Assembly: GCF_013001025.1 (NCBI RefSeq)
Contig: NZ_CP053021.1
Coordinates: 2,187,501-2,251,500 of the forward strand
Reading direction: 5' to 3'
DNA length: 64,000 nt
Origin: Sphingobium yanoikuyae
GTDB taxonomy: Bacteria > Pseudomonadota > Alphaproteobacteria > Sphingomonadales > Sphingomonadaceae
Below are positions 1 to 64,000 of the stretch, piece after piece. A program made the translations under genes and the position numbers. Each line of letters starts with the position of its first letter. Within the stretch, counting starts at the first letter, position 1. The notes beneath the pieces were generated by a model, which was not told the DNA's origin, made no database searches, and saw nothing but the letters and a program-made list of their open reading frames with translations.

Positions 1-1541
1 CCCATATCCTCCAGCATCGCCCGCGCCGCCGACAACTGCCCCTTGCCGCCGTCGATCAGCACCAGATCGGGCCATTCTCCGCCGTCGCGATCAGGGTCTT
101 CGCGCGCCGCCCGGCCGAAGCGCCGCTCGAACATCTCGCGCATCATCGCGAAATCGTCGTTCGAGATGTCCGGGTTCTTCATGTTGAACTTGCGATAGGC
201 GTTCTTGCGGAAGCCCTCCGGCCCGGCGACCACCATTGCCCCCAGCGCATGGGCGCCCTGGATATGGCTATTGTCGTAAATCTCGATCCGATCGGGCACG
301 CCGTCCAGCCCGAAAGCCTCGACCATCTCGTCCAATATCTTGGCTTGGGTCGTCGTCTCGGCCAGACGTCGGTCGAGCGCCTCCACCGCGTTGCGCTGCG
401 CCTGCTTGATAAGCCGCGTGCGCTCGCCGCGCTGGGGTACCTCGATCCGAACCTTGCTGCCCAGCCTTTCGCTCAGCGCCAGCCCCATCAGTTCGCATTC
501 GGCCGGCTCGCGATCGGTCAGGATCAGCTTGGGCGGCGGCACTTCCTCGTAGAATTGCGCCATGAAGCTTTCCAGCACCTCTTCGGTCGCCACGTCATTG
601 GTGTGGACCGGGAAGAAGCTGCGATGCCCCCAATTCTGGCCGCCGCGAATGAAGAAGGCCTGGATGCACATCGATCCGCCCTTCTCCGCCAGGGCGAAGA
701 TATCGGCGTCGCCCAGCCCCTCGGCGTTGATCGCCTGCGATCCCTGGATGAAGGTCAGCGCCTTAAGCCGGTCGCGGATCATCGCCGCCTGCTCGAAATC
801 CAACGCCTCGGCCGCTGCCTCCATCGCCGCGCCCAGCTTCTGCTGCACGGCGGTCGACTTGCCACCCAGGAAATCCTGCGCGTCCTGCACCAGTTCAGCA
901 TAGCCGGCCGTGTCGATGCGATCGACGCAGGGCGCCGAGCAGCGCTTGATCTGGTACAGCAGGCAGGGCCGCGAGCGATTGGCGAAGAAGCTGTCGGTAC
1001 AGGACCGCAGCAGGAACAGCTTTTGCAGCGCGTTGATCGTCCGCGTCACCGATCCAGCGCTGGCGAAGGGGCCATAATAGCGCCCCTTATATTTGCGCGC
1101 GCCGCGATGCTTCTGCACGCGGGGAAAGGCATGATCCTCGCGCAACAGGATGAAGGGGAAGCTTTTGTCGTCGCGCAGCAGGACATTATAGGGCGGGCGA
1201 TAGCGCTTGATGAGCTGCGCCTCCAGCAGCAGCGCTTCCGCCTCGCTGTTGGTGGTGACGATGGTCATGCTGCGCGTCTGCGCTACCATGCGCCGCAGCC
1301 GGTTGGGCAGCCGGTCGACCTGGGTATAATTGGCGACCCGGTTCTTCAGCGCCCGCGCCTTGCCGACATAGAGGACATCGCCACGCGCATCCTGCATCCG
1401 ATAAACGCCGGGCCGGGTCGGCAAGGTCTTGAGCGTCGTGCGGATCGCCTCCACCCCCGCATCGATATCGGGCTGGCTGCCGGTGACGGTATAGGTCGCC
1501 TTGTCTTCGTTGAAACGGTCGGGGGATTGCGGCTGCGACAT
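1..1541 (-). CDS. uvrC: Excinuclease ABC subunit C (3' end outside window)
   Basis: UvrC makes the dual incisions in nucleotide excision repair after UvrAB loads at a lesion. Reading leftward from ATG at 1541 the frame stays open to the window edge, giving about 513 residues. Seen in order: the N-terminal GIY-YIG nuclease (GVYRMQDARGDVLYVGKA), a UVR helix for UvrB contact (EALDFEQAAMIRDRLKAL), and the RNase H-like nuclease domain (IEIYDNSHIQG, then LIDGGKGQLSAARAMLEDMG at the edge). The C-terminal helix-hairpin-helix region would lie beyond base 1. An in-frame ATG also exists at 1616, but the residues between do not look UvrC-like, so 1541 is preferred. It is divergent from the alcohol dehydrogenase gene. 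Confidence 0.96.
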   Translation of the reverse strand, partial: MSQPQSPDRFNEDKATYTVTGSQPDIDAGVEAIRTTLKTLPTRPGVYRMQDARGDVLYVGKARALKNRVANYTQVDRLPNRLRRMVAQTRSMTIVTTNSEAEALLLEAQLIKRYRPPYNVLLRDDKSFPFILLREDHAFPRVQKHRGARKYKGRYYGPFASAGSVTRTINALQKLFLLRSCTDSFFANRSRPCLLYQIKRCSAPCVDRIDTAGYAELVQDAQDFLGGKSTAVQQKLGAAMEAAAEALDFEQAAMIRDRLKALTFIQGSQAINAEGLGDADIFALAEKGGSMCIQAFFIRGGQNWGHRSFFPVHTNDVATEEVLESFMAQFYEEVPPPKLILTDREPAECELMGLALSERLGSKVRIEVPQRGERTRLIKQAQRNAVEALDRRLAETTTQAKILDEMVEAFGLDGVPDRIEIYDNSHIQGAHALGAMVVAGPEGFRKNAYRKFNMKNPDISNDDFAMMREMFERRFGRAAREDPDRDGGEWPDLVLIDGGKGQLSAARAMLEDM

Positions 1542-1781
1542 GGCCGCAGAGATAGCGGCACCGGCGCGGATCGCAATGGCGGTGTGGAACAAAGGGCGGC
1601 CAACACCCCCATTCATGATTGCTATTCATGGCTGTTTTACCGAAAGCCGGCCTAATCAACAGCCTGTCGACTTCCTACATGGGGCATGCACAGGCCGTCC
1701 CACGGCCCGCGCCCATCCAAGAATAGCAGCGGAGGGGCATATCGGCCCTGCACACCGCAAACCTCAAGCAAAGGGATCCCC

Positions 1782-2834
1782 ATGGCCACCAAAGCCTATG
1801 GCGCCAACGCCGCCGACAAGCCGCTCGAAGCCCTCGACATCGAACGCCGCGCCGTCGGTCCGCATGATGTCGCGATCGATATCGCCTATTGCGGCGTCTG
1901 CCATTCGGACCTGCACCAGGTCCGTTCCGAATGGGACGGCACCCTCTATCCCTGCGTTCCCGGCCATGAGATCGTCGGTCATGTGACCGCCGTTGGCGAT
2001 CATGTCAGCGCCTTCAAGGTCGGCGACACGGTCGGCGTTGGCTGCATGGTCGACAGCTGCCAGGGCTGTCCCTCCTGCGACGATGGGCTGGAACAATATT
2101 GCGAGAGCGGCTTTGTCGGCACCTATAATGGCAAGACCGATGATGCGCCGGGCCACACGCTGGGCGGCTATTCGCAGAATATCGTGGTGAAGGACAAGTT
2201 CGTCCTGAAGATCAGCCACCCCGCCGATCAGCTCGCTGCCGTAGCGCCGCTGCTGTGCGCGGGCATCACCACCTATTCGCCGCTGCGCCACTGGAAGGTC
2301 GGCCCCGGCCAGAAGGTCGGCATCGTCGGAATCGGCGGCCTGGGCCATATGGGCATCAAGCTGGCCCATGCCATGGGCGCCAAGGTGGTCGCCTTCACCA
2401 CCTCGGAATCCAAGCGCCAGGACGCGCTGGACCTGGGCGCGGACGAAGTCGTCGTCTCGCGCAATGCCGAAGAGATGCAGGCCCATGCCAACAGCTTCGA
2501 CTTCATCCTGAACACGGTTGCGGCAAGCCATAATCTCGACGCCTTCACCACCCTGCTGAAGCGCGACGGGACGATGACGCTGGTCGGCGTGCCCGAACAT
2601 GCCCACCCTTCGCCCAATGTCGGCGCGCTGATCTTCAAGCGCCGCAGCATCGCCGGCTCGCTGATCGGCGGCATCGCCGAGACCCAGGAGATGCTCGACT
2701 TCTGCGCCGAGAAGGGCATCGTCGCCGATATCGAGATGATCCGCATCCAGGACATCGAAGACGCCTATGCCCGCATGCAGAAGAGCGACGTCAAATATCG
2801 CTTCGTGATCGACAACGCCACGCTGGCGGCCTGA
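1782..2834 (+). CDS. Zinc-dependent NAD(P) alcohol dehydrogenase (YahK/cinnamyl-alcohol type)
   Basis: This is a medium-chain alcohol/aldehyde oxidoreductase of 350 residues, cytosolic, interconverting alcohols and aldehydes with NAD(P)H. Visible motifs are the catalytic zinc ligands in GVCHSDLHQ and PGHEIVG, the structural zinc cysteine set (CQGCPSCDDGLEQYC), and the Rossmann glycine motif GIGGLGHMGIKLA near residue 180. The whole pattern, including TYNGKTDD and GGYSQNIVV, matches the YahK/Adh6 branch. ATG 1782 is chosen because AAGGGA precedes it by about 6 bases; the frame opens further upstream with no family-like sequence. A strong terminator follows the stop. Substrate is not evident from the sequence. 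Confidence 0.93.
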   Translation: MATKAYGANAADKPLEALDIERRAVGPHDVAIDIAYCGVCHSDLHQVRSEWDGTLYPCVPGHEIVGHVTAVGDHVSAFKVGDTVGVGCMVDSCQGCPSCDDGLEQYCESGFVGTYNGKTDDAPGHTLGGYSQNIVVKDKFVLKISHPADQLAAVAPLLCAGITTYSPLRHWKVGPGQKVGIVGIGGLGHMGIKLAHAMGAKVVAFTTSESKRQDALDLGADEVVVSRNAEEMQAHANSFDFILNTVAASHNLDAFTTLLKRDGTMTLVGVPEHAHPSPNVGALIFKRRSIAGSLIGGIAETQEMLDFCAEKGIVADIEMIRIQDIEDAYARMQKSDVKYRFVIDNATLAA

Positions 2835-2845
2835 TCGTATCAAGG

Positions 2846-2872
2846 AAGGGCGGCCGAAAGGTCGCCCTTTTC
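2846..2872 (+). terminator. Rho-independent terminator after the alcohol dehydrogenase
   Basis: A 10-bp stem (AAGGGCGGCC with GGTCGCCCTT, one G-U pair) closes a GAAA tetraloop and runs into a short T tract, 12 bases after the stop codon. Confidence 0.85.
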
Positions 2873-2938
2873 CCTATATGGCGCCACTTTGCCGCGATCG
2901 GCCGTGGCGTTCGCCAGCCGCCGCTCTATCCCGACCCG

Positions 2939-3463
2939 ATGCTGGCCCTCCTTCCCTTCACCCCCGATCATTTCCCCACCCTGTCGGGCTGGTTTGGCAG
3001 CGACGCGGATGTCGTTCAGTGGGGCGGGCCCTATGTCCATTTCCCGCTGTCCGACGAACAGATGACGGCGATGCTGGACGAAGGCCGCAGCAATCCGCCC
3101 GCGCGCCTGTGCTGGATGGCGCAGGACGGCGATCGACTGGTCGGCCATGTCCAGATCGCCTTCGACTGGCGCAACGGCAATGCCACGCTGGGCCGGGTCG
3201 CGATCGCGCCCGATGCGCGGGGCCGGGGTCTGGCGGTGCCGATGCTGCGCCTTGCGCTCGCCAGCGCCTTTGCCTTCGACGCCGTCGAGCGGCTGGAACT
3301 CAATGTCTATGCCTGGAACCGCCCCGCCATCCGCAGCTATGAACGGCTGGGCTTCGTGACCGAAGGCGTCCGCCTGTCCTCCGTCCGGGTCGGCGATGCG
3401 CGATGGGATACCGCGATCATGCGAATGCTGCGATCCGAATGGACCGACGGCACGCCAGCCTGA
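2939..3463 (+). CDS. GNAT-family N-acetyltransferase
   Basis: A 174-residue acetyl-CoA-dependent acetyltransferase of the RimJ/RimL-like GNAT group. The acetyl-CoA pyrophosphate-binding loop is visible as APDARGRGLAVPML (about residues 90-104), followed by the typical C-terminal strand pattern LNVYAWNRPAIRSYERLGF. It could acetylate a protein N-terminus, an amino acid or a small amine; the sequence does not decide. It stands alone between two terminators, and no strong Shine-Dalgarno sequence is seen before the chosen ATG. It converges with the ATP synthase operon. Confidence 0.88.
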   Translation: MLALLPFTPDHFPTLSGWFGSDADVVQWGGPYVHFPLSDEQMTAMLDEGRSNPPARLCWMAQDGDRLVGHVQIAFDWRNGNATLGRVAIAPDARGRGLAVPMLRLALASAFAFDAVERLELNVYAWNRPAIRSYERLGFVTEGVRLSSVRVGDARWDTAIMRMLRSEWTDGTPA

Positions 3464-3471
3464 ACCCAAAC

Positions 3472-3507
3472 AAAAAGGGCCGGCGCCTTTCGGTGCCGAC
3501 CCTTTTG
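3472..3507. terminator. Bidirectional terminator between the acetyltransferase and atpF
   Basis: A stem of about 14 bp (AAAAGGG..CGGC.CC against GG.GCCG.CCCTTTT) has A-rich and T-rich ends, so it can terminate both the + strand acetyltransferase gene and the - strand atp operon. Confidence 0.85.
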
Positions 3508-3526
3508 CTAATTCTGCCTGTTTCGA

Positions 3527-4141
3527 TCAGGCGACCGGGCCAAGACCCTTGATCGCATCATCGACCAGCGCCTTGTCCGCCTTGGCATCATGGCCTTCGG
3601 CAATCAGGGCGGCGGCAGCGCCGGTAGCGGCCTTCACCGCCTTGGCACGAATATCGGCCAGTGCGCTGCGCTCAGCCGCACCGATCTTGTCTTCCGCCAT
3701 CTTCTGGCGACGGGCGACCAGATCGGCAGCCTGCACCTTGGCATCGGACAGAAGCGTTTCGGCTTCATGCTCGGCCGACTTGCGCATGGCGTCGGCTTCG
3801 CCGGCCGCAGCGGCCAGCTTGGCTTCATATTCGCCCTTGAGCGCTTCGGCTTCGGCACGAAGCTTCGATGCTTCGGCCAGCTGTTCCTTGATCTGGGCGA
3901 TCCGGCCATCCAGCACGCCGCCGATCAGGCTGGGCACCTTCTTGATCAGCAGGATGACGATGAACACCGCCATCGCCAGGCTGACCCAGGCGGTCGCGTC
4001 CATGCCGACCGCCTTGGGATCGGTATGCGGCGCGACGCCTTCATGCGCCACGGTGCCAACCGGCTCCATGCCTTCGGCGTGGATTGCCTGATTGAGGTGC
4101 GGGGCCTGCGCCTCGCTATGCTCTACTGCTGCCTCAGCCAT
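3527..4141 (-). CDS. atpF: ATP synthase F0 subunit b
   Basis: This is the peripheral-stalk b subunit of 204 residues. It has an N-terminal Ala/His-rich extension, one membrane span near residues 50-70 (WVSLAMAVFIVILLI), then a long charged helix rich in Ala, Glu and Lys that would form the coiled coil contacting F1 delta. Alphaproteobacteria carry two different b-type genes; this is the last gene of the F0 operon, and its start overlaps the end of the b' gene by 8 bases. The extended N-terminus before the membrane span is longer than in enterobacterial b subunits. Confidence 0.93.
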   Translation of the reverse strand: MAEAAVEHSEAQAPHLNQAIHAEGMEPVGTVAHEGVAPHTDPKAVGMDATAWVSLAMAVFIVILLIKKVPSLIGGVLDGRIAQIKEQLAEASKLRAEAEALKGEYEAKLAAAAGEADAMRKSAEHEAETLLSDAKVQAADLVARRQKMAEDKIGAAERSALADIRAKAVKAATGAAAALIAEGHDAKADKALVDDAIKGLGPVA

Positions 4142-4628
4142 GAGCCAGTGCCGCCTTTACTGCGTTGCGGGCCGCTTCGTCCGACGCTTCCACGCCGGAA
4201 ATCCGGACGACCATGTCGCGCGCCGCATCGGCGGCGACGGTTTCAATCTGTGCCATGGCGGCATCCGTGGCGGTCTTGATCCGGGCTTCGGCAGCGCCGA
4301 TCTTGTCCTGGATCTCCGCATCGGCGGCGGCCAGCTTCGCTTCCGAAGCCTTGGCGGCATCCGCCTTCGCCTTGGCCAGCGTCGCCTGGGCGGCGGTGCG
4401 GCTTTCGGCATCACGGACGCGATAGTCCGCTTCCGCTTCGTCGGCGCGGGCGAAGGCTGCCTTGGCAGCATCGAGATCACCCGAAATCTTCGCGTCGCGC
4501 GCGTCGGCCGTCGCCTGCACCTTGGGCACCATGCCGCGGCCGATGACGAAGAAGACGAAGCCGAACGTCAGCAGCAGCCAGAAGATCTGGGAAGCATAGG
4601 TATCGGCGATTTGCGCGATTTGAGGCAT
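4134..4628 (-). CDS. atpG: ATP synthase F0 subunit b'
   Basis: This is the second, divergent b-type stalk subunit (often called b', atpF2 or atpG), 164 residues. It begins directly with a hydrophobic span (ASQIFWLLLTFGFVFFVIG) and continues as an Ala/Lys/Asp/Glu-rich helix. In the membrane it pairs with the b subunit encoded next to it as a heterodimer, as in photosynthetic and other alphaproteobacteria. The gene lies 67 bases downstream of atpE, and its end overlaps the next start. The naming atpG here means b', not the gamma subunit. Confidence 0.92.
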   Translation of the reverse strand: MPQIAQIADTYASQIFWLLLTFGFVFFVIGRGMVPKVQATADARDAKISGDLDAAKAAFARADEAEADYRVRDAESRTAAQATLAKAKADAAKASEAKLAAADAEIQDKIGAAEARIKTATDAAMAQIETVAADAARDMVVRISGVEASDEAARNAVKAALAHG

Positions 4629-4695
4629 TTTTATCCGTCCGAAAAGGGGGCGGTCGTCAAGGGGCAGGCAGCCAGGCTGCCCGCCCCGTCGATCT

Positions 4696-4923
4696 TTAGG
4701 CCACGAAGACCAGGATCATGGCGATAACGAACGCCAGCAGACCCAGAAGTTCGGCGGCGGCGAAGCCGATGAACAGGCGACCCTGCTGGCCGTCAGCGGC
4801 ACCCGGATTGCGCAGCGCGCCTTCGAGGAACGAGCTGAAGACGTTGCCCACACCGAGGGCGGCAATGCCCGCACCGATCGCGGCCAGGCCAGCACCGAGC
4901 AGCTTTGCGGCTTCTGCGTCCAT
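4696..4923 (-). CDS. atpE: ATP synthase F0 subunit c
   Basis: The c-ring proteolipid, 75 residues, forms two membrane helices joined by a polar loop containing the conserved RNP-like triplet (ALRNPGA, about residues 36-42). The proton-carrying carboxylate is Glu58 in FAAAELLGLLAF, so the ring is built for protons rather than obviously for sodium. It sits between atpB and the b' gene, in the usual alphaproteobacterial order. Confidence 0.97.
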   Translation of the reverse strand: MDAEAAKLLGAGLAAIGAGIAALGVGNVFSSFLEGALRNPGAADGQQGRLFIGFAAAELLGLLAFVIAMILVFVA

Positions 4924-4975
4924 GTTCTAAACTCCTTTTTCTAAACCAATTAAGCGTTGAAGAATGTACGAAAAC

Positions 4976-5761
4976 TCAGTGCAGGTTTTCGGCGTCGTTG
5001 ATGTAGACCGAGGTCAGCAGCGCGAACACATAGGCCTGGATCACGGCGACCAGCACTTCGAGTGCGCTGATACCGACCATCAGCACGAAGCTGGCGGCAC
5101 CGACGGTCAGACCGAAACCGGGGCCAGCATTCGAGCTGTTGATGACGAAGCCGGCCAGCACCTTGAGCAGCACGTGTCCGGCGGTCATCGCCACGAACAG
5201 TCGCAGGCCCAGGCTGAACGGACGCACCATGAACGAGATCAGCTCGATCGGGAAAATGACCGGGATCATCGGCAGGGGCGTGCCGTGCGGCACGAACAGG
5301 GAGAAGAAGTGCAGCCCATGCTTCCAGAAGCCGACGATCAGCACGATCGAGAAGCTCATGATCGCCAGCACGCCGGTGGCGGTGAAGTGGCTGGTGAAGG
5401 TGAAGGGGTGGACCCCGACCAGACCCAGCGGCAGCAGACCCAGAAGGTTGGCCATCAGGATGAACATGAAGAGCGAGAAGACATAAGGAATGTACTTCTT
5501 GCCGCCCTCGCCCACGTTCGAGATCAGCAGGTTCTTGATGAAGCCGGTGAAATATTCGACCGCCATCTGCCAACGACCGGGCACCAGTTCGCGCTTCATG
5601 CCGCCGATCACGAAGATCCACAGCACCACCGCAGCGGCGACCATATAGAGCGCGCTGTTGGTGAAGGCGATGTTGAAGCCGCCGATGGACAGGTGATCGG
5701 TACCGAACAGCGGTTCGATCGCAAACTGATGCATCGGATCGATTTTGCCGGATTCTGCCAC
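4976..5761 (-). CDS. atpB: ATP synthase F0 subunit a
   Basis: This is the 261-residue membrane subunit that provides the proton half-channels next to the c-ring. The essential Arg is in the conserved helix FSLGLRLFVAMTAGH, and the last helices (ISALEVLVAVIQAYVFALL) are typical of subunit a. It starts at ATG 5761, 46 bases downstream of the atpI/Z-like gene, and is followed by atpE after 52 bases. The F1 genes are not in this window, consistent with separate F0 and F1 operons in alphaproteobacteria. Confidence 0.96.
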   Translation of the reverse strand: MAESGKIDPMHQFAIEPLFGTDHLSIGGFNIAFTNSALYMVAAAVVLWIFVIGGMKRELVPGRWQMAVEYFTGFIKNLLISNVGEGGKKYIPYVFSLFMFILMANLLGLLPLGLVGVHPFTFTSHFTATGVLAIMSFSIVLIVGFWKHGLHFFSLFVPHGTPLPMIPVIFPIELISFMVRPFSLGLRLFVAMTAGHVLLKVLAGFVINSSNAGPGFGLTVGAASFVLMVGISALEVLVAVIQAYVFALLTSVYINDAENLH

Positions 5762-5807
5762 TTGGACCCCTGTACCGTCTAATATTCGGACTAAGACAAA
5801 AGCGCCC

Positions 5808-6131
5808 CTATTGATCGGAACGCTTCGTCGTCGTCAATCTGATGATGTTCCTGAACGCCGCCACGATCCCGAGACCGAGGAAGACAAGCAGGAGCCATGG
5901 GGATGTGCCGAGCAGCCGGTCGAGAACCCAGCCGATCAACGCACCACCGACAAGACCACCGATCAGCTCTGCGAGAACCCTGTTGCCCAGACGCGAACCA
6001 TCGTCCGCCTGCTGCACCTTCGTCCCCTGTCTGACCTGCTCGGCATGTTCCGCCTGCGCAATTCTCGCTTCCAGTGAAGCGATCCGCGCATCTTCCCCCG
6101 CCGGGTCCTGCCCGGATTCACCCGCAACCAT
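5808..6131 (-). CDS. AtpI/AtpZ-family F0 assembly protein
   Basis: A 107-residue protein at the head of the F0 operon, where alphaproteobacteria carry the AtpI/AtpZ accessory gene implicated in c-ring assembly. A charged N-terminal helix (ARIASLEARIAQAEHAEQ) is followed by two membrane spans (ELIGGLVGGALIGWVLDRL and SPWLLLVFLGLGIVAAFRNI). The start is set at ATG 6131 because GGAAGG lies 8 bases before it; two further in-frame ATGs exist upstream (6146, 6191) without a better ribosome site. Confidence 0.88.
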   Translation of the reverse strand: MVAGESGQDPAGEDARIASLEARIAQAEHAEQVRQGTKVQQADDGSRLGNRVLAELIGGLVGGALIGWVLDRLLGTSPWLLLVFLGLGIVAAFRNIIRLTTTKRSDQ

Positions 6132-6243
6132 TGCCAATCCTTCCATCAGGCTGAAACCCAATGGCAGGCGGCATGGCGCTTGCGGCTGCACCCGTCAAGG
6201 CGCGGCCCGTTTAGAAAGGGGATGACGGATAGTCAACTATACT

Positions 6244-6293
6244 TGGGCAGGAGATTATCCTGCCCAGACGAACTGGCGGTCAAAGTCCGCCAG
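6244..6293 (-). terminator. Tandem hairpins downstream of ydbL
   Basis: Two perfect stems lie between ydbL and the atp operon: TGGGCAGGA/TCCTGCCCA (9 bp, 5-base loop) and CTGGCGG/CCGCCAG (7 bp). There is no long T tract, so this is a weak terminator or an mRNA 3' end stabiliser. Confidence 0.45.
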
Positions 6294-6304
6294 CCACGCG
6301 CGTT

Positions 6305-6691
6305 TTACTGGCCGGCGGTGGCGCAATAGGCCGGCAAAGAGATCGCCCCGGCGCCCTTGGTCTGCCAGGCACCACCGCCGACGCGATAGACCTGCCCCGG
6401 CTTCACCCGGCTGCTGAGCGTCTGGCAACCGGTTGCGGCCGCCACATCCTGCACCGTCACGCCGCGCTTGCCGGCCAGATCGGTATAAACGGCGCGGCGC
6501 TTGATGTTGATCGATTCGACCTCGGCCCGCACATCCGCGCCCACCGTGCCGGCGATACCCAGATAGCCATCGGCCTGCTCGCCCACCGTGCCGGCGGCGA
6601 TCGCGGCGGCCGCACCACCCTGGGCCTGCGCGGCGCCGGCCAGAACTAGGCCGCCCAGCACAGCGGCGGCCAGCATGAACTTGCGTGTCAT
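6305..6691 (-). CDS. ydbL: YdbL-family periplasmic protein (DUF1318)
   Basis: A 128-residue secreted protein with a clear signal peptide (MTRKFMLAAAVLGGLVLAG, cleavage near AQAQ) and the DUF1318 fold; ESINIKRRAVYTDLAG is the recognisable core. In E. coli YdbL acts as a periplasmic helper for the YdbH-YnbE intermembrane lipid bridge. Here it is the last gene of the same three-gene operon, and its ATG overlaps the ynbE stop by 4 bases, so the three products are probably made in step. Confidence 0.9.
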   Translation of the reverse strand: MTRKFMLAAAVLGGLVLAGAAQAQGGAAAAIAAGTVGEQADGYLGIAGTVGADVRAEVESINIKRRAVYTDLAGKRGVTVQDVAAATGCQTLSSRVKPGQVYRVGGGAWQTKGAGAISLPAYCATAGQ

Positions 6692-6876
6692 TGCGGGAAC
6701 AACTCCGGGTTATTGTTGATCAGATCCTTGGCGTCCTTCTCCAAACGAACGACGACCTCCTGCTGGACCTTCACGTTCAGATTGATCTCGATCGGCTTGT
6801 CCGGGGCCTTGACCTGGATGCATCCTCCAAGGGCCGAAGCGGCCAGACCGGCCATCATGATTGCTGCTATCTTCAT
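6688..6876 (-). CDS. ynbE: YnbE-family outer-membrane lipoprotein
   Basis: A 62-residue lipoprotein. The signal peptide ends in a lipobox (ALGGC, Cys19), followed by IQVKAPDKPIEINLNVKVQQ, which matches the YnbE pattern of one beta strand that stacks on YdbH. It overlaps ydbH by 4 bases at its start and ydbL by 4 bases at its end. In E. coli YnbE anchors the C-terminal end of YdbH in the outer membrane. The ATG at 6876 gives the lipoprotein-like N-terminus; the frame is open further upstream without such a signal. Confidence 0.9.
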   Translation of the reverse strand: MKIAAIMMAGLAASALGGCIQVKAPDKPIEINLNVKVQQEVVVRLEKDAKDLINNNPELFPQ

Positions 6877-9800
6877 TTCGGCTCCGTATTTGACACAGTC
6901 TCGCTTGCCGCAGGCTGAACCGCAAGACCAGATTGTAGATCGGCAGCGCTTTGTGCGCGCATCTTCTGCTGGGCATCCTCGCCAATCTGGTCGCGGATCA
7001 CCTGCGACGGATCGACATAGGATTGGGCGGATTTCATCAGGCCGCGGAAAGGCGCGGAAATCCGCACGTTGAAGATGAAGGGCAGGCCGACGAAGCTTTT
7101 CGCTATCCCCTGCGGCGCACCGCCCAATTGGCCCCGGTTGACGCCGTTGAACACCACATTGGTCACCATCTCGCCATCCAGCGCGCCATCCATCAGGATG
7201 GTGAGGCATTTATATTGCAGATCCTTCAGCGCATCGAAGGCGACCTTGCCCATAACTCCGACTTGTTCGTTCGACACCGGCCCCACATAGGACAGCACGC
7301 CGGACTGGCGCGTTGGATCGCAGGGGATGCTAGGCAGCACGCCCTCGGGCATGATCAGCGGCGCCATGCCCTGTTGCCGCGCGACCAGCACGCCACCGGC
7401 AACCCGCCCGCCCTGCGCATTGAAGATCAACGGCATGATGCCGTCGAACGTGCCGGTCGCCGACACGTTCTTGAGGTCCATCGCCTGGATGAAGGCGCCG
7501 GCGTCGAGGCCGATGACCCGGAAGGTCAGATAGCGGTCGACATCGGCACCAAAGTCCATGGTCGTGGGCAGAAGCACCAGTTCACCGCCCGAAAAGGGAA
7601 AGCCGCCACCCTCGATATGCACCTTCTGACCGGCACCCAGGCGATAACGCACCGTACCATTGCGTGCCTCGACCCCCGGATTGACCAGCGCGATTCGCGC
7701 CTCCTGTCCGGTGGGCGTCACCATGTTGAGCAGGTCGGAGAAGCGGATCTCGCCGGACAGTCCCTCGACCGGGCCGAATGCCGCCGCCAGATCCAGCCGA
7801 TCGGTCCGGAAGACACCATCGCTGCTGACATCGGAACCGGTCCAGCGGATATGCCCCTCGCCGGTTACGCGGCCAGCGACATTGGCGATCACGCCGAGCG
7901 TCAACGGCGTCAGTTCCTCCGGCTGTAATCCCGGCCCGAAGCCAAGGTCCGGCACGGTCAGGTCGGCATGCCCCTTCCCGCTGCCTAGGTCGTGCGCAAT
8001 ATCGGCGCGTGCCACCGTGGCACCCTTGCCCGGCACCTGCAGCGTGCCGGTCGCGGTGATTCGGCCATCCTTCATCGCCAGAGCAAAGTCAGGCACGGAC
8101 AGCGGGTTAAAGCGCACCGAAGGCTGCGCATCGCGCACCTGCATCGCCGCCTTGAGCGACAGCGCACCCTTGGCAAAGGCCCAGCCGCCCGCACCCTGCT
8201 CGACGATCAGCGGCACGGTGCCGATCCGTCCGCCCGCGCCCTTGATGTCGCCGGCAAAGCCATCCTTCGTCGCCGCACCGGTGACGCTCGTTGCAGACAG
8301 GCGCACCGGCGCATCCTCCGGGCTGATGGCGAAATCGGCGTTGCCCAGGGTGAAACCGGTCTGGCCCAATATCAGACGGGCGTTGTCCGCCCTGAGCCGC
8401 ATCGGGCTGTCACCGCTTCGCCCGTTCAGCGCCACATTGCGAAGCTCCGCACCGCCCTTCATGCCACCCGCCCCCATGGCGAAGAGCGCCGAATTGGGCA
8501 GCGGGCAGAGTGTCTGCCGGGTCTGCCCCAGCGCGAAGCTGCCATAGCGCGCTTCCAGCAAGGTCAGTGGCGCGCAATGTTCGTTGATCGCGATCGCGCC
8601 ATTAGACGCCAGCCGGCCATCGATCGGCAGGCCAAGACCGCGAACAGCCCCATCGGGCAGCGGCCCATCCAGCCGCAACGCGGTCGTGAAGCGCGTGTCG
8701 CCCTTCGGCCCGGCAACGAATCGGACAGGCTCGAACGCCAGCCGGGCGCCGTCGGCCGTATAGGGATCGATGAACAACTGCCCGCCAAAGCCGCCGCCGG
8801 CGCGGCGGGCCAGCCGGAGCGCCGCCTTGGGCAAGCCGCCGCCCTGCGACGTGATCGCGCCGTCCAGCGCCCAATCGATCGCTGCGCCGCCCTTGCCCGG
8901 CCAGGCCAGCGTCAACCGACCATCGCGCGCCACGGCCACCTGCGCGCCGCTGCGCGCTGCAAATTCGGTATCGGTCAGGACCAGACTGCCGGCATCGCCC
9001 TTCTGCGCCAGCGCCACCCGCGCCCGCAGCAGATTATCCGCCCCGGCCCGCCGGGCTGCATCCGCCAACCGCAGGGCCAGCGGCGCCACCGGCGTGCCAG
9101 CCGTCGACGTGCGCAAAGCCGCCAGCGGATCACGCCCGGCCATCCGCCCGTTCCGCGCGGTCAGATCACCGCTAAAGGTCGCATCACCGCCGCGCAGCGT
9201 CCAGTCACCGGCCAGTTCGGTTGGCCCCGCCAGCACGCCGGCACCGGAAAAGGCGCGCGCGCCGATCCGCGCCCGTCCGGCCATGGCCTGGGCCGAACCG
9301 TCGAACTCAATCCGACCGACAGGGGCCGCCAGCAACATGCCCTGCGCCTTGAGCGCCTCGCCCGCCAGCTGGGCCGATCCGTTCCAGCGGTCCAGCCCCT
9401 GGCCCAGCCACAGATCGATCTCGGCCGTCGGCGCAGCCATCGCCATGTCCGCGCAGGCGAGCGCATCGCCCTTGATCGGCCCGCGCAGGTGCGGCCGGCC
9501 GTCCACCATCGCCACATCCAGCCAGGCGCTGGCCCTGGCCACGCCACAGCCGGCCATCCGTGCCCTGGGCATGGCAGCGGCCAGCTTGCCGCGGAAACCC
9601 GATTTCAGATTGCCATTGCCATCGATCTGCATGCCGACCGCACCCGCATCGGTATCCAGCCGCAACTGCGCGTCGCGCAGATGAAGCAGCAGGTCAGGCA
9701 TGGCGAAGGGCGCGGTCGAATCAGGATCGCGAAACTTGTCCAGTTCGCCCAGCGTCAGCACGCCGTCGCGATAGGCGCCGCGCATCCGCACACCACCGGC

Positions 9801-10112
9801 GCGAACCGCCGCCACCTGCGGCGTCACGCCGGAAAAGGCGATGTCGACCTCCACCCAGCGGGCGGTCAGGTCCGGCCGTGCCGGATCGCCCAGCACGACA
9901 TTCTCGATCCGCTGGGTGCGCAGGCCCACCTGCGTCAGGTCATAATTGGCCTGAACCCCGCGCCGGTTCAGTTCGCGGTTGACGAAATTCTCGGCAATCG
10001 GCGCGCGCTGCGTCCACAGCGCGACCAGCACCAGGCCGAGCGAACCCGTCCCGACACCCAGCCAGCGCAGCCAGCCCCGGCGAATTTCGGCTTCGCCGTT
10101 CTCGTCTTCCAT
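6873..10112 (-). CDS. ydbH: YdbH, AsmA-like intermembrane phospholipid transport protein
   Basis: A 1079-residue AsmA-like protein of the YdbH/DctA-YdbH family. One N-terminal membrane span (WLGVGTGSLGLVLVALW, about residues 15-32) anchors it in the inner membrane, and the rest is a long periplasmic series of beta-rich repeats expected to form a hydrophobic groove. The C-terminal part (FNAQGGRVAGGVL onward, ending near IFNVRISAPFRGLM) is the most conserved. In E. coli YdbH, TamB and YhdP redundantly move phospholipid to the outer membrane. The start is ATG 10112, just before MEDENGEAE; the frame is open another 378 bases upstream, overlapping radC, which is unlikely to be coding. It is divergent from radC. 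Confidence 0.92.
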   Translation of the reverse strand: MEDENGEAEIRRGWLRWLGVGTGSLGLVLVALWTQRAPIAENFVNRELNRRGVQANYDLTQVGLRTQRIENVVLGDPARPDLTARWVEVDIAFSGVTPQVAAVRAGGVRMRGAYRDGVLTLGELDKFRDPDSTAPFAMPDLLLHLRDAQLRLDTDAGAVGMQIDGNGNLKSGFRGKLAAAMPRARMAGCGVARASAWLDVAMVDGRPHLRGPIKGDALACADMAMAAPTAEIDLWLGQGLDRWNGSAQLAGEALKAQGMLLAAPVGRIEFDGSAQAMAGRARIGARAFSGAGVLAGPTELAGDWTLRGGDATFSGDLTARNGRMAGRDPLAALRTSTAGTPVAPLALRLADAARRAGADNLLRARVALAQKGDAGSLVLTDTEFAARSGAQVAVARDGRLTLAWPGKGGAAIDWALDGAITSQGGGLPKAALRLARRAGGGFGGQLFIDPYTADGARLAFEPVRFVAGPKGDTRFTTALRLDGPLPDGAVRGLGLPIDGRLASNGAIAINEHCAPLTLLEARYGSFALGQTRQTLCPLPNSALFAMGAGGMKGGAELRNVALNGRSGDSPMRLRADNARLILGQTGFTLGNADFAISPEDAPVRLSATSVTGAATKDGFAGDIKGAGGRIGTVPLIVEQGAGGWAFAKGALSLKAAMQVRDAQPSVRFNPLSVPDFALAMKDGRITATGTLQVPGKGATVARADIAHDLGSGKGHADLTVPDLGFGPGLQPEELTPLTLGVIANVAGRVTGEGHIRWTGSDVSSDGVFRTDRLDLAAAFGPVEGLSGEIRFSDLLNMVTPTGQEARIALVNPGVEARNGTVRYRLGAGQKVHIEGGGFPFSGGELVLLPTTMDFGADVDRYLTFRVIGLDAGAFIQAMDLKNVSATGTFDGIMPLIFNAQGGRVAGGVLVARQQGMAPLIMPEGVLPSIPCDPTRQSGVLSYVGPVSNEQVGVMGKVAFDALKDLQYKCLTILMDGALDGEMVTNVVFNGVNRGQLGGAPQGIAKSFVGLPFIFNVRISAPFRGLMKSAQSYVDPSQVIRDQIGEDAQQKMRAQSAADLQSGLAVQPAASETVSNTEPK

Positions 10113-10264
10113 CTGCCTGGCCAACCCCGACTTTCGCTCGCACTTCAGGTCCGTAACGCATCCATAACGTCCGACCCATTGGAAATATCCACCCCTGAAA
10201 TAGCCTTGCCCGCGAAATCCGCAAAGCCTAGCCTTTATTTGCCGGGGAATGGGGGATCGCCAGC

Positions 10265-10957
10265 ATGACCGAAAAAGACCAACGCGCGAGCCAGGATGGC
10301 GCCGGTCATCGCGCCCGCCTACGCCAACGCCTGGCCGAAGGCGGCGACGGGCTGCTCGACCATGAACTGATCGAATATCTGCTCGCCCTCGCCATCCCCC
10401 GCCGCGACACCAAGCCGCTGGCCCGGCTGCTGCTGCGCGAATTTGGCGGGATCGGCGGATTGATGGCGGCCGATTGGCAGGCAATCGCACGGGTGCCCGG
10501 CATGGGCGATACCAGCGTCGCCGCGATCAAGATCGTTCAGGCAACCGCGCTGCGGATGCTGCGCAACGATGTGGCGGAACGACCGGTGCTGGGCAGTTGG
10601 CAGGCGCTGCTCGACTATCTGCGCGCCGACATGGCCTATCTCCATGTCGAACGCGTGCGGGTGCTGCATCTCAACAGCCGCAACATGCTGATCCGGGACG
10701 AGAATATGGGCGACGGATCGATCGACCAGGCGGCCATATATACGCGCGAGGTTATCAAGCGGGCCATGGAACTGGGATCGGCAGCCCTGATCCTGGTGCA
10801 CAATCATCCGTCGGGCGATCCGTCGCCCAGCAAGCAGGATATCGAGATCACCCGCCAGATTGTCGAGGCCGGCAAGCGGCTGGGCATCAGCGTCCACGAC
10901 CATATCATCATCGGTGCGCAGGGGCATAGCAGCCTCCGCGCGCAGGGACTGTTATAG
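10265..10957 (+). CDS. radC: RadC-family JAB1/MPN domain protein
   Basis: A 230-residue RadC homologue. An N-terminal helix-hairpin-helix-like region (RVPGMGDTSVAAIK, about residues 77-90) precedes a JAMM metal-binding domain with the signature HNHPSGDPSPSKQD near residue 178 and an upstream Glu in the ENMGDG region. Despite the name, a direct role in DNA repair is not established; the JAMM residues suggest a zinc hydrolase. It starts at ATG 10265, divergent from ydbH, and stops 2 bases from the end of the convergent VOC gene. Confidence 0.93.
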   Translation: MTEKDQRASQDGAGHRARLRQRLAEGGDGLLDHELIEYLLALAIPRRDTKPLARLLLREFGGIGGLMAADWQAIARVPGMGDTSVAAIKIVQATALRMLRNDVAERPVLGSWQALLDYLRADMAYLHVERVRVLHLNSRNMLIRDENMGDGSIDQAAIYTREVIKRAMELGSAALILVHNHPSGDPSPSKQDIEITRQIVEAGKRLGISVHDHIIIGAQGHSSLRAQGLL

Positions 10958-10959
10958 CG

Positions 10960-11340
10960 TCAGGCGTTTTCGATCAGTTCGGACGGCCAGCCGATCCGCA
11001 CCAGCAGTCCATCCGGCCCGTTGATCCCGACCTCATACAGCCCCCATTCGCGATGGCGCAAAATGCCTCCCGGCCGGATGACCAGATCATCGACCCGCGC
11101 CGCTATCGCCGCCACATCGGGCGTGCGCAGATAGACGCCAAAGGGATTATGCGCCGGCACATCCCAGGGCGGCGCGCCAGCCTGGGTCAGATGCACCTCG
11201 CACCCCCACCCTTCCATGATATGATAATGGTGATCGCCGCCGATCCGCGTGAAGCCCAGCCTTTCCCAGAAGGCCAGGGCAATGGCGACGTCATTGCTGG
11301 GCACGATCGCGAAAGCGCCGACGCCTGGAATTGCGGACAT
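10960..11340 (-). CDS. VOC-superfamily protein (glyoxalase/bleomycin resistance fold)
   Basis: A 126-residue single VOC domain (paired beta-alpha-beta-beta-beta units). Typical pieces are the opening strand FAIVPSNDVAIALAFWERLGF and the closing GINGPDGLLVRIGW. Proteins of this size are commonly annotated as bleomycin-binding or glyoxalase-like, but the ligand cannot be read from the sequence. The ATG at 11340 is preferred over an earlier in-frame ATG at 11373 because GGGAGG precedes it by 8 bases. It lies in the same direction as the upstream helicase gene but is separated from it by a terminator. Confidence 0.85.
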   Translation of the reverse strand: MSAIPGVGAFAIVPSNDVAIALAFWERLGFTRIGGDHHYHIMEGWGCEVHLTQAGAPPWDVPAHNPFGVYLRTPDVAAIAARVDDLVIRPGGILRHREWGLYEVGINGPDGLLVRIGWPSELIENA

Positions 11341-11378
11341 GGCCTTACCCTCCCGTTGCGCCGTCATGGCCACATAAC

Positions 11379-11418
11379 AAAAAAGCCCCCGCCATGCCTG
11401 CGCGTGACGGGGGCCTTT
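11379..11418 (-). terminator. Terminator after the DEAD-box helicase gene
   Basis: On the minus strand a GCCCCCG/CGGGGGC stem is followed by six T. It lies just downstream of the helicase stop at 11439. Confidence 0.85.
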
Positions 11419-11438
11419 CTCAATCAGCGTGGGGCCGT

Positions 11439-12830
11439 TCAGCCGCCAAAACCGAAATTCAGGAATTCGGGCACCGGACCGTTCCAGCCATCGTCCGGAC
11501 CATCATCGGGTTCCTGACGGCGGCCATGCGGCGCTGGGCGTGCAGCCGGCGCATCGCGGCGGTCGTCACGACGATCATCCCGCTTGTCGCTGCGCCGGTC
11601 ATCCTTGCGCTCGGGCTTGCGGCGCGCGTCGCGGCCACCGGAACGCTCATTGTCGCGCTCCTCGCGATCGGCCTTGCGCGGCTCTTCCTTGGTGCGCGGC
11701 GCAGGCGCAGCCGCTACCGGCGTTTCGACATAATCGATCTTGGTGCCGATCAGCTTCTGGATATTGTCGATCGCCTCGGCATCCTCGGCCGCGACGAAGG
11801 TATAGGCAACGCCCTTGGCCCCCGCGCGACCGGTACGGCCGATGCGGTGGACATAGTCATCGGGATGCCAGGGTGCGTCGAAATTGAAGACGTGGCTGAC
11901 GCCCTTGATGTCGAGGCCGCGGGCCGCGACGTCCGACGCCACCAGGATGTTCACGCTGCCATCGCGGAACCGCTCCAGTTCGGCGATACGCGATGCCTGG
12001 TCGATATCACCATGGATCTCGCCCGACTTGAAGCCGTGGCGCTGCAGGCTCTTATTCAGTTCGCGCACCGTCGTCTTGCGGTTGCAGAAGATCACCGCGC
12101 TCTGCACGTCTTCTGCTTCCAGCATCGCGCGCAGCGCTTCACGCTTCTTGCGCGAATCAACCTTCACCAGTCGCTGGGTGATGTTGGTCGACGCCGTTGC
12201 CGGGCGCGCCACCTCGATCGACTTGGGATTGTCCAGGAAACGATCGGCCAGCTTCTTGATGACCGGCGGCATGGTGGCAGAGAAGAGAAGTGTCTGGCGC
12301 TGCGCCGGCAGCTTGGTGCAGATTTCCTCGATATCCGGGATGAAGCCCATGTCGAGCATACGGTCGGCTTCGTCGATGACCAGCATGTTGCAGCCATTGA
12401 GCAGGATCTTGCCGCGCTGGAACAGGTCCATCAGGCGGCCCGGCGTCGCGATTAGAACGTCGACGCCCTTTTCCAGCGCCTTGATCTGGTCGCCCATCTG
12501 CACGCCGCCGATCAGCAGCGCCATGGAGAGCTTGTGATATTTGCCGTATTTCTCGAAATTTTCGGCCACCTGGGCGGCGAGTTCGCGGGTCGGCTCCAGG
12601 ATCAGGCTGCGTGGCATCAGCGCACGGGCGCGGCCATGCGCCAGGATGTCGATCATCGGCAGCACGAAGCTGGCGGTCTTGCCCGTGCCCGTCTGCGCGA
12701 TGCCGATGATGTCCTTCATCATCAACACCGGCGGGATCGCCTGCGCCTGGATCGGCGTGGGCGTGTCGTAACCCGCCTCGGTTACGGCCTTGAGCAATTC
12801 GTCGGAGAGGCCGAGATCGGCAAAAGTCAT
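11439..12830 (-). CDS. DEAD-box ATP-dependent RNA helicase (RhlE-like)
   Basis: A 463-residue RNA helicase that unwinds structured RNA at ATP cost, likely in ribosome assembly, cold adaptation or RNA decay. Motifs in order: the Q motif region (TFADLGLSDELLKAV), Walker A (AQTGTGKT), PTRELAAQ, VIDEADRMLDMGF, SAT, and HRIGRTGRAG. After the core (about residue 375) comes a charged Arg/Asp-rich tail (repeats like DDRRDDRRD) for RNA binding, as in RhlE-type enzymes. It starts at ATG 12830 with only a weak ribosome site and is followed by its own terminator. Confidence 0.94.
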   Translation of the reverse strand: MTFADLGLSDELLKAVTEAGYDTPTPIQAQAIPPVLMMKDIIGIAQTGTGKTASFVLPMIDILAHGRARALMPRSLILEPTRELAAQVAENFEKYGKYHKLSMALLIGGVQMGDQIKALEKGVDVLIATPGRLMDLFQRGKILLNGCNMLVIDEADRMLDMGFIPDIEEICTKLPAQRQTLLFSATMPPVIKKLADRFLDNPKSIEVARPATASTNITQRLVKVDSRKKREALRAMLEAEDVQSAVIFCNRKTTVRELNKSLQRHGFKSGEIHGDIDQASRIAELERFRDGSVNILVASDVAARGLDIKGVSHVFNFDAPWHPDDYVHRIGRTGRAGAKGVAYTFVAAEDAEAIDNIQKLIGTKIDYVETPVAAAPAPRTKEEPRKADREERDNERSGGRDARRKPERKDDRRSDKRDDRRDDRRDAPAARPAPHGRRQEPDDGPDDGWNGPVPEFLNFGFGG

Positions 12831-12964
12831 TCAAATGTCCGGGACAGGAGGTTGGCCGTCCTGCGCGTCCGCACGACGGAAATCGCGCGCGACTTGCGAA
12901 AATATCGCCATCTTGTCAAGGAAATCGCGCAGCATGCTGGCCAAACCAGCCGTTTTTCTGCCGA

Positions 12965-13396
12965 TCAATCTTCGGCGTCCGCTTCCACCAGCCGCCTGAA
13001 GCTGTCGATCCCGCAGCTCGCGCCACTGCGGGCCTGCAACTCGTCCCGCCCCGAACAGAGCGATCCATCCTCGTCCGGCTCGACATAGAAGCCCGAATAG
13101 AAGCTGGCGGAATCACATCCCCGCTCCAGCCGCGCGCGGTAGCGATGCTTGTCCGCCAGGATCAGGTCGACCCCGTTGGACACCACGATGCTGGCCCCGC
13201 GAATCGATCGCAGCGCCACACAGCGCGGCCCCTTCTTCTCTTCCCAGCGCTCGTCGCTCTTGGGCACGACTCGCGTCGGCGCCCGCCCCTTGGCCATCGG
13301 AACACGAATGATCACGCGCTGCTCGATCGTCAGTTGCGCCCATTGCACCGGGTCGGCAGCAGGCGCTGCAAGCAGCATCAGGATGGTATGAACCAA
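12965..13396 (-). CDS. Predicted secreted protein of unknown function
   Basis: I do not recognise a family. The frame gives about 143 residues: a short hydrophobic N-terminus resembling a signal peptide (VHTILMLLAAPAAD), then a mixed domain with four Cys (RCVALR, GCDSAS, SLCSGRDE, ASCGID) that may form disulfides. A TTG at 13396 preceded by GGGG about 6 bases away is the likeliest start; the ATG at 13378 would leave a shorter signal. The frame extends to 13498 but would overlap the divergent oxidase gene. Downstream lies the helicase gene, separated by 134 bases. Confidence 0.6.
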   Translation of the reverse strand: MVHTILMLLAAPAADPVQWAQLTIEQRVIIRVPMAKGRAPTRVVPKSDERWEEKKGPRCVALRSIRGASIVVSNGVDLILADKHRYRARLERGCDSASFYSGFYVEPDEDGSLCSGRDELQARSGASCGIDSFRRLVEADAED

Positions 13397-13473
13397 GCGG
13401 AACCCCTTTTGGGAGTGGCAAGCTATCGGCCAACGGTTGAACCGTCGATGAATTCCGGGGCATAGCATGTCCC

Positions 13474-14928
13474 ATGACAGAACAAGCCATAATCGCACAG
13501 GATGCCATCGATCGCTTCGTCGCCCTGCTCGGCCCCAAGGGCGTCATTACCGATGCCGACGATATCGCCCCCTGGGTCAGCGACTGGCGCGGCCGCTATC
13601 ATGGAACGGCCCGCGCGATCTTGTCCCCGGCCACGACACGCGAAGTGGCCGGCTGCGTGGCGCTGGCAGCGGAACTGGGCATTGCCCTCGTCCCCCAGGG
13701 CGGAAACACGTCGATGGTCGGCGGCGCGACACCGCCAGCCGATGGATCGGCGCTGATCCTGTCACTGCGCCGCATGAACCAGATCCGCAGCCTGTCAGCC
13801 GACGACAATCTGGCAGTGTGCGAGGCCGGGGTCATCCTTTCCAACCTGCACGACGCTGCCGAAGCGGCCGGCCGTCGCTTTCCGCTCAGCCTGGGTGCCA
13901 AGGGATCAGCCACGATCGGCGGCCTCACTTCGACCAATGCCGGCGGCACCCAGGTGCTGCGCCACGGCACGATGCGCGCGCTGGTCGAGGGGATCGAGGC
14001 GGTGCTGCCCGACGGCAGCATCTTCGACGGGCTGGACGCACTCAAGAAGGATAATCGCGGATATGACATCAAGCAGTTGCTGATCGGCGCGGAAGGCACG
14101 CTGGGCGTCATCACCGCGGCCGCCCTGCGGCTGGTGCCCGGCATCGCCGCCCGCGCGGTCGGCTGGGTCGGCGTAAAGACGCCCGCCGACGCCCTCGCCC
14201 TGCTGCGCCTGGTCGAAGGCGAACTGGGTGACAGCGTCGAGGGGTTCGAGGTGATTGCCGACGATGGCCTTGGCCATGTCCTGTCCCATATTCCCGGCAC
14301 ACGCTGCCCGATCGAGACCCGCACGCCCTGGCATGTGCTGATTGAAGTCGACCATGGCGACATGCGCGAGCCCGGCCCGACCGAGCGACTGGAAGGCGCG
14401 CTCGGCCTGGCGCTGGAACGCGGCATCGCGATCGACGCCGCCATTGCCGCCAGCGAAGCGCAGGCGGAGGCCTTCTGGCGCATCCGCGAATCCCTGTCGG
14501 AATCCGAAAAGGCGCAGGGGCCCGCGCTGCAATATGACATCAGCGTGCCGGTGCCGCGCATGCCAGCCTTCATGCTGGAGGCTGCCGCCGCCGCCGAAGC
14601 AGCCTTCCCCGGCACGACCGCCTCTTCCTTCGGTCATCTGGGCGATGGCAATGTCCATTTCCATGTCCGCGCGCCCAGGGGCACCAGCGACGGTCCGGCC
14701 TGGATCGCGGCGCAGGGCCAGGCGATCAACGCCTTCGTCCATGACGCGGTGGTCGCCGCGGGCGGTTCCATCTCGGCCGAGCATGGCATTGGCCAGATGA
14801 AGCGCGCCGAACTCGGACGCCTCGCCAGCCCGGCCCGCATCCATGCCCTGCGCGCGATAAAGACAGCCTTCGATCCGGGCGGCATCATGAACCCCGACAA
14901 GCTCATCCCTCGCCCCGACGAGGGTTGA
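13474..14928 (+). CDS. FAD-linked oxidase (D-2-hydroxyacid dehydrogenase / GlcD-like)
   Basis: A 484-residue flavoprotein of the vanillyl-alcohol-oxidase type, in the branch that oxidises D-2-hydroxyacids such as D-lactate or D-2-hydroxyglutarate to 2-oxoacids. The N-terminal PCMH FAD-binding domain shows VPQGGNTSMVGGATP (about residues 75-90) and GAKGSATIGGLTSTNAGG. The C-terminal FAD-oxidase cap shows SSFGHLGDGNVHFH, SAEHGIGQMKR and the terminal GGIMNPDKLIP, all hallmarks of this group. It starts at ATG 13474. No partner electron-acceptor gene is adjacent, so the acceptor is unknown. Confidence 0.92.
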   Translation: MTEQAIIAQDAIDRFVALLGPKGVITDADDIAPWVSDWRGRYHGTARAILSPATTREVAGCVALAAELGIALVPQGGNTSMVGGATPPADGSALILSLRRMNQIRSLSADDNLAVCEAGVILSNLHDAAEAAGRRFPLSLGAKGSATIGGLTSTNAGGTQVLRHGTMRALVEGIEAVLPDGSIFDGLDALKKDNRGYDIKQLLIGAEGTLGVITAAALRLVPGIAARAVGWVGVKTPADALALLRLVEGELGDSVEGFEVIADDGLGHVLSHIPGTRCPIETRTPWHVLIEVDHGDMREPGPTERLEGALGLALERGIAIDAAIAASEAQAEAFWRIRESLSESEKAQGPALQYDISVPVPRMPAFMLEAAAAAEAAFPGTTASSFGHLGDGNVHFHVRAPRGTSDGPAWIAAQGQAINAFVHDAVVAAGGSISAEHGIGQMKRAELGRLASPARIHALRAIKTAFDPGGIMNPDKLIPRPDEG

Positions 14929-14958
14929 GCGCAGCATATCCACAAAGCGATTGCCTAG

Positions 14959-14980
14959 CGGGATAGCTCCGATTATCCCG
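14959..14980. promoter_or_regulatory. Inverted repeat upstream of sapC
   Basis: CGGGATA-N8-TATCCCG is a perfect 7-8-7 inverted repeat 65-86 bases before the sapC ATG. It could be an operator. Related TTATCCCG-containing repeats occur near 34048 and 39548 before other envelope-protein genes. Confidence 0.35.
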
Positions 14981-15044
14981 TCACACCCATATTCGGATCA
15001 GCGACGCAAGCCTTGCGCGCTTTCTAACAGGACGGAACAACATC

Positions 15045-15833
15045 ATGGCCAGCGCGCCCGCGAACAGCCTTCCCATCTTCTACAACGACCTGATCCCGCT
15101 CAGCACCGTCGATCATGCCGATTATCGCACCCAGCCGGTCGATGCCGCTCCGTTCCTGGTAACCCAGCACGCCGTGCCGCTGACCATCGACGAATTCGTC
15201 TCGGCCCAGCGTTTCGTGCCCATCATCTTCTCGGCGGGCCAGGATTCGGTGCCGCTCGCGCTGATGGGCCTCAACGAAGGCGTGAACGTCTTCGTCGATG
15301 ACGAAGGCAAGCTGCGCGGCCCGGCCTATATCCCGGCCTATGTCCGCCGTTACCCCTGGATGCTGGCCAAGCTGCGTCCCGACAGCGACGAACTCTCGCT
15401 CTGCTTCGACCCGACCAGCAAGGCGATCGGCACCGAAGGCGACGGCCCGGTCCTGTTCGAAAATGGCCAGCCGACCGACGTGACCAAGGGCATCCTGAAG
15501 TTCTGCGAGGATTTCGAGCAGGCAGCCGCCCGCACCGGCCAGTTCATGAAGGATCTGGCCGAGATGGACCTGCTGATGGACGGCGAAGTCGCGATCCAGA
15601 CCCCGAACAACGAGCAGCCCTTCGTCTATCGCGGCTTCCGCATGGTGAACGAGGAAAAGCTGCGCGACCTGCGCGGTGACCAGCTGCGCAAGATCAACCA
15701 GAACGGCCTGCTGCCGCTGATTCACGCCCATCTCTTCTCGCTGCAGTTGATGCGCGAGATCTTTGAAGGCCAGGTCAACCAGGGCAAGGGTCCGATCGCC
15801 GTACCGGCCGCGCCGGTGGCCGTGGAAGCCTGA
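15045..15833 (+). CDS. SapC-family protein
   Basis: A 262-residue SapC-family protein. The family name comes from S-layer or antimicrobial-peptide loci, and no enzymatic role is established. The whole length is one domain: the N-terminal FYNDLIPLSTVDHADYR, a central LMGLNEGVNVFVDDEG, and YIPAYVRRYPWML are typical family blocks. No signal peptide or membrane span is obvious. A ribosome site-like GGACGGA lies about 10 bases before the ATG. The gene stands alone with an inverted repeat on each side and a strong terminator downstream. Confidence 0.9.
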   Translation: MASAPANSLPIFYNDLIPLSTVDHADYRTQPVDAAPFLVTQHAVPLTIDEFVSAQRFVPIIFSAGQDSVPLALMGLNEGVNVFVDDEGKLRGPAYIPAYVRRYPWMLAKLRPDSDELSLCFDPTSKAIGTEGDGPVLFENGQPTDVTKGILKFCEDFEQAAARTGQFMKDLAEMDLLMDGEVAIQTPNNEQPFVYRGFRMVNEEKLRDLRGDQLRKINQNGLLPLIHAHLFSLQLMREIFEGQVNQGKGPIAVPAAPVAVEA

Positions 15834-15838
15834 AAGCC

Positions 15839-15857
15839 CGATTAACTCCGTTAATCG
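15839..15857. repeat. 8-3-8 perfect inverted repeat just after sapC
   Basis: CGATTAAC-TCC-GTTAATCG begins 5 bases after the sapC stop. It may be a protein-binding site or a small mRNA hairpin. The remaining spacer up to the tRNA gene holds a GCCTC/GAGGC hairpin (about 15965-15983) and the terminator; no gene is visible. Confidence 0.4.
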
Positions 15858-16001
15858 CAAATATATCGGTATAGGGCGGGGCTTGCTCTTGAAAGCAGCC
15901 TCGCCCTGCCCTATTTCTATTGCATGCGATGCACCTGCCCCCCTTTCGGGTGTGTCGTATAGGGCGCCTCCCCCTTGGAGGCGTCTCCTCCCTGAACCTG
16001 G

Positions 16002-16032
16002 CCACCCCGTGCATCGCATGGGGTGGTTTTTT
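16002..16032 (+). terminator. Terminator of sapC
   Basis: CCACCCC pairs with GGGGTGG across an 11-base loop and is followed by six T. Confidence 0.88.
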
Positions 16033-16141
16033 ATGGGCCGCAGTCGACGTAGGGGCCGCGAAAACTTTTCACCGCTTTCGCTTGACGCCATCGCCTCCCC
16101 TGCCTAAAGGCACGCCCCTGCCTGTCGCCCATGCGACATAC

Positions 16142-16216
16142 GGCCCCTTCGTCTAGCGGTTAGGACGCGGCCCTCTCACGGCTGAAACACGGGTTCGATT
16201 CCCGTAGGGGTCACCA
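16142..16216 (+). tRNA. tRNA-Glu (anticodon CTC)
   Basis: A 75-base cloverleaf with encoded CCA. The acceptor stem pairs GGCCCCT with AGGGGTC (one G-U), the D arm contains TAGCGGTTAGGA, the 5-bp anticodon stem encloses CTCTCAC giving anticodon CTC, and the T arm is ACGGGTTCGATTCCCGT. Its 3' end is partly repeated at 23375-23385, which marks this gene as the likely integration target of the following island. Confidence 0.97.
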
Positions 16217-16217
16217 G
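16207..16217 (+). repeat. Left attachment-site copy (tRNA-Glu 3' end)
   Basis: GGGGTCACCAG forms the last bases of the tRNA-Glu gene and recurs exactly at 23375-23385. After it comes CAAAATC here and AAAATC there, so homology continues with a one-base gap. Confidence 0.55.
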
Positions 16218-16814
16218 CAAAATCAATGACTTAGTTGGCATTGAAGAACGCCGAGATCGCCAATTCTCCAATAAGCGATTCTTTTCCTCACACTCAGTGA
16301 TCATCTGTGGACGCCGTCGGACGATCCTTGCCATGGATCAGTATAAATAAGGCTGAAACGAGGGTAACTCTAGCCATCCGATCTCAAGCAATGGTTGCCC
16401 GCTCGCTGCCCTCCTGAATGTACTCGAATTTCAAAAACTATCGCTGGTCTAGGAATGTCTGTCGCGACGCTACCCAGCTGATGAACGGCCTGGGTGACAG
16501 GCTGCGGTTCGGCAGATTCGGAGAGCCGAAGGCGAGGTAGCAACCGTTCGCCGGCGCATGATCCGTAAGGGCGGCGGCGTTGTTGAGCATCGCTATCTGC
16601 CGACGCATTACGTGCATTGATAATCGTTCGCAACAACTCATGTGCCGCTTGTTCATGACTGCTATCGGGGCGGTGTGTTCAGCACCTGAGCGTCAGGGAC
16701 AGCCGCATACCGGCCGTCCAGGCATGACCAAATTCCACATTCCACGAATTTCTTGCTATCCTGTTCGATAGCCCATAGTTCCCAGCCCGTCCCCTAACGG
16801 GGGGCAAGATCGCG
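16218..16814. other. Non-coding start of the island, no recognised gene
   Basis: About 600 bases between the tRNA and the riboswitch. Short minus-strand frames (up to 88 codons, 16370-16656) exist, but none has a recognisable domain, good start signal or consistent coding character. The stretch may be the decayed remains of an integrase region. The promoter of the riboswitch transcript must lie in its right end; TTGCTA near 16752 is a possible -35 but no convincing -10 is spaced correctly. Confidence 0.5.
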
Positions 16815-17030
16815 TTGGTGCTTCGAAAGAGGCTTAAAAGGGAACGCGGTGGAGGGGCACTGCCCCTGAAGCCGAGGCTGTCCCTGCAACTGTAAGCGGA
16901 TAGCGCGATGCATATCGCGGCAGGCCAAGGATGCCTGTCGCAGCCACTGGGCCGGACGCTAACTCCTGCGAGGCCTGGGAAGGCCGTGCATCGTGCGATG
17001 ACCCGTGAGCCAGGAGACCTGCCAGCGTCC
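16815..17030 (+). promoter_or_regulatory. Cobalamin (AdoCbl) riboswitch
   Basis: The leader carries the full set of conserved blocks of the B12 riboswitch aptamer in correct order: TTGGTGCTT, AAAAGGGAACGCGGTG, GCCGAGGCTG with CTGCAACTGTAAGCGG, GCCACTGG, TGGGAAGGC, GATGACCCGTGAG, and the B12 box AGCCAGGAGACCTGCC at 17008-17023. All blocks look intact. It lies about 200 bases before the TonB receptor ATG, and the interval (17031-17228) can form further GC-rich hairpins such as AGGA/TCCT pairs near 17170 that may be the expression platform. It is known to lower expression when cobalamin is plentiful. Confidence 0.93.
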
Positions 17031-17228
17031 GGTCGCTCTTGCCTTGGTCCAGGGGATGGCCGCGGCACGGTGTACTCCGTCTGAGCGACGAACTTGCGGC
17101 CAGGCCGCAACGGTGGGTTCCGCCGGTCGCTCGTTTGCGCCCGGTCTCCACCGCTGCGCCCGTGCGAGGAGACGTCCTCCTGCGCGGGAACCTGTCCGTT
17201 CGACTGGAAAACGCAACGGGGGTTACAC

Positions 17229-19364
17229 ATGAATACACGATCGCTTCTTTCCGGCCTGATCCGTTCCGGCGCATCATGTTGCGCACTGGCGGCAAGTGTC
17301 ACCGCAACGCATGCTCAGGAGACCGCCGACGCCGCGCCCGATGGCACGGAGAACATCGTCGTCACGGCGCGCAAGGCCGGCGTCCTGCAACTTGGCCAGC
17401 AGGCCGATGCCTCCAGCCGCCTTGGCCTGACGCCTATGCAGACGCCCGCAAGCGTCGATGTCATCACCAAGGAGATGATCCGCAGTCTTGGTGACCGCAC
17501 GGTCGTTGCGGCGGCGGCGCGCGCGCCGGGCCTGATCAACAATTCCTCGGCATTCGGCTATTCCCTGAGTTCGCGCGGGTTCACCGGCTACACCTCGGTG
17601 ATGCAGCTCTATGACGGTATGCGGGTCTATACGACGACCACGCAGACCTTCCCCGCCGATCCCTGGATGGCCGAGCGCATCGAGGTGCTGCGCGGCGCAG
17701 CGTCCGTGCTCTATGGCGAAGGCGGCATCGGCGGCGCCATCAACGTTGTGCGCAAAAAGCCCAACACCGAAGAGTTCGAAGGTGAACTACGCCTCAGCGG
17801 CGGCTCTTTCGATACATATGCAGCGGCCGGCGGGATCGGCGGGCCAATCGGGGACAAGCTGTCCTACCGCGTGGATCTCAGCTACAACCGGTCGGACGGC
17901 TGGATGGAGCGCGGACGCTCCCGTAGTCTCGCCCTGTCGGCCGCGCTGCGCTACCAGGCCAGTGACGATCTGGTGCTGACCCTGACGCATGATCGCGCCG
18001 ATCTAGATCCGACGATCTGGTACGGCACGCCGCTGCGTGATGGCAAGCTGGTGCGCAAAATCCGCAAGAAGAACTACAATATCGCCGACCGCTCGCTGCG
18101 CTTCGACGATGCCTGGACCCAGGCCAAGGCGGAATGGACGCCTTCAGACGGGGTGACGATCACCAACGTCGCCTATTACCTCACCGGCTTCAAGCACTGG
18201 CGCAATGCAGAAGGCTATGCCTGGTCCGGCGATCAGATCCGCCGGTCGAGCTATCTGGAAATCTTCTACAAGACCAAGCAGTGGGGCGACCGCTTCAACG
18301 CGGTTTTCGACCACACATTGCTGGGCATGGACCACCGCCTGAGCCTGGGCGGAGAGTATAACAGCGGATCGCTGCTGCGCACCGACAGTTCGCCCAATTC
18401 CCGATCCGACCTGGTGGATCCCTACGACTACGCGCCCGGCACGTTTCTGGATGGCGCCTTCGGCACCCGGTACAAGTATAAGACAGATGTGCAGCAATGG
18501 GCGCTGTTCGGCGAAAGCCGCCTCTCGCTGTCGGATCGACTGTCGCTGGTGACGGGCCTGCGCTACGATCGCCCGAAGACCGAGCGCCACGATGCGCTCG
18601 ATCCGACCGCCGACTACACCGCGCGCTATCCCAGTACCAGTTGGCGTGCGGGGCTGGTCTACAATCCCACGGACACGATCTCGCTTTACGCGCAATATTC
18701 CGCGGCCGCCGATCCGGTGACGGCGTTCCTCACCGCGACGCTGGCACAAACCAGCTTCGATGTATCCACCGGGCGGCAATGGGAAGCGGGTGCCAAGGCA
18801 ACCTTCCTCGACGGGCGCGGCGAATTCACGCTGTCGGGCTATCGCATCGTCAAGAAGAAGATCCTGACCCGCTCCGCCAATGATCCCACGGTGTCTGTGC
18901 AGGTCGGCCAGCAATCGTCCTACGGCGTCGAGGCATCGTTCGGACTGGCCGTGACCAAGTCCTTCAGCATCCTGGCCAACGGCACGATCCTGAACGCGCA
19001 ATATGACGACTTCGACGAACTTGTCGGCACGGAGCTTGTCAGCCGCAACGGCAACATGCCGATCGGCGTTGCCGAAAAGGCAGCCAATCTGTGGCTTTCT
19101 TGGCGGCCGGTGCAACCGCTGCACCTCGACACCGGCCTGCGCCATGTCGGCAAGCGCTATTCGGACGCCGCCAATACCCGTCGCATTCCGGCCTATACGC
19201 TCGTCGATGCTTCGGCGCGCTACGACCTGGGAAAGAAGACGAGCGTGACGCTCAACCTGCGCAATGTCTTCGACCGGATCTACGTCCAGAACAGCTATTC
19301 CACCTCGCAGTGGGTGCTGGGTGAGCCGCGCAGCGTCGCGGTGACGTTCGAGCAGCGGTTCTGA
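17229..19364 (+). CDS. TonB-dependent receptor under cobalamin riboswitch control
   Basis: A 711-residue outer-membrane receptor. The signal peptide spans residues 1-30 (ends TATHAQ) and a TonB-box-like ENIVVTAR lies at 41-48. The plug domain follows (TPMQTPASVDVITKEMI; IEVLRGAASVLYGEGGIGGAINVVRKKP near residue 150-180), then a 22-strand type barrel ending in the required C-terminal Phe (VTFEQRF). By sequence it belongs to the siderophore-receptor (FhuA/FoxA-like) group rather than the short BtuB type, yet it sits directly behind a B12 riboswitch. The ATG at 17229 has GGGGG 8 bases upstream. It is followed after 2 bases by a GTG-started DUF3649 gene, so the four genes form one operon. A cobalamin, corrinoid or cobalt-chelate ligand is an inference from the riboswitch. 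Confidence 0.9.
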   Translation: MNTRSLLSGLIRSGASCCALAASVTATHAQETADAAPDGTENIVVTARKAGVLQLGQQADASSRLGLTPMQTPASVDVITKEMIRSLGDRTVVAAAARAPGLINNSSAFGYSLSSRGFTGYTSVMQLYDGMRVYTTTTQTFPADPWMAERIEVLRGAASVLYGEGGIGGAINVVRKKPNTEEFEGELRLSGGSFDTYAAAGGIGGPIGDKLSYRVDLSYNRSDGWMERGRSRSLALSAALRYQASDDLVLTLTHDRADLDPTIWYGTPLRDGKLVRKIRKKNYNIADRSLRFDDAWTQAKAEWTPSDGVTITNVAYYLTGFKHWRNAEGYAWSGDQIRRSSYLEIFYKTKQWGDRFNAVFDHTLLGMDHRLSLGGEYNSGSLLRTDSSPNSRSDLVDPYDYAPGTFLDGAFGTRYKYKTDVQQWALFGESRLSLSDRLSLVTGLRYDRPKTERHDALDPTADYTARYPSTSWRAGLVYNPTDTISLYAQYSAAADPVTAFLTATLAQTSFDVSTGRQWEAGAKATFLDGRGEFTLSGYRIVKKKILTRSANDPTVSVQVGQQSSYGVEASFGLAVTKSFSILANGTILNAQYDDFDELVGTELVSRNGNMPIGVAEKAANLWLSWRPVQPLHLDTGLRHVGKRYSDAANTRRIPAYTLVDASARYDLGKKTSVTLNLRNVFDRIYVQNSYSTSQWVLGEPRSVAVTFEQRF

Positions 19365-19366
19365 TC

Positions 19367-19648
19367 GTGCCGGCGAGGCAGGAGCCGGGCTGGCGCACCA
19401 TCGCGCCGCGCGTGCTGGCATCGACGGTCGGCACCTATGGTCTGTGTTATGCGTGGATTTGCGCGGCGGTACGCCTGCTGCCGATGGATGCGGTTGACGC
19501 CAACATCCTTGCGACCTGCCTCGCCTTCATATTGTTCGTTGCGGTGATCCTTCGCGCCTTCGCGGTGCGCAGCGTCACGCGGATCTGGGGCGAACTGCTG
19601 GTGGGCACGGCCCTCCCCTTCGCCCTGATGCTGGGGGTCGCCAGATGA
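19367..19648 (+). CDS. Small membrane protein, DUF3649 family
   Basis: A 93-residue inner-membrane protein starting at GTG 19367, two bases after the receptor stop. Three hydrophobic segments are seen: ASTVGTYGLCYAWICAAV, ILATCLAFILFVAVILRAF and LLVGTALPFALMLGVA. The opening GWRTIAPRVLAS and the position between a TonB receptor and a PepSY protein fit DUF3649, usually annotated iron-uptake associated. Its stop overlaps the next ATG by 4 bases. Function is unknown; it probably works with the PepSY protein at the inner membrane. Confidence 0.78.
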   Translation: MPARQEPGWRTIAPRVLASTVGTYGLCYAWICAAVRLLPMDAVDANILATCLAFILFVAVILRAFAVRSVTRIWGELLVGTALPFALMLGVAR

Positions 19649-21162
19649 AGGATAGCCTGCGCCAATCCATGGGCTGGTTCCATACATGGTGTGGGCTGCT
19701 GTTCGGCTGGGTTTTGTTTGGCATCCTGCTGACCGGATCGCTGGCGGTGTTCTATACCGAGATCAACCTCTGGACCACGCCCGAACTGCGCTCTCCGGTG
19801 GCCATCGACCGGGGACGAGCCGTAGCGATGGGACGGGATTATCTCACCCGCATCGCTCCGGATGCCAGGCAATGGCGTATCGTCATCCCCACTTCGCGCG
19901 AACCTGTGCTGCGGCTGGTGTGGACCGACGAAGCGGGCAAGGCCACCACCCACCGCCTCGATCCGCAGACCGGCGTCCGCATCCCGCGCGACATGGACGC
20001 CGGCTTCTTCTTCATGCGCTATCATTACACGCTGGGGATCGATCGCAAGTCCAGCCCCATCGGCTTCCTGATCGTGGGCGCGGCAGGCCTTGCCATGCTG
20101 GCCGCATCGATCAGCGGTGTCATCATTCACAAGCGCATATTCCGCGATTTCTTCATCTTCCGCCCCTGGGCCTCGCGCCAGCGGGCGTGGATGGATGCGC
20201 ACAACCTTCTCTCGGTGCTGCCGCTGCCGTTCCACATGATGATGGCCTATACCGGCCTCGTCCTGATCTATTACGCCTATATCCCCGCCGGCGTCGCGAC
20301 GCTGAACGGCGGCGACGTCAAAGCCTATCAGACTGCGGCTGCGCAATCGCGCTACATCGATGTGGAGACACCCGCCGGATCGCCACAGGCCACGGTTGCG
20401 CTGATGCCGCTGGTGGCGCGCGCCGAGCGCGCATGGGGTGGCGGAGCGGCCGTCAACATCTATGTGAGCCATCCCGATCGTGCCAATGCCGCAGTCGAGA
20501 TCTGGCGACAGCGCGACGATCGCATCGCCAACTTCCCCGATCGCGTCGACTTCGCAGGCGCCGACGGCCGGTTGCTGCGCGTTCTGGTGAAGCGCTCCCC
20601 GGCCCGCGAGACCCAGGCCTTCCTTGCCGGACTGCACTTCATCGAATGGGGCGGAATCGCTGCCCGCTGGCTCTATTTCCTGACCGGGCTCGCCAGCACC
20701 GCGATGGTCGGGGCTGGCCTTGTCCTCTTTACCGAAAAGCGGGCGCGCCGGGGCGGATCGGCATTTCACGCCATGGCAGGCCGGATCACCATCGCCGCTG
20801 TGGCTGGAAACATGATCGCCTGTGCGGCGTACCTGCACGGTGAGCAGTTGCTGCCTTCCGGCATCGAAGACCGGCGCAGTATGGCCGCATCTATCTACTT
20901 CCTGGCCTGGCTGCTGAGCCTCATCCCTGCCGGTGCGCGGCCTTGGTCCAGCGCGTGGCCAGAGCAGTTGCGTGCGGCGGCGTTGCTCTGCCTGACTATT
21001 CCCGTGAGCACGGCTCTGGCGGGAACGCCGCTGACGTCAACGCTGGCTCATGGCGATGGTATCCGCTCAGGCGCAGACCTGACGGCGCTGGCGATGGGCG
21101 TCATCTTGTGGATCGCAGCAGGCAGGATCGCTCGCAGGCCGGCCGGAGGCGCTGCGCAGTGA
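19645..21162 (+). CDS. PepSY-associated transmembrane protein (putative ferri-chelate reductase type)
   Basis: A 505-residue inner-membrane protein of the PepSY-TM family. It opens with a membrane span and conserved His (MGWFHTWCGLLFGW), has a periplasmic PepSY-like region (residues about 50-130), then spans at about 145-165, 190-215 (PLPFHMMMAYTGLVLIYYAY), 335-360 and several near the C-terminus. Relatives such as FoxB/FiuB-like proteins sit with siderophore receptors and are thought to reduce iron in the periplasm, probably using heme held by membrane His residues. Here the same protein type is co-transcribed from a B12 riboswitch, so it may act on a corrinoid. It overlaps both neighbours by 4 bases. 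Confidence 0.85.
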   Translation: MKDSLRQSMGWFHTWCGLLFGWVLFGILLTGSLAVFYTEINLWTTPELRSPVAIDRGRAVAMGRDYLTRIAPDARQWRIVIPTSREPVLRLVWTDEAGKATTHRLDPQTGVRIPRDMDAGFFFMRYHYTLGIDRKSSPIGFLIVGAAGLAMLAASISGVIIHKRIFRDFFIFRPWASRQRAWMDAHNLLSVLPLPFHMMMAYTGLVLIYYAYIPAGVATLNGGDVKAYQTAAAQSRYIDVETPAGSPQATVALMPLVARAERAWGGGAAVNIYVSHPDRANAAVEIWRQRDDRIANFPDRVDFAGADGRLLRVLVKRSPARETQAFLAGLHFIEWGGIAARWLYFLTGLASTAMVGAGLVLFTEKRARRGGSAFHAMAGRITIAAVAGNMIACAAYLHGEQLLPSGIEDRRSMAASIYFLAWLLSLIPAGARPWSSAWPEQLRAAALLCLTIPVSTALAGTPLTSTLAHGDGIRSGADLTALAMGVILWIAAGRIARRPAGGAAQ

Positions 21163-21434
21163 TCGTGAACCTGGCCCTATCCCTGGTCCTTGCGGTGGCC
21201 GGCTTCGATGCCATCCGGCGCGGCACATCCCGAAGACACATCGTCTATCGAGCCGCCTGGCGCGCGGGCGGAGCCGCATCGCTGGTTCTGGCGATCCTTC
21301 CCGTCGCGCAACTGGCCACGACCAACCTGATCGCTTCGCTGCTCTGGTTCTTCTGTATCCTGCCGTTGGCCGGGCTCATTGTCGTTTTTGGAAAACCCAT
21401 TCGCCAGTCATCTGGGCGTCCCGATATTGACTGA
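21159..21434 (+). CDS. Small membrane protein, DUF3325-like
   Basis: A 91-residue protein starting at GTG 21159 inside the PepSY stop (GTGA overlap). Three hydrophobic helices are visible: VNLALSLVLAVAGFDAI, AGGAASLVLAILPVAQLA and LLWFFCILPLAGLIVVFG. Length, order and the central Trp-Arg region resemble DUF3325, the usual last gene of TonB receptor-DUF3649-PepSY-DUF3325 operons. The call rests on synteny as much as sequence. It closes the riboswitch operon; no clear terminator follows. Confidence 0.65.
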   Translation: MIVNLALSLVLAVAGFDAIRRGTSRRHIVYRAAWRAGGAASLVLAILPVAQLATTNLIASLLWFFCILPLAGLIVVFGKPIRQSSGRPDID

Positions 21435-21533
21435 ACGCGATTGCCCTCTCGATGTCATGACCTGCATATCGATCCTGAAGCAAAGGCTGACTATCACTGC
21501 CTCGGTCGTGACGCACAATTGGTTCAACCGTCT
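21435..21533. other. Non-coding stretch after the riboswitch operon
   Basis: About 100 bases between the operon end and the receptor remnant on the other strand. No terminator stem with a T tract and no gene is visible. Confidence 0.4.
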
Positions 21534-21794
21534 CTAGATGATACGGGTCGGTCCGGCGCATAAATTGATTGTCCATCGGATGCGGCAAACCGTTTCCTGC
21601 GCCATTGCAGGCGTCGAGATTATTGCTGGCCCACTCACCACACTCGCAGTGGCGAGCGACACGGAGATCGACCGCACGGAAACCTTGCCTTGTTCGAGGC
21701 CCTTTGAATTCAGCACTTCTAACTCCCTCCATTCGACATTCGGGATGGAGGCGCACCTGCTATTGAGAATACCTTGCAATTCATACGTTCGCAT
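21534..21794 (-). pseudogene. Probable remnant of a TonB-receptor 5' end downstream of fecR
   Basis: On the minus strand, 37 bases after the fecR stop, an 86-codon frame begins MRTYELQGILN and contains a signal-peptide-like segment ending VVSGPAIISTPAMAQ. In fecIR-type loci the next gene is a TonB receptor with a long signal peptide, so this looks like its beginning. The sequence after AMAQ (ETVCRIRWTINL) no longer resembles a secretin/TonB N-terminal domain and soon stops. It is a weak but position-supported call. Confidence 0.35.
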
Positions 21795-21831
21795 GCGGTC
21801 AAACGAGAGGTCGAATTTCAGAAAAATAATT

Positions 21832-22385
21832 TCAGGCGAAAATCACGATCAGACTACGGGACAATTGCACGGATCGCAGGCCGAGAGATTTCTGAAGCCG
21901 GGATATGGCTGCAACCGGATCGTCGATGCGAAATACGCCACAGACGTGCAGGGATGATGCGTCGCCCACTATAGTCATGTAGCCGGGATGATAGCGGCCG
22001 ATCTCGGCCACGACCTGACATAGCGGCGCATCCTTGAATACGAGCACGCCGTCCGTCCAGGCGGTGGCCGCTTCCGTATTGATGGAACGAGGAGCATCGA
22101 TACGGCCATCGGCGCCATAGCGGATGGACTGGCCTTCCCGCAGAATGAGGCTGGCCCCCTTGCCCTCTCCGCTGACGAGCATCACGCTGTGCTCTGTCGC
22201 GGTAACCTCAGTGTCGGCGCCCGTCCGGCGGACCGAGAATTGCGTGCCCAGCGCCATCGTTTCACCGATTGCTGCCTGGACGGTGAAGGGGCGGGAACGA
22301 TCGGGCGCAACCGTGAACAGCGCCTCGCCTTTCAACAACCGGATTCGGCGATCCGTCGAGCGGATCTCGATCGTGACCGCACTAG
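21832..22385 (-). pseudogene. FecR-family anti-sigma protein, truncated by an IS
   Basis: The FecR protein is the inner-membrane sensor that passes a TonB-receptor signal to an ECF sigma factor. Only the periplasmic half remains, about 184 residues: RLLKGEALFTVAPDRSRPF, ALGTQFSVRR and the VQAAIGETMA region are classic FecR, and the end (DDPVAAISRLQKSLGL) matches the C-terminal STN-like piece. The 5' part is cut at 22385 by the IS; the in-frame ATG at 22398 lies inside the IS end. Beyond the IS (23234-23374) only about 20 further codons stay open in the joined frame, so the cytoplasmic and membrane parts and the partner sigma gene are gone. Confidence 0.8.
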
Positions 22386-23233
22386 GGCGGATCGACATTC
22401 GGGATTCCCAAAGCGGATGATCGCTGATTCATAGGACGCCGTGTTGATGCGCGGAGTGGATGATGGCGGCGAAGCGGTACGAGTTGAACGAGGTGCAATG
22501 GGAGAGGATTGCGCCGTTGCTACTGGGCAAAGCGACCGATCCGGGGCGGTCGGGAACGGATAACCGCCTGTTCGTGAACGGATGTTTGTGGGTGCTGCGG
22601 TCAGGAGCGCATTGGTGCGATCTGCCGGAGCGCTATGGCAAGCGGAAGACGGTGCATCGCCGCTTCAGCCGTTGGTGCCATGCGGGTGCCTGGTAACGGG
22701 TGTTCGACGCACTGACGGCCGACCGGGACAACCAGTATTTGATGATCGACAGCGCCATCGTTCGCACGCACCAGCAGGCGGCGACCGGAAAAGGGGGGCG
22801 TGCGATCAGGCGCTGGGGCGTTCCCGAGGCGGACTGACCACCAAGATACACATGCTTGCGGACCCGCTCGGCCGGCCGCTGCGCTTCATCATCACGCCCG
22901 GCCAGACTGGCGACGTTACTCAGGCGCCGGCCCTGCTGCACGGACAGGAAGCCGTCGTCGTGCTCGCCGACAAAGCTTATGACAGTAATGCTTTACGGAC
23001 AATCATCGCGAAAATGGGCGCCGAAGCGCTCATACCTTCAAACCGCTGCCGTAAGATCGCCATCCCGCATGACGCGCTGATCTACAAACACCGCAATCGT
23101 ATCGAACGATGTCTCGGCAGGCTCAAACACTTCCGCCGCTTCGCAACACGCTACGATCGCCGCACCATCCACTTCGCCAGCTTCACAAACCTCGCCGCCG
23201 CCATGATCTGGTTACGCTGAATGTCGATCCGCG
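22386..23233 (+). mobile_element. IS5-family (IS427-like) insertion sequence, 848 bp
   Basis: Ends are defined by imperfect inverted repeats: the left end GGCGGATCGACATTCGG and, on the other strand, the right end CGCGGATCGACATTCAG. CTAG flanks both sides (22382-22385 and 23234-23237), fitting the YTAR target and TA duplication of IS5-type elements. The transposase frame fills most of it. The element sits inside the fecR remnant. Confidence 0.85.
22460..23220 (+). pseudogene. IS5-family DDE transposase, split and with a nonsense codon
   Basis: The first frame encodes the DUF4096-type N-terminus (LNEVQWERIAPLLLGK; WVLRSGAHWCDLPERYG). Translation then meets TAA at 22694-22696 where relatives are expected to have Glu (GAW-stop-RVFDALTAD). 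The same frame continues to the slippery run A4G6 (22789-22798), after which the -1 frame encodes the rest: GGLTTKIHMLADPLGRPL, VLADKAYDSNALR and the catalytic Glu region HRNRIERCLGRLKHFRR. The -1 shift is normal for IS427-group elements; the TAA is not, and probably inactivates this copy. Confidence 0.82.
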
Positions 23234-23374
23234 CTAGCCGAAAAACAAACTGCGGTCCGGGACCGGATTGCACATCGGTCGAAAAACTGATGGTCCATGA
23301 CCATTCAAAATCGCCCATCAGGAATCAATTATACTGTTGTCAAATTTCAACTATCCTAAACTTTCAGCGTCCAC

Positions 23375-23385
23375 GGGGTCACCAG
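23375..23385 (+). repeat. Right attachment-site copy
   Basis: GGGGTCACCAG matches the 3' end of tRNA-Glu exactly, preceded by ACG rather than the T-stem, and followed by AAAATC as in the left copy (CAAAATC). Chance identity over 11 bases in this interval is unlikely but not excluded. Confidence 0.55.
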
Positions 23386-23495
23386 AAAATCTCTCGACAT
23401 CCCTATTTATAACGCCGCTCATCGGGTGCTTCCCCTATGGCGTGCCATCTTGATCCTAGATAGGCTTAATCCCGGACAATCGGGGGGATCGGATC

Positions 23496-24506
23496 ATGGG
23501 CGCCTTGCGCGATTACGCTGTTCGCTTTGCCACCATTCTGCCATTGACGCTGCTGCTCCCCCACCCCGCCCTTGCCCAAGGCGATCGCGCCACATCGCCG
23601 CCCGAATTTGCCCGCCGCGCCGACAATCTGAAGCCGGGCCAATGGGTCTGGGCGCCACAGGTATCGCCGACCGGGCCGCTGCTCGTCTATGTCGATCTCT
23701 CGCGCCAGATCGCGACCGTCTATCGCAACGGCGTGCGCATCGCCGTGTCCACCATCTCCTCGGGCAAGGAAGGCCATGCAACACCCACCGGCGTCTTCAC
23801 CATCCTGCAAAAGGACAAGGACCATCGGTCCAGCACCTATAATAACGCGCCCATGCCCTATCAGCAGCGCCTGACCTGGGACGGGGTCGCGCTCCATGCC
23901 GGCGGTCTGCCGGGCTATCCCGAAAGCCATGGCTGCATCCACCTGCCCTATAAATTCTCGCAGGAACTGTTCGCCATCACCAGCCTGGGCGCGACCGTGG
24001 TGGTTCAGGGCAATGCCGCCACCCATATGCGCACCAGCCAGGCAAGCCTCTTGTCGCCGATCAACGACAAGGGCGAGCAGGTCGAATATCGCCCGCTCAA
24101 GGGCGAGGAATATCGCTGGCAGCCTGAACTGGCGACCAGCGGCCCGCTGACCATCATCGTCTCTAAGAAGGAGCAGCGGATCGTCGTGCTGCGCAACGGC
24201 ACGGAAATCGGCCGCAGCGTCGCCGAGATCAAGGATGGCGATCCCGGCTCCCATGTCATCACCCTCACCATGGGGAAGGATGGCAAGACCCACTGGCTCT
24301 ATGTCGGCTTGCCGGGCCATGAAAATGATGTCGAGAATGTCGTGGACGAAGCGGTGCTGAACCGAGTGCGTCTGCCGCGCGGCTTCTATGACAAGATCCG
24401 CAGCCAGTTGAAGCCGGGCACCACCATCCTCGTCACGGATTCCAGTGTCGGCGCCTCCACCGGCGAGAAGCTCACGATCATGGACGCCGTCGCCCCCCAG
24501 CCCTGA
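23496..24506 (+). CDS. L,D-transpeptidase (YkuD domain)
   Basis: A 336-residue periplasmic enzyme that forms 3-3 peptidoglycan crosslinks or attaches proteins to the wall. It has a signal peptide (residues 1-28, ends HPALAQ). The YkuD catalytic domain spans about residues 60-175, with the His/Gly/Cys signature HAGGLPGYPESHGCIHLP near residue 137; the Cys in SHGCIH is the nucleophile. The C-terminal part (PLTIIVSKKEQRIVVLRNG) looks like a second YkuD-like beta unit without the Cys, possibly substrate-binding. It lies just outside the island's right boundary. Confidence 0.93.
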   Translation: MGALRDYAVRFATILPLTLLLPHPALAQGDRATSPPEFARRADNLKPGQWVWAPQVSPTGPLLVYVDLSRQIATVYRNGVRIAVSTISSGKEGHATPTGVFTILQKDKDHRSSTYNNAPMPYQQRLTWDGVALHAGGLPGYPESHGCIHLPYKFSQELFAITSLGATVVVQGNAATHMRTSQASLLSPINDKGEQVEYRPLKGEEYRWQPELATSGPLTIIVSKKEQRIVVLRNGTEIGRSVAEIKDGDPGSHVITLTMGKDGKTHWLYVGLPGHENDVENVVDEAVLNRVRLPRGFYDKIRSQLKPGTTILVTDSSVGASTGEKLTIMDAVAPQP

Positions 24507-24618
24507 CCGTTCGATCACCAAGCATCGCCACGGCGGAGCCCTCTATGCTTGCGGGCGTCCATCCCCATGCGCACAAACTGTCGGAAAGAGCAGCATGCCA
24601 CAGGAAAGGATGAGGATA

Positions 24619-25107
24619 ATGCCCCGCTTCACCGCCGAAACCGCCATTGCCGCGCTGGAGATCGAGCAACTGGTGATCGACTGGGGCTATGATCTCGACC
24701 TCAACGGCGGCATGAACGTCGCGCCGCTCTGCACCGACGATTGCCATTATCTGGTCGGCGGCACGCTGCATCAGGGCCATGGCCCCATCACCGCCTTCTA
24801 CACCGCCCGCAACGAGCGCGTCGCCACCCAGCAAAAGGATGGCGTCCGCACCCAGCGGCACACCATCACCAACATGCGCATTCAATTCCCGGCCGCCGAC
24901 CATGGCAGCGCGCAGTTCATGCTGGTCAATTATTCGGGTGAGGGCAAGGCGCCGATCCTGAACCTGGTCGGCCCGACCATCGTCGCCGATTGCCGCATGG
25001 AATTCCGCCGGGATGCGGACGGCGAATGGCGCATCTCGCTGTTCGACAGCACGCCGATGTTCATTGGCAATGATCCGTTCCTCAACGCCGCCGTCGTCCG
25101 GAAATAG
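24619..25107 (+). CDS. SnoaL/NTF2-like protein (ring-hydroxylating dioxygenase beta-type fold)
   Basis: A 162-residue single-domain protein of the NTF2-like cone fold: an N-terminal helix (TAETAIAALEIEQLVIDWGYDLD) followed by mixed strands (RTQRHTITNMRIQF, DCRMEFRRDADGEWRISLFDSTPMFIG). Such proteins are isomerases, hydrolases or binding proteins; no catalytic set can be assigned. The ATG at 24619 has AGGA close upstream; ATGs at 24610 and 24595 are in frame, and the latter also has a purine-rich site (GGAAAGAG). It stands between the transpeptidase and the glycan genes with no overlap. Confidence 0.75.
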   Translation: MPRFTAETAIAALEIEQLVIDWGYDLDLNGGMNVAPLCTDDCHYLVGGTLHQGHGPITAFYTARNERVATQQKDGVRTQRHTITNMRIQFPAADHGSAQFMLVNYSGEGKAPILNLVGPTIVADCRMEFRRDADGEWRISLFDSTPMFIGNDPFLNAAVVRK

Positions 25108-25247
25108 GGCAGTTCGCCGCCGGGCAGGGCTGACATGGAAATGCCGAACCCGGCGCACAATGTTACAGACATCGCCGCAATCTGAAATCGCCGGGCAAAA
25201 TCACACGCAGACACTTCGCCTGACCAGCGTCAGACGCGGAGTGCAGC

Positions 25248-26483
25248 GTGATACAACAGCCGATCAATTTCCCGGCCCGGACCGAAAAGACAGACAGGAA
25301 GACGCAGTCGATCTGCTTCTTCTTCAACGCGCAGATCCATCATCTTCTGCACGCCATGCCGCTGGCACTGGAATTGTCGCATGATCCGCGCTTTCGCGTC
25401 GATATCATCGCGGCCGGCGCCGATCATATTGCGCTGGCCCGCGACCTAGCAGCCCGTCATGGCGGCGGCCGGCTGAACTTCATCCATCTCGACAATATCT
25501 GGCTGCGCAGCCTGTCCCATCTGTCGGGCCACGCCAGCCCGCCCAAGCTCGCTACCCTCCTCGTCGCGCGCCGCCGCCTCGCGCGCTATGACGCGATCGT
25601 CGTGCCCGAACGCACCTCGCTGCTGCTGCGCCGTCTCGGGCTGGCGGACAGCCGCTTCATCCATACCTGTCATGGCGCGGGCGACCGCGCGGTCGGCTAT
25701 GATCCGCGCATCGCGCTGTTCGACTTCGTCCTGCTGGCGGGCGAGAAGCAGCGCCGCCGGATGCTGGCGCAGGGCCTGATCCGCGAGGATCATTACGCCA
25801 TTGCCGGCTATGGCAAGTTCGACCTGACCCAGGGCCAACGCCCGGCCAGCCCCTTTACCGACAATCGCCCGATCATCCTCTACAACCCGCATTTCTCGCC
25901 GCGCCTCTCCTCCTGGCAGGCAATGGGAATGGATGTGCTGCGCCAGTTCGCGGCCGATGATCGCTTTAATCTGATCGTCGCGCCCCATGTCCGCCTGTTC
26001 GACAATCGCCGCAAGCGCGCCGCGGCCGAGCGCATGCTGGCTGAATTTGCCGCCCTGCCGCATGTCCATGTCGACCTCGGCAGCCGGGCGAGCGTTGACA
26101 TGAGCTATGTCCAGCTTGCCGCCGCCTATATCGGCGACGTGTCGAGCCAGATCTACGAATTCATCGCCACGCCGCGCCCCTGCCTCTTCCTCAACGGCCA
26201 TCGCGCGCAATGGCGCGACGATCCCAACTATGCTCATTGGCATTATGGCCCGGTCCATGAATCCGCCGATCGCATCCCGGACAAGGTCGCCGCCGCCATG
26301 GCCGCCCATGGCATGTATGACGCCGCCCAGCGACGCGGCCTGTCCGATACCTTCGCCAGCGGCGGCGCCCCCGCTTCGGCGCGCGCGGCCAGGGCCGTTG
26401 CGGATTATCTGACGCGCGGCGCACCGGCAGCGAGACCCGTTCCGACACTCTATCCGCTGCGGGAGGCGCTGCGCCATGGCTGA
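25248..26483 (+). CDS. CDP-glycerol glycerophosphotransferase-like protein
   Basis: A 411-residue GT-B-type protein similar to the C-terminal domain of TagB/TagF glycerophosphotransferases, which build polyol-phosphate polymers. Useful landmarks are FIHTCHGAGDRAVGYD, RPIILYNPHFSPRLSSW and YIGDVSSQIYEFIATPRP, the last matching the conserved GD-S-S motif. No signal peptide or membrane span. The start is GTG at 25248 with GGAG upstream. It overlaps the following glycosyltransferase by 8 bases. With its neighbours it probably helps make a surface polysaccharide; the real donor and acceptor are unknown. Confidence 0.78.
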   Translation: MIQQPINFPARTEKTDRKTQSICFFFNAQIHHLLHAMPLALELSHDPRFRVDIIAAGADHIALARDLAARHGGGRLNFIHLDNIWLRSLSHLSGHASPPKLATLLVARRRLARYDAIVVPERTSLLLRRLGLADSRFIHTCHGAGDRAVGYDPRIALFDFVLLAGEKQRRRMLAQGLIREDHYAIAGYGKFDLTQGQRPASPFTDNRPIILYNPHFSPRLSSWQAMGMDVLRQFAADDRFNLIVAPHVRLFDNRRKRAAAERMLAEFAALPHVHVDLGSRASVDMSYVQLAAAYIGDVSSQIYEFIATPRPCLFLNGHRAQWRDDPNYAHWHYGPVHESADRIPDKVAAAMAAHGMYDAAQRRGLSDTFASGGAPASARAARAVADYLTRGAPAARPVPTLYPLREALRHG

Positions 26484-27633
26484 TGCCGATCGTCGCCTCT
26501 GGCTCGTCGCCCGCGTCCATGCCCCCGATGAGGGCGGGGTCCAGACCTATGTGGCCGAAACCGCCCGCGCCTATGCCGCGCTGGGCTGGCGCGTCACCCT
26601 GTTCGCCAAATCCTCGGCCGGTCCGCGCCGGGTCAGCAGCGACGGCGTCGAACTGATCGATGTCGGCCCGACTTCGCGCATGCGGGTCTATGGCCGGCTG
26701 TTCCGCGCCATGGCCGGCGCCTGGCTGCGTGGTGAGCGCCCACAGGCGATCCATGCCTGCACCTGGCGCGCAGCCCTGCCTGCCCTCGCCTTTCCCCGCC
26801 CCCTCATCGTGACCATCCATGGCCGGGAAGTCGGTCGCCCGGCCGGTGGTGCCTTCGCCCTGCTGCGGCTGGTGCTGCGCCGCGCCCGGCGCATCGTCGC
26901 GGTCAGCGCCGTCACCCGCGACCTGCTGATACAGCGCCTGCCCGATCTCGCCGCGCGCACCATCGTCGCCTGGAACGGCGTCCGCATGCCGGCCGACCGC
27001 CCTACCACCGCGTTCCAGAATGGCGATGCACCCGCCCAGGTTCTCACCGTCTGCCGCCTCGTCGCGCGCAAGAATATTCCGGCCGCGATCGACGCCGCCG
27101 CTGCCTGCCTGCGCGAGGAGGCCTCGCTGCGCTACACCATCGTCGGCCGCGGCGTGGACGGCATCCGCATCCAGCAGACCGTGCGCCGCCACCAGTTGGA
27201 GGATCATGTCCGGCTGGCCGGCTATGTCTCCGACGCGGAACTGGCCGAGCAATATCGCGACGCCGACATCTTCCTCCACCCCCAGATCGCGCTGGAGGAT
27301 GGCGCCGAGGTGGAGGGCTTCGGCCTCAGCGTCGCCGATGCCATGGCACAGGGGCTGGCCTGCATCGTCGGCGCGGATGGCGGCCCGGCCGAACTGGTCC
27401 GCGACGGCGTCACCGGCCTGGTCGTCGACGGCAATTCCCTCGGCGCATTGCGCGCGGCGCTCGCGCTGCTGGCGCGCGATCCCGCGCTCTGCCGCCGGCT
27501 GGGCGATCAGGCGCGGATCTGGGCCGCGAACAACCTGTCGTGGGAACGGCATTGCCGCCTGATCCTGCACGAACTGCCGCCCCGTCGCCCCGCCCCGTCT
27601 CGCAGCACGCCCGCACTCACCGAAGGAGGATAG
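26476..27633 (+). CDS. Family 4-type glycosyltransferase
   Basis: A 385-residue retaining GT-B glycosyltransferase. The N-terminal half shows EGGVQTYVAETARAYAALGW, where an acceptor-side Gly-rich loop is expected. The C-terminal half shows VCRLVARKNIPAAIDA, YTIVGRGVDG and the nucleotide-sugar motif DGAEVEGFGLSVADAMAQG (about residues 275-293), which includes the EX7E glutamates. It should transfer a hexose from a nucleotide sugar on the cytoplasmic face. It is translationally linked to the upstream gene (8-base overlap), and the sulfotransferase starts one base after its stop. Confidence 0.9.
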   Translation: MADADRRLWLVARVHAPDEGGVQTYVAETARAYAALGWRVTLFAKSSAGPRRVSSDGVELIDVGPTSRMRVYGRLFRAMAGAWLRGERPQAIHACTWRAALPALAFPRPLIVTIHGREVGRPAGGAFALLRLVLRRARRIVAVSAVTRDLLIQRLPDLAARTIVAWNGVRMPADRPTTAFQNGDAPAQVLTVCRLVARKNIPAAIDAAAACLREEASLRYTIVGRGVDGIRIQQTVRRHQLEDHVRLAGYVSDAELAEQYRDADIFLHPQIALEDGAEVEGFGLSVADAMAQGLACIVGADGGPAELVRDGVTGLVVDGNSLGALRAALALLARDPALCRRLGDQARIWAANNLSWERHCRLILHELPPRRPAPSRSTPALTEGG

Positions 27634-27634
27634 G

Positions 27635-28654
27635 ATGCGCAACTACAGGGGCCCCATCATCCATATCGGCTATCACAAGACCGGAACCACCTGGTTCCAG
27701 GATATTTTCTATCCCGCCGTCCGCAATCGTCGCTACCTGCCCCGCGCTGTGGCACGGGCCGCCTTCCTGGAGGCCGGCGCGCTCCATTTCGAACCTGACC
27801 AGGCCCGCCACGAGCTGGGCCAGGACCGCGACGACATCATCCTGTGCGAGGAAAATCTGAGCGGCGGGCTGCATAATGGCGGGCTGGCCGGCAATCTTTC
27901 CAAGGATGTCGCCGGCCGCATCCGCGATACGCTGCCCGACGCGCAGATCGTCATCTTCGTGCGCGATCCCTGCTCGGCCATCGCGTCGGCCTATCTCCAA
28001 TATGTGAAGGGCGGCGGCACTTTCGGCATCCATCGCTATCTGTTCGGTCGTGACCGGCTCGGCCCGGTGGCGCCGGAGCGGGACGAGGCGCCCGGCTTCC
28101 GCCGTGAACATTTCGACTATGCCCGGCTGATCGCTCATTATGATCGGCTGTTCGGCGCGGACAATGTCCATGTCTTCCGCTATGAGGATTTTCGCGCCGA
28201 TCCGCGCGGCTTCGCCGCCGCCTATGCCGCCCGTTTCGGGCTGGACGTCACGCTCGACCGGCTGGACTGGGGCACACGCAACCCCTCCCCCGGCCGGCTT
28301 CTGCTCTGGGCCTTTCGCGCGGCCAATCTCTTCACCCGGCGCGCCGTCGCGGACAAGGACTGCCTGCTCCATCTGCCCGGCTGGTATGGGCTCAGCCGCA
28401 AACTGCTCCGCCGCGCCAATGCCTCGGGCCGCTTCGGCCGTCCGCTGCGCATGCGCGACATATTGGGCGAGGGCGCCATCGCCCATTTCAACGACTATTA
28501 TCGGCATGGCGAGGCCGCCATTGCCGACCGACTGGAACAACAGACATGCCGCGACGCGAAATCACGCGACGGGATGGCCGCGACGGCGCCGTCCTATGCT
28601 CGATCATGCAGAACAGCCACATCCTCCTTGCCGACGATGACGCAGCACTGCTGA
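27635..28654 (+). CDS. Sulfotransferase (PAPS-dependent)
   Basis: A sulfotransferase-fold protein of up to 339 residues that would move sulfate from PAPS to a hydroxyl, probably on a glycan made by its neighbours. The 5'-phosphosulfate loop is GYHKTGTTWFQD (residues 11-22), and the 3'-phosphate site is IVIFVRDPCSAIASAYLQY (about 104-122) with the expected Arg and Ser. The last ~30 residues (after ADRLEQQ) are low-complexity and overlap the response-regulator gene, so the functional protein may end earlier in evolution. It follows the GT4 gene by one base, forming a three-gene glycan operon. Confidence 0.87.
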   Translation: MRNYRGPIIHIGYHKTGTTWFQDIFYPAVRNRRYLPRAVARAAFLEAGALHFEPDQARHELGQDRDDIILCEENLSGGLHNGGLAGNLSKDVAGRIRDTLPDAQIVIFVRDPCSAIASAYLQYVKGGGTFGIHRYLFGRDRLGPVAPERDEAPGFRREHFDYARLIAHYDRLFGADNVHVFRYEDFRADPRGFAAAYAARFGLDVTLDRLDWGTRNPSPGRLLLWAFRAANLFTRRAVADKDCLLHLPGWYGLSRKLLRRANASGRFGRPLRMRDILGEGAIAHFNDYYRHGEAAIADRLEQQTCRDAKSRDGMAATAPSYARSCRTATSSLPTMTQHC

Positions 28655-29346
28655 CGTCGCTGTCGGACTATTTCGGCCGCTATGGCTTCGACGTCGACAC
28701 CGCCGCCAATCTCGCCGATATGCGCCGCCTTTCGGAAGAGGGTCATTATGACCTGTTGATCGCCGAACCGATGATGCCGGGCCAGCATACTGCCGGCCTG
28801 CTACGCGAATTCGCGTTCGAACGGCGCATCCCGGTCATCATCCACAGCCGCGCCAGCAGCGACATCGATCGCATCCTGGGCCTGGAAATGGGCGCGGAAG
28901 ATTATCTGACCAAGCCCTGCAACGCCCGCGAACTGCTCGCCCGCGCCAATGCGGCCCTGCGCGCCCGTCGCCGCCAGGCCGATGCCGGCACCATGGCTAC
29001 GGCACCGCGCGACAATAGCTGGGTCGCCTTCCAGGGCTGGCGCTTCGACCTTACCACCCGCCAGTTGTTCGATCCGAGCGGCGGCACCATCTCGCTGTCC
29101 GAGGGCGAATATCAGTTGCTGCGCGTCTTCGTGGCCAATGCGCGCCAGGTGCTCAACCGCCACCAGTTGCTCGATCAGGTCTATGGCGCGTCGAGCGACC
29201 ATTATGACCGCGCCATCGATGTCCAGCTGTGCCGTCTGCGTCGCAAATTGTCGGCCGGCGGGCTCAAGGGGCAGACGATCCGCACCGTGCGCAACGAAGG
29301 CTATATCTTCGTCCACCCCGTCACGGCTGGCAACGCCGCCAACTGA
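28606..29346 (+). CDS. OmpR-type response regulator with Glu in place of the phospho-acceptor Asp
   Basis: A 246-residue two-domain regulator. The receiver starts SHILLADDDAALL with the acidic pocket intact (D10-D12) and keeps the switch Ser and Lys (IIHSRASS; EDYLTKP), but the phosphorylation site reads LLIAEPMMPG, so Glu54 stands where Asp normally is. The C-terminal winged helix (SLSEGEYQLLRVFVANARQVLNR ... RAIDVQLCRLRRKL) is a normal PhoB/OmpR DNA-binding domain. ATG 28606 is chosen to give a standard receiver start; 28546 is in frame. It overlaps the sulfotransferase gene by 49 bases and has no adjacent histidine kinase. Glu can mimic phospho-Asp, so it may be constitutively on. Confidence 0.88.
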   Translation: MQNSHILLADDDAALLTSLSDYFGRYGFDVDTAANLADMRRLSEEGHYDLLIAEPMMPGQHTAGLLREFAFERRIPVIIHSRASSDIDRILGLEMGAEDYLTKPCNARELLARANAALRARRRQADAGTMATAPRDNSWVAFQGWRFDLTTRQLFDPSGGTISLSEGEYQLLRVFVANARQVLNRHQLLDQVYGASSDHYDRAIDVQLCRLRRKLSAGGLKGQTIRTVRNEGYIFVHPVTAGNAAN

Positions 29347-29370
29347 CCGCAATAAAAATCAGATTCATTA

Positions 29371-29400
29371 CCCCGCATATGAAAATATGTGGGGTTTTTT
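29371..29400 (+). terminator. Terminator after the response regulator
   Basis: CCCCGCATAT pairs with ATATGTGGGG (one G-U) around a GAAA loop and is followed by six T, about 24 bases after the stop. Confidence 0.92.
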
Positions 29401-29662
29401 CGTCATAAATCAAATATAATTACGACATTTCATAAATTATGAAATTACGTGAAACATACGCAACATTTCACAACATAATCAAAACTATCGTCATATCTGT
29501 TTTTTATTGGCAACAGCTTTGTTAAACCTTTGTGAAACACGGCAAATCGCGTTGACGCACTTCGTCGCACGCATACAAATCTCTCCATCGGCTCGCGTCA
29601 CCCCAAAGACAGAACCAACAGGGCGCGGGCCGGGATAAAATATCCCAAGGGAGATTATTTTC
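29401..29662. promoter_or_regulatory. AT-rich palindromic control region before a TonB receptor
   Basis: This stretch is unusually AT-rich for the window. It holds a perfect 19-base palindrome ATTTCATAAATTATGAAAT (29427-29445) and, just after, GTGAAA-N11-TTTCAC (29449-29471); TTTGTGAAAC recurs near 29528. Such spaced TTTCA/TGAAA half sites look like a dimer-binding operator. Near the gene, GGGATAAAATATCCC (29632-29646) can form a hairpin next to the AAGGGAG ribosome site. Confidence 0.5.
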
Positions 29663-32461
29663 ATGCCGTCTCACATCATGCGGCGCCTTTCGGCGTCGAC
29701 CATCCTGCTCGGCCTGGCGACCCCGGCCTTCGCGCAGACCAGCGCGGCGGATGATGGCGCGACCAGCGACACCATCGTCGTCACCGGTTCGCGCATCGCC
29801 CGCCCCGACCTGCAGCAGGCATCGCCGATCGCGATCGTCAGCGCGCAGGAATTGAAGCTCAGCGGCAAGGTCAACGTCGAATCGATCATCAATGACCTGC
29901 CCCAGCTGATCCCCAGCACGACGGCGGCATCCAATAATCCGGGCGGCGGCGTATCGACGGCCGACCTGCGCGGCCTGGGTGCCAACCGCACCCTGGTGCT
30001 GGTCGATGGGCGTCGCTACGTCTCCTATGACTCCAACCAGATCGTCGATCTCAACACCGTTCCGGCGGGCCTGATCGACCATGTCGAGGTCGTGTCGGGC
30101 GGCCGGTCCGCCGTCTATGGTTCGGATGCGATCGCCGGCGTCATCAACTTCGTGACCAAGCGCGACTTTTCCGGCGTGGAAGCAAACGCCAATTATCGCA
30201 TCAACCAGGCGGGCGACGGCGGCACTTTCAACACCAACCTGCTGATGGGTGGCAATTTCGCCGACGGTCGCGGCAACGCCACCTTCTATATCGACTATAC
30301 CAAGCGCGACGCCGTCCAGCAGTCGGCCCGCAGCTACACCAAGCAGGCCTATACCGATGACGGCGATGGCGGCCTGGCCGCCGGCGGCTCGGGCTCGATC
30401 CCCGGCACCCGCTTCGCCCTGGCCGGCACCCAGTATAAGTTCAACCAGGACGGCAGCTATTCGGCCTATGACGCGACGACCGACGCCTACAACTATGCGC
30501 CGGACAATTATCTGCAGGTGCCCCAGAAGCGCATCCTGCTGAGCGCCCAGACCCATTATGACGTCAACGATCACCTGACCGTCTATGCCGAGGGTCAGTT
30601 CATCAACAACCGGGTGAAGAACCGCCTGGCGTCCACGCCGTTCACCGGTTCGGTCTCGCTCGACGTCGACTCCTCCTTCCTTTCCCCGGAATCCCAGGCG
30701 CTGCTGTCGGCAGCGGACACCGATGGCGATGGCTATGCCACTGCCGCCATCTATCGCCGCCTCAACGAGGTCGGCGCCCGCATCTCCAATGTCGACAACA
30801 CCGCCTATCGCACCCTGATCGGTGCCAAGGGCCAGATTGCCGGCGACTGGAACTATGACGGCTATTACAGCTATTCGCGCACCAAGCAGGTCGAAACCCA
30901 GACCGGCAACGTATCGCGCAGCCGCGTGGAGCAGGCGCTCAAGACCACCTATGACAGCGACGGCAATCTGGTCTGTTCGGACACCAGCAATGGCTGCGTC
31001 CCGCTGAACATCTTCGGCGAAGGCAATATCAGCAGCGAAGCCGCCGCCTTCATCTCGATCCCGGTCAAGAATGTCAGCACCGTGACCGAACAGGTCGCCA
31101 GCTTCGCCGTCACCAACGGCAATCTGTTCGACCTGGGCGCCGGCCCGGCCGGTATTGCCTTCGGCGCCGAATATCGCTCCGAACATGGCAGCTATGATCC
31201 GGACTATGCCCTGTCCTCGGGCGACGTCGTCGGCTTCAACGCCGGTGAAGGCCTGTCGGGCGGCTATAATGTGAAAGAGCTGTTCGCCGAAATCGACGTG
31301 CCGCTGCTCGCCGATCTGCCGCTGGTCCACAAGCTCGACTTCAACGGCGCCTACCGCTTCTCGCATTACTCGACCGCAGCCAAGAATGTCGGCACCTTCT
31401 CGGCCGGCCTCATCTACGCGCCGATCAAGGACGTCACCTTCCGCGGCCAATATAGCCGGGCGGTGCGTGCGCCCACCGTCGCGGATCTCTATTCGGGCCA
31501 GTCGCAGGACTTCCCGACCGCGAACGATCCCTGCTCGACCGAGGACGCGACCACCAATGCCAGCCTGGCGGCCAGCTGCGTCGCGACTGGCGTGCCGTCG
31601 AGCGCGCTCGGCACCGACATCAACGGTGGCAGCTCGCAGATCGACTCGATCACCGGCGGCAACCCGAACCTGCGTGAGGAAAAATCGGACACCTGGACCG
31701 CAGGCGTCGTGCTCCAGCCCAGCTTCCTGCCGCGCTTCAGCCTGACGGTCGATTATTATCATATCAAGATCGACAATTACATTTCGACGCCGGGCACCGC
31801 GAACATCATCAAGGCCTGCTATGGCGATCAGTCCAATGGCTGGACGCCCTATGACAGCAGCTATTGCTCGCTGCTGCCGCGCAACGAGAACAGCTATGCG
31901 ATCGAGGGCGCGGAAAATCTCCTGTCCAACACTGGTGGTCTCAAGACCGAGGGCGTGGACTTCGAGATGAACTACAGCCTGCCGCTCAACTTCGGCGTGT
32001 TCGGCGCCAAGACCGGCAAGCTCAGCTTCCGCGTCGCGGGCACCCGCCTGATCCGTTACGACCTGAACCCGGTCGCGGCGATCCCGGAACTGAACCAGAG
32101 CTGCGCCGGTCGCTTCGGCGTCTATTGCGGCGATCCTTATTCCAAGCTGCGGCTCAACAACCGCATCACCTGGAGCAGCGGCCCGATCACCCTGGGCCTG
32201 ACCCATCGCTATCTGTCGAGCGTCCGCGACGACGACGATACGACCACCTATAGCGTCGAGAAGATCAAGGCCTACAACCTGTTCGACCTCGGCCTCCAGG
32301 TGCAGGCGACGGAAACCTTCGGCTGGTCGCTGGGCATGAACAACATGTTCAACAAGAAGCCGCCGATCATGGGCGACAACCAGCAGCAGTCGAATACCTA
32401 TCCGTCGACCTACGACGTCTATGGCCGCGCCTTCTTCGTGAACGCCTCGGTCAAGTTCTGA
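29663..32461 (+). CDS. TonB-dependent receptor, large type
   Basis: A 932-residue outer-membrane transporter driven by TonB-ExbBD. The signal peptide is about residues 1-25 (ends TPAFAQ). The TonB box/plug start is DTIVVTGSRIARPDLQQASP, and the plug continues with LRGLGANRTLVLVDGRR and HVEVVSGGRSAVYGSDAIAG. The remainder is a barrel with late-strand motifs (NLREEKSDTWTAGVV; FDLGLQVQATETFGWSLGMNN) and a C-terminal NASVKF ending in Phe. The N-terminal pattern is of the sphingomonad/xanthomonad receptors that take up saccharides, aromatics or metal chelates; substrate is unknown. Glycan genes and a sulfatase-activating enzyme nearby make a saccharide plausible. GGGAGA lies 11 bases before the ATG. 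Confidence 0.93.
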   Translation: MPSHIMRRLSASTILLGLATPAFAQTSAADDGATSDTIVVTGSRIARPDLQQASPIAIVSAQELKLSGKVNVESIINDLPQLIPSTTAASNNPGGGVSTADLRGLGANRTLVLVDGRRYVSYDSNQIVDLNTVPAGLIDHVEVVSGGRSAVYGSDAIAGVINFVTKRDFSGVEANANYRINQAGDGGTFNTNLLMGGNFADGRGNATFYIDYTKRDAVQQSARSYTKQAYTDDGDGGLAAGGSGSIPGTRFALAGTQYKFNQDGSYSAYDATTDAYNYAPDNYLQVPQKRILLSAQTHYDVNDHLTVYAEGQFINNRVKNRLASTPFTGSVSLDVDSSFLSPESQALLSAADTDGDGYATAAIYRRLNEVGARISNVDNTAYRTLIGAKGQIAGDWNYDGYYSYSRTKQVETQTGNVSRSRVEQALKTTYDSDGNLVCSDTSNGCVPLNIFGEGNISSEAAAFISIPVKNVSTVTEQVASFAVTNGNLFDLGAGPAGIAFGAEYRSEHGSYDPDYALSSGDVVGFNAGEGLSGGYNVKELFAEIDVPLLADLPLVHKLDFNGAYRFSHYSTAAKNVGTFSAGLIYAPIKDVTFRGQYSRAVRAPTVADLYSGQSQDFPTANDPCSTEDATTNASLAASCVATGVPSSALGTDINGGSSQIDSITGGNPNLREEKSDTWTAGVVLQPSFLPRFSLTVDYYHIKIDNYISTPGTANIIKACYGDQSNGWTPYDSSYCSLLPRNENSYAIEGAENLLSNTGGLKTEGVDFEMNYSLPLNFGVFGAKTGKLSFRVAGTRLIRYDLNPVAAIPELNQSCAGRFGVYCGDPYSKLRLNNRITWSSGPITLGLTHRYLSSVRDDDDTTTYSVEKIKAYNLFDLGLQVQATETFGWSLGMNNMFNKKPPIMGDNQQQSNTYPSTYDVYGRAFFVNASVKF

Positions 32462-32507
32462 TCGAGCTGCCGGATGGGCCTCCTCGCCTGTCCGGCACCT
32501 GCACCAC

Positions 32508-32546
32508 AAAAAAAGCGGCCGCCCTTTCGGACGGCCGCTTTTTTTC
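32508..32546. terminator. Bidirectional terminator
   Basis: AGCGGCCG and CGGCCGCT form a strong stem flanked by seven A and seven T, placed between the convergent TonB receptor and His-rich protein genes. Confidence 0.93.
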
Positions 32547-32563
32547 CTTGATCGACCGGCGCC

Positions 32564-33181
32564 TCAGCGTGGCGGATTGACCACCACATATTGCACCGAC
32601 GATCCGACATATTGCGGCTGATACCAGTTATTGCCGCACTGCGAATAGCTGATGCCATTGACGACCACGGTCGAACAATCTGGCGGTACGCTGCGCACGA
32701 TCGACCCGATCGCCGCCGCTGTCAGCGTCACCGCGGCCGCGGTCGCCACCGGATGCCAGTGATCGTCCCAATCATCATCCCACCGGTCATGGCGATGATG
32801 ATCATAATGGTCGTAGCGGCCCGGACCGCCCCCATGATGCCCACCGCCATGATCGACATTCACATGCACATTATTGACCGTGTTGTGATGCCGGTTGTGA
32901 TTGACATTGTTGATCGATCCGCCGCGCACGCCCGGCCGCCCGCCCGGATGGGACTTGCCCGGCCGCGCCGCATGGCCGCCACCTGATGGTCGTGCCGGTC
33001 GCGCACGCCCGCCACCGCCGCGATTACCACGCTTCCGGGGCGGCGCCGCCTCCGCCGTCGATGCGGCCATGCCCAGCACCAGCGCCGCCGATGACAGCAT
33101 GACCCGACCGATGACGACCGGTTCGGCCATCAGGGCAAGCGATGCGATGATGGCCAGGCCCCGTTTTGCCTCCATGCTCAT
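32564..33181 (-). CDS. His/Gly-rich secreted protein of unknown function
   Basis: A 205-residue protein with a long hydrophobic N-terminus (LSSAALVLGMAASTAEAA) that looks like a signal peptide, then an Arg/Gly/Pro segment, a His-rich stretch (HHGGGPGRYDHYDHHRHD, residues about 112-142) likely to bind metal, a hydrophobic Ala/Thr helix (ATAAAVTLTAAAIGSI), and a small C-terminal Cys pair domain (PPDCSTVVVNGISYSQCG). The Cys-containing tail with VVVNPP resembles small uncharacterised periplasmic domains. Its ATG overlaps the DUF2092 stop (ATGA), so the two are translated together. I do not assign a function. Confidence 0.72.
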   Translation of the reverse strand: MSMEAKRGLAIIASLALMAEPVVIGRVMLSSAALVLGMAASTAEAAPPRKRGNRGGGGRARPARPSGGGHAARPGKSHPGGRPGVRGGSINNVNHNRHHNTVNNVHVNVDHGGGHHGGGPGRYDHYDHHRHDRWDDDWDDHWHPVATAAAVTLTAAAIGSIVRSVPPDCSTVVVNGISYSQCGNNWYQPQYVGSSVQYVVVNPPR

Positions 33182-33939
33182 TTCGCCTCTCCCTTGCTCA
33201 GGTCGACCATGCGGATCGGATTGGCGCCGGCCGGCGCGGTGAAGGCGAGGTCAGCCGCCGACGGTCGCGCGCTGCCGTCCCAGCGCATCAGCGCGCTATA
33301 TTGCGGCATCGACGGATCATTCGTGTCGGTGATCACCATCTTGCAGGGCAACTGGCTGCTATCCTCGATCCATATCTGCCAGTCGACCTTTTCCTGGCGG
33401 AAGGCATAATGGGTACAGGTACGGCCGTCGATCGTCTCTGGGCGGATGACATAGCCCGACTTTATGCGGCTGCGCAGCGTCTGGTCCGTGCCCCAGGTGA
33501 ACAGGTCGGCCAGCGGCAGTTCGATACCATAGGTGGTGCGCAGGCTGTCGAGCGACTGGCCGATCGAACCGGTCACCGGCACGCTGGCATAATAGTTCAG
33601 GCGCGGCGCCAGCACCGTGAACTTGCCGCCGCCGAAATAATATTCCCGATTCTGAATGTCGGATGTGGCGACGATCTTGAACGCGTCGGGCTTGTGGACC
33701 TGAATGTCCAGCGCACCGGTGAACTGCAGCTTCTGCCCGGTATCCAGCACCACTTCGGTCGTCACATCGGCCTTCAGCGCGAAGCCGGGCAGCGCGATCA
33801 GCTTGGCGCTCATCTTGTCCATGGCGTCCATCGCCGCCGGCTCGACCACGCCCGCCGCCGGCGCAGCAGTCTGCGCATGGACAGTGGATGCGCCCAGCAA
33901 AGCCAGCGGCACACAGACACATTTTATCCTTGACCTCAT
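33178..33939 (-). CDS. DUF2092-family periplasmic protein
   Basis: A 253-residue secreted protein, signal peptide about residues 1-22 (ends TVHAQ). The mature part has the DUF2092 layout related to LolA/outer-membrane lipoprotein carriers: MDKMSAKLIALPGFALKADVTTEVV, LDIQVHKPDAFKIVA, WGTDQTLRSRIKSGYVI and YAFRQEKVDWQIWIE. These proteins probably form a half-barrel that binds a hydrophobic ligand. ATG 33939 has AGAAGGAG 6 bases before it; the frame opens further upstream without coding character. Paired with the His-rich protein by a 4-base overlap. Confidence 0.85.
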   Translation of the reverse strand: MRSRIKCVCVPLALLGASTVHAQTAAPAAGVVEPAAMDAMDKMSAKLIALPGFALKADVTTEVVLDTGQKLQFTGALDIQVHKPDAFKIVATSDIQNREYYFGGGKFTVLAPRLNYYASVPVTGSIGQSLDSLRTTYGIELPLADLFTWGTDQTLRSRIKSGYVIRPETIDGRTCTHYAFRQEKVDWQIWIEDSSQLPCKMVITDTNDPSMPQYSALMRWDGSARPSAADLAFTAPAGANPIRMVDLSKGEAK

Positions 33940-34494
33940 CACAAGCTCCTTCTGCCCGGATCGGACGCGCGGCGAGATGCGCGATGCGGCCATTGGACGC
34001 CATCTCCCTTGCTGCGGCCGACTATCGCTGTTCCGCCGATACGGCCCATCGGGATAATTGCCGATTTGGCCGCATTTCTTTCCGAGCAACCCCTGAGCCT
34101 GACGGAGCATCAGGCGGAAAGTGCAGTCCTTCTTCCCGCCTGATGCATGACCACACCCGGGGGGATGGGTGGCAGTCATTTCATGGGCCGGTAGTCCCGG
34201 CCGATCCCTGCTGCCGGGTGGTCATTTCCGCACCATCCCGGCCTTGTCCTGTCGCTATCAAGCTAGAGCGCCGCCGGGGCCGGCCAAGTCGGGATTTGCC
34301 CTGATCGGCCTTTTGCGCCGAGGCCCGTCATTCGGCGCGATCGTAACATGCTGCTATCCAACGCTCCGCGCCCCTTTGCGCCCGCGCACCGGCAACAGAT
34401 CCTCACTGTGCCGTCCCAGGGTTTATCATGATCGCCAATCCCCGACGGCACGCCTAGGATCACCGCAAGATTTCTCGCTGACGGAGCGGCAATC
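33940..34494. other. Intergenic region, no gene seen
   Basis: 555 bases separating the divergent DUF2092 and YidH-like genes. An ATCGG-N8-CCGAT inverted repeat at 34048-34065 containing GGGATAATT lies about 110 bases before the DUF2092 start and resembles repeats near 14959 and 39548. No RNA gene, terminator or convincing ORF was recognised. Confidence 0.4.
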
Positions 34495-34872
34495 ATGACG
34501 GAAGACATTCCCAATCTGCCAGCCGATCTGGGTGCAAAGCGCACCGTCATGGCCGCCGATCGCACCTTGATGGCCTGGATCCGCACCTCGCTTTCGATGC
34601 TCAGCTTCGGCTTCACCATCTACAAATTTCTCGACGCCGCGACGGAGAAGACGGGCCATGGCGATTCCCAGAGCCCGCAGCATATCGGCCTGTTCCTCGC
34701 CGGCATGGGCACGCTGGCCATCCTGCTTGGCACATGGGGCTACTGGATGACGCTGTCCGACCTCAAGCAGACCAACCAGTTTCATCTGGGCCGGCCGGTG
34801 CTGGTCATGGCGCTGATCATGTGCGTGGCCGGCATTGCTCTGTTCGCGGCCATTGCGACGCGCGCCGTATAG
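34495..34872 (+). CDS. YidH-family inner-membrane protein (DUF202)
   Basis: A 125-residue protein with the DUF202 signature AADRTLMAWIRTSLSMLSFGF (within residues 20-42) and three membrane spans: SMLSFGFTIYKFL, IGLFLAGMGTLAILLGTWGYW and PVLVMALIMCVAGIALFAAIA. YidH-type proteins are conserved but without known function. The gene is followed after 35 bases by the formylglycine-generating enzyme in the same direction, so the two may share a transcript. Confidence 0.88.
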   Translation: MTEDIPNLPADLGAKRTVMAADRTLMAWIRTSLSMLSFGFTIYKFLDAATEKTGHGDSQSPQHIGLFLAGMGTLAILLGTWGYWMTLSDLKQTNQFHLGRPVLVMALIMCVAGIALFAAIATRAV

Positions 34873-34907
34873 GCGCATCAACAGGATCGACAGACAAGGA
34901 GTATCGG

Positions 34908-35870
34908 TTGACCGTGCCATCCCCCCTCGCCCCTGCGGCCACTGCGCCGGACAACATGATCCATATTCCCGGCGGCCGCTTCATCATGGGATCGGACCAT
35001 CATTATCCCGAGGAAGCCCCGGCCCATCCGGTCGAGGTCGATGCCTTCTGGATCGATGCCACCCCCGTCACCAATCGCGACTTCCGCCGCTTCGTCGAGG
35101 CAACCGGCCATCGCACCACGGCGGAGATCGCACCCAATCCGGACGATTACCCCGGCGCCCAGCCGGACATGCTGCGCCCCGCCTCTTTGGTGTTCACGCC
35201 GACCGAACGCCCGGTGCCGCTGCATGACTGGAGCCAGTGGTGGCGCTATGTCTTCGACGCCGACTGGCGCCATCCGCTCGGCCCGGACTCCTCGATCGAT
35301 GATCTCGACGACCATCCGGTGGTCCATGTCACCTATGACGATGCCGCTGCCTATGCCGCCTGGGCCGGCAAGGCGCTGCCCACGGAAGCGGAATGGGAAT
35401 TTGCCGCGCGCGGCGGCATCGATGGCCAGGAATTTGCCTGGGGCGACGAACTGTTGCCCGATGGCAAGGCGATGGCCAATTTCTGGCAGGGCAATTTCCC
35501 GTCCGAAAATCTGCTGATCGACGGTTATGAGCGCACCTCACCAGTCGGCAGCTTCCCCGCCAATGGCTATGGCCTGTCGGACATGATCGGCAATGTCTGG
35601 GAATGGACTGAGGATTTCTACGCCGCCCGGCACCAGGCCGATCCCTCGCGCCCCTGCTGCGCGCCGCGCAACCCGCTCAACCAGGCGCGCGAGGCCAGCT
35701 ATGACCCGCAGCAGCCGCACATCCTCATTCCGCGCCGTGTCCTTAAAGGGGGCTCGCACCTCTGCGCCCCCAGCTATTGCCGGCGCTATCGCCCAGCCGC
35801 GCGCCATGCCCAGGCGATCGACTCCTCGACCAGCCATATCGGCTTCCGCTGCGTGATCCGCGCGGCCTGA
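34908..35870 (+). CDS. Formylglycine-generating enzyme (sulfatase-modifying factor)
   Basis: A 320-residue FGE/SUMF1 protein that oxidises the active-site Cys of sulfatases to formylglycine. The fold runs from IHIPGGRFIMGSD through DAFWIDATPVTNRDF, PTEAEWEFAARGG and GLSDMIGNVWEWTEDFY to the active site GGSHLCAPSYCRRYRPAARH. Both copper-binding/catalytic cysteines are present (about Cys286 and Cys291), along with the terminal DSSTSHIGFRC, so this is a true FGE and not one of the many Cys-less relatives. The start is TTG 34908, with AAGGAG 8 bases before it; the first in-frame ATG comes too late, within the fold. A sulfatase gene lies at 63452. Confidence 0.93.
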   Translation: MTVPSPLAPAATAPDNMIHIPGGRFIMGSDHHYPEEAPAHPVEVDAFWIDATPVTNRDFRRFVEATGHRTTAEIAPNPDDYPGAQPDMLRPASLVFTPTERPVPLHDWSQWWRYVFDADWRHPLGPDSSIDDLDDHPVVHVTYDDAAAYAAWAGKALPTEAEWEFAARGGIDGQEFAWGDELLPDGKAMANFWQGNFPSENLLIDGYERTSPVGSFPANGYGLSDMIGNVWEWTEDFYAARHQADPSRPCCAPRNPLNQAREASYDPQQPHILIPRRVLKGGSHLCAPSYCRRYRPAARHAQAIDSSTSHIGFRCVIRAA

Positions 35871-35916
35871 CAGGCAAAAAGGACGTCGCGCCGATCCGCA
35901 CGACGCCCCTTTCTTC

Positions 35917-36744
35917 TCAGAAACCGACCTGCATGAAGACCGCCGGGCCGCTGAACCGATATTTCATCCGCCCGGCCCAATTGTCCTTGTCGACATCGAC
36001 CCGATAATTGACGTAGCGCCACATCGCGCCGATCCCGACATTCTTGGCAAAGCGCCAGGTCATGGCGGCTTCAGTGTTCAGCAGCCGCCCCTTATAATCG
36101 TCGATCTTGAGCGACAGATAATCCGCCCGCGCGCTCAGCGTCAGGTCGGTGGCGATCCGCTGCGTCGCAAACAGCCCCACGGTCGGCAGCGGGGCCAGCG
36201 CCTTGCGACGACGTTGCGTCCCGCTCACCTGCGTTTCGCCCAATCTCGCGTCGCCCTTGAGCGTCAGGGTGAAATCGGTCGCATGCAGCCCCAGCGCCGC
36301 GCCGACCCGCGTGTCGGGCGTGCTCACGAACGCATAGCCGAAGGTCAGCCGGTAGACATCGCTATCGAAGCCGCTCTCCACCCGCACTCCGGCCGGATAG
36401 GTAACATCGTCAAATGTGATATCGCGCGCCACCGTCTTGGACCCGTTGCGGCTCAGCGAATAATATTCGCCCATCACCGACCAGTTGTCGCCCAATCTTA
36501 TTCCCGCCGCGACCTGCGGCAGCACCTTGCGCTTGTCGAGATCGAGGTCGGATTCCAGGTCGATATTCGTGCCGCCATCCGGGTTGGAGGCTGGCGCGAC
36601 CCGGACATGGGAACTGACCGACGGCCAATAGGCCCCCACTTCGACCCAATATTTGTCGTCGAGCGATTGCGCATGCGCGGGCGCTGCAACCGTACCCATC
36701 ATCACGACACAAATGCCGCCAAGCCTGATGCTGTGACGCGCCAT
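35917..36744 (-). CDS. Outer-membrane beta-barrel protein, uncharacterised
   Basis: A 275-residue protein with a signal peptide (residues 1-26, ends PAHAQ) and alternating amphipathic strands such as NWSVMGEYYSLSRNG, VYRLTFGYAFVS and GIGAMWRYVNYRVD, ending KYRFSGPAVFMQVGF with a terminal Phe as in integral outer-membrane proteins. It resembles small 8-12 strand porin-like proteins. Substrate is unknown. It is convergent with the FGE gene; only a bulged, weak stem lies between them (35877-35912). Confidence 0.75.
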   Translation of the reverse strand: MARHSIRLGGICVVMMGTVAAPAHAQSLDDKYWVEVGAYWPSVSSHVRVAPASNPDGGTNIDLESDLDLDKRKVLPQVAAGIRLGDNWSVMGEYYSLSRNGSKTVARDITFDDVTYPAGVRVESGFDSDVYRLTFGYAFVSTPDTRVGAALGLHATDFTLTLKGDARLGETQVSGTQRRRKALAPLPTVGLFATQRIATDLTLSARADYLSLKIDDYKGRLLNTEAAMTWRFAKNVGIGAMWRYVNYRVDVDKDNWAGRMKYRFSGPAVFMQVGF

Positions 36745-37405
36745 TTCGTCCTCCCTTCGGCCGGCGGCCGCTCATTAGATACGGTGACCATGCCGCCTGC
36801 CCCCTTGTGCGCCCTTGCGTAGAGCTTGGGCATCGGGGTCATTGCCTAGGAGCGCGGAGAATGTTGCCGGGGTAAACCCGATGCCGTCATCACCATTGGC
36901 CTGTAATGCGGCCGGAAAATGTCGTGCAGGCCGATCCCCCCTCTCCGGGTAAATACCCGGTCATCAGATCGGGCCTCTCAACCATCCATCCGGCATGCGC
37001 GACTCAGGAGCGGCGAGCAGGCTGCCGACCAACTTCGGCGCGCCACGCTAGGTATATTTCCTTAGACCTAAAATTATACATAAAACCCACATTTCTTCAA
37101 AGTATACAATGTCATACTTTGGTCCATTAACGCTGTTAAACGCCCATTTCACATAGGTTTCGTGGCAGCAACCGGTCAAACATCCATCAATGCAGAAAGC
37201 GTCGAAAGGCCAGGAAAAACTCTGCTTTTTACACAGGCTTGACCATTGCTACATAGAATCACCACCGGTATACTTACCGATAACAGGGTCGCTCGTTAGT
37301 TAGTCCATTTTCACGCGGCATTTGCCGCGCAGATAATCTTTACGCGCCGGGACTTTCGCCCCGGTCGAATGATACAGGGCATTTTTAGCTGGTGAGGGAG
37401 ACGTC
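36745..37405. promoter_or_regulatory. Long AT-rich leader before the histidine kinase
   Basis: About 660 bases without a credible gene. The right half is AT-rich and contains AAAGTAT-N8-ATACTTT (37099-37120), a possible operator. Closer to the kinase start are two tandem GC hairpins, CGCGGC-ATTT-GCCGCG (37314-37329) and CCGGG...CCCGG (37347-37364), that would lie in the 5' untranslated RNA. The left part (36780-36960) shows nothing recognisable. Confidence 0.4.
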
Positions 37406-38563
37406 ATGCTCGAACTACATCAAGCGGGGGCACCCTATTATCCGGAGTTTTTCGGTGACGAACGTGGCAGTGCCACAGTTCCCGTGCCGATCTATCTGGT
37501 TCCGCCGAGTCCGTCCCATACAACATCCCGTGCAGAGCTGCAGCGCCTGATCAACAGCATTCCGGTCAAGATCGTGGTGGTGGATCGCGATGCCTGCATC
37601 GTGGCCATCAATGGCGCCTGCCAGCCCTATCTCCGCGCCGTTGGCCTCGACCTGCATCTCGTGGCAGGCCAGAGCTACTATGCCGTCAAGGCGCGTTTCG
37701 CCGCGCCGCCGCAGGATGCCCGCAGCGTAAGCGAACATGTCGCCGCCCTCTGCCAGCACAGCACGCCCTTCAGCCAGACCCTCAGCTTCCCGCTCGCCGG
37801 GCAGGACATCCGCATGGTCGTCCATGGCGAACGCCTGCCGGGCGCCGAGGATCTGTTCATCCTCAGCCATCTCGACGATGAAGATCCGGAAAGCGAAACC
37901 GCCAATCCCCGTCGCTACCACCTCTCGATGCTGCAGGCGGAGGAAGAGGAGCGCAAGCGGATCGCCCGTGAACTGCATGACGAAACGGCGCAGCAACTGG
38001 CCCTGATGCAGTTCAACCTCATGACGCTGCGCAACAGCGACATGAGCCCCCAGGCCAACGACGCCTATCAGGCCATGGAAAGCGCGCTCAAGGCGATCCA
38101 GGACCAGGTGCGGACGCTCAGCTATCTGCTCCATCCGCCCGAACTGGCGGAGGATGGTATCGAGGCGGCCCTCGCCCATTTCACCCGCGGCTTCGCCCGC
38201 CGGTCCGGGCTCCAGGTCGAATTTCGCTGCCTTTCGGGACCGATCAAGCGCGACCCGGACATGGAGATCGCCTTCTATCGCGTCGCGCAGGAAGCACTGG
38301 CCAATGTCTACAAACATGCCGATGCCCGCCACGCCGTCGTCCGCCTGCGACGGACCCAGACCAGCTTCACCCTGGAAATAGAGGATGATGGCCGGGGCGT
38401 GCCCGAACATATCCTCAACGGCCAGGGCCGCGACATCGTCGGCGTCGGCCTGTCGGGAATGCGGGAGCGGGTCGCGGCCCTCGCCGGCCAGTTGGAAGTC
38501 CGCCGCACCGGCGCCGGAACGCTCGTCACCGCGACCATACCGCGCCGCCGCCAGACCGACTGA
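37406..38563 (+). CDS. Sensor histidine kinase with PAS-like domain (NarX/UhpB type)
   Basis: A 385-residue soluble histidine kinase. An N-terminal PAS-like sensor (residues about 42-160; RLINSIPVKIVVVDRDACIVAING) is followed by a HisKA_3 dimerisation region with the phospho-acceptor His191 in ARELHDETAQQLALMQ. The HATPase_c domain shows an N box (AQEALANVYKHADA) and G boxes (DDGRGVPEH; GVGLSGMRERV). No membrane span is seen, so the signal is probably intracellular, for example redox or a small molecule. The NarL-type regulator gene next door converges on it, a natural partner. Confidence 0.92.
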   Translation: MLELHQAGAPYYPEFFGDERGSATVPVPIYLVPPSPSHTTSRAELQRLINSIPVKIVVVDRDACIVAINGACQPYLRAVGLDLHLVAGQSYYAVKARFAAPPQDARSVSEHVAALCQHSTPFSQTLSFPLAGQDIRMVVHGERLPGAEDLFILSHLDDEDPESETANPRRYHLSMLQAEEEERKRIARELHDETAQQLALMQFNLMTLRNSDMSPQANDAYQAMESALKAIQDQVRTLSYLLHPPELAEDGIEAALAHFTRGFARRSGLQVEFRCLSGPIKRDPDMEIAFYRVAQEALANVYKHADARHAVVRLRRTQTSFTLEIEDDGRGVPEHILNGQGRDIVGVGLSGMRERVAALAGQLEVRRTGAGTLVTATIPRRRQTD

Positions 38564-38615
38564 CCTCGCCTGATCGGCGACGCAGGATCAGGCCCGCCCG
38601 CCGATCGCCCGCCGA

Positions 38616-39266
38616 TCAGGGTTCGACGATATTATTGCGCACCGCATAGCGCACCAGTTCCGCCGTCGTTCCCAGCTTCAGCTTGTGCATCGCCGCCGCA
38701 CGGTGGGTTTCGACCGTCTTCACGCTGATATCGAGCAGATGGGCAATCTGCTTGTTGATCTTCCCCTCCGCGATCAACTGGACGATCTCGCGCTCGCGCG
38801 GGGTCAGCGTGGCGACATTGCTGCCGGCCACGCTGCTTTTCACATAATGGTCGAGCAATGTTTCGGAGATCGCCGCCGAGAAATAGGGCTTGCGCAGCGA
38901 CAGCGCCTCGACCGCCGACTGCAGATGCTGGCCGCTGTCGGACTTGAGCACATAGCCACGCGCGCCCGCGCGCAGCACCTCGACCAGCAGATCCTCCCGA
39001 TCATGCATGGTGTAGATCAAAATCTCGATCCGCGGGAATTCCTGCTTGAGCGCGCGGGTCAGCTCCAGCCCGTTCATCAGCGGCAGCGAATAATCCAGGA
39101 TCGCGATGTCCGGCTGGGTCTCGCGCGCCGCCTTCAGCGCGTCATGCCCGTCCGACGCCTCGGCGACGATCTGCCAGCGATCCTGGGTTTCGAGGAAAGT
39201 CCGACCCCCCTGGCGCAAGGCCTGATGATCGTCGGCAATCAATATCCGCGTCAATGGCTTGCTCAT
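38616..39266 (-). CDS. NarL/FixJ-family response regulator
   Basis: A 216-residue two-domain regulator. The receiver contains ILIADDHQALRQ with the phosphorylated Asp58 in AILDYSLPLMNG, switch Thr in LIYTMHD and Lys in YVLKSDSG. The LuxR-type helix-turn-helix is LTPREREIVQLIAEGKINKQIAHLLDISVKTVETH. Receiver and DNA-binding domains are complete, unlike the Glu variant at 28606. It lies tail to tail with the HisKA_3 kinase, 52 bases apart, and is divergent from an outer-membrane protein gene that may be its target. Confidence 0.94.
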   Translation of the reverse strand: MSKPLTRILIADDHQALRQGGRTFLETQDRWQIVAEASDGHDALKAARETQPDIAILDYSLPLMNGLELTRALKQEFPRIEILIYTMHDREDLLVEVLRAGARGYVLKSDSGQHLQSAVEALSLRKPYFSAAISETLLDHYVKSSVAGSNVATLTPREREIVQLIAEGKINKQIAHLLDISVKTVETHRAAAMHKLKLGTTAELVRYAVRNNIVEP

Positions 39267-39637
39267 CCCTTACCCCTGTCCACTCCCGATGGCGCCCATG
39301 ATGAGCCTATCTATCATTGCGGCATGGCGGCCCGAAACAATGAGGGTTTTCCCCCGCATCGGCCGATATTGCCCTGACCACGCACAAAGCGACCGCATAT
39401 CCGCCCCCTCGCCCTCTCCGGGACGATCGATAGCGGATCGAAATCTGCCATGCCCTGTCACTCTTGGCGAGAGCAAAGCGCAAATATCACGCCTTTTCGT
39501 TATCTTAGCGCCAAGTACAGGGTTTCCGGCGATGCAAGCCTTCCCCAATCGGCTCGGGGATTATCCCGATGGCCCCACCCGACGCGTCGATGGATGATGG
39601 CGCCGGGCTTTCCGCCCTTCAGGGACAATGGGGACGA
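39267..39637. promoter_or_regulatory. Divergent intergenic region with an inverted repeat
   Basis: 371 bases between the regulator and the outer-membrane protein gene; no gene is seen. ATCGG and CCGAT (39548-39570) enclose a nested TCGGG-N6-CCCGA (39554-39569) about 70-90 bases before the start at 39638. It shares ATTATCCCGATGG with the repeat upstream of the DUF2092 gene. Confidence 0.35.
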
Positions 39638-40618
39638 ATGATGCGTAACATGAAGACCTGCCTGCTGGGCGCCATCCTGCCACTGGCCGCCGCCATCAGC
39701 ACCCCGGCCCAGGCGGTCGAGGGCGCCGCCAGTCTCTATGTTCCGGGCACCGGCGGCCCCGCGACCGCCGTGATGCCGCCGCTGGAGGGTGTCTATTTCG
39801 ATGACACCATCTACATCTACAATGGCAGCGCCAGCGCCAGCAAGGAATTCGTCGTCGGCGGCAATGTCGTCGCCGGCCTCGACGCGACGATCGTCGCCGA
39901 TTTCCTGACCACCCTGGTCGTGCCCTCCACCAACTTCCTCGGCGGAACATTGTCCATGGGCGTCACCCTGCCGGTCGGCGCGCCGATGCTCGACGCCAAT
40001 GCCGTCGTCACCGGCCCGTTCGGCAATCTGCGCAGCCTCAACGTCCATGATTCCGCGCTGGTGGTCGGCGATCCTGTGTTCAACACCATGCTCGGCTGGA
40101 AGGCGGGCAAGCTCCACATCCAGGCGAGTAGCATGGTCAACATCCCGGTCGGCCATTATCGCGAGGACCAACTGGCCAATCTGGCGCTGCATCGCTGGGC
40201 GGTCGATACCTCGCTCGCGCTCAGCCTGCATGATGATGAGAGCGGCTGGGATCTGACCGGCAAGGCCGGCGTCACCTTCAATGGCAAGAATGACTATACG
40301 GAATATGACAGCGGCAACGAATTCCATCTCGAAGGATCGGTGGAAAAGGCGCTGTCGAAGAAATTCTCCATCGGTGCACAGGGCTATTGGCTGAAGCAGA
40401 TCAGCGACGACAAGAGCAGCGGCGCCCTGCTCGGTGCCTTTCGGGGCGAGGTGGTCGGCGTCGGCGGCACGGCCGCGCTCAACGTCGTGATGGGCCGCTC
40501 GCCCGCGACCTTCCGCCTGCGCGCCTTCAAGGAACTCGACGCCACCAACCGGCTGAAGGGCGAGGCATTCTTCCTCAGCCTCACCCTGCCGCTCTACATG
40601 AAAATGCCCCCGCAATAG
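39638..40618 (+). CDS. Outer-membrane protein of the phenol-MetA (transporter) family
   Basis: A 326-residue secreted barrel protein. The signal peptide (LLGAILPLAAAISTPAQA) is followed by EGAASLYVPGTGGPATAVMPPLEGVYFDD, the typical opening of the MetA-pathway-of-phenol-degradation family. Strand-like repeats end in FFLSLTLPLYMKMP. The family is thought to pass hydrophobic or aromatic compounds across the outer membrane; no catabolic genes lie beside it here. Two adjacent ATG codons (39638, 39641) follow GGGGAC; either could start. It converges with the ybbP-like permease. Confidence 0.82.
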   Translation: MMRNMKTCLLGAILPLAAAISTPAQAVEGAASLYVPGTGGPATAVMPPLEGVYFDDTIYIYNGSASASKEFVVGGNVVAGLDATIVADFLTTLVVPSTNFLGGTLSMGVTLPVGAPMLDANAVVTGPFGNLRSLNVHDSALVVGDPVFNTMLGWKAGKLHIQASSMVNIPVGHYREDQLANLALHRWAVDTSLALSLHDDESGWDLTGKAGVTFNGKNDYTEYDSGNEFHLEGSVEKALSKKFSIGAQGYWLKQISDDKSSGALLGAFRGEVVGVGGTAALNVVMGRSPATFRLRAFKELDATNRLKGEAFFLSLTLPLYMKMPPQ

Positions 40619-40635
40619 CGCCGGGGCATCTTCGC

Positions 40636-43152
40636 CTATAGCTGGCGTAGCGCCTGCGCGGGCCGCACCGACATCAGCGGGATCGATCCGGCGAGGCCGA
40701 TCCCCAGCGTCAGCACCGCTCCGCCCGCCAGCGTCGCCAGCACCACACCCCAGTCCGGCACCCAGCCAAAGCTGAACAGCTGCACCACCACATACCAGGC
40801 GGCCGCCCCGCCCAGCAGCAGCGCCACCAGCGCCAGTAGTCCGGCCAGCACGCCATATTCCAGCGCCTGCGCGCCCAATATCTGGCCGCGCGTGGCGCCC
40901 AGCAGCTTCAGCACCACGCTGTCATAGCTGCGGCTCTGCCGCCCGGCCGCGATCGCCCCGATCAGCACCGCGACCCCCGCCAGCACAGTCACCGATGCCG
41001 CCGCCAGGATCGCGCCCGACATCTGGTCCAGCAGGCCAGACACCTGGCTGATCACCTGCCCCACCTCGATCACCGACGCGCCGGGGAAAGTCGCCAGCAA
41101 AGCGCTCGTCACGGCCTGCTCCTGGGTCTTGTCGGGCAGGCTGATCGTCGCGGTCAGGCTGTGCGGCGCCGACGCCAGCGTGCTGGGCGAAAAGACCATC
41201 ACATAGTTGAAGCCCATCGTGTCCCAGTTGATCTTGCGCAGCGACGCGACACGCGCCTCGATCTCGCGGCCCAGGATTGACACGGTAATGCGATCGCCGA
41301 CCCAGATGTCCAGCGCCCTGGCCTGGTCGGCGTCCAGCGACACCAGCGGCGGCCCGACATAATCGCGCGGCCACCAGCGTCCCTCGACGATCTCGCTGCC
41401 TTCCGGCAGGGTCGCGCTATAGGTGACGCCGCGCTCGCCGCGCAGGATCCACGCCCCTTCGGGCTTTTCCTTCAGGTCGGCGACGCGCTTGCCCGAATAG
41501 CCGGTCACCGTGCCACGCAGGATCGGCACGACATTCAGCTTCGCCGCCGGCACGCGCCTGGCCATCAAAGCGCGAAACTGCGCCTCCGCCCCAGCCGGCA
41601 TGTCGAGTATGAACAGGTTGGGCGCCTGTTTCGGCACGGTCCGGCCGATCTCCGCCTGGATGCTGGTCTGGATCGCCGCCAGCGTGACGAACAGGGTCAG
41701 CGCCAGCCCCAATGCCACGGTCAGCGCCGCCGTCTGCGCGCCGGGCCGATGCAGGTTGGCGAGCGCCAGCCGCAGCAGCGGCCGCCGCGCATGGGGCATG
41801 CGCCGCGCCAGCAGTCTGATCCCCTGCCCCATCGCCAGCAGCAGCAACAGGGTCGCCGTAATGGCGCCCAGCATCGCCGCTGCGAACATCGGCGTACGCG
41901 CCGTCAGCAGCACGACCGCAACCAGCAGCGCGATCGCCCCGCCAACAAGCGCCAGTGTGCGCCGGTCGATCCGCCGCCGCCCGTCGACCAGAGTGCGCAG
42001 GATCGCCGCCACCGGCTCGGTCCGCGCACGGGCCAGCGGCGGCAGGGTGAAGATCAGCGCGATCAGCAGGCCATAGGCCGCACTCGTCGCCAGCGGCAGC
42101 GGATAGAGATGGAAGCCCGGCGCCACCGGCAGCATGTCGCTTGCAGCCCAGACCAGCACTGGCGGCGACAGCGCGCCCGCCACCAGCCCGGCCAATATGG
42201 CCAGCCCCGCAACCACCCCGATCTGGAGCAGATAGATGCGCTGGATATCGGCCGACGTCGCCCCCAGCACCTTGAAGGTCGCCAGCGCGCCGCGCTTGAT
42301 CGCCAGATAGGACGCGACGCCATTGCTGACGCCGATCCCGGCAATCACCAGCGCGGCGAGGCCGATCAGCGACAGGAACTGGCCCATATTCTCGATGAAG
42401 CGGTTGGTGCCCGGCGCCGCCCGTTCACGGTCCTTAAATTCCCAGCCCTGCTCGACATAGCGCTTCTCCAGCCGCTCGCGCAGCGCCTGCGCATCCGCCC
42501 CGGCGGGCAGGCGCAGCCGATATTTGGCGCGGTAGAGACTGCCCGGCTGGATCAGTCCGGTGCGGTCCAGCCCGTCCATCGACACGATCGCCACCGGGCC
42601 CAGGGTAAAGCCCTCGCCCACCCGGTCCGGCTCGTCGGCGATGATGGCGGCGACGGTGAAATCGGCCGTGCCATAGCGCAGCGCGTCACCGACGCCGATC
42701 GCCATCCGCTCGGCCAGGGCCGGGCTGATCAGGATGCTGTCGGCGGCCAGCGGCGCATAGCGGCCATGCTGCAGCGCCAGCGTGCCATAGAGCGGATAGG
42801 CATCGTCCACGCCTTTCAGCTCGGTCAGCAGCGGCGCCGCCGCGCCCGCGCCGCTTTTGTGGACCATCGCGCGCAGCCGCACCGTCTCGCTCATCCGGCC
42901 CAGCCGCGCGATCGCCTGCTGGTCGCGCGCGTCCATCACCCGCTGGGTCATGGCTATCTCGACATCGCCGCCCAGGATCATCTGCCCCCGCGCCGAAATC
43001 TCGCCGGTGATCGCGCTGGTCAGGCTGCCGATCGCCGCCAGCGTCATCACGCCCAGGAACAGGCAGACGAACAGCAGCCGCAAGCCGCGGAATCCGGCAT
43101 GCAGGTCGCGCCGCGCGATCCGCCAGCTTGCCCCCCACCCCAATGTCGTCAC
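40636..43152 (-). CDS. ybbP: ABC transporter permease, FtsX/YbbP type
   Basis: An 838-residue permease with two FtsX-type modules, the build of E. coli YbbP. The N-terminal span (LRLLFVCLFLGVMTLAAIG) leads to a large periplasmic domain, then three-helix FtsX units near residues 250-390 (FLSLIGLAALVIAGIGVSNGVASYL) and 715-830 (AILAAASVTVLAGVAVLIGAI). The ending SVRPAQALRQL is typical of the family. Start GTG 43152 overlaps the ATPase stop (GTGA). YbbAP-type systems extract or move hydrophobic molecules from the inner membrane. Confidence 0.9.
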   Translation of the reverse strand: MTTLGWGASWRIARRDLHAGFRGLRLLFVCLFLGVMTLAAIGSLTSAITGEISARGQMILGGDVEIAMTQRVMDARDQQAIARLGRMSETVRLRAMVHKSGAGAAAPLLTELKGVDDAYPLYGTLALQHGRYAPLAADSILISPALAERMAIGVGDALRYGTADFTVAAIIADEPDRVGEGFTLGPVAIVSMDGLDRTGLIQPGSLYRAKYRLRLPAGADAQALRERLEKRYVEQGWEFKDRERAAPGTNRFIENMGQFLSLIGLAALVIAGIGVSNGVASYLAIKRGALATFKVLGATSADIQRIYLLQIGVVAGLAILAGLVAGALSPPVLVWAASDMLPVAPGFHLYPLPLATSAAYGLLIALIFTLPPLARARTEPVAAILRTLVDGRRRIDRRTLALVGGAIALLVAVVLLTARTPMFAAAMLGAITATLLLLLAMGQGIRLLARRMPHARRPLLRLALANLHRPGAQTAALTVALGLALTLFVTLAAIQTSIQAEIGRTVPKQAPNLFILDMPAGAEAQFRALMARRVPAAKLNVVPILRGTVTGYSGKRVADLKEKPEGAWILRGERGVTYSATLPEGSEIVEGRWWPRDYVGPPLVSLDADQARALDIWVGDRITVSILGREIEARVASLRKINWDTMGFNYVMVFSPSTLASAPHSLTATISLPDKTQEQAVTSALLATFPGASVIEVGQVISQVSGLLDQMSGAILAAASVTVLAGVAVLIGAIAAGRQSRSYDSVVLKLLGATRGQILGAQALEYGVLAGLLALVALLLGGAAAWYVVVQLFSFGWVPDWGVVLATLAGGAVLTLGIGLAGSIPLMSVRPAQALRQL

Positions 43153-43838
43153 GCGGCGACCTCGCCGCTCAACTGGCCGTCCCGCATCTCGACGGTCCGG
43201 TCGCACCGCGCCGCCAGCGCCGGATCATGGGTGATGATCAGCAGGGTCGCGCCGCTCGCCTGCTGCCGGGCGAACAGCAGGTCGATGATCGCCGTGCCGG
43301 TCGACTGGTCCAGATTGCCGGTGGGTTCATCCGCGAACAATATCGCCGGATCGGGCGCCATGGCCCGCGCGATCGCCACACGCTGCTGCTCGCCACCCGA
43401 TAGCTGGGCGGGATAATGGGACAGGCGATGGCCCAGGCCCACCGCCTTCAATTCCTGCGCTGCCCGCCCGAACGGATCGGCCAGCCCCGCCAGTTCCAGC
43501 GGCACGGCGACATTTTCCAGCGCCGTCATCGTCGGCAACAGGTGAAAGGATTGCAGGATGATGCCGATCCGCCCGCGTCGCGCCCGCGCCAGCCCATCCT
43601 CGTCGAGCGCGCGATAATTGACGCCCGCCACGCTGACCGTGCCGCCGCTCGCCTGTTCCAGCCCGGACAGGATCGCCATCAGCGATGACTTGCCCGATCC
43701 CGACGCCCCCAAGATCGCCAGGCTCTCGCCGCGACGAATATCCAGGTCGATGCCCTTCAATATCTGCGTGTTGCCGAGCGAGAGGGTGACATTGCGCGCC
43801 TGGATCGCGATATGGGGGGCATCGATGGTCGCATGCAT
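43149..43838 (-). CDS. ybbA: ABC transporter ATP-binding protein, YbbA type
   Basis: A 229-residue ATPase of the LolD/MacB group. Walker A is GASGSGKSSL (about residues 41-50), the signature is LSGGEQQRVAIARAMA, Walker B is AILFADEPTGNLD, and the H-loop is LLIITHD. It powers the YbbP-like permease encoded next. The start at ATG 43838 overlaps in sequence with the ATG (43837) of the divergent arylesterase gene. The same divergent pairing with a TesA-type esterase occurs in E. coli, pointing to a shared lipid-related job. Confidence 0.92.
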   Translation of the reverse strand: MHATIDAPHIAIQARNVTLSLGNTQILKGIDLDIRRGESLAILGASGSGKSSLMAILSGLEQASGGTVSVAGVNYRALDEDGLARARRGRIGIILQSFHLLPTMTALENVAVPLELAGLADPFGRAAQELKAVGLGHRLSHYPAQLSGGEQQRVAIARAMAPDPAILFADEPTGNLDQSTGTAIIDLLFARQQASGATLLIITHDPALAARCDRTVEMRDGQLSGEVAA

Positions 43839-44559
43839 GAAGAAGGAAGGCTCCTTGGCGAACGGTTTCCGGCTATATGGGTTCTCGCTGCTGCTTGTCC
43901 AACTGCTCGCCGCCTGTTCCCCAACGAAGGAGCAAGCGCTTCCCGCCGCTGACAATGGCGCCGCGAACATGACAGCGAAGGCGACACAGCCAATCGCCGA
44001 TGGCAAGCTGGTCGTCGTGTTCGGCGACAGCCTCTATGCCGGCTATAATCTGCAGCAGGATCAGGGCTTTGCACCCATCCTTGAACAAGCCCTGTCAAAA
44101 CAGGAGATCAAGGCCCATGTCGTCAATGCCGGCGTGTCGGGCGACACCAGCGCCGACGGCCTCGCCCGCCTCGCCTTCGGTCTCGACGGCCTGCCGCGCA
44201 AGCCCGACCTGGTCCTCGTCGGCCTTGGCGGCAACGACATGTTGCGTGGCCTCAGTCCGCAGGCGACCCGGACCAATATCGACGCCATCCTGACCGAGCT
44301 CGCCAAGCGCGGCATTCCCGCGATGCTGACCGGCATGATGGCCTCGCCCAACATGGGGCCGGACTATGCCGCAGCCTTCAACCCCATCTACCCCGACCTG
44401 GCGAAGAAGCACGGCGTGCCGCTCTACCCCTTCTTCCTCGACGGCGTGATCGGCGAGCGCAGCTTGCTGCTGCCCGACGGCATCCACCCCAACCCGCAAG
44501 GCGTCCAGCGCATCACCGCCAAGGTCGCACCATTGGTGGCCAGGCAGTTGGAGGAATAG
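43837..44559 (+). CDS. tesA: TesA-type arylesterase / lysophospholipase lipoprotein
   Basis: A 240-residue SGNH hydrolase. An N-terminal lipobox (LLLVQLLAAC) suggests a lipoprotein. Catalytic blocks are VVFGDSLYAGYN (Ser nucleophile), NAGVSGDTSADG, VGLGGNDMLRG and DGIHPNPQGV (Asp and His). It would hydrolyse acyl esters, lysophospholipids or thioesters in the periplasm. The ATG at 43837 shares bases with the divergent ybbA start; a TTG at 43855 with AAGGAAGG just before is an alternative that still leaves a full signal peptide. Confidence 0.9.
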   Translation: MKKEGSLANGFRLYGFSLLLVQLLAACSPTKEQALPAADNGAANMTAKATQPIADGKLVVVFGDSLYAGYNLQQDQGFAPILEQALSKQEIKAHVVNAGVSGDTSADGLARLAFGLDGLPRKPDLVLVGLGGNDMLRGLSPQATRTNIDAILTELAKRGIPAMLTGMMASPNMGPDYAAAFNPIYPDLAKKHGVPLYPFFLDGVIGERSLLLPDGIHPNPQGVQRITAKVAPLVARQLEE

Positions 44560-44611
44560 GCCGCAGGGGAAAATCGGGTGCCTGTCAAATGGACGAAAGG
44601 GGTGGGAACAA

Positions 44612-44754
44612 GACATTCCTCCCCGTCACGGGGAGGGGGACCGCTCGCGTAGCGAGTGGTGGAGGGGCACAGGCCGGATAGCGCAGCGCTAAGAGGCACC
44701 TGCCCCTCCGTCAGCGCTTCGCGCTGCCACCTCCCCGTGCCGGGGAGGAATGTC
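44612..44754. repeat. Intergenic palindromic repeat, 143 bp
   Basis: The unit is bounded by GACATTCCTCCCCG and its complement CGGGGAGGAATGTC, with inner arms rich in CCTCCCC/GGGGAGG and GGAGGGGCA/TGCCCCTCC. The whole element could fold into one long stem. It looks like a dispersed REP/MITE-type repeat placed between the esterase and gspO genes. Confidence 0.75.
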
Positions 44755-44801
44755 CACTTCTGGTCGCTTCCTGCCCGCCCAAATTTGCCCTCACGGCCCC
44801 G

Positions 44802-45548
44802 CTAGATCAGCCCTCGCACGATCCAGCCCGGCAGCGTCGCGATCGCCAGCAACGTCCCCAATGGCACCCGGCTCTGCCCCTGCACCGCCCGGCCCAGCGC
44901 CAGCGCGATCAGCGCCCCTACCAGCCCCAGCGACGCCGCGATCAGCAGGATGAAGGGCAGCGCCTGCCAGCCCAGCCAGGCGCCGATCGCGCCGAGCAGC
45001 TTGGCGTCGCCCAGCCCCAGCCCTTCACGCCCGCGCAGCGCGCGATAGCCAAGCGCGATCGCCAGCAGCCCCAGATAGCCCGCCGCCGCGCCGATCACCC
45101 GATCGATCAACGCAACATCGGTGGTCCACAGCCCCAGCGTGAAGCCGAAGAAGGCCAGCGGCAGGGTCAGCGCATCGGGCAGCCAGAAATGGCGCCAGTC
45201 CAGCGCCGCTAGGGTCAGCAGCAGCCAGCCGAGCAGCGCCCAGCCGATCCCGCCCAGATCCGGCACGAAGCCCAGCGCCAGCGCGCCGATGATCGCGCAG
45301 CCCGCCTCCACCCGGCCATGGAGCGGATCGATCGCCGCGCCGCAGGTTCGGCATCGGCCGCGCTGCACCAGCGCGCTCAGCATCGGGACCAGGTCGATCG
45401 GCCCCAGTAGCCGGCCACAACCGTCGCAGGCCGACCGGCCGCGCATCACGCCACGCCCCTGCGGCCAGCGCAGGATCAGGGTGGCAAGGAAACTGCCCGC
45501 GATCGCACCCGCGACCGCGCCGACCAGGGCCGCCCAGGGATCGATCAC
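44802..45548 (-). CDS. gspO: Prepilin peptidase / N-methyltransferase
   Basis: A 248-residue membrane aspartyl protease that cleaves and N-methylates the pseudopilins GspG-K. The zinc-type cysteine motif is CDGCG ... CRTCG (about residues 41-70). Catalytic Asp residues are in LAALDWRHFWLPDALTLP and the GxGD-type motif GLGLGDAKLLGAIGAWLG. Several membrane spans fill the rest. It is the last gene of the secretion operon and overlaps gspN by 4 bases. Confidence 0.95.
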   Translation of the reverse strand: MIDPWAALVGAVAGAIAGSFLATLILRWPQGRGVMRGRSACDGCGRLLGPIDLVPMLSALVQRGRCRTCGAAIDPLHGRVEAGCAIIGALALGFVPDLGGIGWALLGWLLLTLAALDWRHFWLPDALTLPLAFFGFTLGLWTTDVALIDRVIGAAAGYLGLLAIALGYRALRGREGLGLGDAKLLGAIGAWLGWQALPFILLIAASLGLVGALIALALGRAVQGQSRVPLGTLLAIATLPGWIVRGLI

Positions 45549-46267
45549 AACGTCCCTTCGACCTTCAGCACATAGGCGTTGCCGACGGTGGCAAAGCCCG
45601 CCTGCCCCAGCGTCCCGGCCAGCGCCGGGTCGGCGGTTTCCATCCGCATTTCGGCGGTATAGCGGCCCGACCGCCAGATACGCAGATTGATCTTTTCCAT
45701 CCCCGACTGGCTGACCAGCGGCAGCAGCAGCGCATCACCATCACAGGCGACCGTGCCCGACAGCCCCTGCGACAGGTTCAGCCCGGCAATCTGCGTCGCC
45801 ATCCGCGCCCGCACCCGGCCTTCGGCATGGCCGCAGACATCACCGCGATAATAGCCGCTGACATCCTCCATCATCAGCCCGCTGACCGGCAGCGGCGCGA
45901 AGGTGCGACCCAACGGCACCGAACCGGTCACATCATCGATGCCGATCCGGTCGAGCCCGACGGTCAGCGCCCCTTGGATGTCGTCCGGCTGGCCGCGATG
46001 TCGGGCGATGTCGAACCGCGCCCGGCCGACCAGCAGCGATAGCGGCGACAGGCCGGCGCGCACAGACCCCATCGGCATCTCGCCCAGCATCAGCTGGTCG
46101 ATCCGCCCGCTCCACACGCTGCCGCGTATCTCGCGCGCGGCCAGACCCAGCCGGTCGAGCTGCGCCAGCCCCAGCGCCACCCGCATCGGAATGAAGAGGA
46201 TCAGGCCAAACACGAACAGCGCAATCAGGATGATGCGCATCCGACGCGACAGGATCAGCCCTTTCAC
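45545..46267 (-). CDS. gspN: Type II secretion protein N
   Basis: A 240-residue protein with one N-terminal membrane span (IILIALFVFGLILFIP) and a periplasmic body (AREIRGSVWSGRIDQLMLG; SVPLGRTFAPLPVSGL) characteristic of GspN. It helps the inner-membrane platform but is dispensable in some systems. It overlaps gspM and gspO by 4 bases each. Confidence 0.88.
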   Translation of the reverse strand: MKGLILSRRMRIILIALFVFGLILFIPMRVALGLAQLDRLGLAAREIRGSVWSGRIDQLMLGEMPMGSVRAGLSPLSLLVGRARFDIARHRGQPDDIQGALTVGLDRIGIDDVTGSVPLGRTFAPLPVSGLMMEDVSGYYRGDVCGHAEGRVRARMATQIAGLNLSQGLSGTVACDGDALLLPLVSQSGMEKINLRIWRSGRYTAEMRMETADPALAGTLGQAGFATVGNAYVLKVEGTL

Positions 46268-46752
46268 TGGCCACCTCCCCGCACCAGCACCGCCTGCACC
46301 GACACGCTGCCCGCCGTCGGCGAAGGCCGCGCGCTCATCGTCTCGACGCGAATCCCCTGCGCCTCCAGCCCCGCGATCCAGCTCATCATCGCCACCGGTC
46401 GGACCGAGGCGATGGCGATCTCCATCCGGTCATTGCCCTGCGGCTGCGCCCGTTCCAGCGTCAGCCCGGCCTCACCGGCACTCTGGCCGACAAATTGTTC
46501 GATCGGGACGGCCGGGCCGGTCGGCACGGGCCTGCGCGGCAGATGCTTCAGCAGCTTCACCTTGGCGCGGATCGCCGCGTTGCGATCGGTCGCTTCGCGC
46601 AGGGCATCGCGGGCGGAACGCTGCGCATGGGTCAGCGGCCGGGCCACGCCCAGCCATAATATGACCACCGCCAGCAGCGCGAACATCACGCCCAGCATCC
46701 ATTGCTCGCGCGGCGACCGTTCGATCCAATAGGCCTTCATCCTGTCCATCAT
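46264..46752 (-). CDS. gspM: Type II secretion protein M
   Basis: A 162-residue inner-membrane platform subunit: a short cytoplasmic start with SPREQWMLGV, one span (FALLAVVILWLGVARPL), a coiled segment (RSARDALREATDRNAAI) and a small ferredoxin-like periplasmic domain. It pairs with GspL encoded just before, with a 4-base overlap. Confidence 0.88.
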   Translation of the reverse strand: MMDRMKAYWIERSPREQWMLGVMFALLAVVILWLGVARPLTHAQRSARDALREATDRNAAIRAKVKLLKHLPRRPVPTGPAVPIEQFVGQSAGEAGLTLERAQPQGNDRMEIAIASVRPVAMMSWIAGLEAQGIRVETMSARPSPTAGSVSVQAVLVRGGGQ

Positions 46753-47867
46753 GACCGCACCGTAATATCTGCCAGCGTGCGCCCGCCCGGATCCTGGGAC
46801 GGGGTCGCCGTGATCGTGTAACCGGCCGCCTGCAGCGCCAGCAGCACGATGTTGATGTCATCCGCCTTGGCGGCGGCCAGCGTAGCCCGCAGCATCCCGT
46901 CGGGGTCGCGCGACAGCGCCGTCAGCGACACGCCCGGCGCATCCTGCATCGCGCTCATCAGGCCGGCAACCGGCGCGGTGAAGGCATAGGCTCCGGCCCC
47001 GCGCGCGGCGAGTTGCCGGTCCATCTCCGCTTCGACCTGCATCACGTCACTCGCCTCCGGCAGCACCTGCCGTGCCAGCGCCAGGCTCTCGCCATCGACC
47101 TGGCTGGCGGCGACATTCTGCCGCACCAGGGTCACCAGGCTGATGAGCAGGCTGGCCAGCAGGATCAGGCCGCACCAGATCACGATCCGGCCCAGCGCCC
47201 GCGTATCGATCTGCCGCCGCACCCGCTTGGCGAAATCACCCTGGCGCAGGTCGATCGGCGGCGCATCGAGTGCGGCAACGAGCCGCGCTTCGATCTCGTC
47301 CGCCCCAACCTCCCGCACCGGCGCATCGCCGATCAGTTCAGGCAGCGCCATATCGGCGGTCAGCGCCATGTCAGGGCCGCGCAATACGGACGCCCCACAA
47401 ATCATTCCGGATACGAAACCATCATCGCTTTCCGGCAACAGCAGCGCCGCCGGCACGATGATGTCGGGGTCCAGCCCATGATGCTGCGCCCAGAGCAACC
47501 AATGCTGCATGTCACTGCGCGCCGCGACCGCCACGATATGCAGGCGGGCGGGATCGTCATTCTCGTCAGCGGCGGCGAACAACTGGTCGGACGGCAGGAT
47601 GGCGCCGGCCAGCGCGCCCAGCCGCGCCGCTGCGCGCCCCTGCCGCGCCGGCAGGTCGGGATGCGACACCCAGTGCAGCGCCACCAGCGCGGCCGGCGGC
47701 ACCAGCATCACCCGCGCCTTGTCGGGCAGCGCGGCCAGGCCACAGGCGGCCAGCCAGTTGGCGCCTGCGCCGGTCTGGACGACCGCGCCATCCACCACGC
47801 GCATCCATGTCGGCGCGTCCTCCGCCCCCTCGGGCAGGGCAATGATCAGGGCATCGGCTGCGCTCAT
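46749..47867 (-). CDS. gspL: Type II secretion protein L
   Basis: A 372-residue bitopic protein. The cytoplasmic actin-like domain (about residues 1-225) binds the ATPase GspE; one span (IVIWCGLILLASLLISLVTL) leads to a periplasmic domain that ends LQAAGYTITATPSQDPGG. ATG 47867 overlaps the gspK stop (ATGA) and is preferred over an ATG five codons upstream. Confidence 0.88.
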   Translation of the reverse strand: MSAADALIIALPEGAEDAPTWMRVVDGAVVQTGAGANWLAACGLAALPDKARVMLVPPAALVALHWVSHPDLPARQGRAAARLGALAGAILPSDQLFAAADENDDPARLHIVAVAARSDMQHWLLWAQHHGLDPDIIVPAALLLPESDDGFVSGMICGASVLRGPDMALTADMALPELIGDAPVREVGADEIEARLVAALDAPPIDLRQGDFAKRVRRQIDTRALGRIVIWCGLILLASLLISLVTLVRQNVAASQVDGESLALARQVLPEASDVMQVEAEMDRQLAARGAGAYAFTAPVAGLMSAMQDAPGVSLTALSRDPDGMLRATLAAAKADDINIVLLALQAAGYTITATPSQDPGGRTLADITVRS

Positions 47868-48859
47868 GCGCCCGCCCCCCAATCGCGCCGCACCAGCCGG
47901 ATCGGCGGTTGCCGGGCATCGATCAGCCCGCGCTCCACCACTTGCGTTCCCCCTACATTCACCGACACGTCCACTCTGAAAAATCCCGTCGTCAACTTGA
48001 CCTGCTCGGCCACCTCGGTGAGCGGGCTGAGCCCGACCAGAGAGGGTGCCTGCCAGAATTGCGGTATGCTGCCGTAGCCTTCCGCCGGCCGTTGCGCCAG
48101 CAATTGCCGTGCCTGCGCCACGCTCAGTTGCCCCGGCAGCAGCATAGCGAACAGAGGCGCCTGATCGGGCAGCAAGGTATTGATATTGATCGGCGACATG
48201 TCCGACACCGGCAGCGCGCAGACCCAGGGCCGGACCAGATCATAGACCGCCGGCGTGATGCCGTTCACCGCCCGCAGCTCGCTGGCGTCGACCATGAAGC
48301 GGTTGGCGGTGCGATAGGGCCGCGCCGCGCGGGCATAGGTCTCGTCCTCCGCCCCAGCCGGTTGGGGCACGCTGTCGGTGTCGATCCAGTCGGCAAGCGA
48401 GGCGGCGGCGACCTGCGCCTGGCGCACATCGACGCCCAGCGCCTGCAACAACGCCTGGAACTGCGACACCGCCACTGGCCGGACCTTCAGGCTGTTCTCA
48501 TTATTGCCGGCGACCACGCTGTTGAGATTGAAGCAGTTGCTGCCATCGGTCACCCGCGCCGTCGCCATACCGCCGGGCACCGGGATCGCCTGCGGCGTGC
48601 CCATCCAGTTGCCCGCCAGGGTCGTCTTGCCGGGACTGGCCGCGACCAGATCGCCGATCTTGAGGCGCGCGATCACCATGCCGGCATCGGCGAAGGCCCG
48701 CCCCTGATCGACCGCGCCGCCATTGCCGGTCATCCGCGTCGCCAGCGCTACCCGTTCCAGCGCCGTGGCCGCCACCACCGCCATCACCGCGACCAGCAGC
48801 AATACGGTCAGCAGCGCGGCGCCGCGCTCTTCGGGCCGGTTGGGATCAGGCTGCCGCAT
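47864..48859 (-). CDS. gspK: Minor pseudopilin K
   Basis: A 331-residue pseudopilin forming the tip complex with GspI and GspJ. The N-terminal segment EERGAALLTVLLLVAVMAVV has the prepilin cleavage Gly but replaces the usual Glu+5 by Leu, as GspK proteins do. The large alpha domain includes FNLNSVVAGN and DWIDTDSVPQ, typical of GspK. ATG 48859 has AGGAGG 7 bases before it and overlaps gspJ by 14 bases. Confidence 0.92.
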   Translation of the reverse strand: MRQPDPNRPEERGAALLTVLLLVAVMAVVAATALERVALATRMTGNGGAVDQGRAFADAGMVIARLKIGDLVAASPGKTTLAGNWMGTPQAIPVPGGMATARVTDGSNCFNLNSVVAGNNENSLKVRPVAVSQFQALLQALGVDVRQAQVAAASLADWIDTDSVPQPAGAEDETYARAARPYRTANRFMVDASELRAVNGITPAVYDLVRPWVCALPVSDMSPININTLLPDQAPLFAMLLPGQLSVAQARQLLAQRPAEGYGSIPQFWQAPSLVGLSPLTEVAEQVKLTTGFFRVDVSVNVGGTQVVERGLIDARQPPIRLVRRDWGAGA

Positions 48860-49511
48860 TGGACGCCTCCTGATCGTCAAGCGGCGCTTCCTTGGGACCG
48901 GGCGCCACCAGGAAGCGCAGCGTGACCGGCGGCTCGCCGGTGCGCTTGACCACCATCTCCACCGCGCGCGGCATCAGGTCGGGCTGGCCTGGCGTCCACT
49001 CCTCGCGCCACTCGCCCTGAATGTCGCGGAAGCGCAGCGTCACCTCCTCGACATGGTCGAGCAGCGCCGCCGGCTCATCGCCCGCCGCGCCGTCGATCTG
49101 GGCATAGCCGCGCCGTTCCAGCCGGCCCTGCCGCACCCAATATTCCACCTTCTGCAAGGACGGCCGGGGCAGGTCGCCCAGATTATCCCATCCGCCGCGC
49201 ACGAACTGCATCACCGGCTGTTCCTCGCCGTCGCGATGCGCCCAGAAGGCTGGCGCCAGCGTCCCCGCCTCGGTGCGGCTGATGCGCGGCACCGCCTGGC
49301 CAAGATCGGCCGACAACGCGCCCGCGGCCCGCTGGATCGCCGCCATGTCATCCAGCCGCGCCTTGACCTGCGCCTGCGCCGACACGCTGTTGCCCAGCAA
49401 CAGCACGCCCGCCGCCGCCAGCATCGCAAAGATCATCAGCGCGACGAGCAGCTCGATGAGGGTAAAACCTTGTTCACCCCGTCCGCCTTCCGGCTTCTCT
49501 GGCCTCATCAC
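48846..49511 (-). CDS. gspJ: Minor pseudopilin J
   Basis: A 221-residue pseudopilin with a normal cleavage site and helix (GEQGFTLIELLVALMIFAML), followed by a beta domain (EVTLRFRDIQGEWREEWTPG). It is cleaved by GspO and joins the tip of the pseudopilus. It overlaps gspI by 4 bases. Confidence 0.92.
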   Translation of the reverse strand: MMRPEKPEGGRGEQGFTLIELLVALMIFAMLAAAGVLLLGNSVSAQAQVKARLDDMAAIQRAAGALSADLGQAVPRISRTEAGTLAPAFWAHRDGEEQPVMQFVRGGWDNLGDLPRPSLQKVEYWVRQGRLERRGYAQIDGAAGDEPAALLDHVEEVTLRFRDIQGEWREEWTPGQPDLMPRAVEMVVKRTGEPPVTLRFLVAPGPKEAPLDDQEASNAAA

Positions 49512-49879
49512 TCCATCTCCCGCAGGAAGCTGAGCACCACCGGCGAGGCGCCCGGCTGGCCGTCGACCACCAGATCGACCTGCAACAGGCGCTTGTCCTC
49601 GGTCGCCTTGACGGTGCGGGTCCAGTGCCAGCGGCGGCCGCCATTCTCGACCTCGCCATCCTCCTCGCCGACCGAGGGCGGGGCGACATCGCTCTGCACC
49701 TCGACCATCAGGTTGCGAGCGACGATCTGGCCCAGCGCCTTGCTGTCGAGATCCGCGGCGGTGCGCAGCGTCACCCCCTGCAACCGCACCAGCGCCAGTG
49801 CCGCCAGGCTGAACACCGCCAGCGCGACCAGCATTTCGAGCAGCGTAAAGCCCTGTTGGGCGGAACGCGACGAAGACAT
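49508..49879 (-). CDS. gspI: Minor pseudopilin I
   Basis: A 123-residue pseudopilin beginning MSSSRSAQQGFTLLEMLVAL; the Gly-Phe bond is the GspO cleavage site. The body (NLMVEVQSDV, RRWHWTRTVKATED) fits GspI. The frame is open upstream to 50128, but that part is made of decayed copies of the cleavage-site DNA and a palindromic repeat, so ATG 49879 is used despite the lack of a clear ribosome site. Confidence 0.87.
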   Translation of the reverse strand: MSSSRSAQQGFTLLEMLVALAVFSLAALALVRLQGVTLRTAADLDSKALGQIVARNLMVEVQSDVAPPSVGEEDGEVENGGRRWHWTRTVKATEDKRLLQVDLVVDGQPGASPVVLSFLREME

Positions 49880-50056
49880 GAAGCCGATTTCAGCGGAACG
49901 CTTCAAAGGCGTGAAGCCCTGCGGGGCGGAACGCCTGCCCCTCTCACTGCCGTCATCCCGGACTTGATCCGGGATCCATTCGGCACTCCATCGCCGGGCG
50001 TGGAGCCCTGTTGGGCGGAAGCCATAGAAGAGGTGAAGCCCTGTTGGGTGGAACGC
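49845..50056 (-). repeat. Repeated copies of the DNA encoding the prepilin cleavage site
   Basis: A unit close to GTGAAGCCCTGTTGGGCGGA occurs at 49845 (the true gspI site), 49911, 50000 and 50033, and again at 50542 (gspH) and, weaker, 51082 (gspG). On the minus strand it reads RSAQQGFTL or RSAPQGFTP, or AFRPTGLH in another frame. The extra copies lie in the non-coding gap between gspH and gspI. Confidence 0.8.
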
Positions 50057-50102
50057 TTCAAAGCGCAGCGCCGAATGGATCCTGACTTTCGTCAGGATGA
50101 CG
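49950..50102. repeat. MITE-like palindromic element between gspH and gspI
   Basis: The left arm CCGTCATCCCGGACTTGATC with ATCCATTCGGC is mirrored by GCCGAATGGATCC ... GTCAGGATGACGG at the right. ATCCCGGA/TCCGGGAT and CCTGAC/GTCAGG form smaller stems. This kind of GTCATCCCGG repeat is common between genes in alphaproteobacteria. It separates two secretion genes that would normally abut. Confidence 0.75.
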
Positions 50103-50120
50103 GAAGAAAAGGACCGCCGA

Positions 50121-50570
50121 TCAGCCACCGACCACGACCTTTCCGGCCATGTCGACGCTCACCTGCACCCGCTCCGCCTCGCGCGCCAGAGTGATGGTCA
50201 GCGGATCGGTGGGCAGGCCGGTGCCGTCAAAGGCGATCTGTTGTCGGCCGTCCTGCCCCACCAATGCGCGCGTGCCGGTCTTCCAGTTGGCGCTGACGAA
50301 GGGCTTTTCCTCCATCGGCACCCACTGGCTGCCCTCACGGCGCTGGAACCCATAGCCCGAGGCGGAGACCCACACGCCCATCGGGCGCGCGGTGACGACC
50401 GCTTCGTCGCGCGCGGCGGCAACGCGCGCGGCAAAGCGGTCGGCATCGTCAACGATCCGGCCGCGCGGATCGGGAATGGCGATCACCACGGCAGCCGAAA
50501 TGAAGCCGATGATCGTCAGCACGACCATCAGCTCTATGAGGGTAAAGCCCTGTTGGGCGGAACGCGACAA
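50121..50570 (-). CDS. gspH: Minor pseudopilin H
   Basis: A pseudopilin of about 149 residues: SRSAQQGFTLIELMVVLTIIGF gives the cleavage site and helix in pieces under 20 (GFTLIELMVVLTIIG), followed by GRIVDDADRFAARVAAARDEAV and a beta domain (GYGFQRREGSQWVPM). No ATG lies close to the cleavage site; TTG 50570 would give a short leader, while the next ATG (50738) would add 56 residues and overlap gspG. The upstream sequence again contains repeat DNA (GTTCGGGCTGAGCCTGTC near 50608), so the original start may have been displaced. Confidence 0.82.
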   Translation of the reverse strand: MSRSAQQGFTLIELMVVLTIIGFISAAVVIAIPDPRGRIVDDADRFAARVAAARDEAVVTARPMGVWVSASGYGFQRREGSQWVPMEEKPFVSANWKTGTRALVGQDGRQQIAFDGTGLPTDPLTITLAREAERVQVSVDMAGKVVVGG

Positions 50571-50682
50571 AGGCGTAAAGCCGTTGCGTGGCGGAGCCGA
50601 TGCCCCACCACCGTTCGGGCTGAGCCTGTCGAAGCCCCCTGCCGAGCAGAGCGAGGCACCTCGCTCCGCTCGACGTGCGGCA

Positions 50683-51168
50683 TCACATTTCGCTGGAATA
50701 GATGTCCGCATTCTCATTCTCGCCGCCCGGCTGGCCATCGGCGCCCAGCGAGCTGATGTCGAACGCGCCCTTCTTGCCCGGCACGGTGTAGATATAGGCG
50801 CGGCCCCACGGGTCCTGCGGCAGCTTCTTGATATAGCCGCCCCGGCGGTAGCGCTGCGGCTGCGCCAGCGAGGCGGGCGGGTTGAGCAGCGCCTGCAGCC
50901 CGTCCGACGCGGCCGGATAGGTCAGGTTGTCGAGGCGATATTGCTCCAGCGCCTGCTCGATGGTCGAAATATCCGCCTTGGCCTTTTCGACGCGGGCGGT
51001 ATCGGTCGCGGGGATGACGTTGATCGCCACGATCGTCGCCAGCAGGCCGATGATGACGATGACGACCATCAGTTCGACCAGCGTGAAGCCGTGTTCGGCG
51101 GAACGGCGGGCGGCAAGCTGCGCCTCCCGTTCGATCAGCGCGGCCCGGATCTTGTTCAACTTCAGCAT
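50683..51168 (-). CDS. gspG: Major pseudopilin G
   Basis: A 161-residue major pseudopilin that polymerises into the piston-like pseudopilus. The cleavage site and helix are EHGFTLVELMVVIVIIGLL with Glu at +5. The calcium-binding C-terminal domain is clear: PAASDGLQALLNPP, YIKKLPQDPWGRAYIY and GADGQPGGENENADI. It starts 11 bases after gspF and has a clear GAGTA-type purine site upstream. Confidence 0.96.
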   Translation of the reverse strand: MLKLNKIRAALIEREAQLAARRSAEHGFTLVELMVVIVIIGLLATIVAINVIPATDTARVEKAKADISTIEQALEQYRLDNLTYPAASDGLQALLNPPASLAQPQRYRRGGYIKKLPQDPWGRAYIYTVPGKKGAFDISSLGADGQPGGENENADIYSSEM

Positions 51169-51179
51169 ATTCTACTCCT

Positions 51180-52397
51180 TCAAGCCCCGGTCAGGCTTTG
51201 CAGCTGCAGGATCGGCAGCAGGATGGACAGGATGATGACGGCGACGATGCCGCCCATCAATATGATGATGATCGGCTCCAGCATGGCGAGCGCGGCCGAG
51301 GTGAAGGCGTCGAACTCGCGCTCCAGATAATCGGCCGCGCGTTCCAGCATCGTGTCGAGCCGCCCGGCACTCTCGCCGCTCGCCGCCAGATAGACCAGCA
51401 ACGGGGGAAACACCCCTGCCCGCTTCAACGCCGCCGACAGGCTGCCACCGCCCCGGATCGCCTCGACAATCTCGTCCGACGCCTTGCGCAGCACCCGATT
51501 ATGCACCGTGTTGGCGGTCAGCGACAGCCCCTCCATCAGCGGCAGCCGGCTCGCCACCATGGTCGAGAGCGTGCGCGCCATCCGCGCGGCGTGCAGGTCG
51601 CGGATCAGCCGGCCCAGCACCGGCAGGCCCAGCAGCATCGCGTCGAAGCGAAAGCGGAAGCTGTCGATCTTGAGCGCGCGCCAGAAGCCGAAGGCGCCAA
51701 GCCCGATCAGGATCAGCAACAACCACCAATAGCCCGCCAGAAAGGCGGAAATGCCCATCACCATGCGCGTGAGCAACGGCAATTGCTGCCCCACCGTGTC
51801 GAACTGCTCAACCACCTTGGGCACGACGAAGATCATCAGCGCCGCGACCACGAACACGGCAAAGGTCGCCAGCACGGAAGGATAGGCGATCGCGGTCAGC
51901 ACCTTGGAGCGCATGATCGCCTGCCGCTCCATCAGTTCCGACAGACGCTCCATGATGGTCGGCAGGCTACCCGAGCTTTCGCCGGCCGACACCATCGCAC
52001 GATAGAGGGCGGGAAAGCTTTTCGGCTCCGCGCCCAGCGCATCGGCCAGCCGCCGTCCCTCCAGCACGCCCGAATGGACCTTGCCGACGATCGCGCGGAC
52101 ATGATCCTGCTCGCTCTGCCGGCTGATCGTGCGCAGCGATTCCTCCAGCGGGCTCACCTGGATCAGGGTCGACAACTGCCGGGTGAAGAGCGTCAGTTCC
52201 TTGGCCGACAGCTTGGGCGCGCGCAGCGACAGGCCGGCCCGCTTGCGCGCGACTGACACCGCGCCCGGCTCCAGCCGGACGACGAACAGCTTGCGCGCAT
52301 CCAGCTTGACCCGCGCCTCGTCCAGGCTGTCCGCTTTGACGCTGCCCTTGCGTTCCTTGCCCGCCGGGTCGATCGCGACATAGTCGAAATCAGCCAT
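51180..52397 (-). CDS. gspF: Type II secretion inner-membrane platform protein F
   Basis: A 405-residue polytopic protein with two GspF/PilC domains: TLFTRQLSTLIQVSPLEESL and MARTLSTMVASRLPLMEGLS begin the repeats, and three long membrane helices are visible. It couples GspE to pseudopilus assembly. ATG 52397 begins MADFDYVAIDPAGKERKG, the family N-terminus, and overlaps gspE by 8 bases. Confidence 0.95.
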   Translation of the reverse strand: MADFDYVAIDPAGKERKGSVKADSLDEARVKLDARKLFVVRLEPGAVSVARKRAGLSLRAPKLSAKELTLFTRQLSTLIQVSPLEESLRTISRQSEQDHVRAIVGKVHSGVLEGRRLADALGAEPKSFPALYRAMVSAGESSGSLPTIMERLSELMERQAIMRSKVLTAIAYPSVLATFAVFVVAALMIFVVPKVVEQFDTVGQQLPLLTRMVMGISAFLAGYWWLLLILIGLGAFGFWRALKIDSFRFRFDAMLLGLPVLGRLIRDLHAARMARTLSTMVASRLPLMEGLSLTANTVHNRVLRKASDEIVEAIRGGGSLSAALKRAGVFPPLLVYLAASGESAGRLDTMLERAADYLEREFDAFTSAALAMLEPIIIILMGGIVAVIILSILLPILQLQSLTGA

Positions 52398-53931
52398 CGG
52401 CAATGGTTTCCACCTCGGTCGCATCGCGGCGCGACACGCGGATCGCTTCCTCGGCCGTGGTCTGGCCGTCGCGCACCAGCGCGCGCGCGGCCGACCCCAG
52501 GTTCGGCGCGTTCAGGAAGGCATGACGGGCGATCAGCGACTCGTCGCCGCCATCGTTGATCAGGCGGCGGATCGTGTCGTCGACGCGGATCGCCTCGAAC
52601 ACGCCGATCCGGCCCTTATAGCCGGTGCCATTGCATTCGTCGCAGCCACGCGCCCGGTAGATGATCGTGCCGGGGTCAAAGCCCAGCAGCGCGCTTGCCG
52701 ACTTGTCGGCCTGCACCGGCTCGCGGCAATGCTGGCACAGCCGCCGCACCAGCCGCTGGGCGACGACGGCGCGCAGCGTCGAGGCAAGCAGGAAGGGTTC
52801 GACCCGCATGTCGCGCATACGGGTGATCGCGCCGACCGCGTCATTGGTGTGGACGGTGGACAGCACGAGATGACCGGTCAGCGAGGCCTGCACCGCGATC
52901 TCGGCGGTCTCGCGGTCACGGATTTCGCCCACCATCACCACGTCCGGATCCTGCCGCAAAATCGCGCGCAAGCCGGCGGCAAAGGTCAGCCCGACCTTGG
53001 CATTGACCTGGGTCTGGCCCACGCCCTCCATCGCATATTCGACCGGGTCTTCGACGGTCAGGATATTGCGGCTGCCATCGTTCAGATTGCGCAGGCCGGC
53101 ATAGAGCGTCGTGGTCTTGCCCGAACCGGTCGGCCCGGTGACCAGGATGATGCCGTTGGGCTCGCTCAGCCCCTCGCGGAAGATGCGGTCGGGCGCGCCG
53201 GTCATGCCCAGCAGGTCGAGCGTGATGCCGGCATTTTCCTTGTCCAGGATACGCAGCACCACCCGCTCGCCCGCCCGGCTCGGCAGGGTCGATACGCGCA
53301 CGTCGAGCAGCTTGCCGCCCAAGGTCAGGCCGATACGGCCATCCTGCGGCACGCGCCGTTCGGCAATGTCGAGCCGCGCCATCACCTTGATGCGGCTGAC
53401 CACCACCGGCGCGACATGCGGCGGCATGCGCAGCGTCTCACGCAGCACGCCGTCCACGCGCATCCGCACGATCAGGCCCGTCTCATAGGGTTCGATATGA
53501 ATGTCCGACACGCCCTGGCGCGCGGCCTCGGCAATGATGCCATTGATCAGGCGGATCGCCGGCGCGTCGTCTGCGCTATCGAGCAGATCGTCGGCGGTCG
53601 GAATGTCGGCGGCCAATATGTCCAGCTCGTCCGCGCCGACGTCGATCGACCCGGCCATGGCGGCGGCGCTGCCCTCCATCGCATAATGATCGGACAGATG
53701 CCGGTCGAACTGCGGCGCTTCGACGAAGCGCACGTCGAAGCTGCGGGCGAGATGACGGCGCACCTCCAGCAGCACGCGCGGATCACTGCCCTCGCGCACC
53801 GCGATCGACAGTCGCTCGCCATCCTGCGGCAACATCACCACGCCATGCTTGCGGGCAAAGCCATAGGGGATATCGACGGGCCGTGGCGGAAGAACCGACG
53901 GCATTACCGTCACATGCTCCTGTTCGCTCAC
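52390..53931 (-). CDS. gspE: Type II secretion ATPase E
   Basis: A 513-residue cytoplasmic ATPase. The N1E/N2E regions precede the nucleotide-binding core with Walker A GPTGSGKT (residues 266-273), Asp box DIHIEPYETG, Walker B VGEIRDRETAEIA and His box GHLVLSTVHTND. The four-Cys zinc domain (CQHCREP ... CDECNGTGYKG) is intact. It drives the pseudopilus through GspF and GspL. It overlaps gspD by 4 bases. Confidence 0.97.
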   Translation of the reverse strand: MSEQEHVTVMPSVLPPRPVDIPYGFARKHGVVMLPQDGERLSIAVREGSDPRVLLEVRRHLARSFDVRFVEAPQFDRHLSDHYAMEGSAAAMAGSIDVGADELDILAADIPTADDLLDSADDAPAIRLINGIIAEAARQGVSDIHIEPYETGLIVRMRVDGVLRETLRMPPHVAPVVVSRIKVMARLDIAERRVPQDGRIGLTLGGKLLDVRVSTLPSRAGERVVLRILDKENAGITLDLLGMTGAPDRIFREGLSEPNGIILVTGPTGSGKTTTLYAGLRNLNDGSRNILTVEDPVEYAMEGVGQTQVNAKVGLTFAAGLRAILRQDPDVVMVGEIRDRETAEIAVQASLTGHLVLSTVHTNDAVGAITRMRDMRVEPFLLASTLRAVVAQRLVRRLCQHCREPVQADKSASALLGFDPGTIIYRARGCDECNGTGYKGRIGVFEAIRVDDTIRRLINDGGDESLIARHAFLNAPNLGSAARALVRDGQTTAEEAIRVSRRDATEVETIADG

Positions 53932-56174
53932 TTCTGCTCTCCGCTTGGCGGCAGGTCGACCGGGCGGACGACGCCGCTCGACTGCCGCACCGTGGGTTCG
54001 ATGACCTGGACCTGTCCCGGTGCCGGCGATGTCGCCGGCGCGGCGGCACCGGCCTGCGGCTCGACCAGCATGTCGCCGGGCTGCGGCGCGATCGGCGGCT
54101 GCGCGCCCATATAGTCGCGCACCAGCTCGTCGATGGTCGGCTCGCTGTCGGGGCTGCGCTGCAACTGCATGCCGCGCACATAGCCATAGCGCTGCTGGGT
54201 CAGGCGTTGCGCATCTTCCTTGGTGCGCAGGATGGTCGGCCGGATGAAGACCATGAGGTTGGTCTTGGTCCGGCTCTTGCTGCGCGACTTGAACAGCTCG
54301 CCAATGCCCGGAATGTCGGACAGCAGCGGGATGCGCTCGATCGTCTTGCGCTCATTATCGTCCAGCAGGCCGCCCAGCGCCAGGATTTCGCCGTCATCGA
54401 CCGTGACCGTGGTCTCGATCTCGCGCTTGTTGATGATCAGGTCGCTGCTCGAATTGCTGACCGGGCCGGCCACGCTCGACACTTCCTGCTTCAGGAACAG
54501 CTTGATCGCCCCGCCGGTGTTGATCTGCGGCTTCACCTCTAGCTTGATGCCGACATCCTGGCGCTGGACGGTGCGGAACTGGTTGTCGAAATTCTGGCTC
54601 AGTGCCTCGCCGGTGGTCACCGGCACCTGCTGGCCGACCAGGATCGACGCCTTCTGATTGTCCAGCGTCATCACCGAAGGCGTCGACAGCAGGTTGCTCT
54701 CGGTATCCGACTTCACCGCATTGATGATCGCGCCGAAAATGCCGTTCTTGCCGATCTGCGTGCCCAGGCCCCCGACGATGCCGGTCGCGCTGGCCAGGCT
54801 GTCGACTGCCGCCTGGGTCAGGCTGCTGGCCAGGTCGCTGTTGGTCTGCGTTTCGGTCGTCGTGGTCGTGCCGTCGGCCGCCACCACCGTCGTCTTGGTG
54901 GTGCCCAGCTTGGTCGCGCCATAGGCACCGGCAATGGTGATCAGGCTGGGCGAGGCATTGCTGTAATTGGTCGCGGCAAAGCCGGTCGATGTGCTGCCGA
55001 GCAGGAACTGCACGCCCAGCTTCTTGGCCGCCGCATCGCTGATCTCGACGATGATCGCCTCCACCAGCACCTGCTCGCGGCGGGTGTCGATCTGGCGGAT
55101 GGTCTCGCCCAGCATGCGCTGCACGTCGCTGTTGGCGGCAACGATGATCGCATTGGCGCCTTCATAGCGGGTGACGATCGCCGGGCCGCGGGTCGAAATG
55201 CCGCTGCCGCTTGATCCGGTCGAGGCTGCCGCGACCGGCGCCGCCGCCGCGCTGGCCGGGGCCGCACCGCCGCCAGCACCGCCGCTGGCACCAGCCGCCG
55301 GGACCGACGAGGTAACGGGCGAGCTGCTCGACTGGCCGATCAGCTGCTGCAACACTGGCAACAGCTTCTCCGCATCGGCATGTTCCAGCCAGTAAACGCG
55401 GATTTCCGTGCCGCTCGCCGCCTGACGATCCAGCTCGCGCGCCATATTGGCCAGGCGCGTGACGGTGTTCACATCGCCGCGAATGGCGATCGCATTGCTG
55501 CTGTCGATCGGCACCACGCTGGCGGCCGCCGGCGCGCCATTCTCGCCGCCGCCACTTTGCACCAGCGCCTGCAGCGATGTCGCGATCTCGCGCGCGCCGG
55601 CATTTTTCAGCATCACCATCTGGGTCGAGCTGGTGTCGCGATCGACCCGCGCAATCACCTGACGGATGCGCGCGACATTGTCGGCATAGTCGGCGACGAC
55701 GATGCTGTTGCCGGCGCGATTGGCCGTGACCGTGCCTTCCTTGCTGATCAGCGGGCGCAGCGTTTCCAGCACGCTCGCCGCGTCGACTGAGCGCAGGCGG
55801 AAGACTTCTGTGACGAAGCTGTTGCGGGTCGCTGCCCGGCCCACCGCGCTGGGCTGGCCGGCCGCGCCGTCCGCCGGCTGGATGCGATAGGCGCCACCGG
55901 GCGCCGGCACCGCGACCAGGCCATTGGCGCGCAGCGTCGACAGCACGATCTCGAAATATTCCGACTTGGACAGCGGCCGGTCGGTCACCACCGACACCTT
56001 GCCCTGCACCCGGTTGTCGATGATGAAGGTGCGGCCGGTGACGCGCGCGGCATCCTGGATGAAGGCGCGGATATCGGCATCGCGCACATTCAGCGTCTGC
56101 TGCGCATAACCGGGGACCGGGGCAGCCAGGACCAGCGCGAGCGCGGCGGAATATTTGAGGATATGTCTGGTCAT
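53928..56174 (-). CDS. gspD: Type II secretion outer-membrane secretin D
   Basis: A 748-residue secretin. The signal peptide ends PGYAQ; N0-N3 domains follow (NVRDADIRAFIQDAARVTG; STLRANGLVAVP; VVADYADNVARIRQVI). A Ser/Ala/Gly-rich linker sits near residues 285-335 inside N3, and the secretin barrel shows VPVTTGEALSQNF and ALGGLLDDNERKTIERIPLLSDIPGIGELF. The C-terminal tail is Pro/Gln rich, perhaps a pilotin-binding or flexible end. It overlaps gspC by 4 bases and gspE by 4 bases. Confidence 0.97.
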   Translation of the reverse strand: MTRHILKYSAALALVLAAPVPGYAQQTLNVRDADIRAFIQDAARVTGRTFIIDNRVQGKVSVVTDRPLSKSEYFEIVLSTLRANGLVAVPAPGGAYRIQPADGAAGQPSAVGRAATRNSFVTEVFRLRSVDAASVLETLRPLISKEGTVTANRAGNSIVVADYADNVARIRQVIARVDRDTSSTQMVMLKNAGAREIATSLQALVQSGGGENGAPAAASVVPIDSSNAIAIRGDVNTVTRLANMARELDRQAASGTEIRVYWLEHADAEKLLPVLQQLIGQSSSSPVTSSVPAAGASGGAGGGAAPASAAAAPVAAASTGSSGSGISTRGPAIVTRYEGANAIIVAANSDVQRMLGETIRQIDTRREQVLVEAIIVEISDAAAKKLGVQFLLGSTSTGFAATNYSNASPSLITIAGAYGATKLGTTKTTVVAADGTTTTTETQTNSDLASSLTQAAVDSLASATGIVGGLGTQIGKNGIFGAIINAVKSDTESNLLSTPSVMTLDNQKASILVGQQVPVTTGEALSQNFDNQFRTVQRQDVGIKLEVKPQINTGGAIKLFLKQEVSSVAGPVSNSSSDLIINKREIETTVTVDDGEILALGGLLDDNERKTIERIPLLSDIPGIGELFKSRSKSRTKTNLMVFIRPTILRTKEDAQRLTQQRYGYVRGMQLQRSPDSEPTIDELVRDYMGAQPPIAPQPGDMLVEPQAGAAAPATSPAPGQVQVIEPTVRQSSGVVRPVDLPPSGEQK

Positions 56175-57031
56175 TGGCCTTGCAATATCAGGTTGATCGG
56201 CACGGTGACGGCGCCGCGCTCCACGGTCAGGGACAGGCGTGCGCCGGGCACGATCTGGTTCTGCAATGATGCCAGGTCACCGGCCGATCCGATCGGCTGG
56301 CCGTTGATCTGGGTCACGATGTCGCCGGCCTGGAAACCGGCATTCTGAAAGCCCGGCCCCTTGGGGCTCAGCACCAGCCCCGTCACCCGGCCATTCTGGG
56401 TGCGCGGGGAAAAGCCGATGTCGCGCTTCACCGCATCGGCGCTCGGCGCATCGCGGCCCGGCACCGGCGAGGGCGCGCCTTCGCCCGGCGCCATATCCCC
56501 CTCGGGCGCGCCGCCCGGTCCACCGGCCGGCCCACCGGCCGCTGACGCCGGCTGGGACTGGTCGAGGAACACCTGCTCCTCCGCCCCGCCGCGATCGATC
56601 GTCACATGGTCGAACAATACCGCCTTGAGCACCACGCCGGGCATGATCTCGTCGCCCACGGCATAGCTGTTCTGGATGCCGTCGGGCGTCGCCAGGATCG
56701 CCGATCCCTGCCCCGTCCCCTCGTTCAGCCGCACGCCATAGAGCGTCAGCGCCAGCGAAGTGACGACGCCATTGCCCGCCTGCTGCGCGCCGGTGCGGAA
56801 AAAGGGATCGAAACTGGCGAACAGCGCCTGCCGCGCACTGGCGGAAAGCACCTGCGCCTGGCGCCCTTCCCAGGGGCCGAAGGCGCCGACCGGCGTCAGC
56901 AACACCCACACCAGCCGGGCGAGCTGCAATGCCAGCACTGCCAGCAACAGCTTCTCGACCAGCCCCAGCCAGTCGACCGGCCGCGCATAGCGCCGCCACC
57001 CTTGCAACTTGTCGCCGAACGGCACACGCAT
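56171..57031 (-). CDS. gspC: Type II secretion protein C
   Basis: A 286-residue bitopic protein linking the inner-membrane platform to the secretin. One span (LLLAVLALQLARLVWVLL) is followed by the HR domain (SLALTLYGVRLNEGTGQGSAIL), a Pro/Gly/Ala linker (about residues 165-190) and a C-terminal PDZ domain (GFQNAGFQAGDIVTQINGQPIG), which often chooses substrates. It is the first gene of the 13-gene operon. Confidence 0.93.
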   Translation of the reverse strand: MRVPFGDKLQGWRRYARPVDWLGLVEKLLLAVLALQLARLVWVLLTPVGAFGPWEGRQAQVLSASARQALFASFDPFFRTGAQQAGNGVVTSLALTLYGVRLNEGTGQGSAILATPDGIQNSYAVGDEIMPGVVLKAVLFDHVTIDRGGAEEQVFLDQSQPASAAGGPAGGPGGAPEGDMAPGEGAPSPVPGRDAPSADAVKRDIGFSPRTQNGRVTGLVLSPKGPGFQNAGFQAGDIVTQINGQPIGSAGDLASLQNQIVPGARLSLTVERGAVTVPINLILQGQ

Positions 57032-57088
57032 GAGCCGAAATGTCCCCCTTGGTTCGCCCGCCTGCTAGGCAACTCTTCTTACTGCCAG

Positions 57089-57117
57089 ATGACGTTTATG
57101 TTACCATAATATGACAG
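57089..57117 (-). promoter_or_regulatory. Possible Pho box upstream of gspC
   Basis: On the minus strand, CTGTCAT, TGGTAAC and ACGTCAT follow each other at exact 11-base steps with AT-rich linkers (ATTA, ATAA). The first heptamer is a perfect PhoB half site, the third matches 5 of 7, and the middle is weak. It lies 58-86 bases before the gspC ATG in a divergent promoter region. Confidence 0.4.
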
Positions 57118-57209
57118 GTAGCAATGGGGCCGCGACGATGCTTGCATTTCGCAGGGTCAACGATAGCTAGGGCCACGGAAACCGGCCTGCAGCGCCGTCA
57201 TTCGCGGAA

Positions 57210-57875
57210 ATGCCCATGACCTTGTCCGACCCGATCCTGTCACCGCCCGCCGCACCCGACGCCGATCCGGCCTGGATCGCCAGCCATCCGCGCGTCCAGC
57301 GGGTGCCCAGCAAGGATCTCACCCTCTTCATCCAGCGTGATTTCCTGAGTCTTGACGAATGCGCGCAGGTGATCGCGCGGATCGATGCGGACCGTCGCCC
57401 CTCGACCATCGCCGACGCCAATGGTGACGGCTATTTCCGCACCAGCGAGACCTGCGACCTCGACCATGGCGACCCGTTCGTCGCCGCCATCAACGCCCGC
57501 CTCGACGGTTTTGCCGGCATCGCCACCCAATATGGCGAACCGATCCAGGGCCAGCGCTATGGCGTCGGCCAGGAATTCAAGGCGCATACCGATTATTTCG
57601 AACCCAAGGGCGCGGACTATGACAGATTCTGCGCGGTCGCGGGTAACCGCACCTGGACCTTGATGGTCTATCTCAACGAACCGGCCGCCGGTGGCGCCAC
57701 CCGCTTCACGAAGATCGGCAAGACGGTGCAGCCCGAAACCGGCAAGCTGCTCGCCTGGAACAACCGCATCACCCCGGATCGCTTCAACCCCGCCAGCCTC
57801 CACCACGGCATGAAGGTCCGCAGCGGCGTCAAGCATGTCATCACCAAATGGTATCGCGAACGCCCCTGGGGCTGA
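57210..57875 (+). CDS. 2-oxoglutarate/Fe(II) oxygenase, prolyl 4-hydroxylase-like
   Basis: A 221-residue dioxygenase of the P4H alpha family. The iron ligands are the HxD of FKAHTDYFEP (about residues 128-137) and a distal His in LHHGMKVRSGVKHVITKWYRE, where the Lys of GVKHVITKW is the 2-oxoglutarate anchor. The motif set YLNEPAAGGATRF and PETGKLLAWNN is typical. Substrate may be a protein prolyl or free residue. It is divergent from the secretion operon. Confidence 0.9.
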   Translation: MPMTLSDPILSPPAAPDADPAWIASHPRVQRVPSKDLTLFIQRDFLSLDECAQVIARIDADRRPSTIADANGDGYFRTSETCDLDHGDPFVAAINARLDGFAGIATQYGEPIQGQRYGVGQEFKAHTDYFEPKGADYDRFCAVAGNRTWTLMVYLNEPAAGGATRFTKIGKTVQPETGKLLAWNNRITPDRFNPASLHHGMKVRSGVKHVITKWYRERPWG

Positions 57876-58016
57876 AGGCGATGCCCCAGGCGGCGCACAT
57901 ATTTCAGCCGCGCTGAGTGATTTGCCGCCAGCGGGGTGGGCGTTCGCAACGTCCGCCCCGCAAGGCAACTATGACACCGCCCCGCGCCTGGTGCGCAGGG
58001 CGGGGCCCTTCTCCCG

Positions 58017-60146
58017 TCAGAAGTCGACCGTGGCCGAGAGCCAGAGGCGGCGCCCTTCCTGGTTGATCGAATAGGCCGGGGTCCAGGCGGTCACATTGGC
58101 CGCAGTCTGATAGGGCACATAGACCGCATAGTCGGTGTCGAGGATGTTGTAGAGCGTCGCCGACAGGCGGAAGGCCGGCGCGATCTGGTAGGAACCGCCC
58201 AGGTGGAAGACTTCATAGCTGCGGAAGTCGCCCACGGCCGTCTGCTGGACATTGGCGCCGCGATAACGGCTCGACCGCACTTCCGCCCGTGCCCAGACGC
58301 TGGTCTTGTCGCCCAGCTTCCAGCGCAGATTGCCGTTCAGCATATGCTTGGGCATGCCGATCAGCGGCAGCCCCTCTTCCGCGCCGCTCAGCTGCTCGGT
58401 CTCGGTATAGGTATAGTTGGCCGTCAGCGACAGGGTGGAGGTCAGGGCGAAACGGGTTGCCACCTCGACGCCGCGGGTGCGGGCCTTGTCGATGTTGATC
58501 GACTGGCTGAACATCTCGACATTGGGGAAATTGCCGACATCGACGCAGCCCGGCAGGTTGGGCGCGGCCGAGAACTGGCAATTGGGCACCCCCGGCCCGC
58601 TGGCGATCTTGTCGGTGAAGTCATTGTTGAACAGGGTGACATTGCCGCTGAAGAAGCCGTCGCCGTCATAATAGAGGCCCGCTTCATAGCTGGTGCTGGT
58701 TTCCGGCGTCAGGCCCGGCGATCCCAGCAGCGGCACCCGCCCCTGACTGCCGAAGCCGATGATGCCCTCGGCAATCTGTTCGACGCGTGGCGTCTTGAAA
58801 CCGCGGCTGACACCGCCCTTCAGGGTCAGCACATCATTGATGTTCCACACCGCATAGGCGCGCGGCGACCATTTGTCGCCGAAGGTCGAGTGATTGTCGT
58901 AGCGCGCGCCGCCGGTGATGTTGAAGCCGTCGACGACGGTCAGCGTCGCTTCGGCAAAGCCCGCCCATTGGGTGAACTTGAACGGCTCGGGGGCCACGCC
59001 CTCGACCATCCGCGCCTTCCAATATTGGCCGCCGACGGTGAAGGCCAGCGCGCCCGCCTTGCCGGCAAAGCGGGAATCGATGATGTCGTTGCGCGCCTCC
59101 AGCGTGCGCGGGCTGCCCGGCACCGCGCCCGGCGTGCCATTGGGGATCAGGCGGCCGATCGTCTCGGTCTCGTTGCGGGTCAGGGTGGTGTCGAGCTGGC
59201 CGAAGCCCATGCGCCAGCTGTGCGCGATCACATAATTGCTGCGATTGAACCGCTGTTCGGGGGCATAGCCGCCCGATCCCAGCGTGCCCAATTGGCCCCG
59301 GCTATTGTCATAGCTTTGTTCGTTGCGATCATATTCGAACCACAGGTCATGATCGGCATGGGGCGTCAGCGTCAGCCGGCCGCCATAATTATAGATGTCC
59401 GATTCCACCGGGTTGCGGCCCAAGGTCAGCGCCGGATCGCCGGGGATCTCGATATCGGAGCCGGCGCGGTGGAAGACGCTGCCACGCAGGGTCAGGCCGG
59501 CCAGCCCCTTGATGATCGGCCCCTGGGCAAAGCCGTTGACCGACTGGATATTGCCGAAGCGATCATCGCCCTGGATCGTGCTTTCGGCGCTGGCGGTGCC
59601 GACCCAGCGATCGCCGACCTTGCGGGTGATGATGTTGACGACGCCGCCCATCGCATCCGAGCCGTAGAGGGTGGACATCGGGCCGCGCACCACCTCGATC
59701 CGGTCGATCGCGGAGAAGGGTGGCAAGAAGCTGGTGGAGGTTTCGCCAAAGCCGTTGGGCGTGACGCCGCCGGGCGCATTCTGGCGCCGGCCGTCGATCA
59801 GCACCAGCGTATAGTCGCTGGGCATGCCGCGGATCGAGATGTTGAGGCCGCCGGTCTTGCCCGCTTCGCCGCCGACATCGACGCCCTGCACATCCTGCAG
59901 TGCTTCGGCCAGGCTGCCGAACCGCTTTTCCTGCAATTCCTCGCGGCCCAGCACGGTGATGCTGGCCGGCGCCTCGATGATATTCTGTTCATAGCCGGCC
60001 GCGGTGACGACGATCGCGCTCGACTGCGCATCGGCGTCGGCATCGGGCGCCTGCGCCTGGGCGGCGACGGGCAGTGCGAGCGCACCGATCAGGGCAGCGC
60101 CCGCCAGCAGATGGGCACGCGGCGAGAAGATTGCAGGAAATGGCAT
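58017..60146 (-). CDS. TonB-dependent siderophore-type receptor (FepA/CirA group)
   Basis: A 709-residue outer-membrane receptor. The signal peptide ends VAAQAQA; TonB box SSAIVVTAAGYEQNI; plug motifs ASITVLGREELQEKRFGSL, LVLIDGRRQ and IDRIEVVRGPMSTLYGSDAM. The barrel contains a Cys pair (VPNCQFSAAPNLPGCVDVG), common in catecholate receptors, and ends LWLSATVDF. It is preceded by a Fur-like palindrome. After the stop a GC stem (GCCCCGC/GCGGGGC, about 57990-58010) has no T tract. Confidence 0.9.
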   Translation of the reverse strand: MPFPAIFSPRAHLLAGAALIGALALPVAAQAQAPDADADAQSSAIVVTAAGYEQNIIEAPASITVLGREELQEKRFGSLAEALQDVQGVDVGGEAGKTGGLNISIRGMPSDYTLVLIDGRRQNAPGGVTPNGFGETSTSFLPPFSAIDRIEVVRGPMSTLYGSDAMGGVVNIITRKVGDRWVGTASAESTIQGDDRFGNIQSVNGFAQGPIIKGLAGLTLRGSVFHRAGSDIEIPGDPALTLGRNPVESDIYNYGGRLTLTPHADHDLWFEYDRNEQSYDNSRGQLGTLGSGGYAPEQRFNRSNYVIAHSWRMGFGQLDTTLTRNETETIGRLIPNGTPGAVPGSPRTLEARNDIIDSRFAGKAGALAFTVGGQYWKARMVEGVAPEPFKFTQWAGFAEATLTVVDGFNITGGARYDNHSTFGDKWSPRAYAVWNINDVLTLKGGVSRGFKTPRVEQIAEGIIGFGSQGRVPLLGSPGLTPETSTSYEAGLYYDGDGFFSGNVTLFNNDFTDKIASGPGVPNCQFSAAPNLPGCVDVGNFPNVEMFSQSINIDKARTRGVEVATRFALTSTLSLTANYTYTETEQLSGAEEGLPLIGMPKHMLNGNLRWKLGDKTSVWARAEVRSSRYRGANVQQTAVGDFRSYEVFHLGGSYQIAPAFRLSATLYNILDTDYAVYVPYQTAANVTAWTPAYSINQEGRRLWLSATVDF

Positions 60147-60170
60147 TTCAGACCCCCATTGAAATAATAG

Positions 60171-60185
60171 TGCGACTTAGTCGCA
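60171..60185 (-). promoter_or_regulatory. Fur-box-like palindrome before the siderophore-type receptor
   Basis: TGCGACTTAGTCGCA is a perfect 7-1-7 inverted repeat, 25 bases upstream of the receptor ATG, with AT-rich flanks. The spacing and TGCGA...TCGCA arms match iron-regulator sites before many proteobacterial receptors. Confidence 0.6.
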
Positions 60186-60356
60186 TTAGAATTTCACGGG
60201 CTGATGTGGAGGAAGAAGGTGGCGGTCAATCAATGATGATATGCCCAGCCGCCTGCGCAACAATTTCTCACAATCGCGACACCGGCGGAGCGCAGGCCTT
60301 TTCTTTACGGGACATGTTGGAGCCGCCTGGGCAACATAGGAAGGGTTGCAGACATC
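60186..60356. other. Intergenic stretch between the receptor and acnB
   Basis: The left part is the receptor promoter region; a GGAAGGG motif at about 60339 precedes the coupled ORF below. No RNA gene or terminator is seen. Confidence 0.4.
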
Positions 60357-60587
60357 ATGGTGGCACCCAATATCCGCTTCGACACTCGTCCGCCGCTACG
60401 GATCGCCGCCGCTCCCCGCGCAGCGAGCGCCGGGGCGATCCGGATCGGTGCATCCGGGCCTATCGGGCAGCTTGCAAGCCGGGCGATCTTGGCCTACGCG
60501 CGACCCGTCACCGCCCCAGGTCGGTCCATAAAGCCGTCCGGTGGTGCCACGCCCGGATTCATACACTTTATGGCATTGGATTTATAA
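60357..60587 (+). CDS. Possible coupled upstream ORF of acnB
   Basis: A 76-codon frame (begins MVAPNIRFDTRPPLRIAAA) ends in TAA whose last A is the first base of the acnB ATG (TAATG). It has a purine site GGAAGGG some 12 bases before its ATG. The product is Arg/Ala-rich with no known domain. Chance frames of this length are common at this G+C; the exact junction is the only argument, together with the lack of a good ribosome site for acnB itself. Confidence 0.3.
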   Translation: MVAPNIRFDTRPPLRIAAAPRAASAGAIRIGASGPIGQLASRAILAYARPVTAPGRSIKPSGGATPGFIHFMALDL

Positions 60588-63352
60588 TGAGCATCTACCT
60601 GGATTATCTGGCCGAAATCGACAGCAGGAAAGTCCAGGGGCTCGCACCCAAGCCGATCGACGACGGCGCCCTCGTCGCCGAACTCATCACCCTGATCCAG
60701 GATGCCGGCAGCGAACATCGCGCCGATGCGCTCAAATTCTTCATCTATAACACCCTGCCCGGCACCACCAGCGCCGCCGGCGTGAAGGCCGACTTCCTCA
60801 AGAAGATCGTGCTGGGCGACGTCACCGTCGCGGAAATCACCTCCGCTTTCGCGCTGGAACTGCTCAGCCACATGAAGGGCGGCCCCTCGATCGCCGTGCT
60901 GCTCGACATCGCGCTCGGCGATGACGCCGCGCTGGCGGTTCAGGCGGGCGACGTCCTGAAAACCCAGGTCTTCCTCTACGACGCCGACATGTTCCGCCTG
61001 CGCGACGCCTTCGCCGCCGGCAATGCCGTCGCCAAGGACGTGCTGGAAAGCTATGCCAAGGCCGAATTCTTCACCAAGCTTCCCGAGGTCGAGGACGAGA
61101 TCAAGGTCGTGACCTTCATCGCCGGCGAAGGCGATATCTCGACCGACCTTCTCTCGCCGGGCAACCAGGCGCACTCGCGTTCGGACCGCGAACTGCACGG
61201 CCTGTGCATGATCTCGCCCGAAGCGCAGCAGGAAATCGTTGCCCTGAAGGCCCAGCATCCCGACGCGCGCGTCATGCTGATCGCCGAAAAGGGCACGATG
61301 GGCGTCGGCTCCTCGCGCATGTCGGGCGTCAACAATGTGGCGCTGTGGGCCGGCAAGCAGCAGAGCCCCTATGTCCCCTTCGTCAACTATGCGCCCGTGG
61401 TCGCCGGCACCAACGGCATCTCGCCGATCTTCGCGACCACCGTGGACGTGACCGGCGGCATCGGCCTCAACCTCAAGAACTGGGTCAAGAAGACCGATGG
61501 CGAGGGCAAGGCGATCATCAACAATGACGGCAATCCGGTGCTGGAGGAGGCCTTCTCGGTCGCGACCGGCACGGTGCTGAAGATCGACGTCAAGAACAAG
61601 AAGCTGACCGACGAGGCCGGCAAGGAACTGGTCGACGTCGCCGCCGCCTTCACGCCCCAGAAGATGGAATTCATGAAGGCGGGCAGCAGCTACGCCATCG
61701 TCTTCGGCAAGAAGCTCCAGACCTTCGCCGCCGAAACGCTGGGCATCGAAGCACCCAAGGTGTTCGCGCCGAACAAGGAAATCACGGTCGACGACCAGGG
61801 CCTGACCGCCGTGGAGAAGATCTTCAACCGCAACGCCGTGGGCGTGACGCCGGGCAAGGTGCTGCATGCCGGTTCGGACGTGCGCGTGAAGGTCAACATC
61901 GTCGGCTCGCAGGACACCACCGGCCTCATGACCGCGCAGGAACTGGAGGCGATGGCCGCCACCGTCATCTCGCCGCTGGTCGATGGCGCCTATCAGTCGG
62001 GCTGCCACACCGCGTCGGTGTGGGACAAGAAGGCCCAGGCCAACATTCCCAAGCTCATGAGCTTCATGAACAATTTCGGCCTGATCACCGCGCGCGACCC
62101 CAAGGGCGTCTATCACGCGATGACCGACGTCATCCACAAGGTGCTGAACGACATCACGGTGGACGACTGGGCGATCATCATCGGCGGCGACAGCCACACC
62201 CGCATGTCGAAGGGCGTCGCCTTCGGCGCGGACTCGGGCACGGTTGCGCTGGCGCTGGCCACCGGTGAAGCCACCATGCCGATCCCGCAGTCGGTCAAGG
62301 TCACCTTCAAGGGCCAGATGGCGCCCTATATGGACTTCCGCGACGTCGTCCACGCCACCCAGGCGCAGATGCTCCACCAGTTCGCTGGCGAGAATGTGTT
62401 CCAGGGCCGCATCATCGAAGTCCATATCGGCACGCTGCTGGCCGACCAGGCCTTCACCTTCACCGACTGGACCGCCGAGATGAAGGCGAAGGCGTCGATC
62501 TGCATCTCGCAGGACGAAACGCTGATCGAGTCGCTGGAAATCGCCAAGTCGCGCATCCAGATCATGATCGACAAGGGCATGGAAAATGCCGCCGGCACGC
62601 TCAAGGGCCTGATCGCCCTCGCCGACAAGCGCATCGCCGAGATCCGCTCGGGCGAGAAGCCCGCTTTGTCGCCCGACGCCAACGCCAAATATTATGCCGA
62701 AGTCGTCGTCGACCTCGACCAGATCGACGAACCGATGATCGCCGACCCGGACGTCAACAATGCCGACGTGTCGAAGCGCTACACCCATGACACCATCCGC
62801 CCGGTTTCCTATTATGGCGGCACCAAGAAGGTGGATCTGGGCTTCATCGGATCGTGCATGGTCCACAAGGGCGACATGAAGATCCTGGCCCAGATGTTGA
62901 AGAATATCGAAGCCGCCGAGGGCAAGGTCGAGTTCAAGGCGCCGCTGGTCGTCGCCCCGCCGACCTACAATATCGTCGACGAGTTGAAGGCCGAAGGCGA
63001 CTGGGACGTGCTCAAGAAGTACGCCGGCTTCGAGTTCGACGACAGCCACCCCAAGAACGCTGCCCGCACCGAATATGAGAACACGCTCTATCTGGAGCGT
63101 CCGGGCTGCAACCTGTGCATGGGCAACCAGGAAAAGGCCGCGAAGGGCGACACCGTCCTCGCCACCTCGACCCGCCTGTTCCAGGGCCGCGTGGTGGAAG
63201 ACACGGCCGAGAAGAAGGGCGAGTCCCTCCTCGCCTCGACCCCGCTGGTCGTGCTCTCGACCATCCTGGGCCGCACGCCCAACATGGACGAATATAAGAA
63301 GGCCGTGGTCGGCATCGACCTCACCAAGTTCGCACCGCCCAAGGCGGCCTGA
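60587..63352 (+). CDS. acnB: Bifunctional aconitate hydratase 2 / 2-methylisocitrate dehydratase
   Basis: A 921-residue AcnB, the usual length, converting citrate to isocitrate through a [4Fe-4S] centre. The N-terminal HEAT-like domain opens YLDYLAEIDSRKVQGLAPKPID. Core motifs include GTMGVGSSRMSGVNNV, IIIGGDSHTRMSKGVAFG and the cluster cysteines in FIGSCMVHKGD and RPGCNLCMGNQ. AcnB proteins can also bind mRNA when iron is low. ATG 60587 has only a weak ribosome site. A Fur-like box for the neighbouring receptor makes iron a common theme. Confidence 0.96.
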   Translation: MSIYLDYLAEIDSRKVQGLAPKPIDDGALVAELITLIQDAGSEHRADALKFFIYNTLPGTTSAAGVKADFLKKIVLGDVTVAEITSAFALELLSHMKGGPSIAVLLDIALGDDAALAVQAGDVLKTQVFLYDADMFRLRDAFAAGNAVAKDVLESYAKAEFFTKLPEVEDEIKVVTFIAGEGDISTDLLSPGNQAHSRSDRELHGLCMISPEAQQEIVALKAQHPDARVMLIAEKGTMGVGSSRMSGVNNVALWAGKQQSPYVPFVNYAPVVAGTNGISPIFATTVDVTGGIGLNLKNWVKKTDGEGKAIINNDGNPVLEEAFSVATGTVLKIDVKNKKLTDEAGKELVDVAAAFTPQKMEFMKAGSSYAIVFGKKLQTFAAETLGIEAPKVFAPNKEITVDDQGLTAVEKIFNRNAVGVTPGKVLHAGSDVRVKVNIVGSQDTTGLMTAQELEAMAATVISPLVDGAYQSGCHTASVWDKKAQANIPKLMSFMNNFGLITARDPKGVYHAMTDVIHKVLNDITVDDWAIIIGGDSHTRMSKGVAFGADSGTVALALATGEATMPIPQSVKVTFKGQMAPYMDFRDVVHATQAQMLHQFAGENVFQGRIIEVHIGTLLADQAFTFTDWTAEMKAKASICISQDETLIESLEIAKSRIQIMIDKGMENAAGTLKGLIALADKRIAEIRSGEKPALSPDANAKYYAEVVVDLDQIDEPMIADPDVNNADVSKRYTHDTIRPVSYYGGTKKVDLGFIGSCMVHKGDMKILAQMLKNIEAAEGKVEFKAPLVVAPPTYNIVDELKAEGDWDVLKKYAGFEFDDSHPKNAARTEYENTLYLERPGCNLCMGNQEKAAKGDTVLATSTRLFQGRVVEDTAEKKGESLLASTPLVVLSTILGRTPNMDEYKKAVVGIDLTKFAPPKAA

Positions 63353-63360
63353 TCAAGACC

Positions 63361-63445
63361 GCCGCCCGATCGCAGGATCGGGCGGCGGCATCAGGACAGC
63401 GATTATCAGGAGCGGCGCGGGACAGTATCCCGCGCCGCTTTTTTT
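63361..63445 (+). terminator. Two hairpins ending in a T tract after acnB
   Basis: A perfect 11-bp stem GCCGCCCGATC/GATCGGGCGGC (63361-63387) is followed by a second stem AGCGGCGCGGGA/TCCCGCGCCGCT (63411-63439) and seven T. The second is a standard terminator and may also serve the convergent sulfatase. Confidence 0.92.
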
Positions 63446-63451
63446 CATGGT

Positions 63452-64000
63452 TCAGCTCGCGCCGCCCGCCGCATCGCCCATCGCGTTGATCGCGTCGTCA
63501 ATGGTGAAGGTGTTGGGCTTCTGGATCGGCGGGAATTCCTTGAAGGTGTCGGCAAATTGGGCCGCCCCCGCCTGCGCGCCATAGAGCAGGAAGGTGTTCT
63601 TCAACACCCAGTCATAATAGGTGTTGGATGTGATGTCGGCGAACTCATAGGGATCGATCCGCAGGTTGAAGAGCTTGGGAATGCGCAGCCGGGTGAACGG
63701 CTCGCCCCAGACCTTCATCGTGCCGGCGCAGCGCTGCTCCAGGAACACGCATTTCCAATTGTCGTAGCGCATGGCCAGGATGTCGCCATCGTCGCTGATG
63801 TAGAAGAAGGCGTTGCGCGGGCTCTTCTCCTCCTTGCCGGTGATGTGTCCGACCAGGCTGACGCCGTCGATATGGTTCTTGTAGGTCCGGCCGATCGCCT
63901 TGTAGCCCTTCTTCACCTTCTCGACGATGTCGGGCTCGCCCGCCATTTCCAGGAAGGTCGGCAGCCAGTCATGATGCTGGACGATGCCGTTGGAAACTGA
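63452..64000 (-). CDS. Arylsulfatase, C-terminal part (5' end outside window)
   Basis: About 182 C-terminal residues of a type I sulfatase. Recognisable are SNGIVQHHDWLPTFLEMAGEP, HIDGVSLVGHITGKEEKSPR, FFYISDDGDILAMRYDNWK and PKLFNLRIDPYEFADI, the conserved tail of arylsulfatases. The active-site C/S-x-P-x-R motif would be upstream, outside the window. If it is a Cys-type enzyme, the formylglycine-generating enzyme at 34908 would activate it. It converges with acnB. Confidence 0.92.
   Translation of the reverse strand, partial: SVSNGIVQHHDWLPTFLEMAGEPDIVEKVKKGYKAIGRTYKNHIDGVSLVGHITGKEEKSPRNAFFYISDDGDILAMRYDNWKCVFLEQRCAGTMKVWGEPFTRLRIPKLFNLRIDPYEFADITSNTYYDWVLKNTFLLYGAQAGAAQFADTFKEFPPIQKPNTFTIDDAINAMGDAAGGAS

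Follow-up and report, generated by a model that had tools for sequence, protein, structure and literature searches.

A cobalamin riboswitch precedes a CrtA-like receptor and a PepSY_TM gene in Sphingobium yanoikuyae: a possible cobalt acquisition operon

Within the window (the whole 64,000-nucleotide stretch of Sphingobium yanoikuyae DNA that was analysed), a cobalamin riboswitch is followed by genes encoding a TonB-dependent receptor, a PepSY_TM protein and two small membrane proteins (Table 1). The receptor start was chosen by us as the first in-frame ATG after a GGGGG stretch. The receptor stop codon and the next open reading frame are separated by 2 bases, and the two remaining junctions are 4-base overlaps, bearing out the four closely packed genes of the original prediction. 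Similarity by blastn to a plasmid of N. resinovorum extends from 16775, just 5′ of the riboswitch, to 21119, close to the 3′ end of the PepSY gene, and the flanks of the cassette had no match to this plasmid stretch; thus, the riboswitch and first three genes are conserved as one unit and not by chance. Profile searches recovered no NiCoT gene among the window genes around the cassette. Control by FecR is thought unlikely, because the FecR piece at 21832–22398 lies on the opposite strand and the receptor contains only Plug (75 bits) and beta-barrel (174 bits) domains in Pfam, with no N-terminal signalling domain found.

Table 1. Features of the riboswitch-linked cassette, in window coordinates
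Feature	Position	Strand	Basis
Cobalamin riboswitch aptamer, full length	16799..17040	+	RF00174 95.2 bits, E 1.9e-22; B12 box AGCCAGGAGACCTGCC
Putative expression platform	17032..17089	+	Long-range stem GTCGCTC/GAGCGAC; predicted fold
TonB-dependent receptor, 711 aa, CrtA-like	17229..19364	+	Plug + beta-barrel; CrtA match
Small membrane protein, 93 aa, DUF3649-like	19367..19648	+	Orthologues in L190, L191, L042; homologues adjoining PepSY genes
PepSY_TM protein, 505 aa, His residues expected for two hemes	19645..21162	+	PF03929 187 bits
Small membrane protein, 91 aa, DUF3325-like	21159..21434	+	Position, overlap; L190 and L191 counterparts

The aptamer scored 95.2 bits against an RF00174 gathering score of 31.5, covers positions 1–189 of the 189 in the model and contains the B12 box, confirming the intact B12 riboswitch that had been predicted. 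It was aligned with 16 other aptamers. In the putative expression platform, the 5′ arm of the long-range stem overlaps the final aptamer bases, and both arms are conserved in 12 of 16 leaders compared. The predicted leader fold has a z of only −0.8, so that its folding energy is not unusual, and a terminator scan found 3 terminators versus 2.6 expected.

Among the solved chains searched, the nearest relative of the receptor was by far CrtA (9RVQ; 330 bits versus 134 for the next chain). The receptor also passed TIGR01783, the TonB-dependent siderophore receptor subfamily (278 bits, cut-off 223.5). The predicted “siderophore-style” receptor therefore holds as a general label only, since TIGR01783 leaves the cargo unfixed and the nearest solved relative takes up a copper chelate. 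By its sequence the receptor is not BtuB; it scored 79.3 bits for the BtuB equivalog TIGR01779 against a cut-off of 599.7, a cut-off that the genome’s own BtuB-like receptors likewise fall below, at 329 and 328 bits. At the ligand site, Tyr347 aligns with the essential, invariant His358 of CrtA. This position is Tyr in all four window-type receptors and His in 49 of 50 others, and only two of six CrtA site residues are retained at the aligned place in the window receptor.

The PepSY protein matched PF03929 at 186.9 bits (cut-off 28.8), and its sequence supports a protein of the reductase kind. H13, H127, H186 and H331, each present in all 32 of the aligned sequences, are taken as putative heme ligands on the basis of published statements on FoxB and CrpH; H162 is invariant too. 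His435 of the L009-type PepSY corresponds to window His331 by motif, and the alignment puts His435 elsewhere. The PepSY proteins had no sequence match to solved PDB chains at E 1, and the window’s PepSY subtype differs from that adjoining most relatives of the receptor. Of the two domain labels originally given to the small proteins, neither DUF3649 nor DUF3325 was listed for either window ORF in a scan up to E 10, in which the HMMER filters discard most matches above about E 0.1. Orthologues approached the Pfam cut-offs for both labels without reaching them, with a DUF3649 match of 17.1 bits in N. resinovorum (cut-off 21.2) and DUF3325 matches of 21.5 bits in S. herbicidovorans (cut-off 26.8) and 14.6 bits in L190; the L042 orthologue had no DUF3325 match and the L191 orthologue no DUF3649 match. 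Additionally, homologues of the 93-aa protein adjoin PepSY genes in other bacteria, the 91-aa protein shares a 48% identical stretch with its L190 counterpart, and the L191 protein at the same position matched DUF3325 weakly. On these similarities, “DUF3649-like” and “DUF3325-like” are fair but unproven labels.

The arrangement recurs. Receptors sharing 38% or more identity with that of the window are encoded at 44 loci compared. A cobalamin riboswitch lies 5′ of the receptor in 31 of them, spanning Sphingomonadales, Rhodospirillales, Rhodobacterales, Hyphomicrobiales and Burkholderiales, versus none of 10 more distant receptors outside this clade, 2 of which were scanned with the Rfam model as well and 8 with the covariance model R1 only. 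A simple motif scan had missed two true riboswitches and was replaced by R1, which was built from 17 aptamers, including those of the window and of other counted loci. These aptamers match R1 by construction; the Rfam model later confirmed all 31 and found none at the other 13. A PepSY gene then follows in 24 of the 31, so the recurrence of PepSY genes behind B12 riboswitches that the original prediction called for was found. At others, either an ABC importer or the nickel/cobalt permease NiCoT stands in for PepSY or accompanies it. NiCoT is encoded farther downstream in four of the 31; in three of these four, and in one further locus, CobW and CobN come next behind a riboswitch of their own. 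The window subtype was linked to a riboswitch in all four examples. A link to cobalamin is not universal for the receptor-PepSY pair, as it is kept in 12 of the 13 clade loci without a riboswitch.

An ordinary ferric-siderophore receptor and reductase could have come under a cobalamin riboswitch by chance. The receptor passes TIGR01783, the PepSY subtype and preceding small protein resemble cassettes of Pseudomonas and others, and HiuABC of Caulobacter combines a receptor, a PepSY protein and a small protein for ferric hydroxamates (PMC12424826). Against this, no riboswitch was found in 98 loci chosen by PepSY-protein similarity, compared with 31/44 for the receptor clade, and, among solved chains, CrtA is closer to the receptor than any siderophore receptor. 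The 98 loci include L043 and L062, which are the same place, and six that reach less than 3 kb upstream of the PepSY gene; left out were L042, the window-type cassette of C. xixiisoli with its riboswitch, and L046, whose riboswitch lies on the opposite strand at a distance of about 4 kb and was not counted as linked. Because riboswitch occurrence follows the receptor clade and all 98 PepSY-similarity loci lack one, a plain iron system is considered quite improbable.

Elsewhere, the genome carries BtuB/BtuC/BtuD-like genes under their own riboswitch, a NicO gene, and a second, analogous operon consisting of a riboswitch, receptor, PepSY and NiCoT. The cassette was therefore rejected as the only B12 importer of the genome, and the suggestion that PepSY takes the place of the ABC step in B12 uptake was not upheld. 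Across relatives, the corrin-synthesis gene CbiC is present with 13 of 19 riboswitch loci versus 0 of 12 loci without (Fisher p 1.4e-4), an association that is not significant after shared descent is considered, since the tree offers only 3 to 5 independent contrasts. C. xixiisoli (G008) has a window-type cassette and riboswitch but neither CbiC nor NicO, which makes de novo synthesis an unlikely use of cobalt there, and CbiC is missing from five further riboswitch-bearing genomes.

In a second reading, the receptor would bind a corrinoid poorly handled by BtuB (cobinamide or a different cobamide), whose Co(III) the PepSY protein would reduce so that the upper ligand comes off more easily, ahead of ABC transport or in its place. 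Riboswitch control and the C. xixiisoli cassette fit corrinoid import, as does loss of the metal-site His in the window subtype, a loss to be expected for a metal that arrives with all its ligand positions filled. In Azospirillum and Paracoccus, moreover, the related receptor is encoded in a riboswitch-bearing cluster together with an ABC importer (L192, L201, L207), the ATPase of which is 35–42% identical to the BtuD-like protein of the window genome. However, B12 import genes already exist in this genome, C. xixiisoli has a permease 53% identical to its BtuC-like protein, the receptor falls far short of TIGR01779 (79 bits, cut-off 600), and related receptors are coupled to NiCoT, an ion carrier. 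Taken jointly, binding and reduction of a corrinoid are judged unlikely, but the Tyr for His in the window subtype and the one host without a corrin-synthesis marker keep this a serious rival.

There is a slim chance that the cargo is another divalent metal (copper, nickel or zinc) and that cobalamin control is incidental to the use of a common metallophore. Copper is the metal taken up by CrtA (PMC12914433), NikR is encoded beside the related receptor in A. brasilense, and L162, a more distant receptor-PepSY pair, has NicO, a CobW-type GTPase and a Fur-family ORF, interpreted as Zur-like, for neighbours; however, most clade receptors are preceded by a cobalamin riboswitch, and their NiCoT, CobW and CobN neighbours indicate cobalt. 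Caulobacter CC2927/CC2928 (PepSY, receptor) was rejected as a zinc-linked pair because it belongs to the Fur regulon, which speaks for iron, and is only lowered in a zur mutant.

The reading preferred here, at slightly less than an even chance, is that the cassette serves cobalt acquisition, is repressed by cobalamin and relies on PepSY to release the cobalt by reduction. When cobalamin is scarce, the riboswitch would permit expression, and the receptor would use TonB energy to move a cobalt chelate across the outer membrane. The PepSY_TM protein of the inner membrane, probably aided by the two small proteins, would pass electrons via two hemes to the periplasmic chelate. Co(II) is labile, unlike Co(III), whose chelates are inert, and the protein would reduce Co(III) to Co(II). 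The freed Co(II) would enter through a permease encoded elsewhere, the simplest candidate being the NiCoT of the analogous operon, and would feed CobN and B12 synthesis. This reading is favoured by the riboswitch in 31/44 clade loci versus 0/10 outside, the NiCoT/CobW/CobN linkage, the analogous operon with NiCoT, the CbiC association, CrtA (a metal-chelate importer with a PepSY partner) as nearest solved relative, the kept His residues and the difference in lability between Co(III) and Co(II). It is disfavoured by the C. xixiisoli cassette without CbiC or NicO and the five more genomes without CbiC, by Tyr at the invariant CrtA His with only 2/6 site residues kept, by riboswitch-free relatives that keep the receptor-PepSY pair, and by the lack of a permease in the operon. 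Thus, of the predicted corrinoid or cobalt-chelate import with a PepSY reductase, a riboswitch-linked import system, a reductase-kind PepSY and cobalt as the likely metal are retained.

More tentatively still, a widespread family of CrtA-type riboswitch receptors may import cobalt chelates with exchangeable inner-membrane modules (PepSY reductase, NiCoT permease or ABC importer), the window subtype using fully ligated Co(III) complexes. This subtype would have changed both halves simultaneously, losing the metal-binding His and gaining a di-heme reductase of the ferrisiderophore type along with the two small proteins; together, these changes would make complexes such as Co(III)-siderophores usable, with cobalt freed by reduction.

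A review (PMC7689651) reports no confirmed cobalt-specific outer-membrane receptor. The riboswitch receptor clade, whose predicted regulator is what cobalt is ultimately used to make, offers a testable family for outer-membrane cobalt passage in soil bacteria that can be cultured; the soil strains S. herbicidovorans MH and N. resinovorum SA1 carry the cassette. Iron is an established substrate of PepSY_TM metal reductases and copper a suggested one, and cobalt would add a metal whose reduction makes chemical sense; if the proposal is true, the window subtype would be, to our knowledge, the first reductive cobalt acquisition route. If instead the cargo is a corrinoid, the operon bears on those B12-using bacteria described as having no BtuFCD (PMC2667541).

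Several known systems share parts of this arrangement. BtuB-BtuCDF likewise joins a cobalamin riboswitch to a TonB receptor, but the window receptor is not BtuB and its operon has no ABC importer. ZMO1631-ZMO1628 of Zymomonas mobilis, likened to the window by description only, comprises a TonB receptor and, behind it, three membrane proteins of which one has PepSY, and is discussed as a possible iron cluster (PMC12817903). HiuABC of Caulobacter crescentus is likewise a single operon for a receptor, a PepSY_TM protein and a small partner in the membrane; unlike the window cassette, it is Fur-controlled and serves iron, a cobalamin riboswitch is unmentioned in the consulted part of the report, and FoxB of Pseudomonas aeruginosa is grouped with it as a ferric-siderophore system (PMC12424826). 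A TonB receptor of Novosphingobium aromaticivorans behind an adenosylcobalamin riboswitch, by NiCoT and CobW, was predicted to be cobalt-specific (Rodionov 2006, via PMC7689651), which qualifies the original statement that no such system is described; a PepSY link to a B12-riboswitch cobalt receptor was not found in the parts of the literature searched. The window shares the riboswitch 5′ of a TonB receptor, and relatives of its receptor lie in comparable clusters (L164, L148, L181, L184), whereas its own operon has PepSY and two small proteins without NiCoT or CobW. Finally, CrtA-CrpH of Bordetella pertussis pairs a copper-chelate receptor with a PepSY_TM protein whose heme-type His residues are needed (PMC12914433, PMC13038864). 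The window has a cobalamin riboswitch instead of copper control, Tyr347 for His358 and two additional small membrane proteins, but resembles CrtA-CrpH in that its receptor is closest to CrtA among solved chains, a PepSY_TM protein is encoded shortly after, and the heme-type His residues are kept.

A covariance search bore out the cobalamin riboswitch of the original prediction as a full-length match, standing in front of four closely spaced genes (Table). The surrounding window covers positions 2187501-2251500 of a 5.23-Mb contig in a genome of 5.94 Mb, which its relatives place in the Sphingomonadaceae. Located 3′ of the aptamer is a long-range stem (GTCGCTC with GAGCGAC), which was present in 12 of 16 leaders inspected. 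Because a tRNA-Glu (ctc) gene lies ∼580 bases 5′ of the riboswitch and two of the cassette's relatives are carried by plasmids typed as conjugative, the tRNA-Glu region may be an insertion site. Just 3′ of the cassette is a FecR-like ORF, beside which ORFs in two overlapping frames were read as a transposase.

Table. Coordinates of the cassette, its surroundings, and features at compared loci
Feature	Location	Strand	Remark
tRNA-Glu (ctc)	window 16142-16216		
Cobalamin riboswitch	window 16799-17040	+	full length; 95.2 bits
Receptor gene	window 17229-19364	+	first behind riboswitch
Small membrane protein gene	window 19367-19648	+	2 bases past receptor gene
PepSY_TM gene	window 19645-21162	+	4-base overlap with preceding gene
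Second small gene	window 21159-21434	+	4-base overlap with PepSY_TM gene
FecR-like ORF	window 21832-22398	-	188 aa
ORFs read as transposase	window 22460-23220	+	overlapping frames
DNA similarity to pSA1	window 16775-21119		flanks without any
Riboswitch and thioesterase gene	L174 7131-8195		C. xixiisoli
Riboswitch, CobW, CobN	L180 9216-14439		
Riboswitch, CobW, CobN	L189 10151-12998		
NikR gene	L201 8364-8846		A. brasilense Sp 7

In total, six cobalamin riboswitches were found in the genome, including that of the window. At L011, the riboswitch is followed by a BtuB-like receptor (TIGR01779, 328 bits, below cut-off), a permease of FecCD type, and an ATPase best matched by the model for corrinoid ABC transporter ATPases (246 bits, below cut-off). 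L007 has a second BtuB-like receptor (329 bits); a CobT-type phosphoribosyltransferase gene lies 3′ of it, and the opposite strand encodes a periplasmic binding protein. Behind the others are corrin synthesis genes, among them those for a tetrapyrrole methylase and CbiC (230 bits; L008), and CobW with CobN (1561 bits, above cut-off; L010), while L009 is a second riboswitch operon uniting a receptor, a PepSY_TM protein, and a nickel/cobalt permease (NiCoT; TIGR00802, 382 bits, above cut-off), its receptor being closer to BtuB than to CrtA, the copper-chelate receptor of Bordetella pertussis. The genome thus contains genes for corrin synthesis and a set resembling canonical B12 uptake.

Cassettes of the window's type numbered four, including the window's own; the others are on plasmid pSA1 of N. 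resinovorum SA1 (receptor 93%, PepSY protein 82% against the window's), on plasmid pMSHV of S. herbicidovorans MH (82%, 69%), and in C. xixiisoli (63%, 55%). Each of the four carries the riboswitch, at a distance of 176 to 253 bases 5′ of the aligned receptor. The fourth gene was recognized by place in S. herbicidovorans and C. xixiisoli, and a Pfam scan of the latter's gene gave no match. Elsewhere in C. xixiisoli, a cobalamin riboswitch lies 5′ of a two-domain hotdog (4HBT) thioesterase gene (L174).

All reported receptor loci were taken, regardless of riboswitch presence, from 296 genomes of the order (E 1e-60, 25 places) and 397 of the family (E 1e-120, 27 places, many shared), the best two or three candidates per genome being scored, and further loci from 13 of 29 plasmid records; 54 loci were tabulated. 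In 44, the receptor was at least 38% identical to the window's, and these formed a single clade (SH-aLRT 100, quick tree). A same-strand cobalamin riboswitch preceded 31 of the 44 clade receptors, one of them (L152) truncated by a contig end so that only the 3′ part is visible, versus none of the 10 others; the Rfam model was concordant for all 44 clade loci, and the riboswitch label required 5 changes on the receptor tree, compared with 17.8 in shuffles. The recurrence survey that the original prediction had proposed found riboswitch, receptor, and directly following PepSY gene in 24 of the 31 riboswitch loci, which include Azospirillum, Paracoccus, Bradyrhizobium, Methylobacterium, and Cupriavidus. 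These PepSY genes were mostly of the L009 type (19), with four of the window's type and one weak match (L189). NiCoT occurred in four of the 31 loci (three with PepSY, one without) and an ABC importer in four; nothing was recognized in two. Three loci (L148, L181, L184) share the order riboswitch, receptor, PepSY, NiCoT, riboswitch, CobW, CobN, and L180 repeats it without NiCoT.

Among clade loci without a riboswitch, a PepSY gene lies behind the receptor in 12 of 13, and of the 17 best matches to the PepSY protein of L009 across the 296 genomes, nine have a same-strand riboswitch upstream. None of 98 loci selected because their PepSY protein resembles that of the window, many of them from Pseudomonas, had a riboswitch; six of these loci reach under 3 kb upstream, and two (L043, L062) are one and the same place. 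The window cassette is therefore best interpreted as one in which a riboswitch receptor has exchanged its customary PepSY partner for one of siderophore-reductase type.

In L176, two cobalamin riboswitches on the same strand are separated by ∼800 bases, and behind the receptor that follows the second of them, no PepSY, NiCoT, or ABC gene was recognized; L204, from Comamonas endophytica, is a related receptor-PepSY pair with the riboswitch absent. In A. brasilense Sp 7 (L201), a NikR gene is divergent from a related receptor whose cluster comes after cobN and an ExbB-type gene. Two more distant receptor-PepSY pairs (L162, L163) are adjoined by NicO and a CobW-type GTPase, L162 also by a Fur-family ORF read as Zur-like, and may be zinc or nickel systems.

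The window receptor passed a general siderophore-receptor model (278 bits) and failed the BtuB model (79 of 600 bits). Among all solved chains, its nearest was CrtA (PDB 9RVQ; 330 bits, the second chain scoring 134), which is reported to import chelated copper, to have an essential, invariant His358, and to be followed by a PepSY_TM gene in >75% of loci (PMC12914433). In a hand-read alignment, two of six CrtA site residues are retained, Glu337 as Glu328 and Arg395 as Arg384, the latter not general within the clade, whereas His358 and Gln356 are replaced by Tyr347 and Ile345; Tyr130 and Trp265 align with Thr135 and Tyr265, and a Tyr and a Trp sit one place before. Across the 54 receptors, the His358 column holds Tyr in the four window-type receptors and Gln in one, the other 49 having His. 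Loss of the histidine fits a fully ligated metal, with a corrinoid and a Co(III)-siderophore as the two candidates.

Cobalt is indicated by the NiCoT, CobW, and CobN neighbors and by a link to B12 synthesis. For 13 of 19 riboswitch loci, CbiC was detected in the genome, versus none of 12 loci without a riboswitch (Fisher p 1.4e-4), an association with too few independent contrasts for significance after shared descent; NicO, in the order sample, was found in nine of 10 riboswitch genomes versus none of five without. Six riboswitch loci are in genomes lacking CbiC (G008, G061, G526, G499, G478, and G507, the last 83% complete), yet G478 and G507 have CobW and CobN. At L180 and L189, the riboswitch accompanies CobW and CobN with CbiC not found in the genome, so that these genomes, L189's being the 83% complete G507, apparently hold a cobalt chelatase without corrin ring synthesis. 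Import of a corrinoid is the more natural reading in C. xixiisoli (G008), whose cassette is the most divergent among the four of the window's type, because neither CbiC nor NicO was found there. From the cobalt evidence, C. xixiisoli, and the lost histidine together, we therefore put the probability of a cobalt chelate as cargo at about one half, and that of a corrinoid at rather over one quarter.

A precedent comes from N. aromaticivorans, in which cobalt specificity was predicted for a TonB receptor preceded by an adenosylcobalamin riboswitch and accompanied by NiCoT and CobW; the review that reports this states that cobalt receptors remain unconfirmed (PMC7689651). A study of sphingomonad TonB receptors has neither PepSY nor riboswitch in its text (PMC7142613). 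Searches that left most subscription journals uncovered returned no paper on cobalamin riboswitches with PepSY, vitamin B12 with DUF3649, or cobaltophores, nor on cobalamin riboswitches with TonB-dependent receptors in Sphingo- genera. The parts are known, and their regulatory and modular combination was not met in the literature searched, an absence that weighs little because of that coverage.

In the window's PepSY protein, His13, His127, His186, and His331, and also His162, are invariant across all 32 sequences aligned, and His9, His198, His257, and His435 are kept in all 16 of the L009 type. FoxB is described as binding two hemes by conserved histidines, and CrpH, the PepSY_TM partner of CrtA, as having similar ones and losing function when both His200 and His444 were replaced (PMC13038864). 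In HiuABC, ferrioxamine use is reported to require a small membrane protein next to the PepSY protein (PMC12424826), which by analogy suggests a role for the window's two small proteins.
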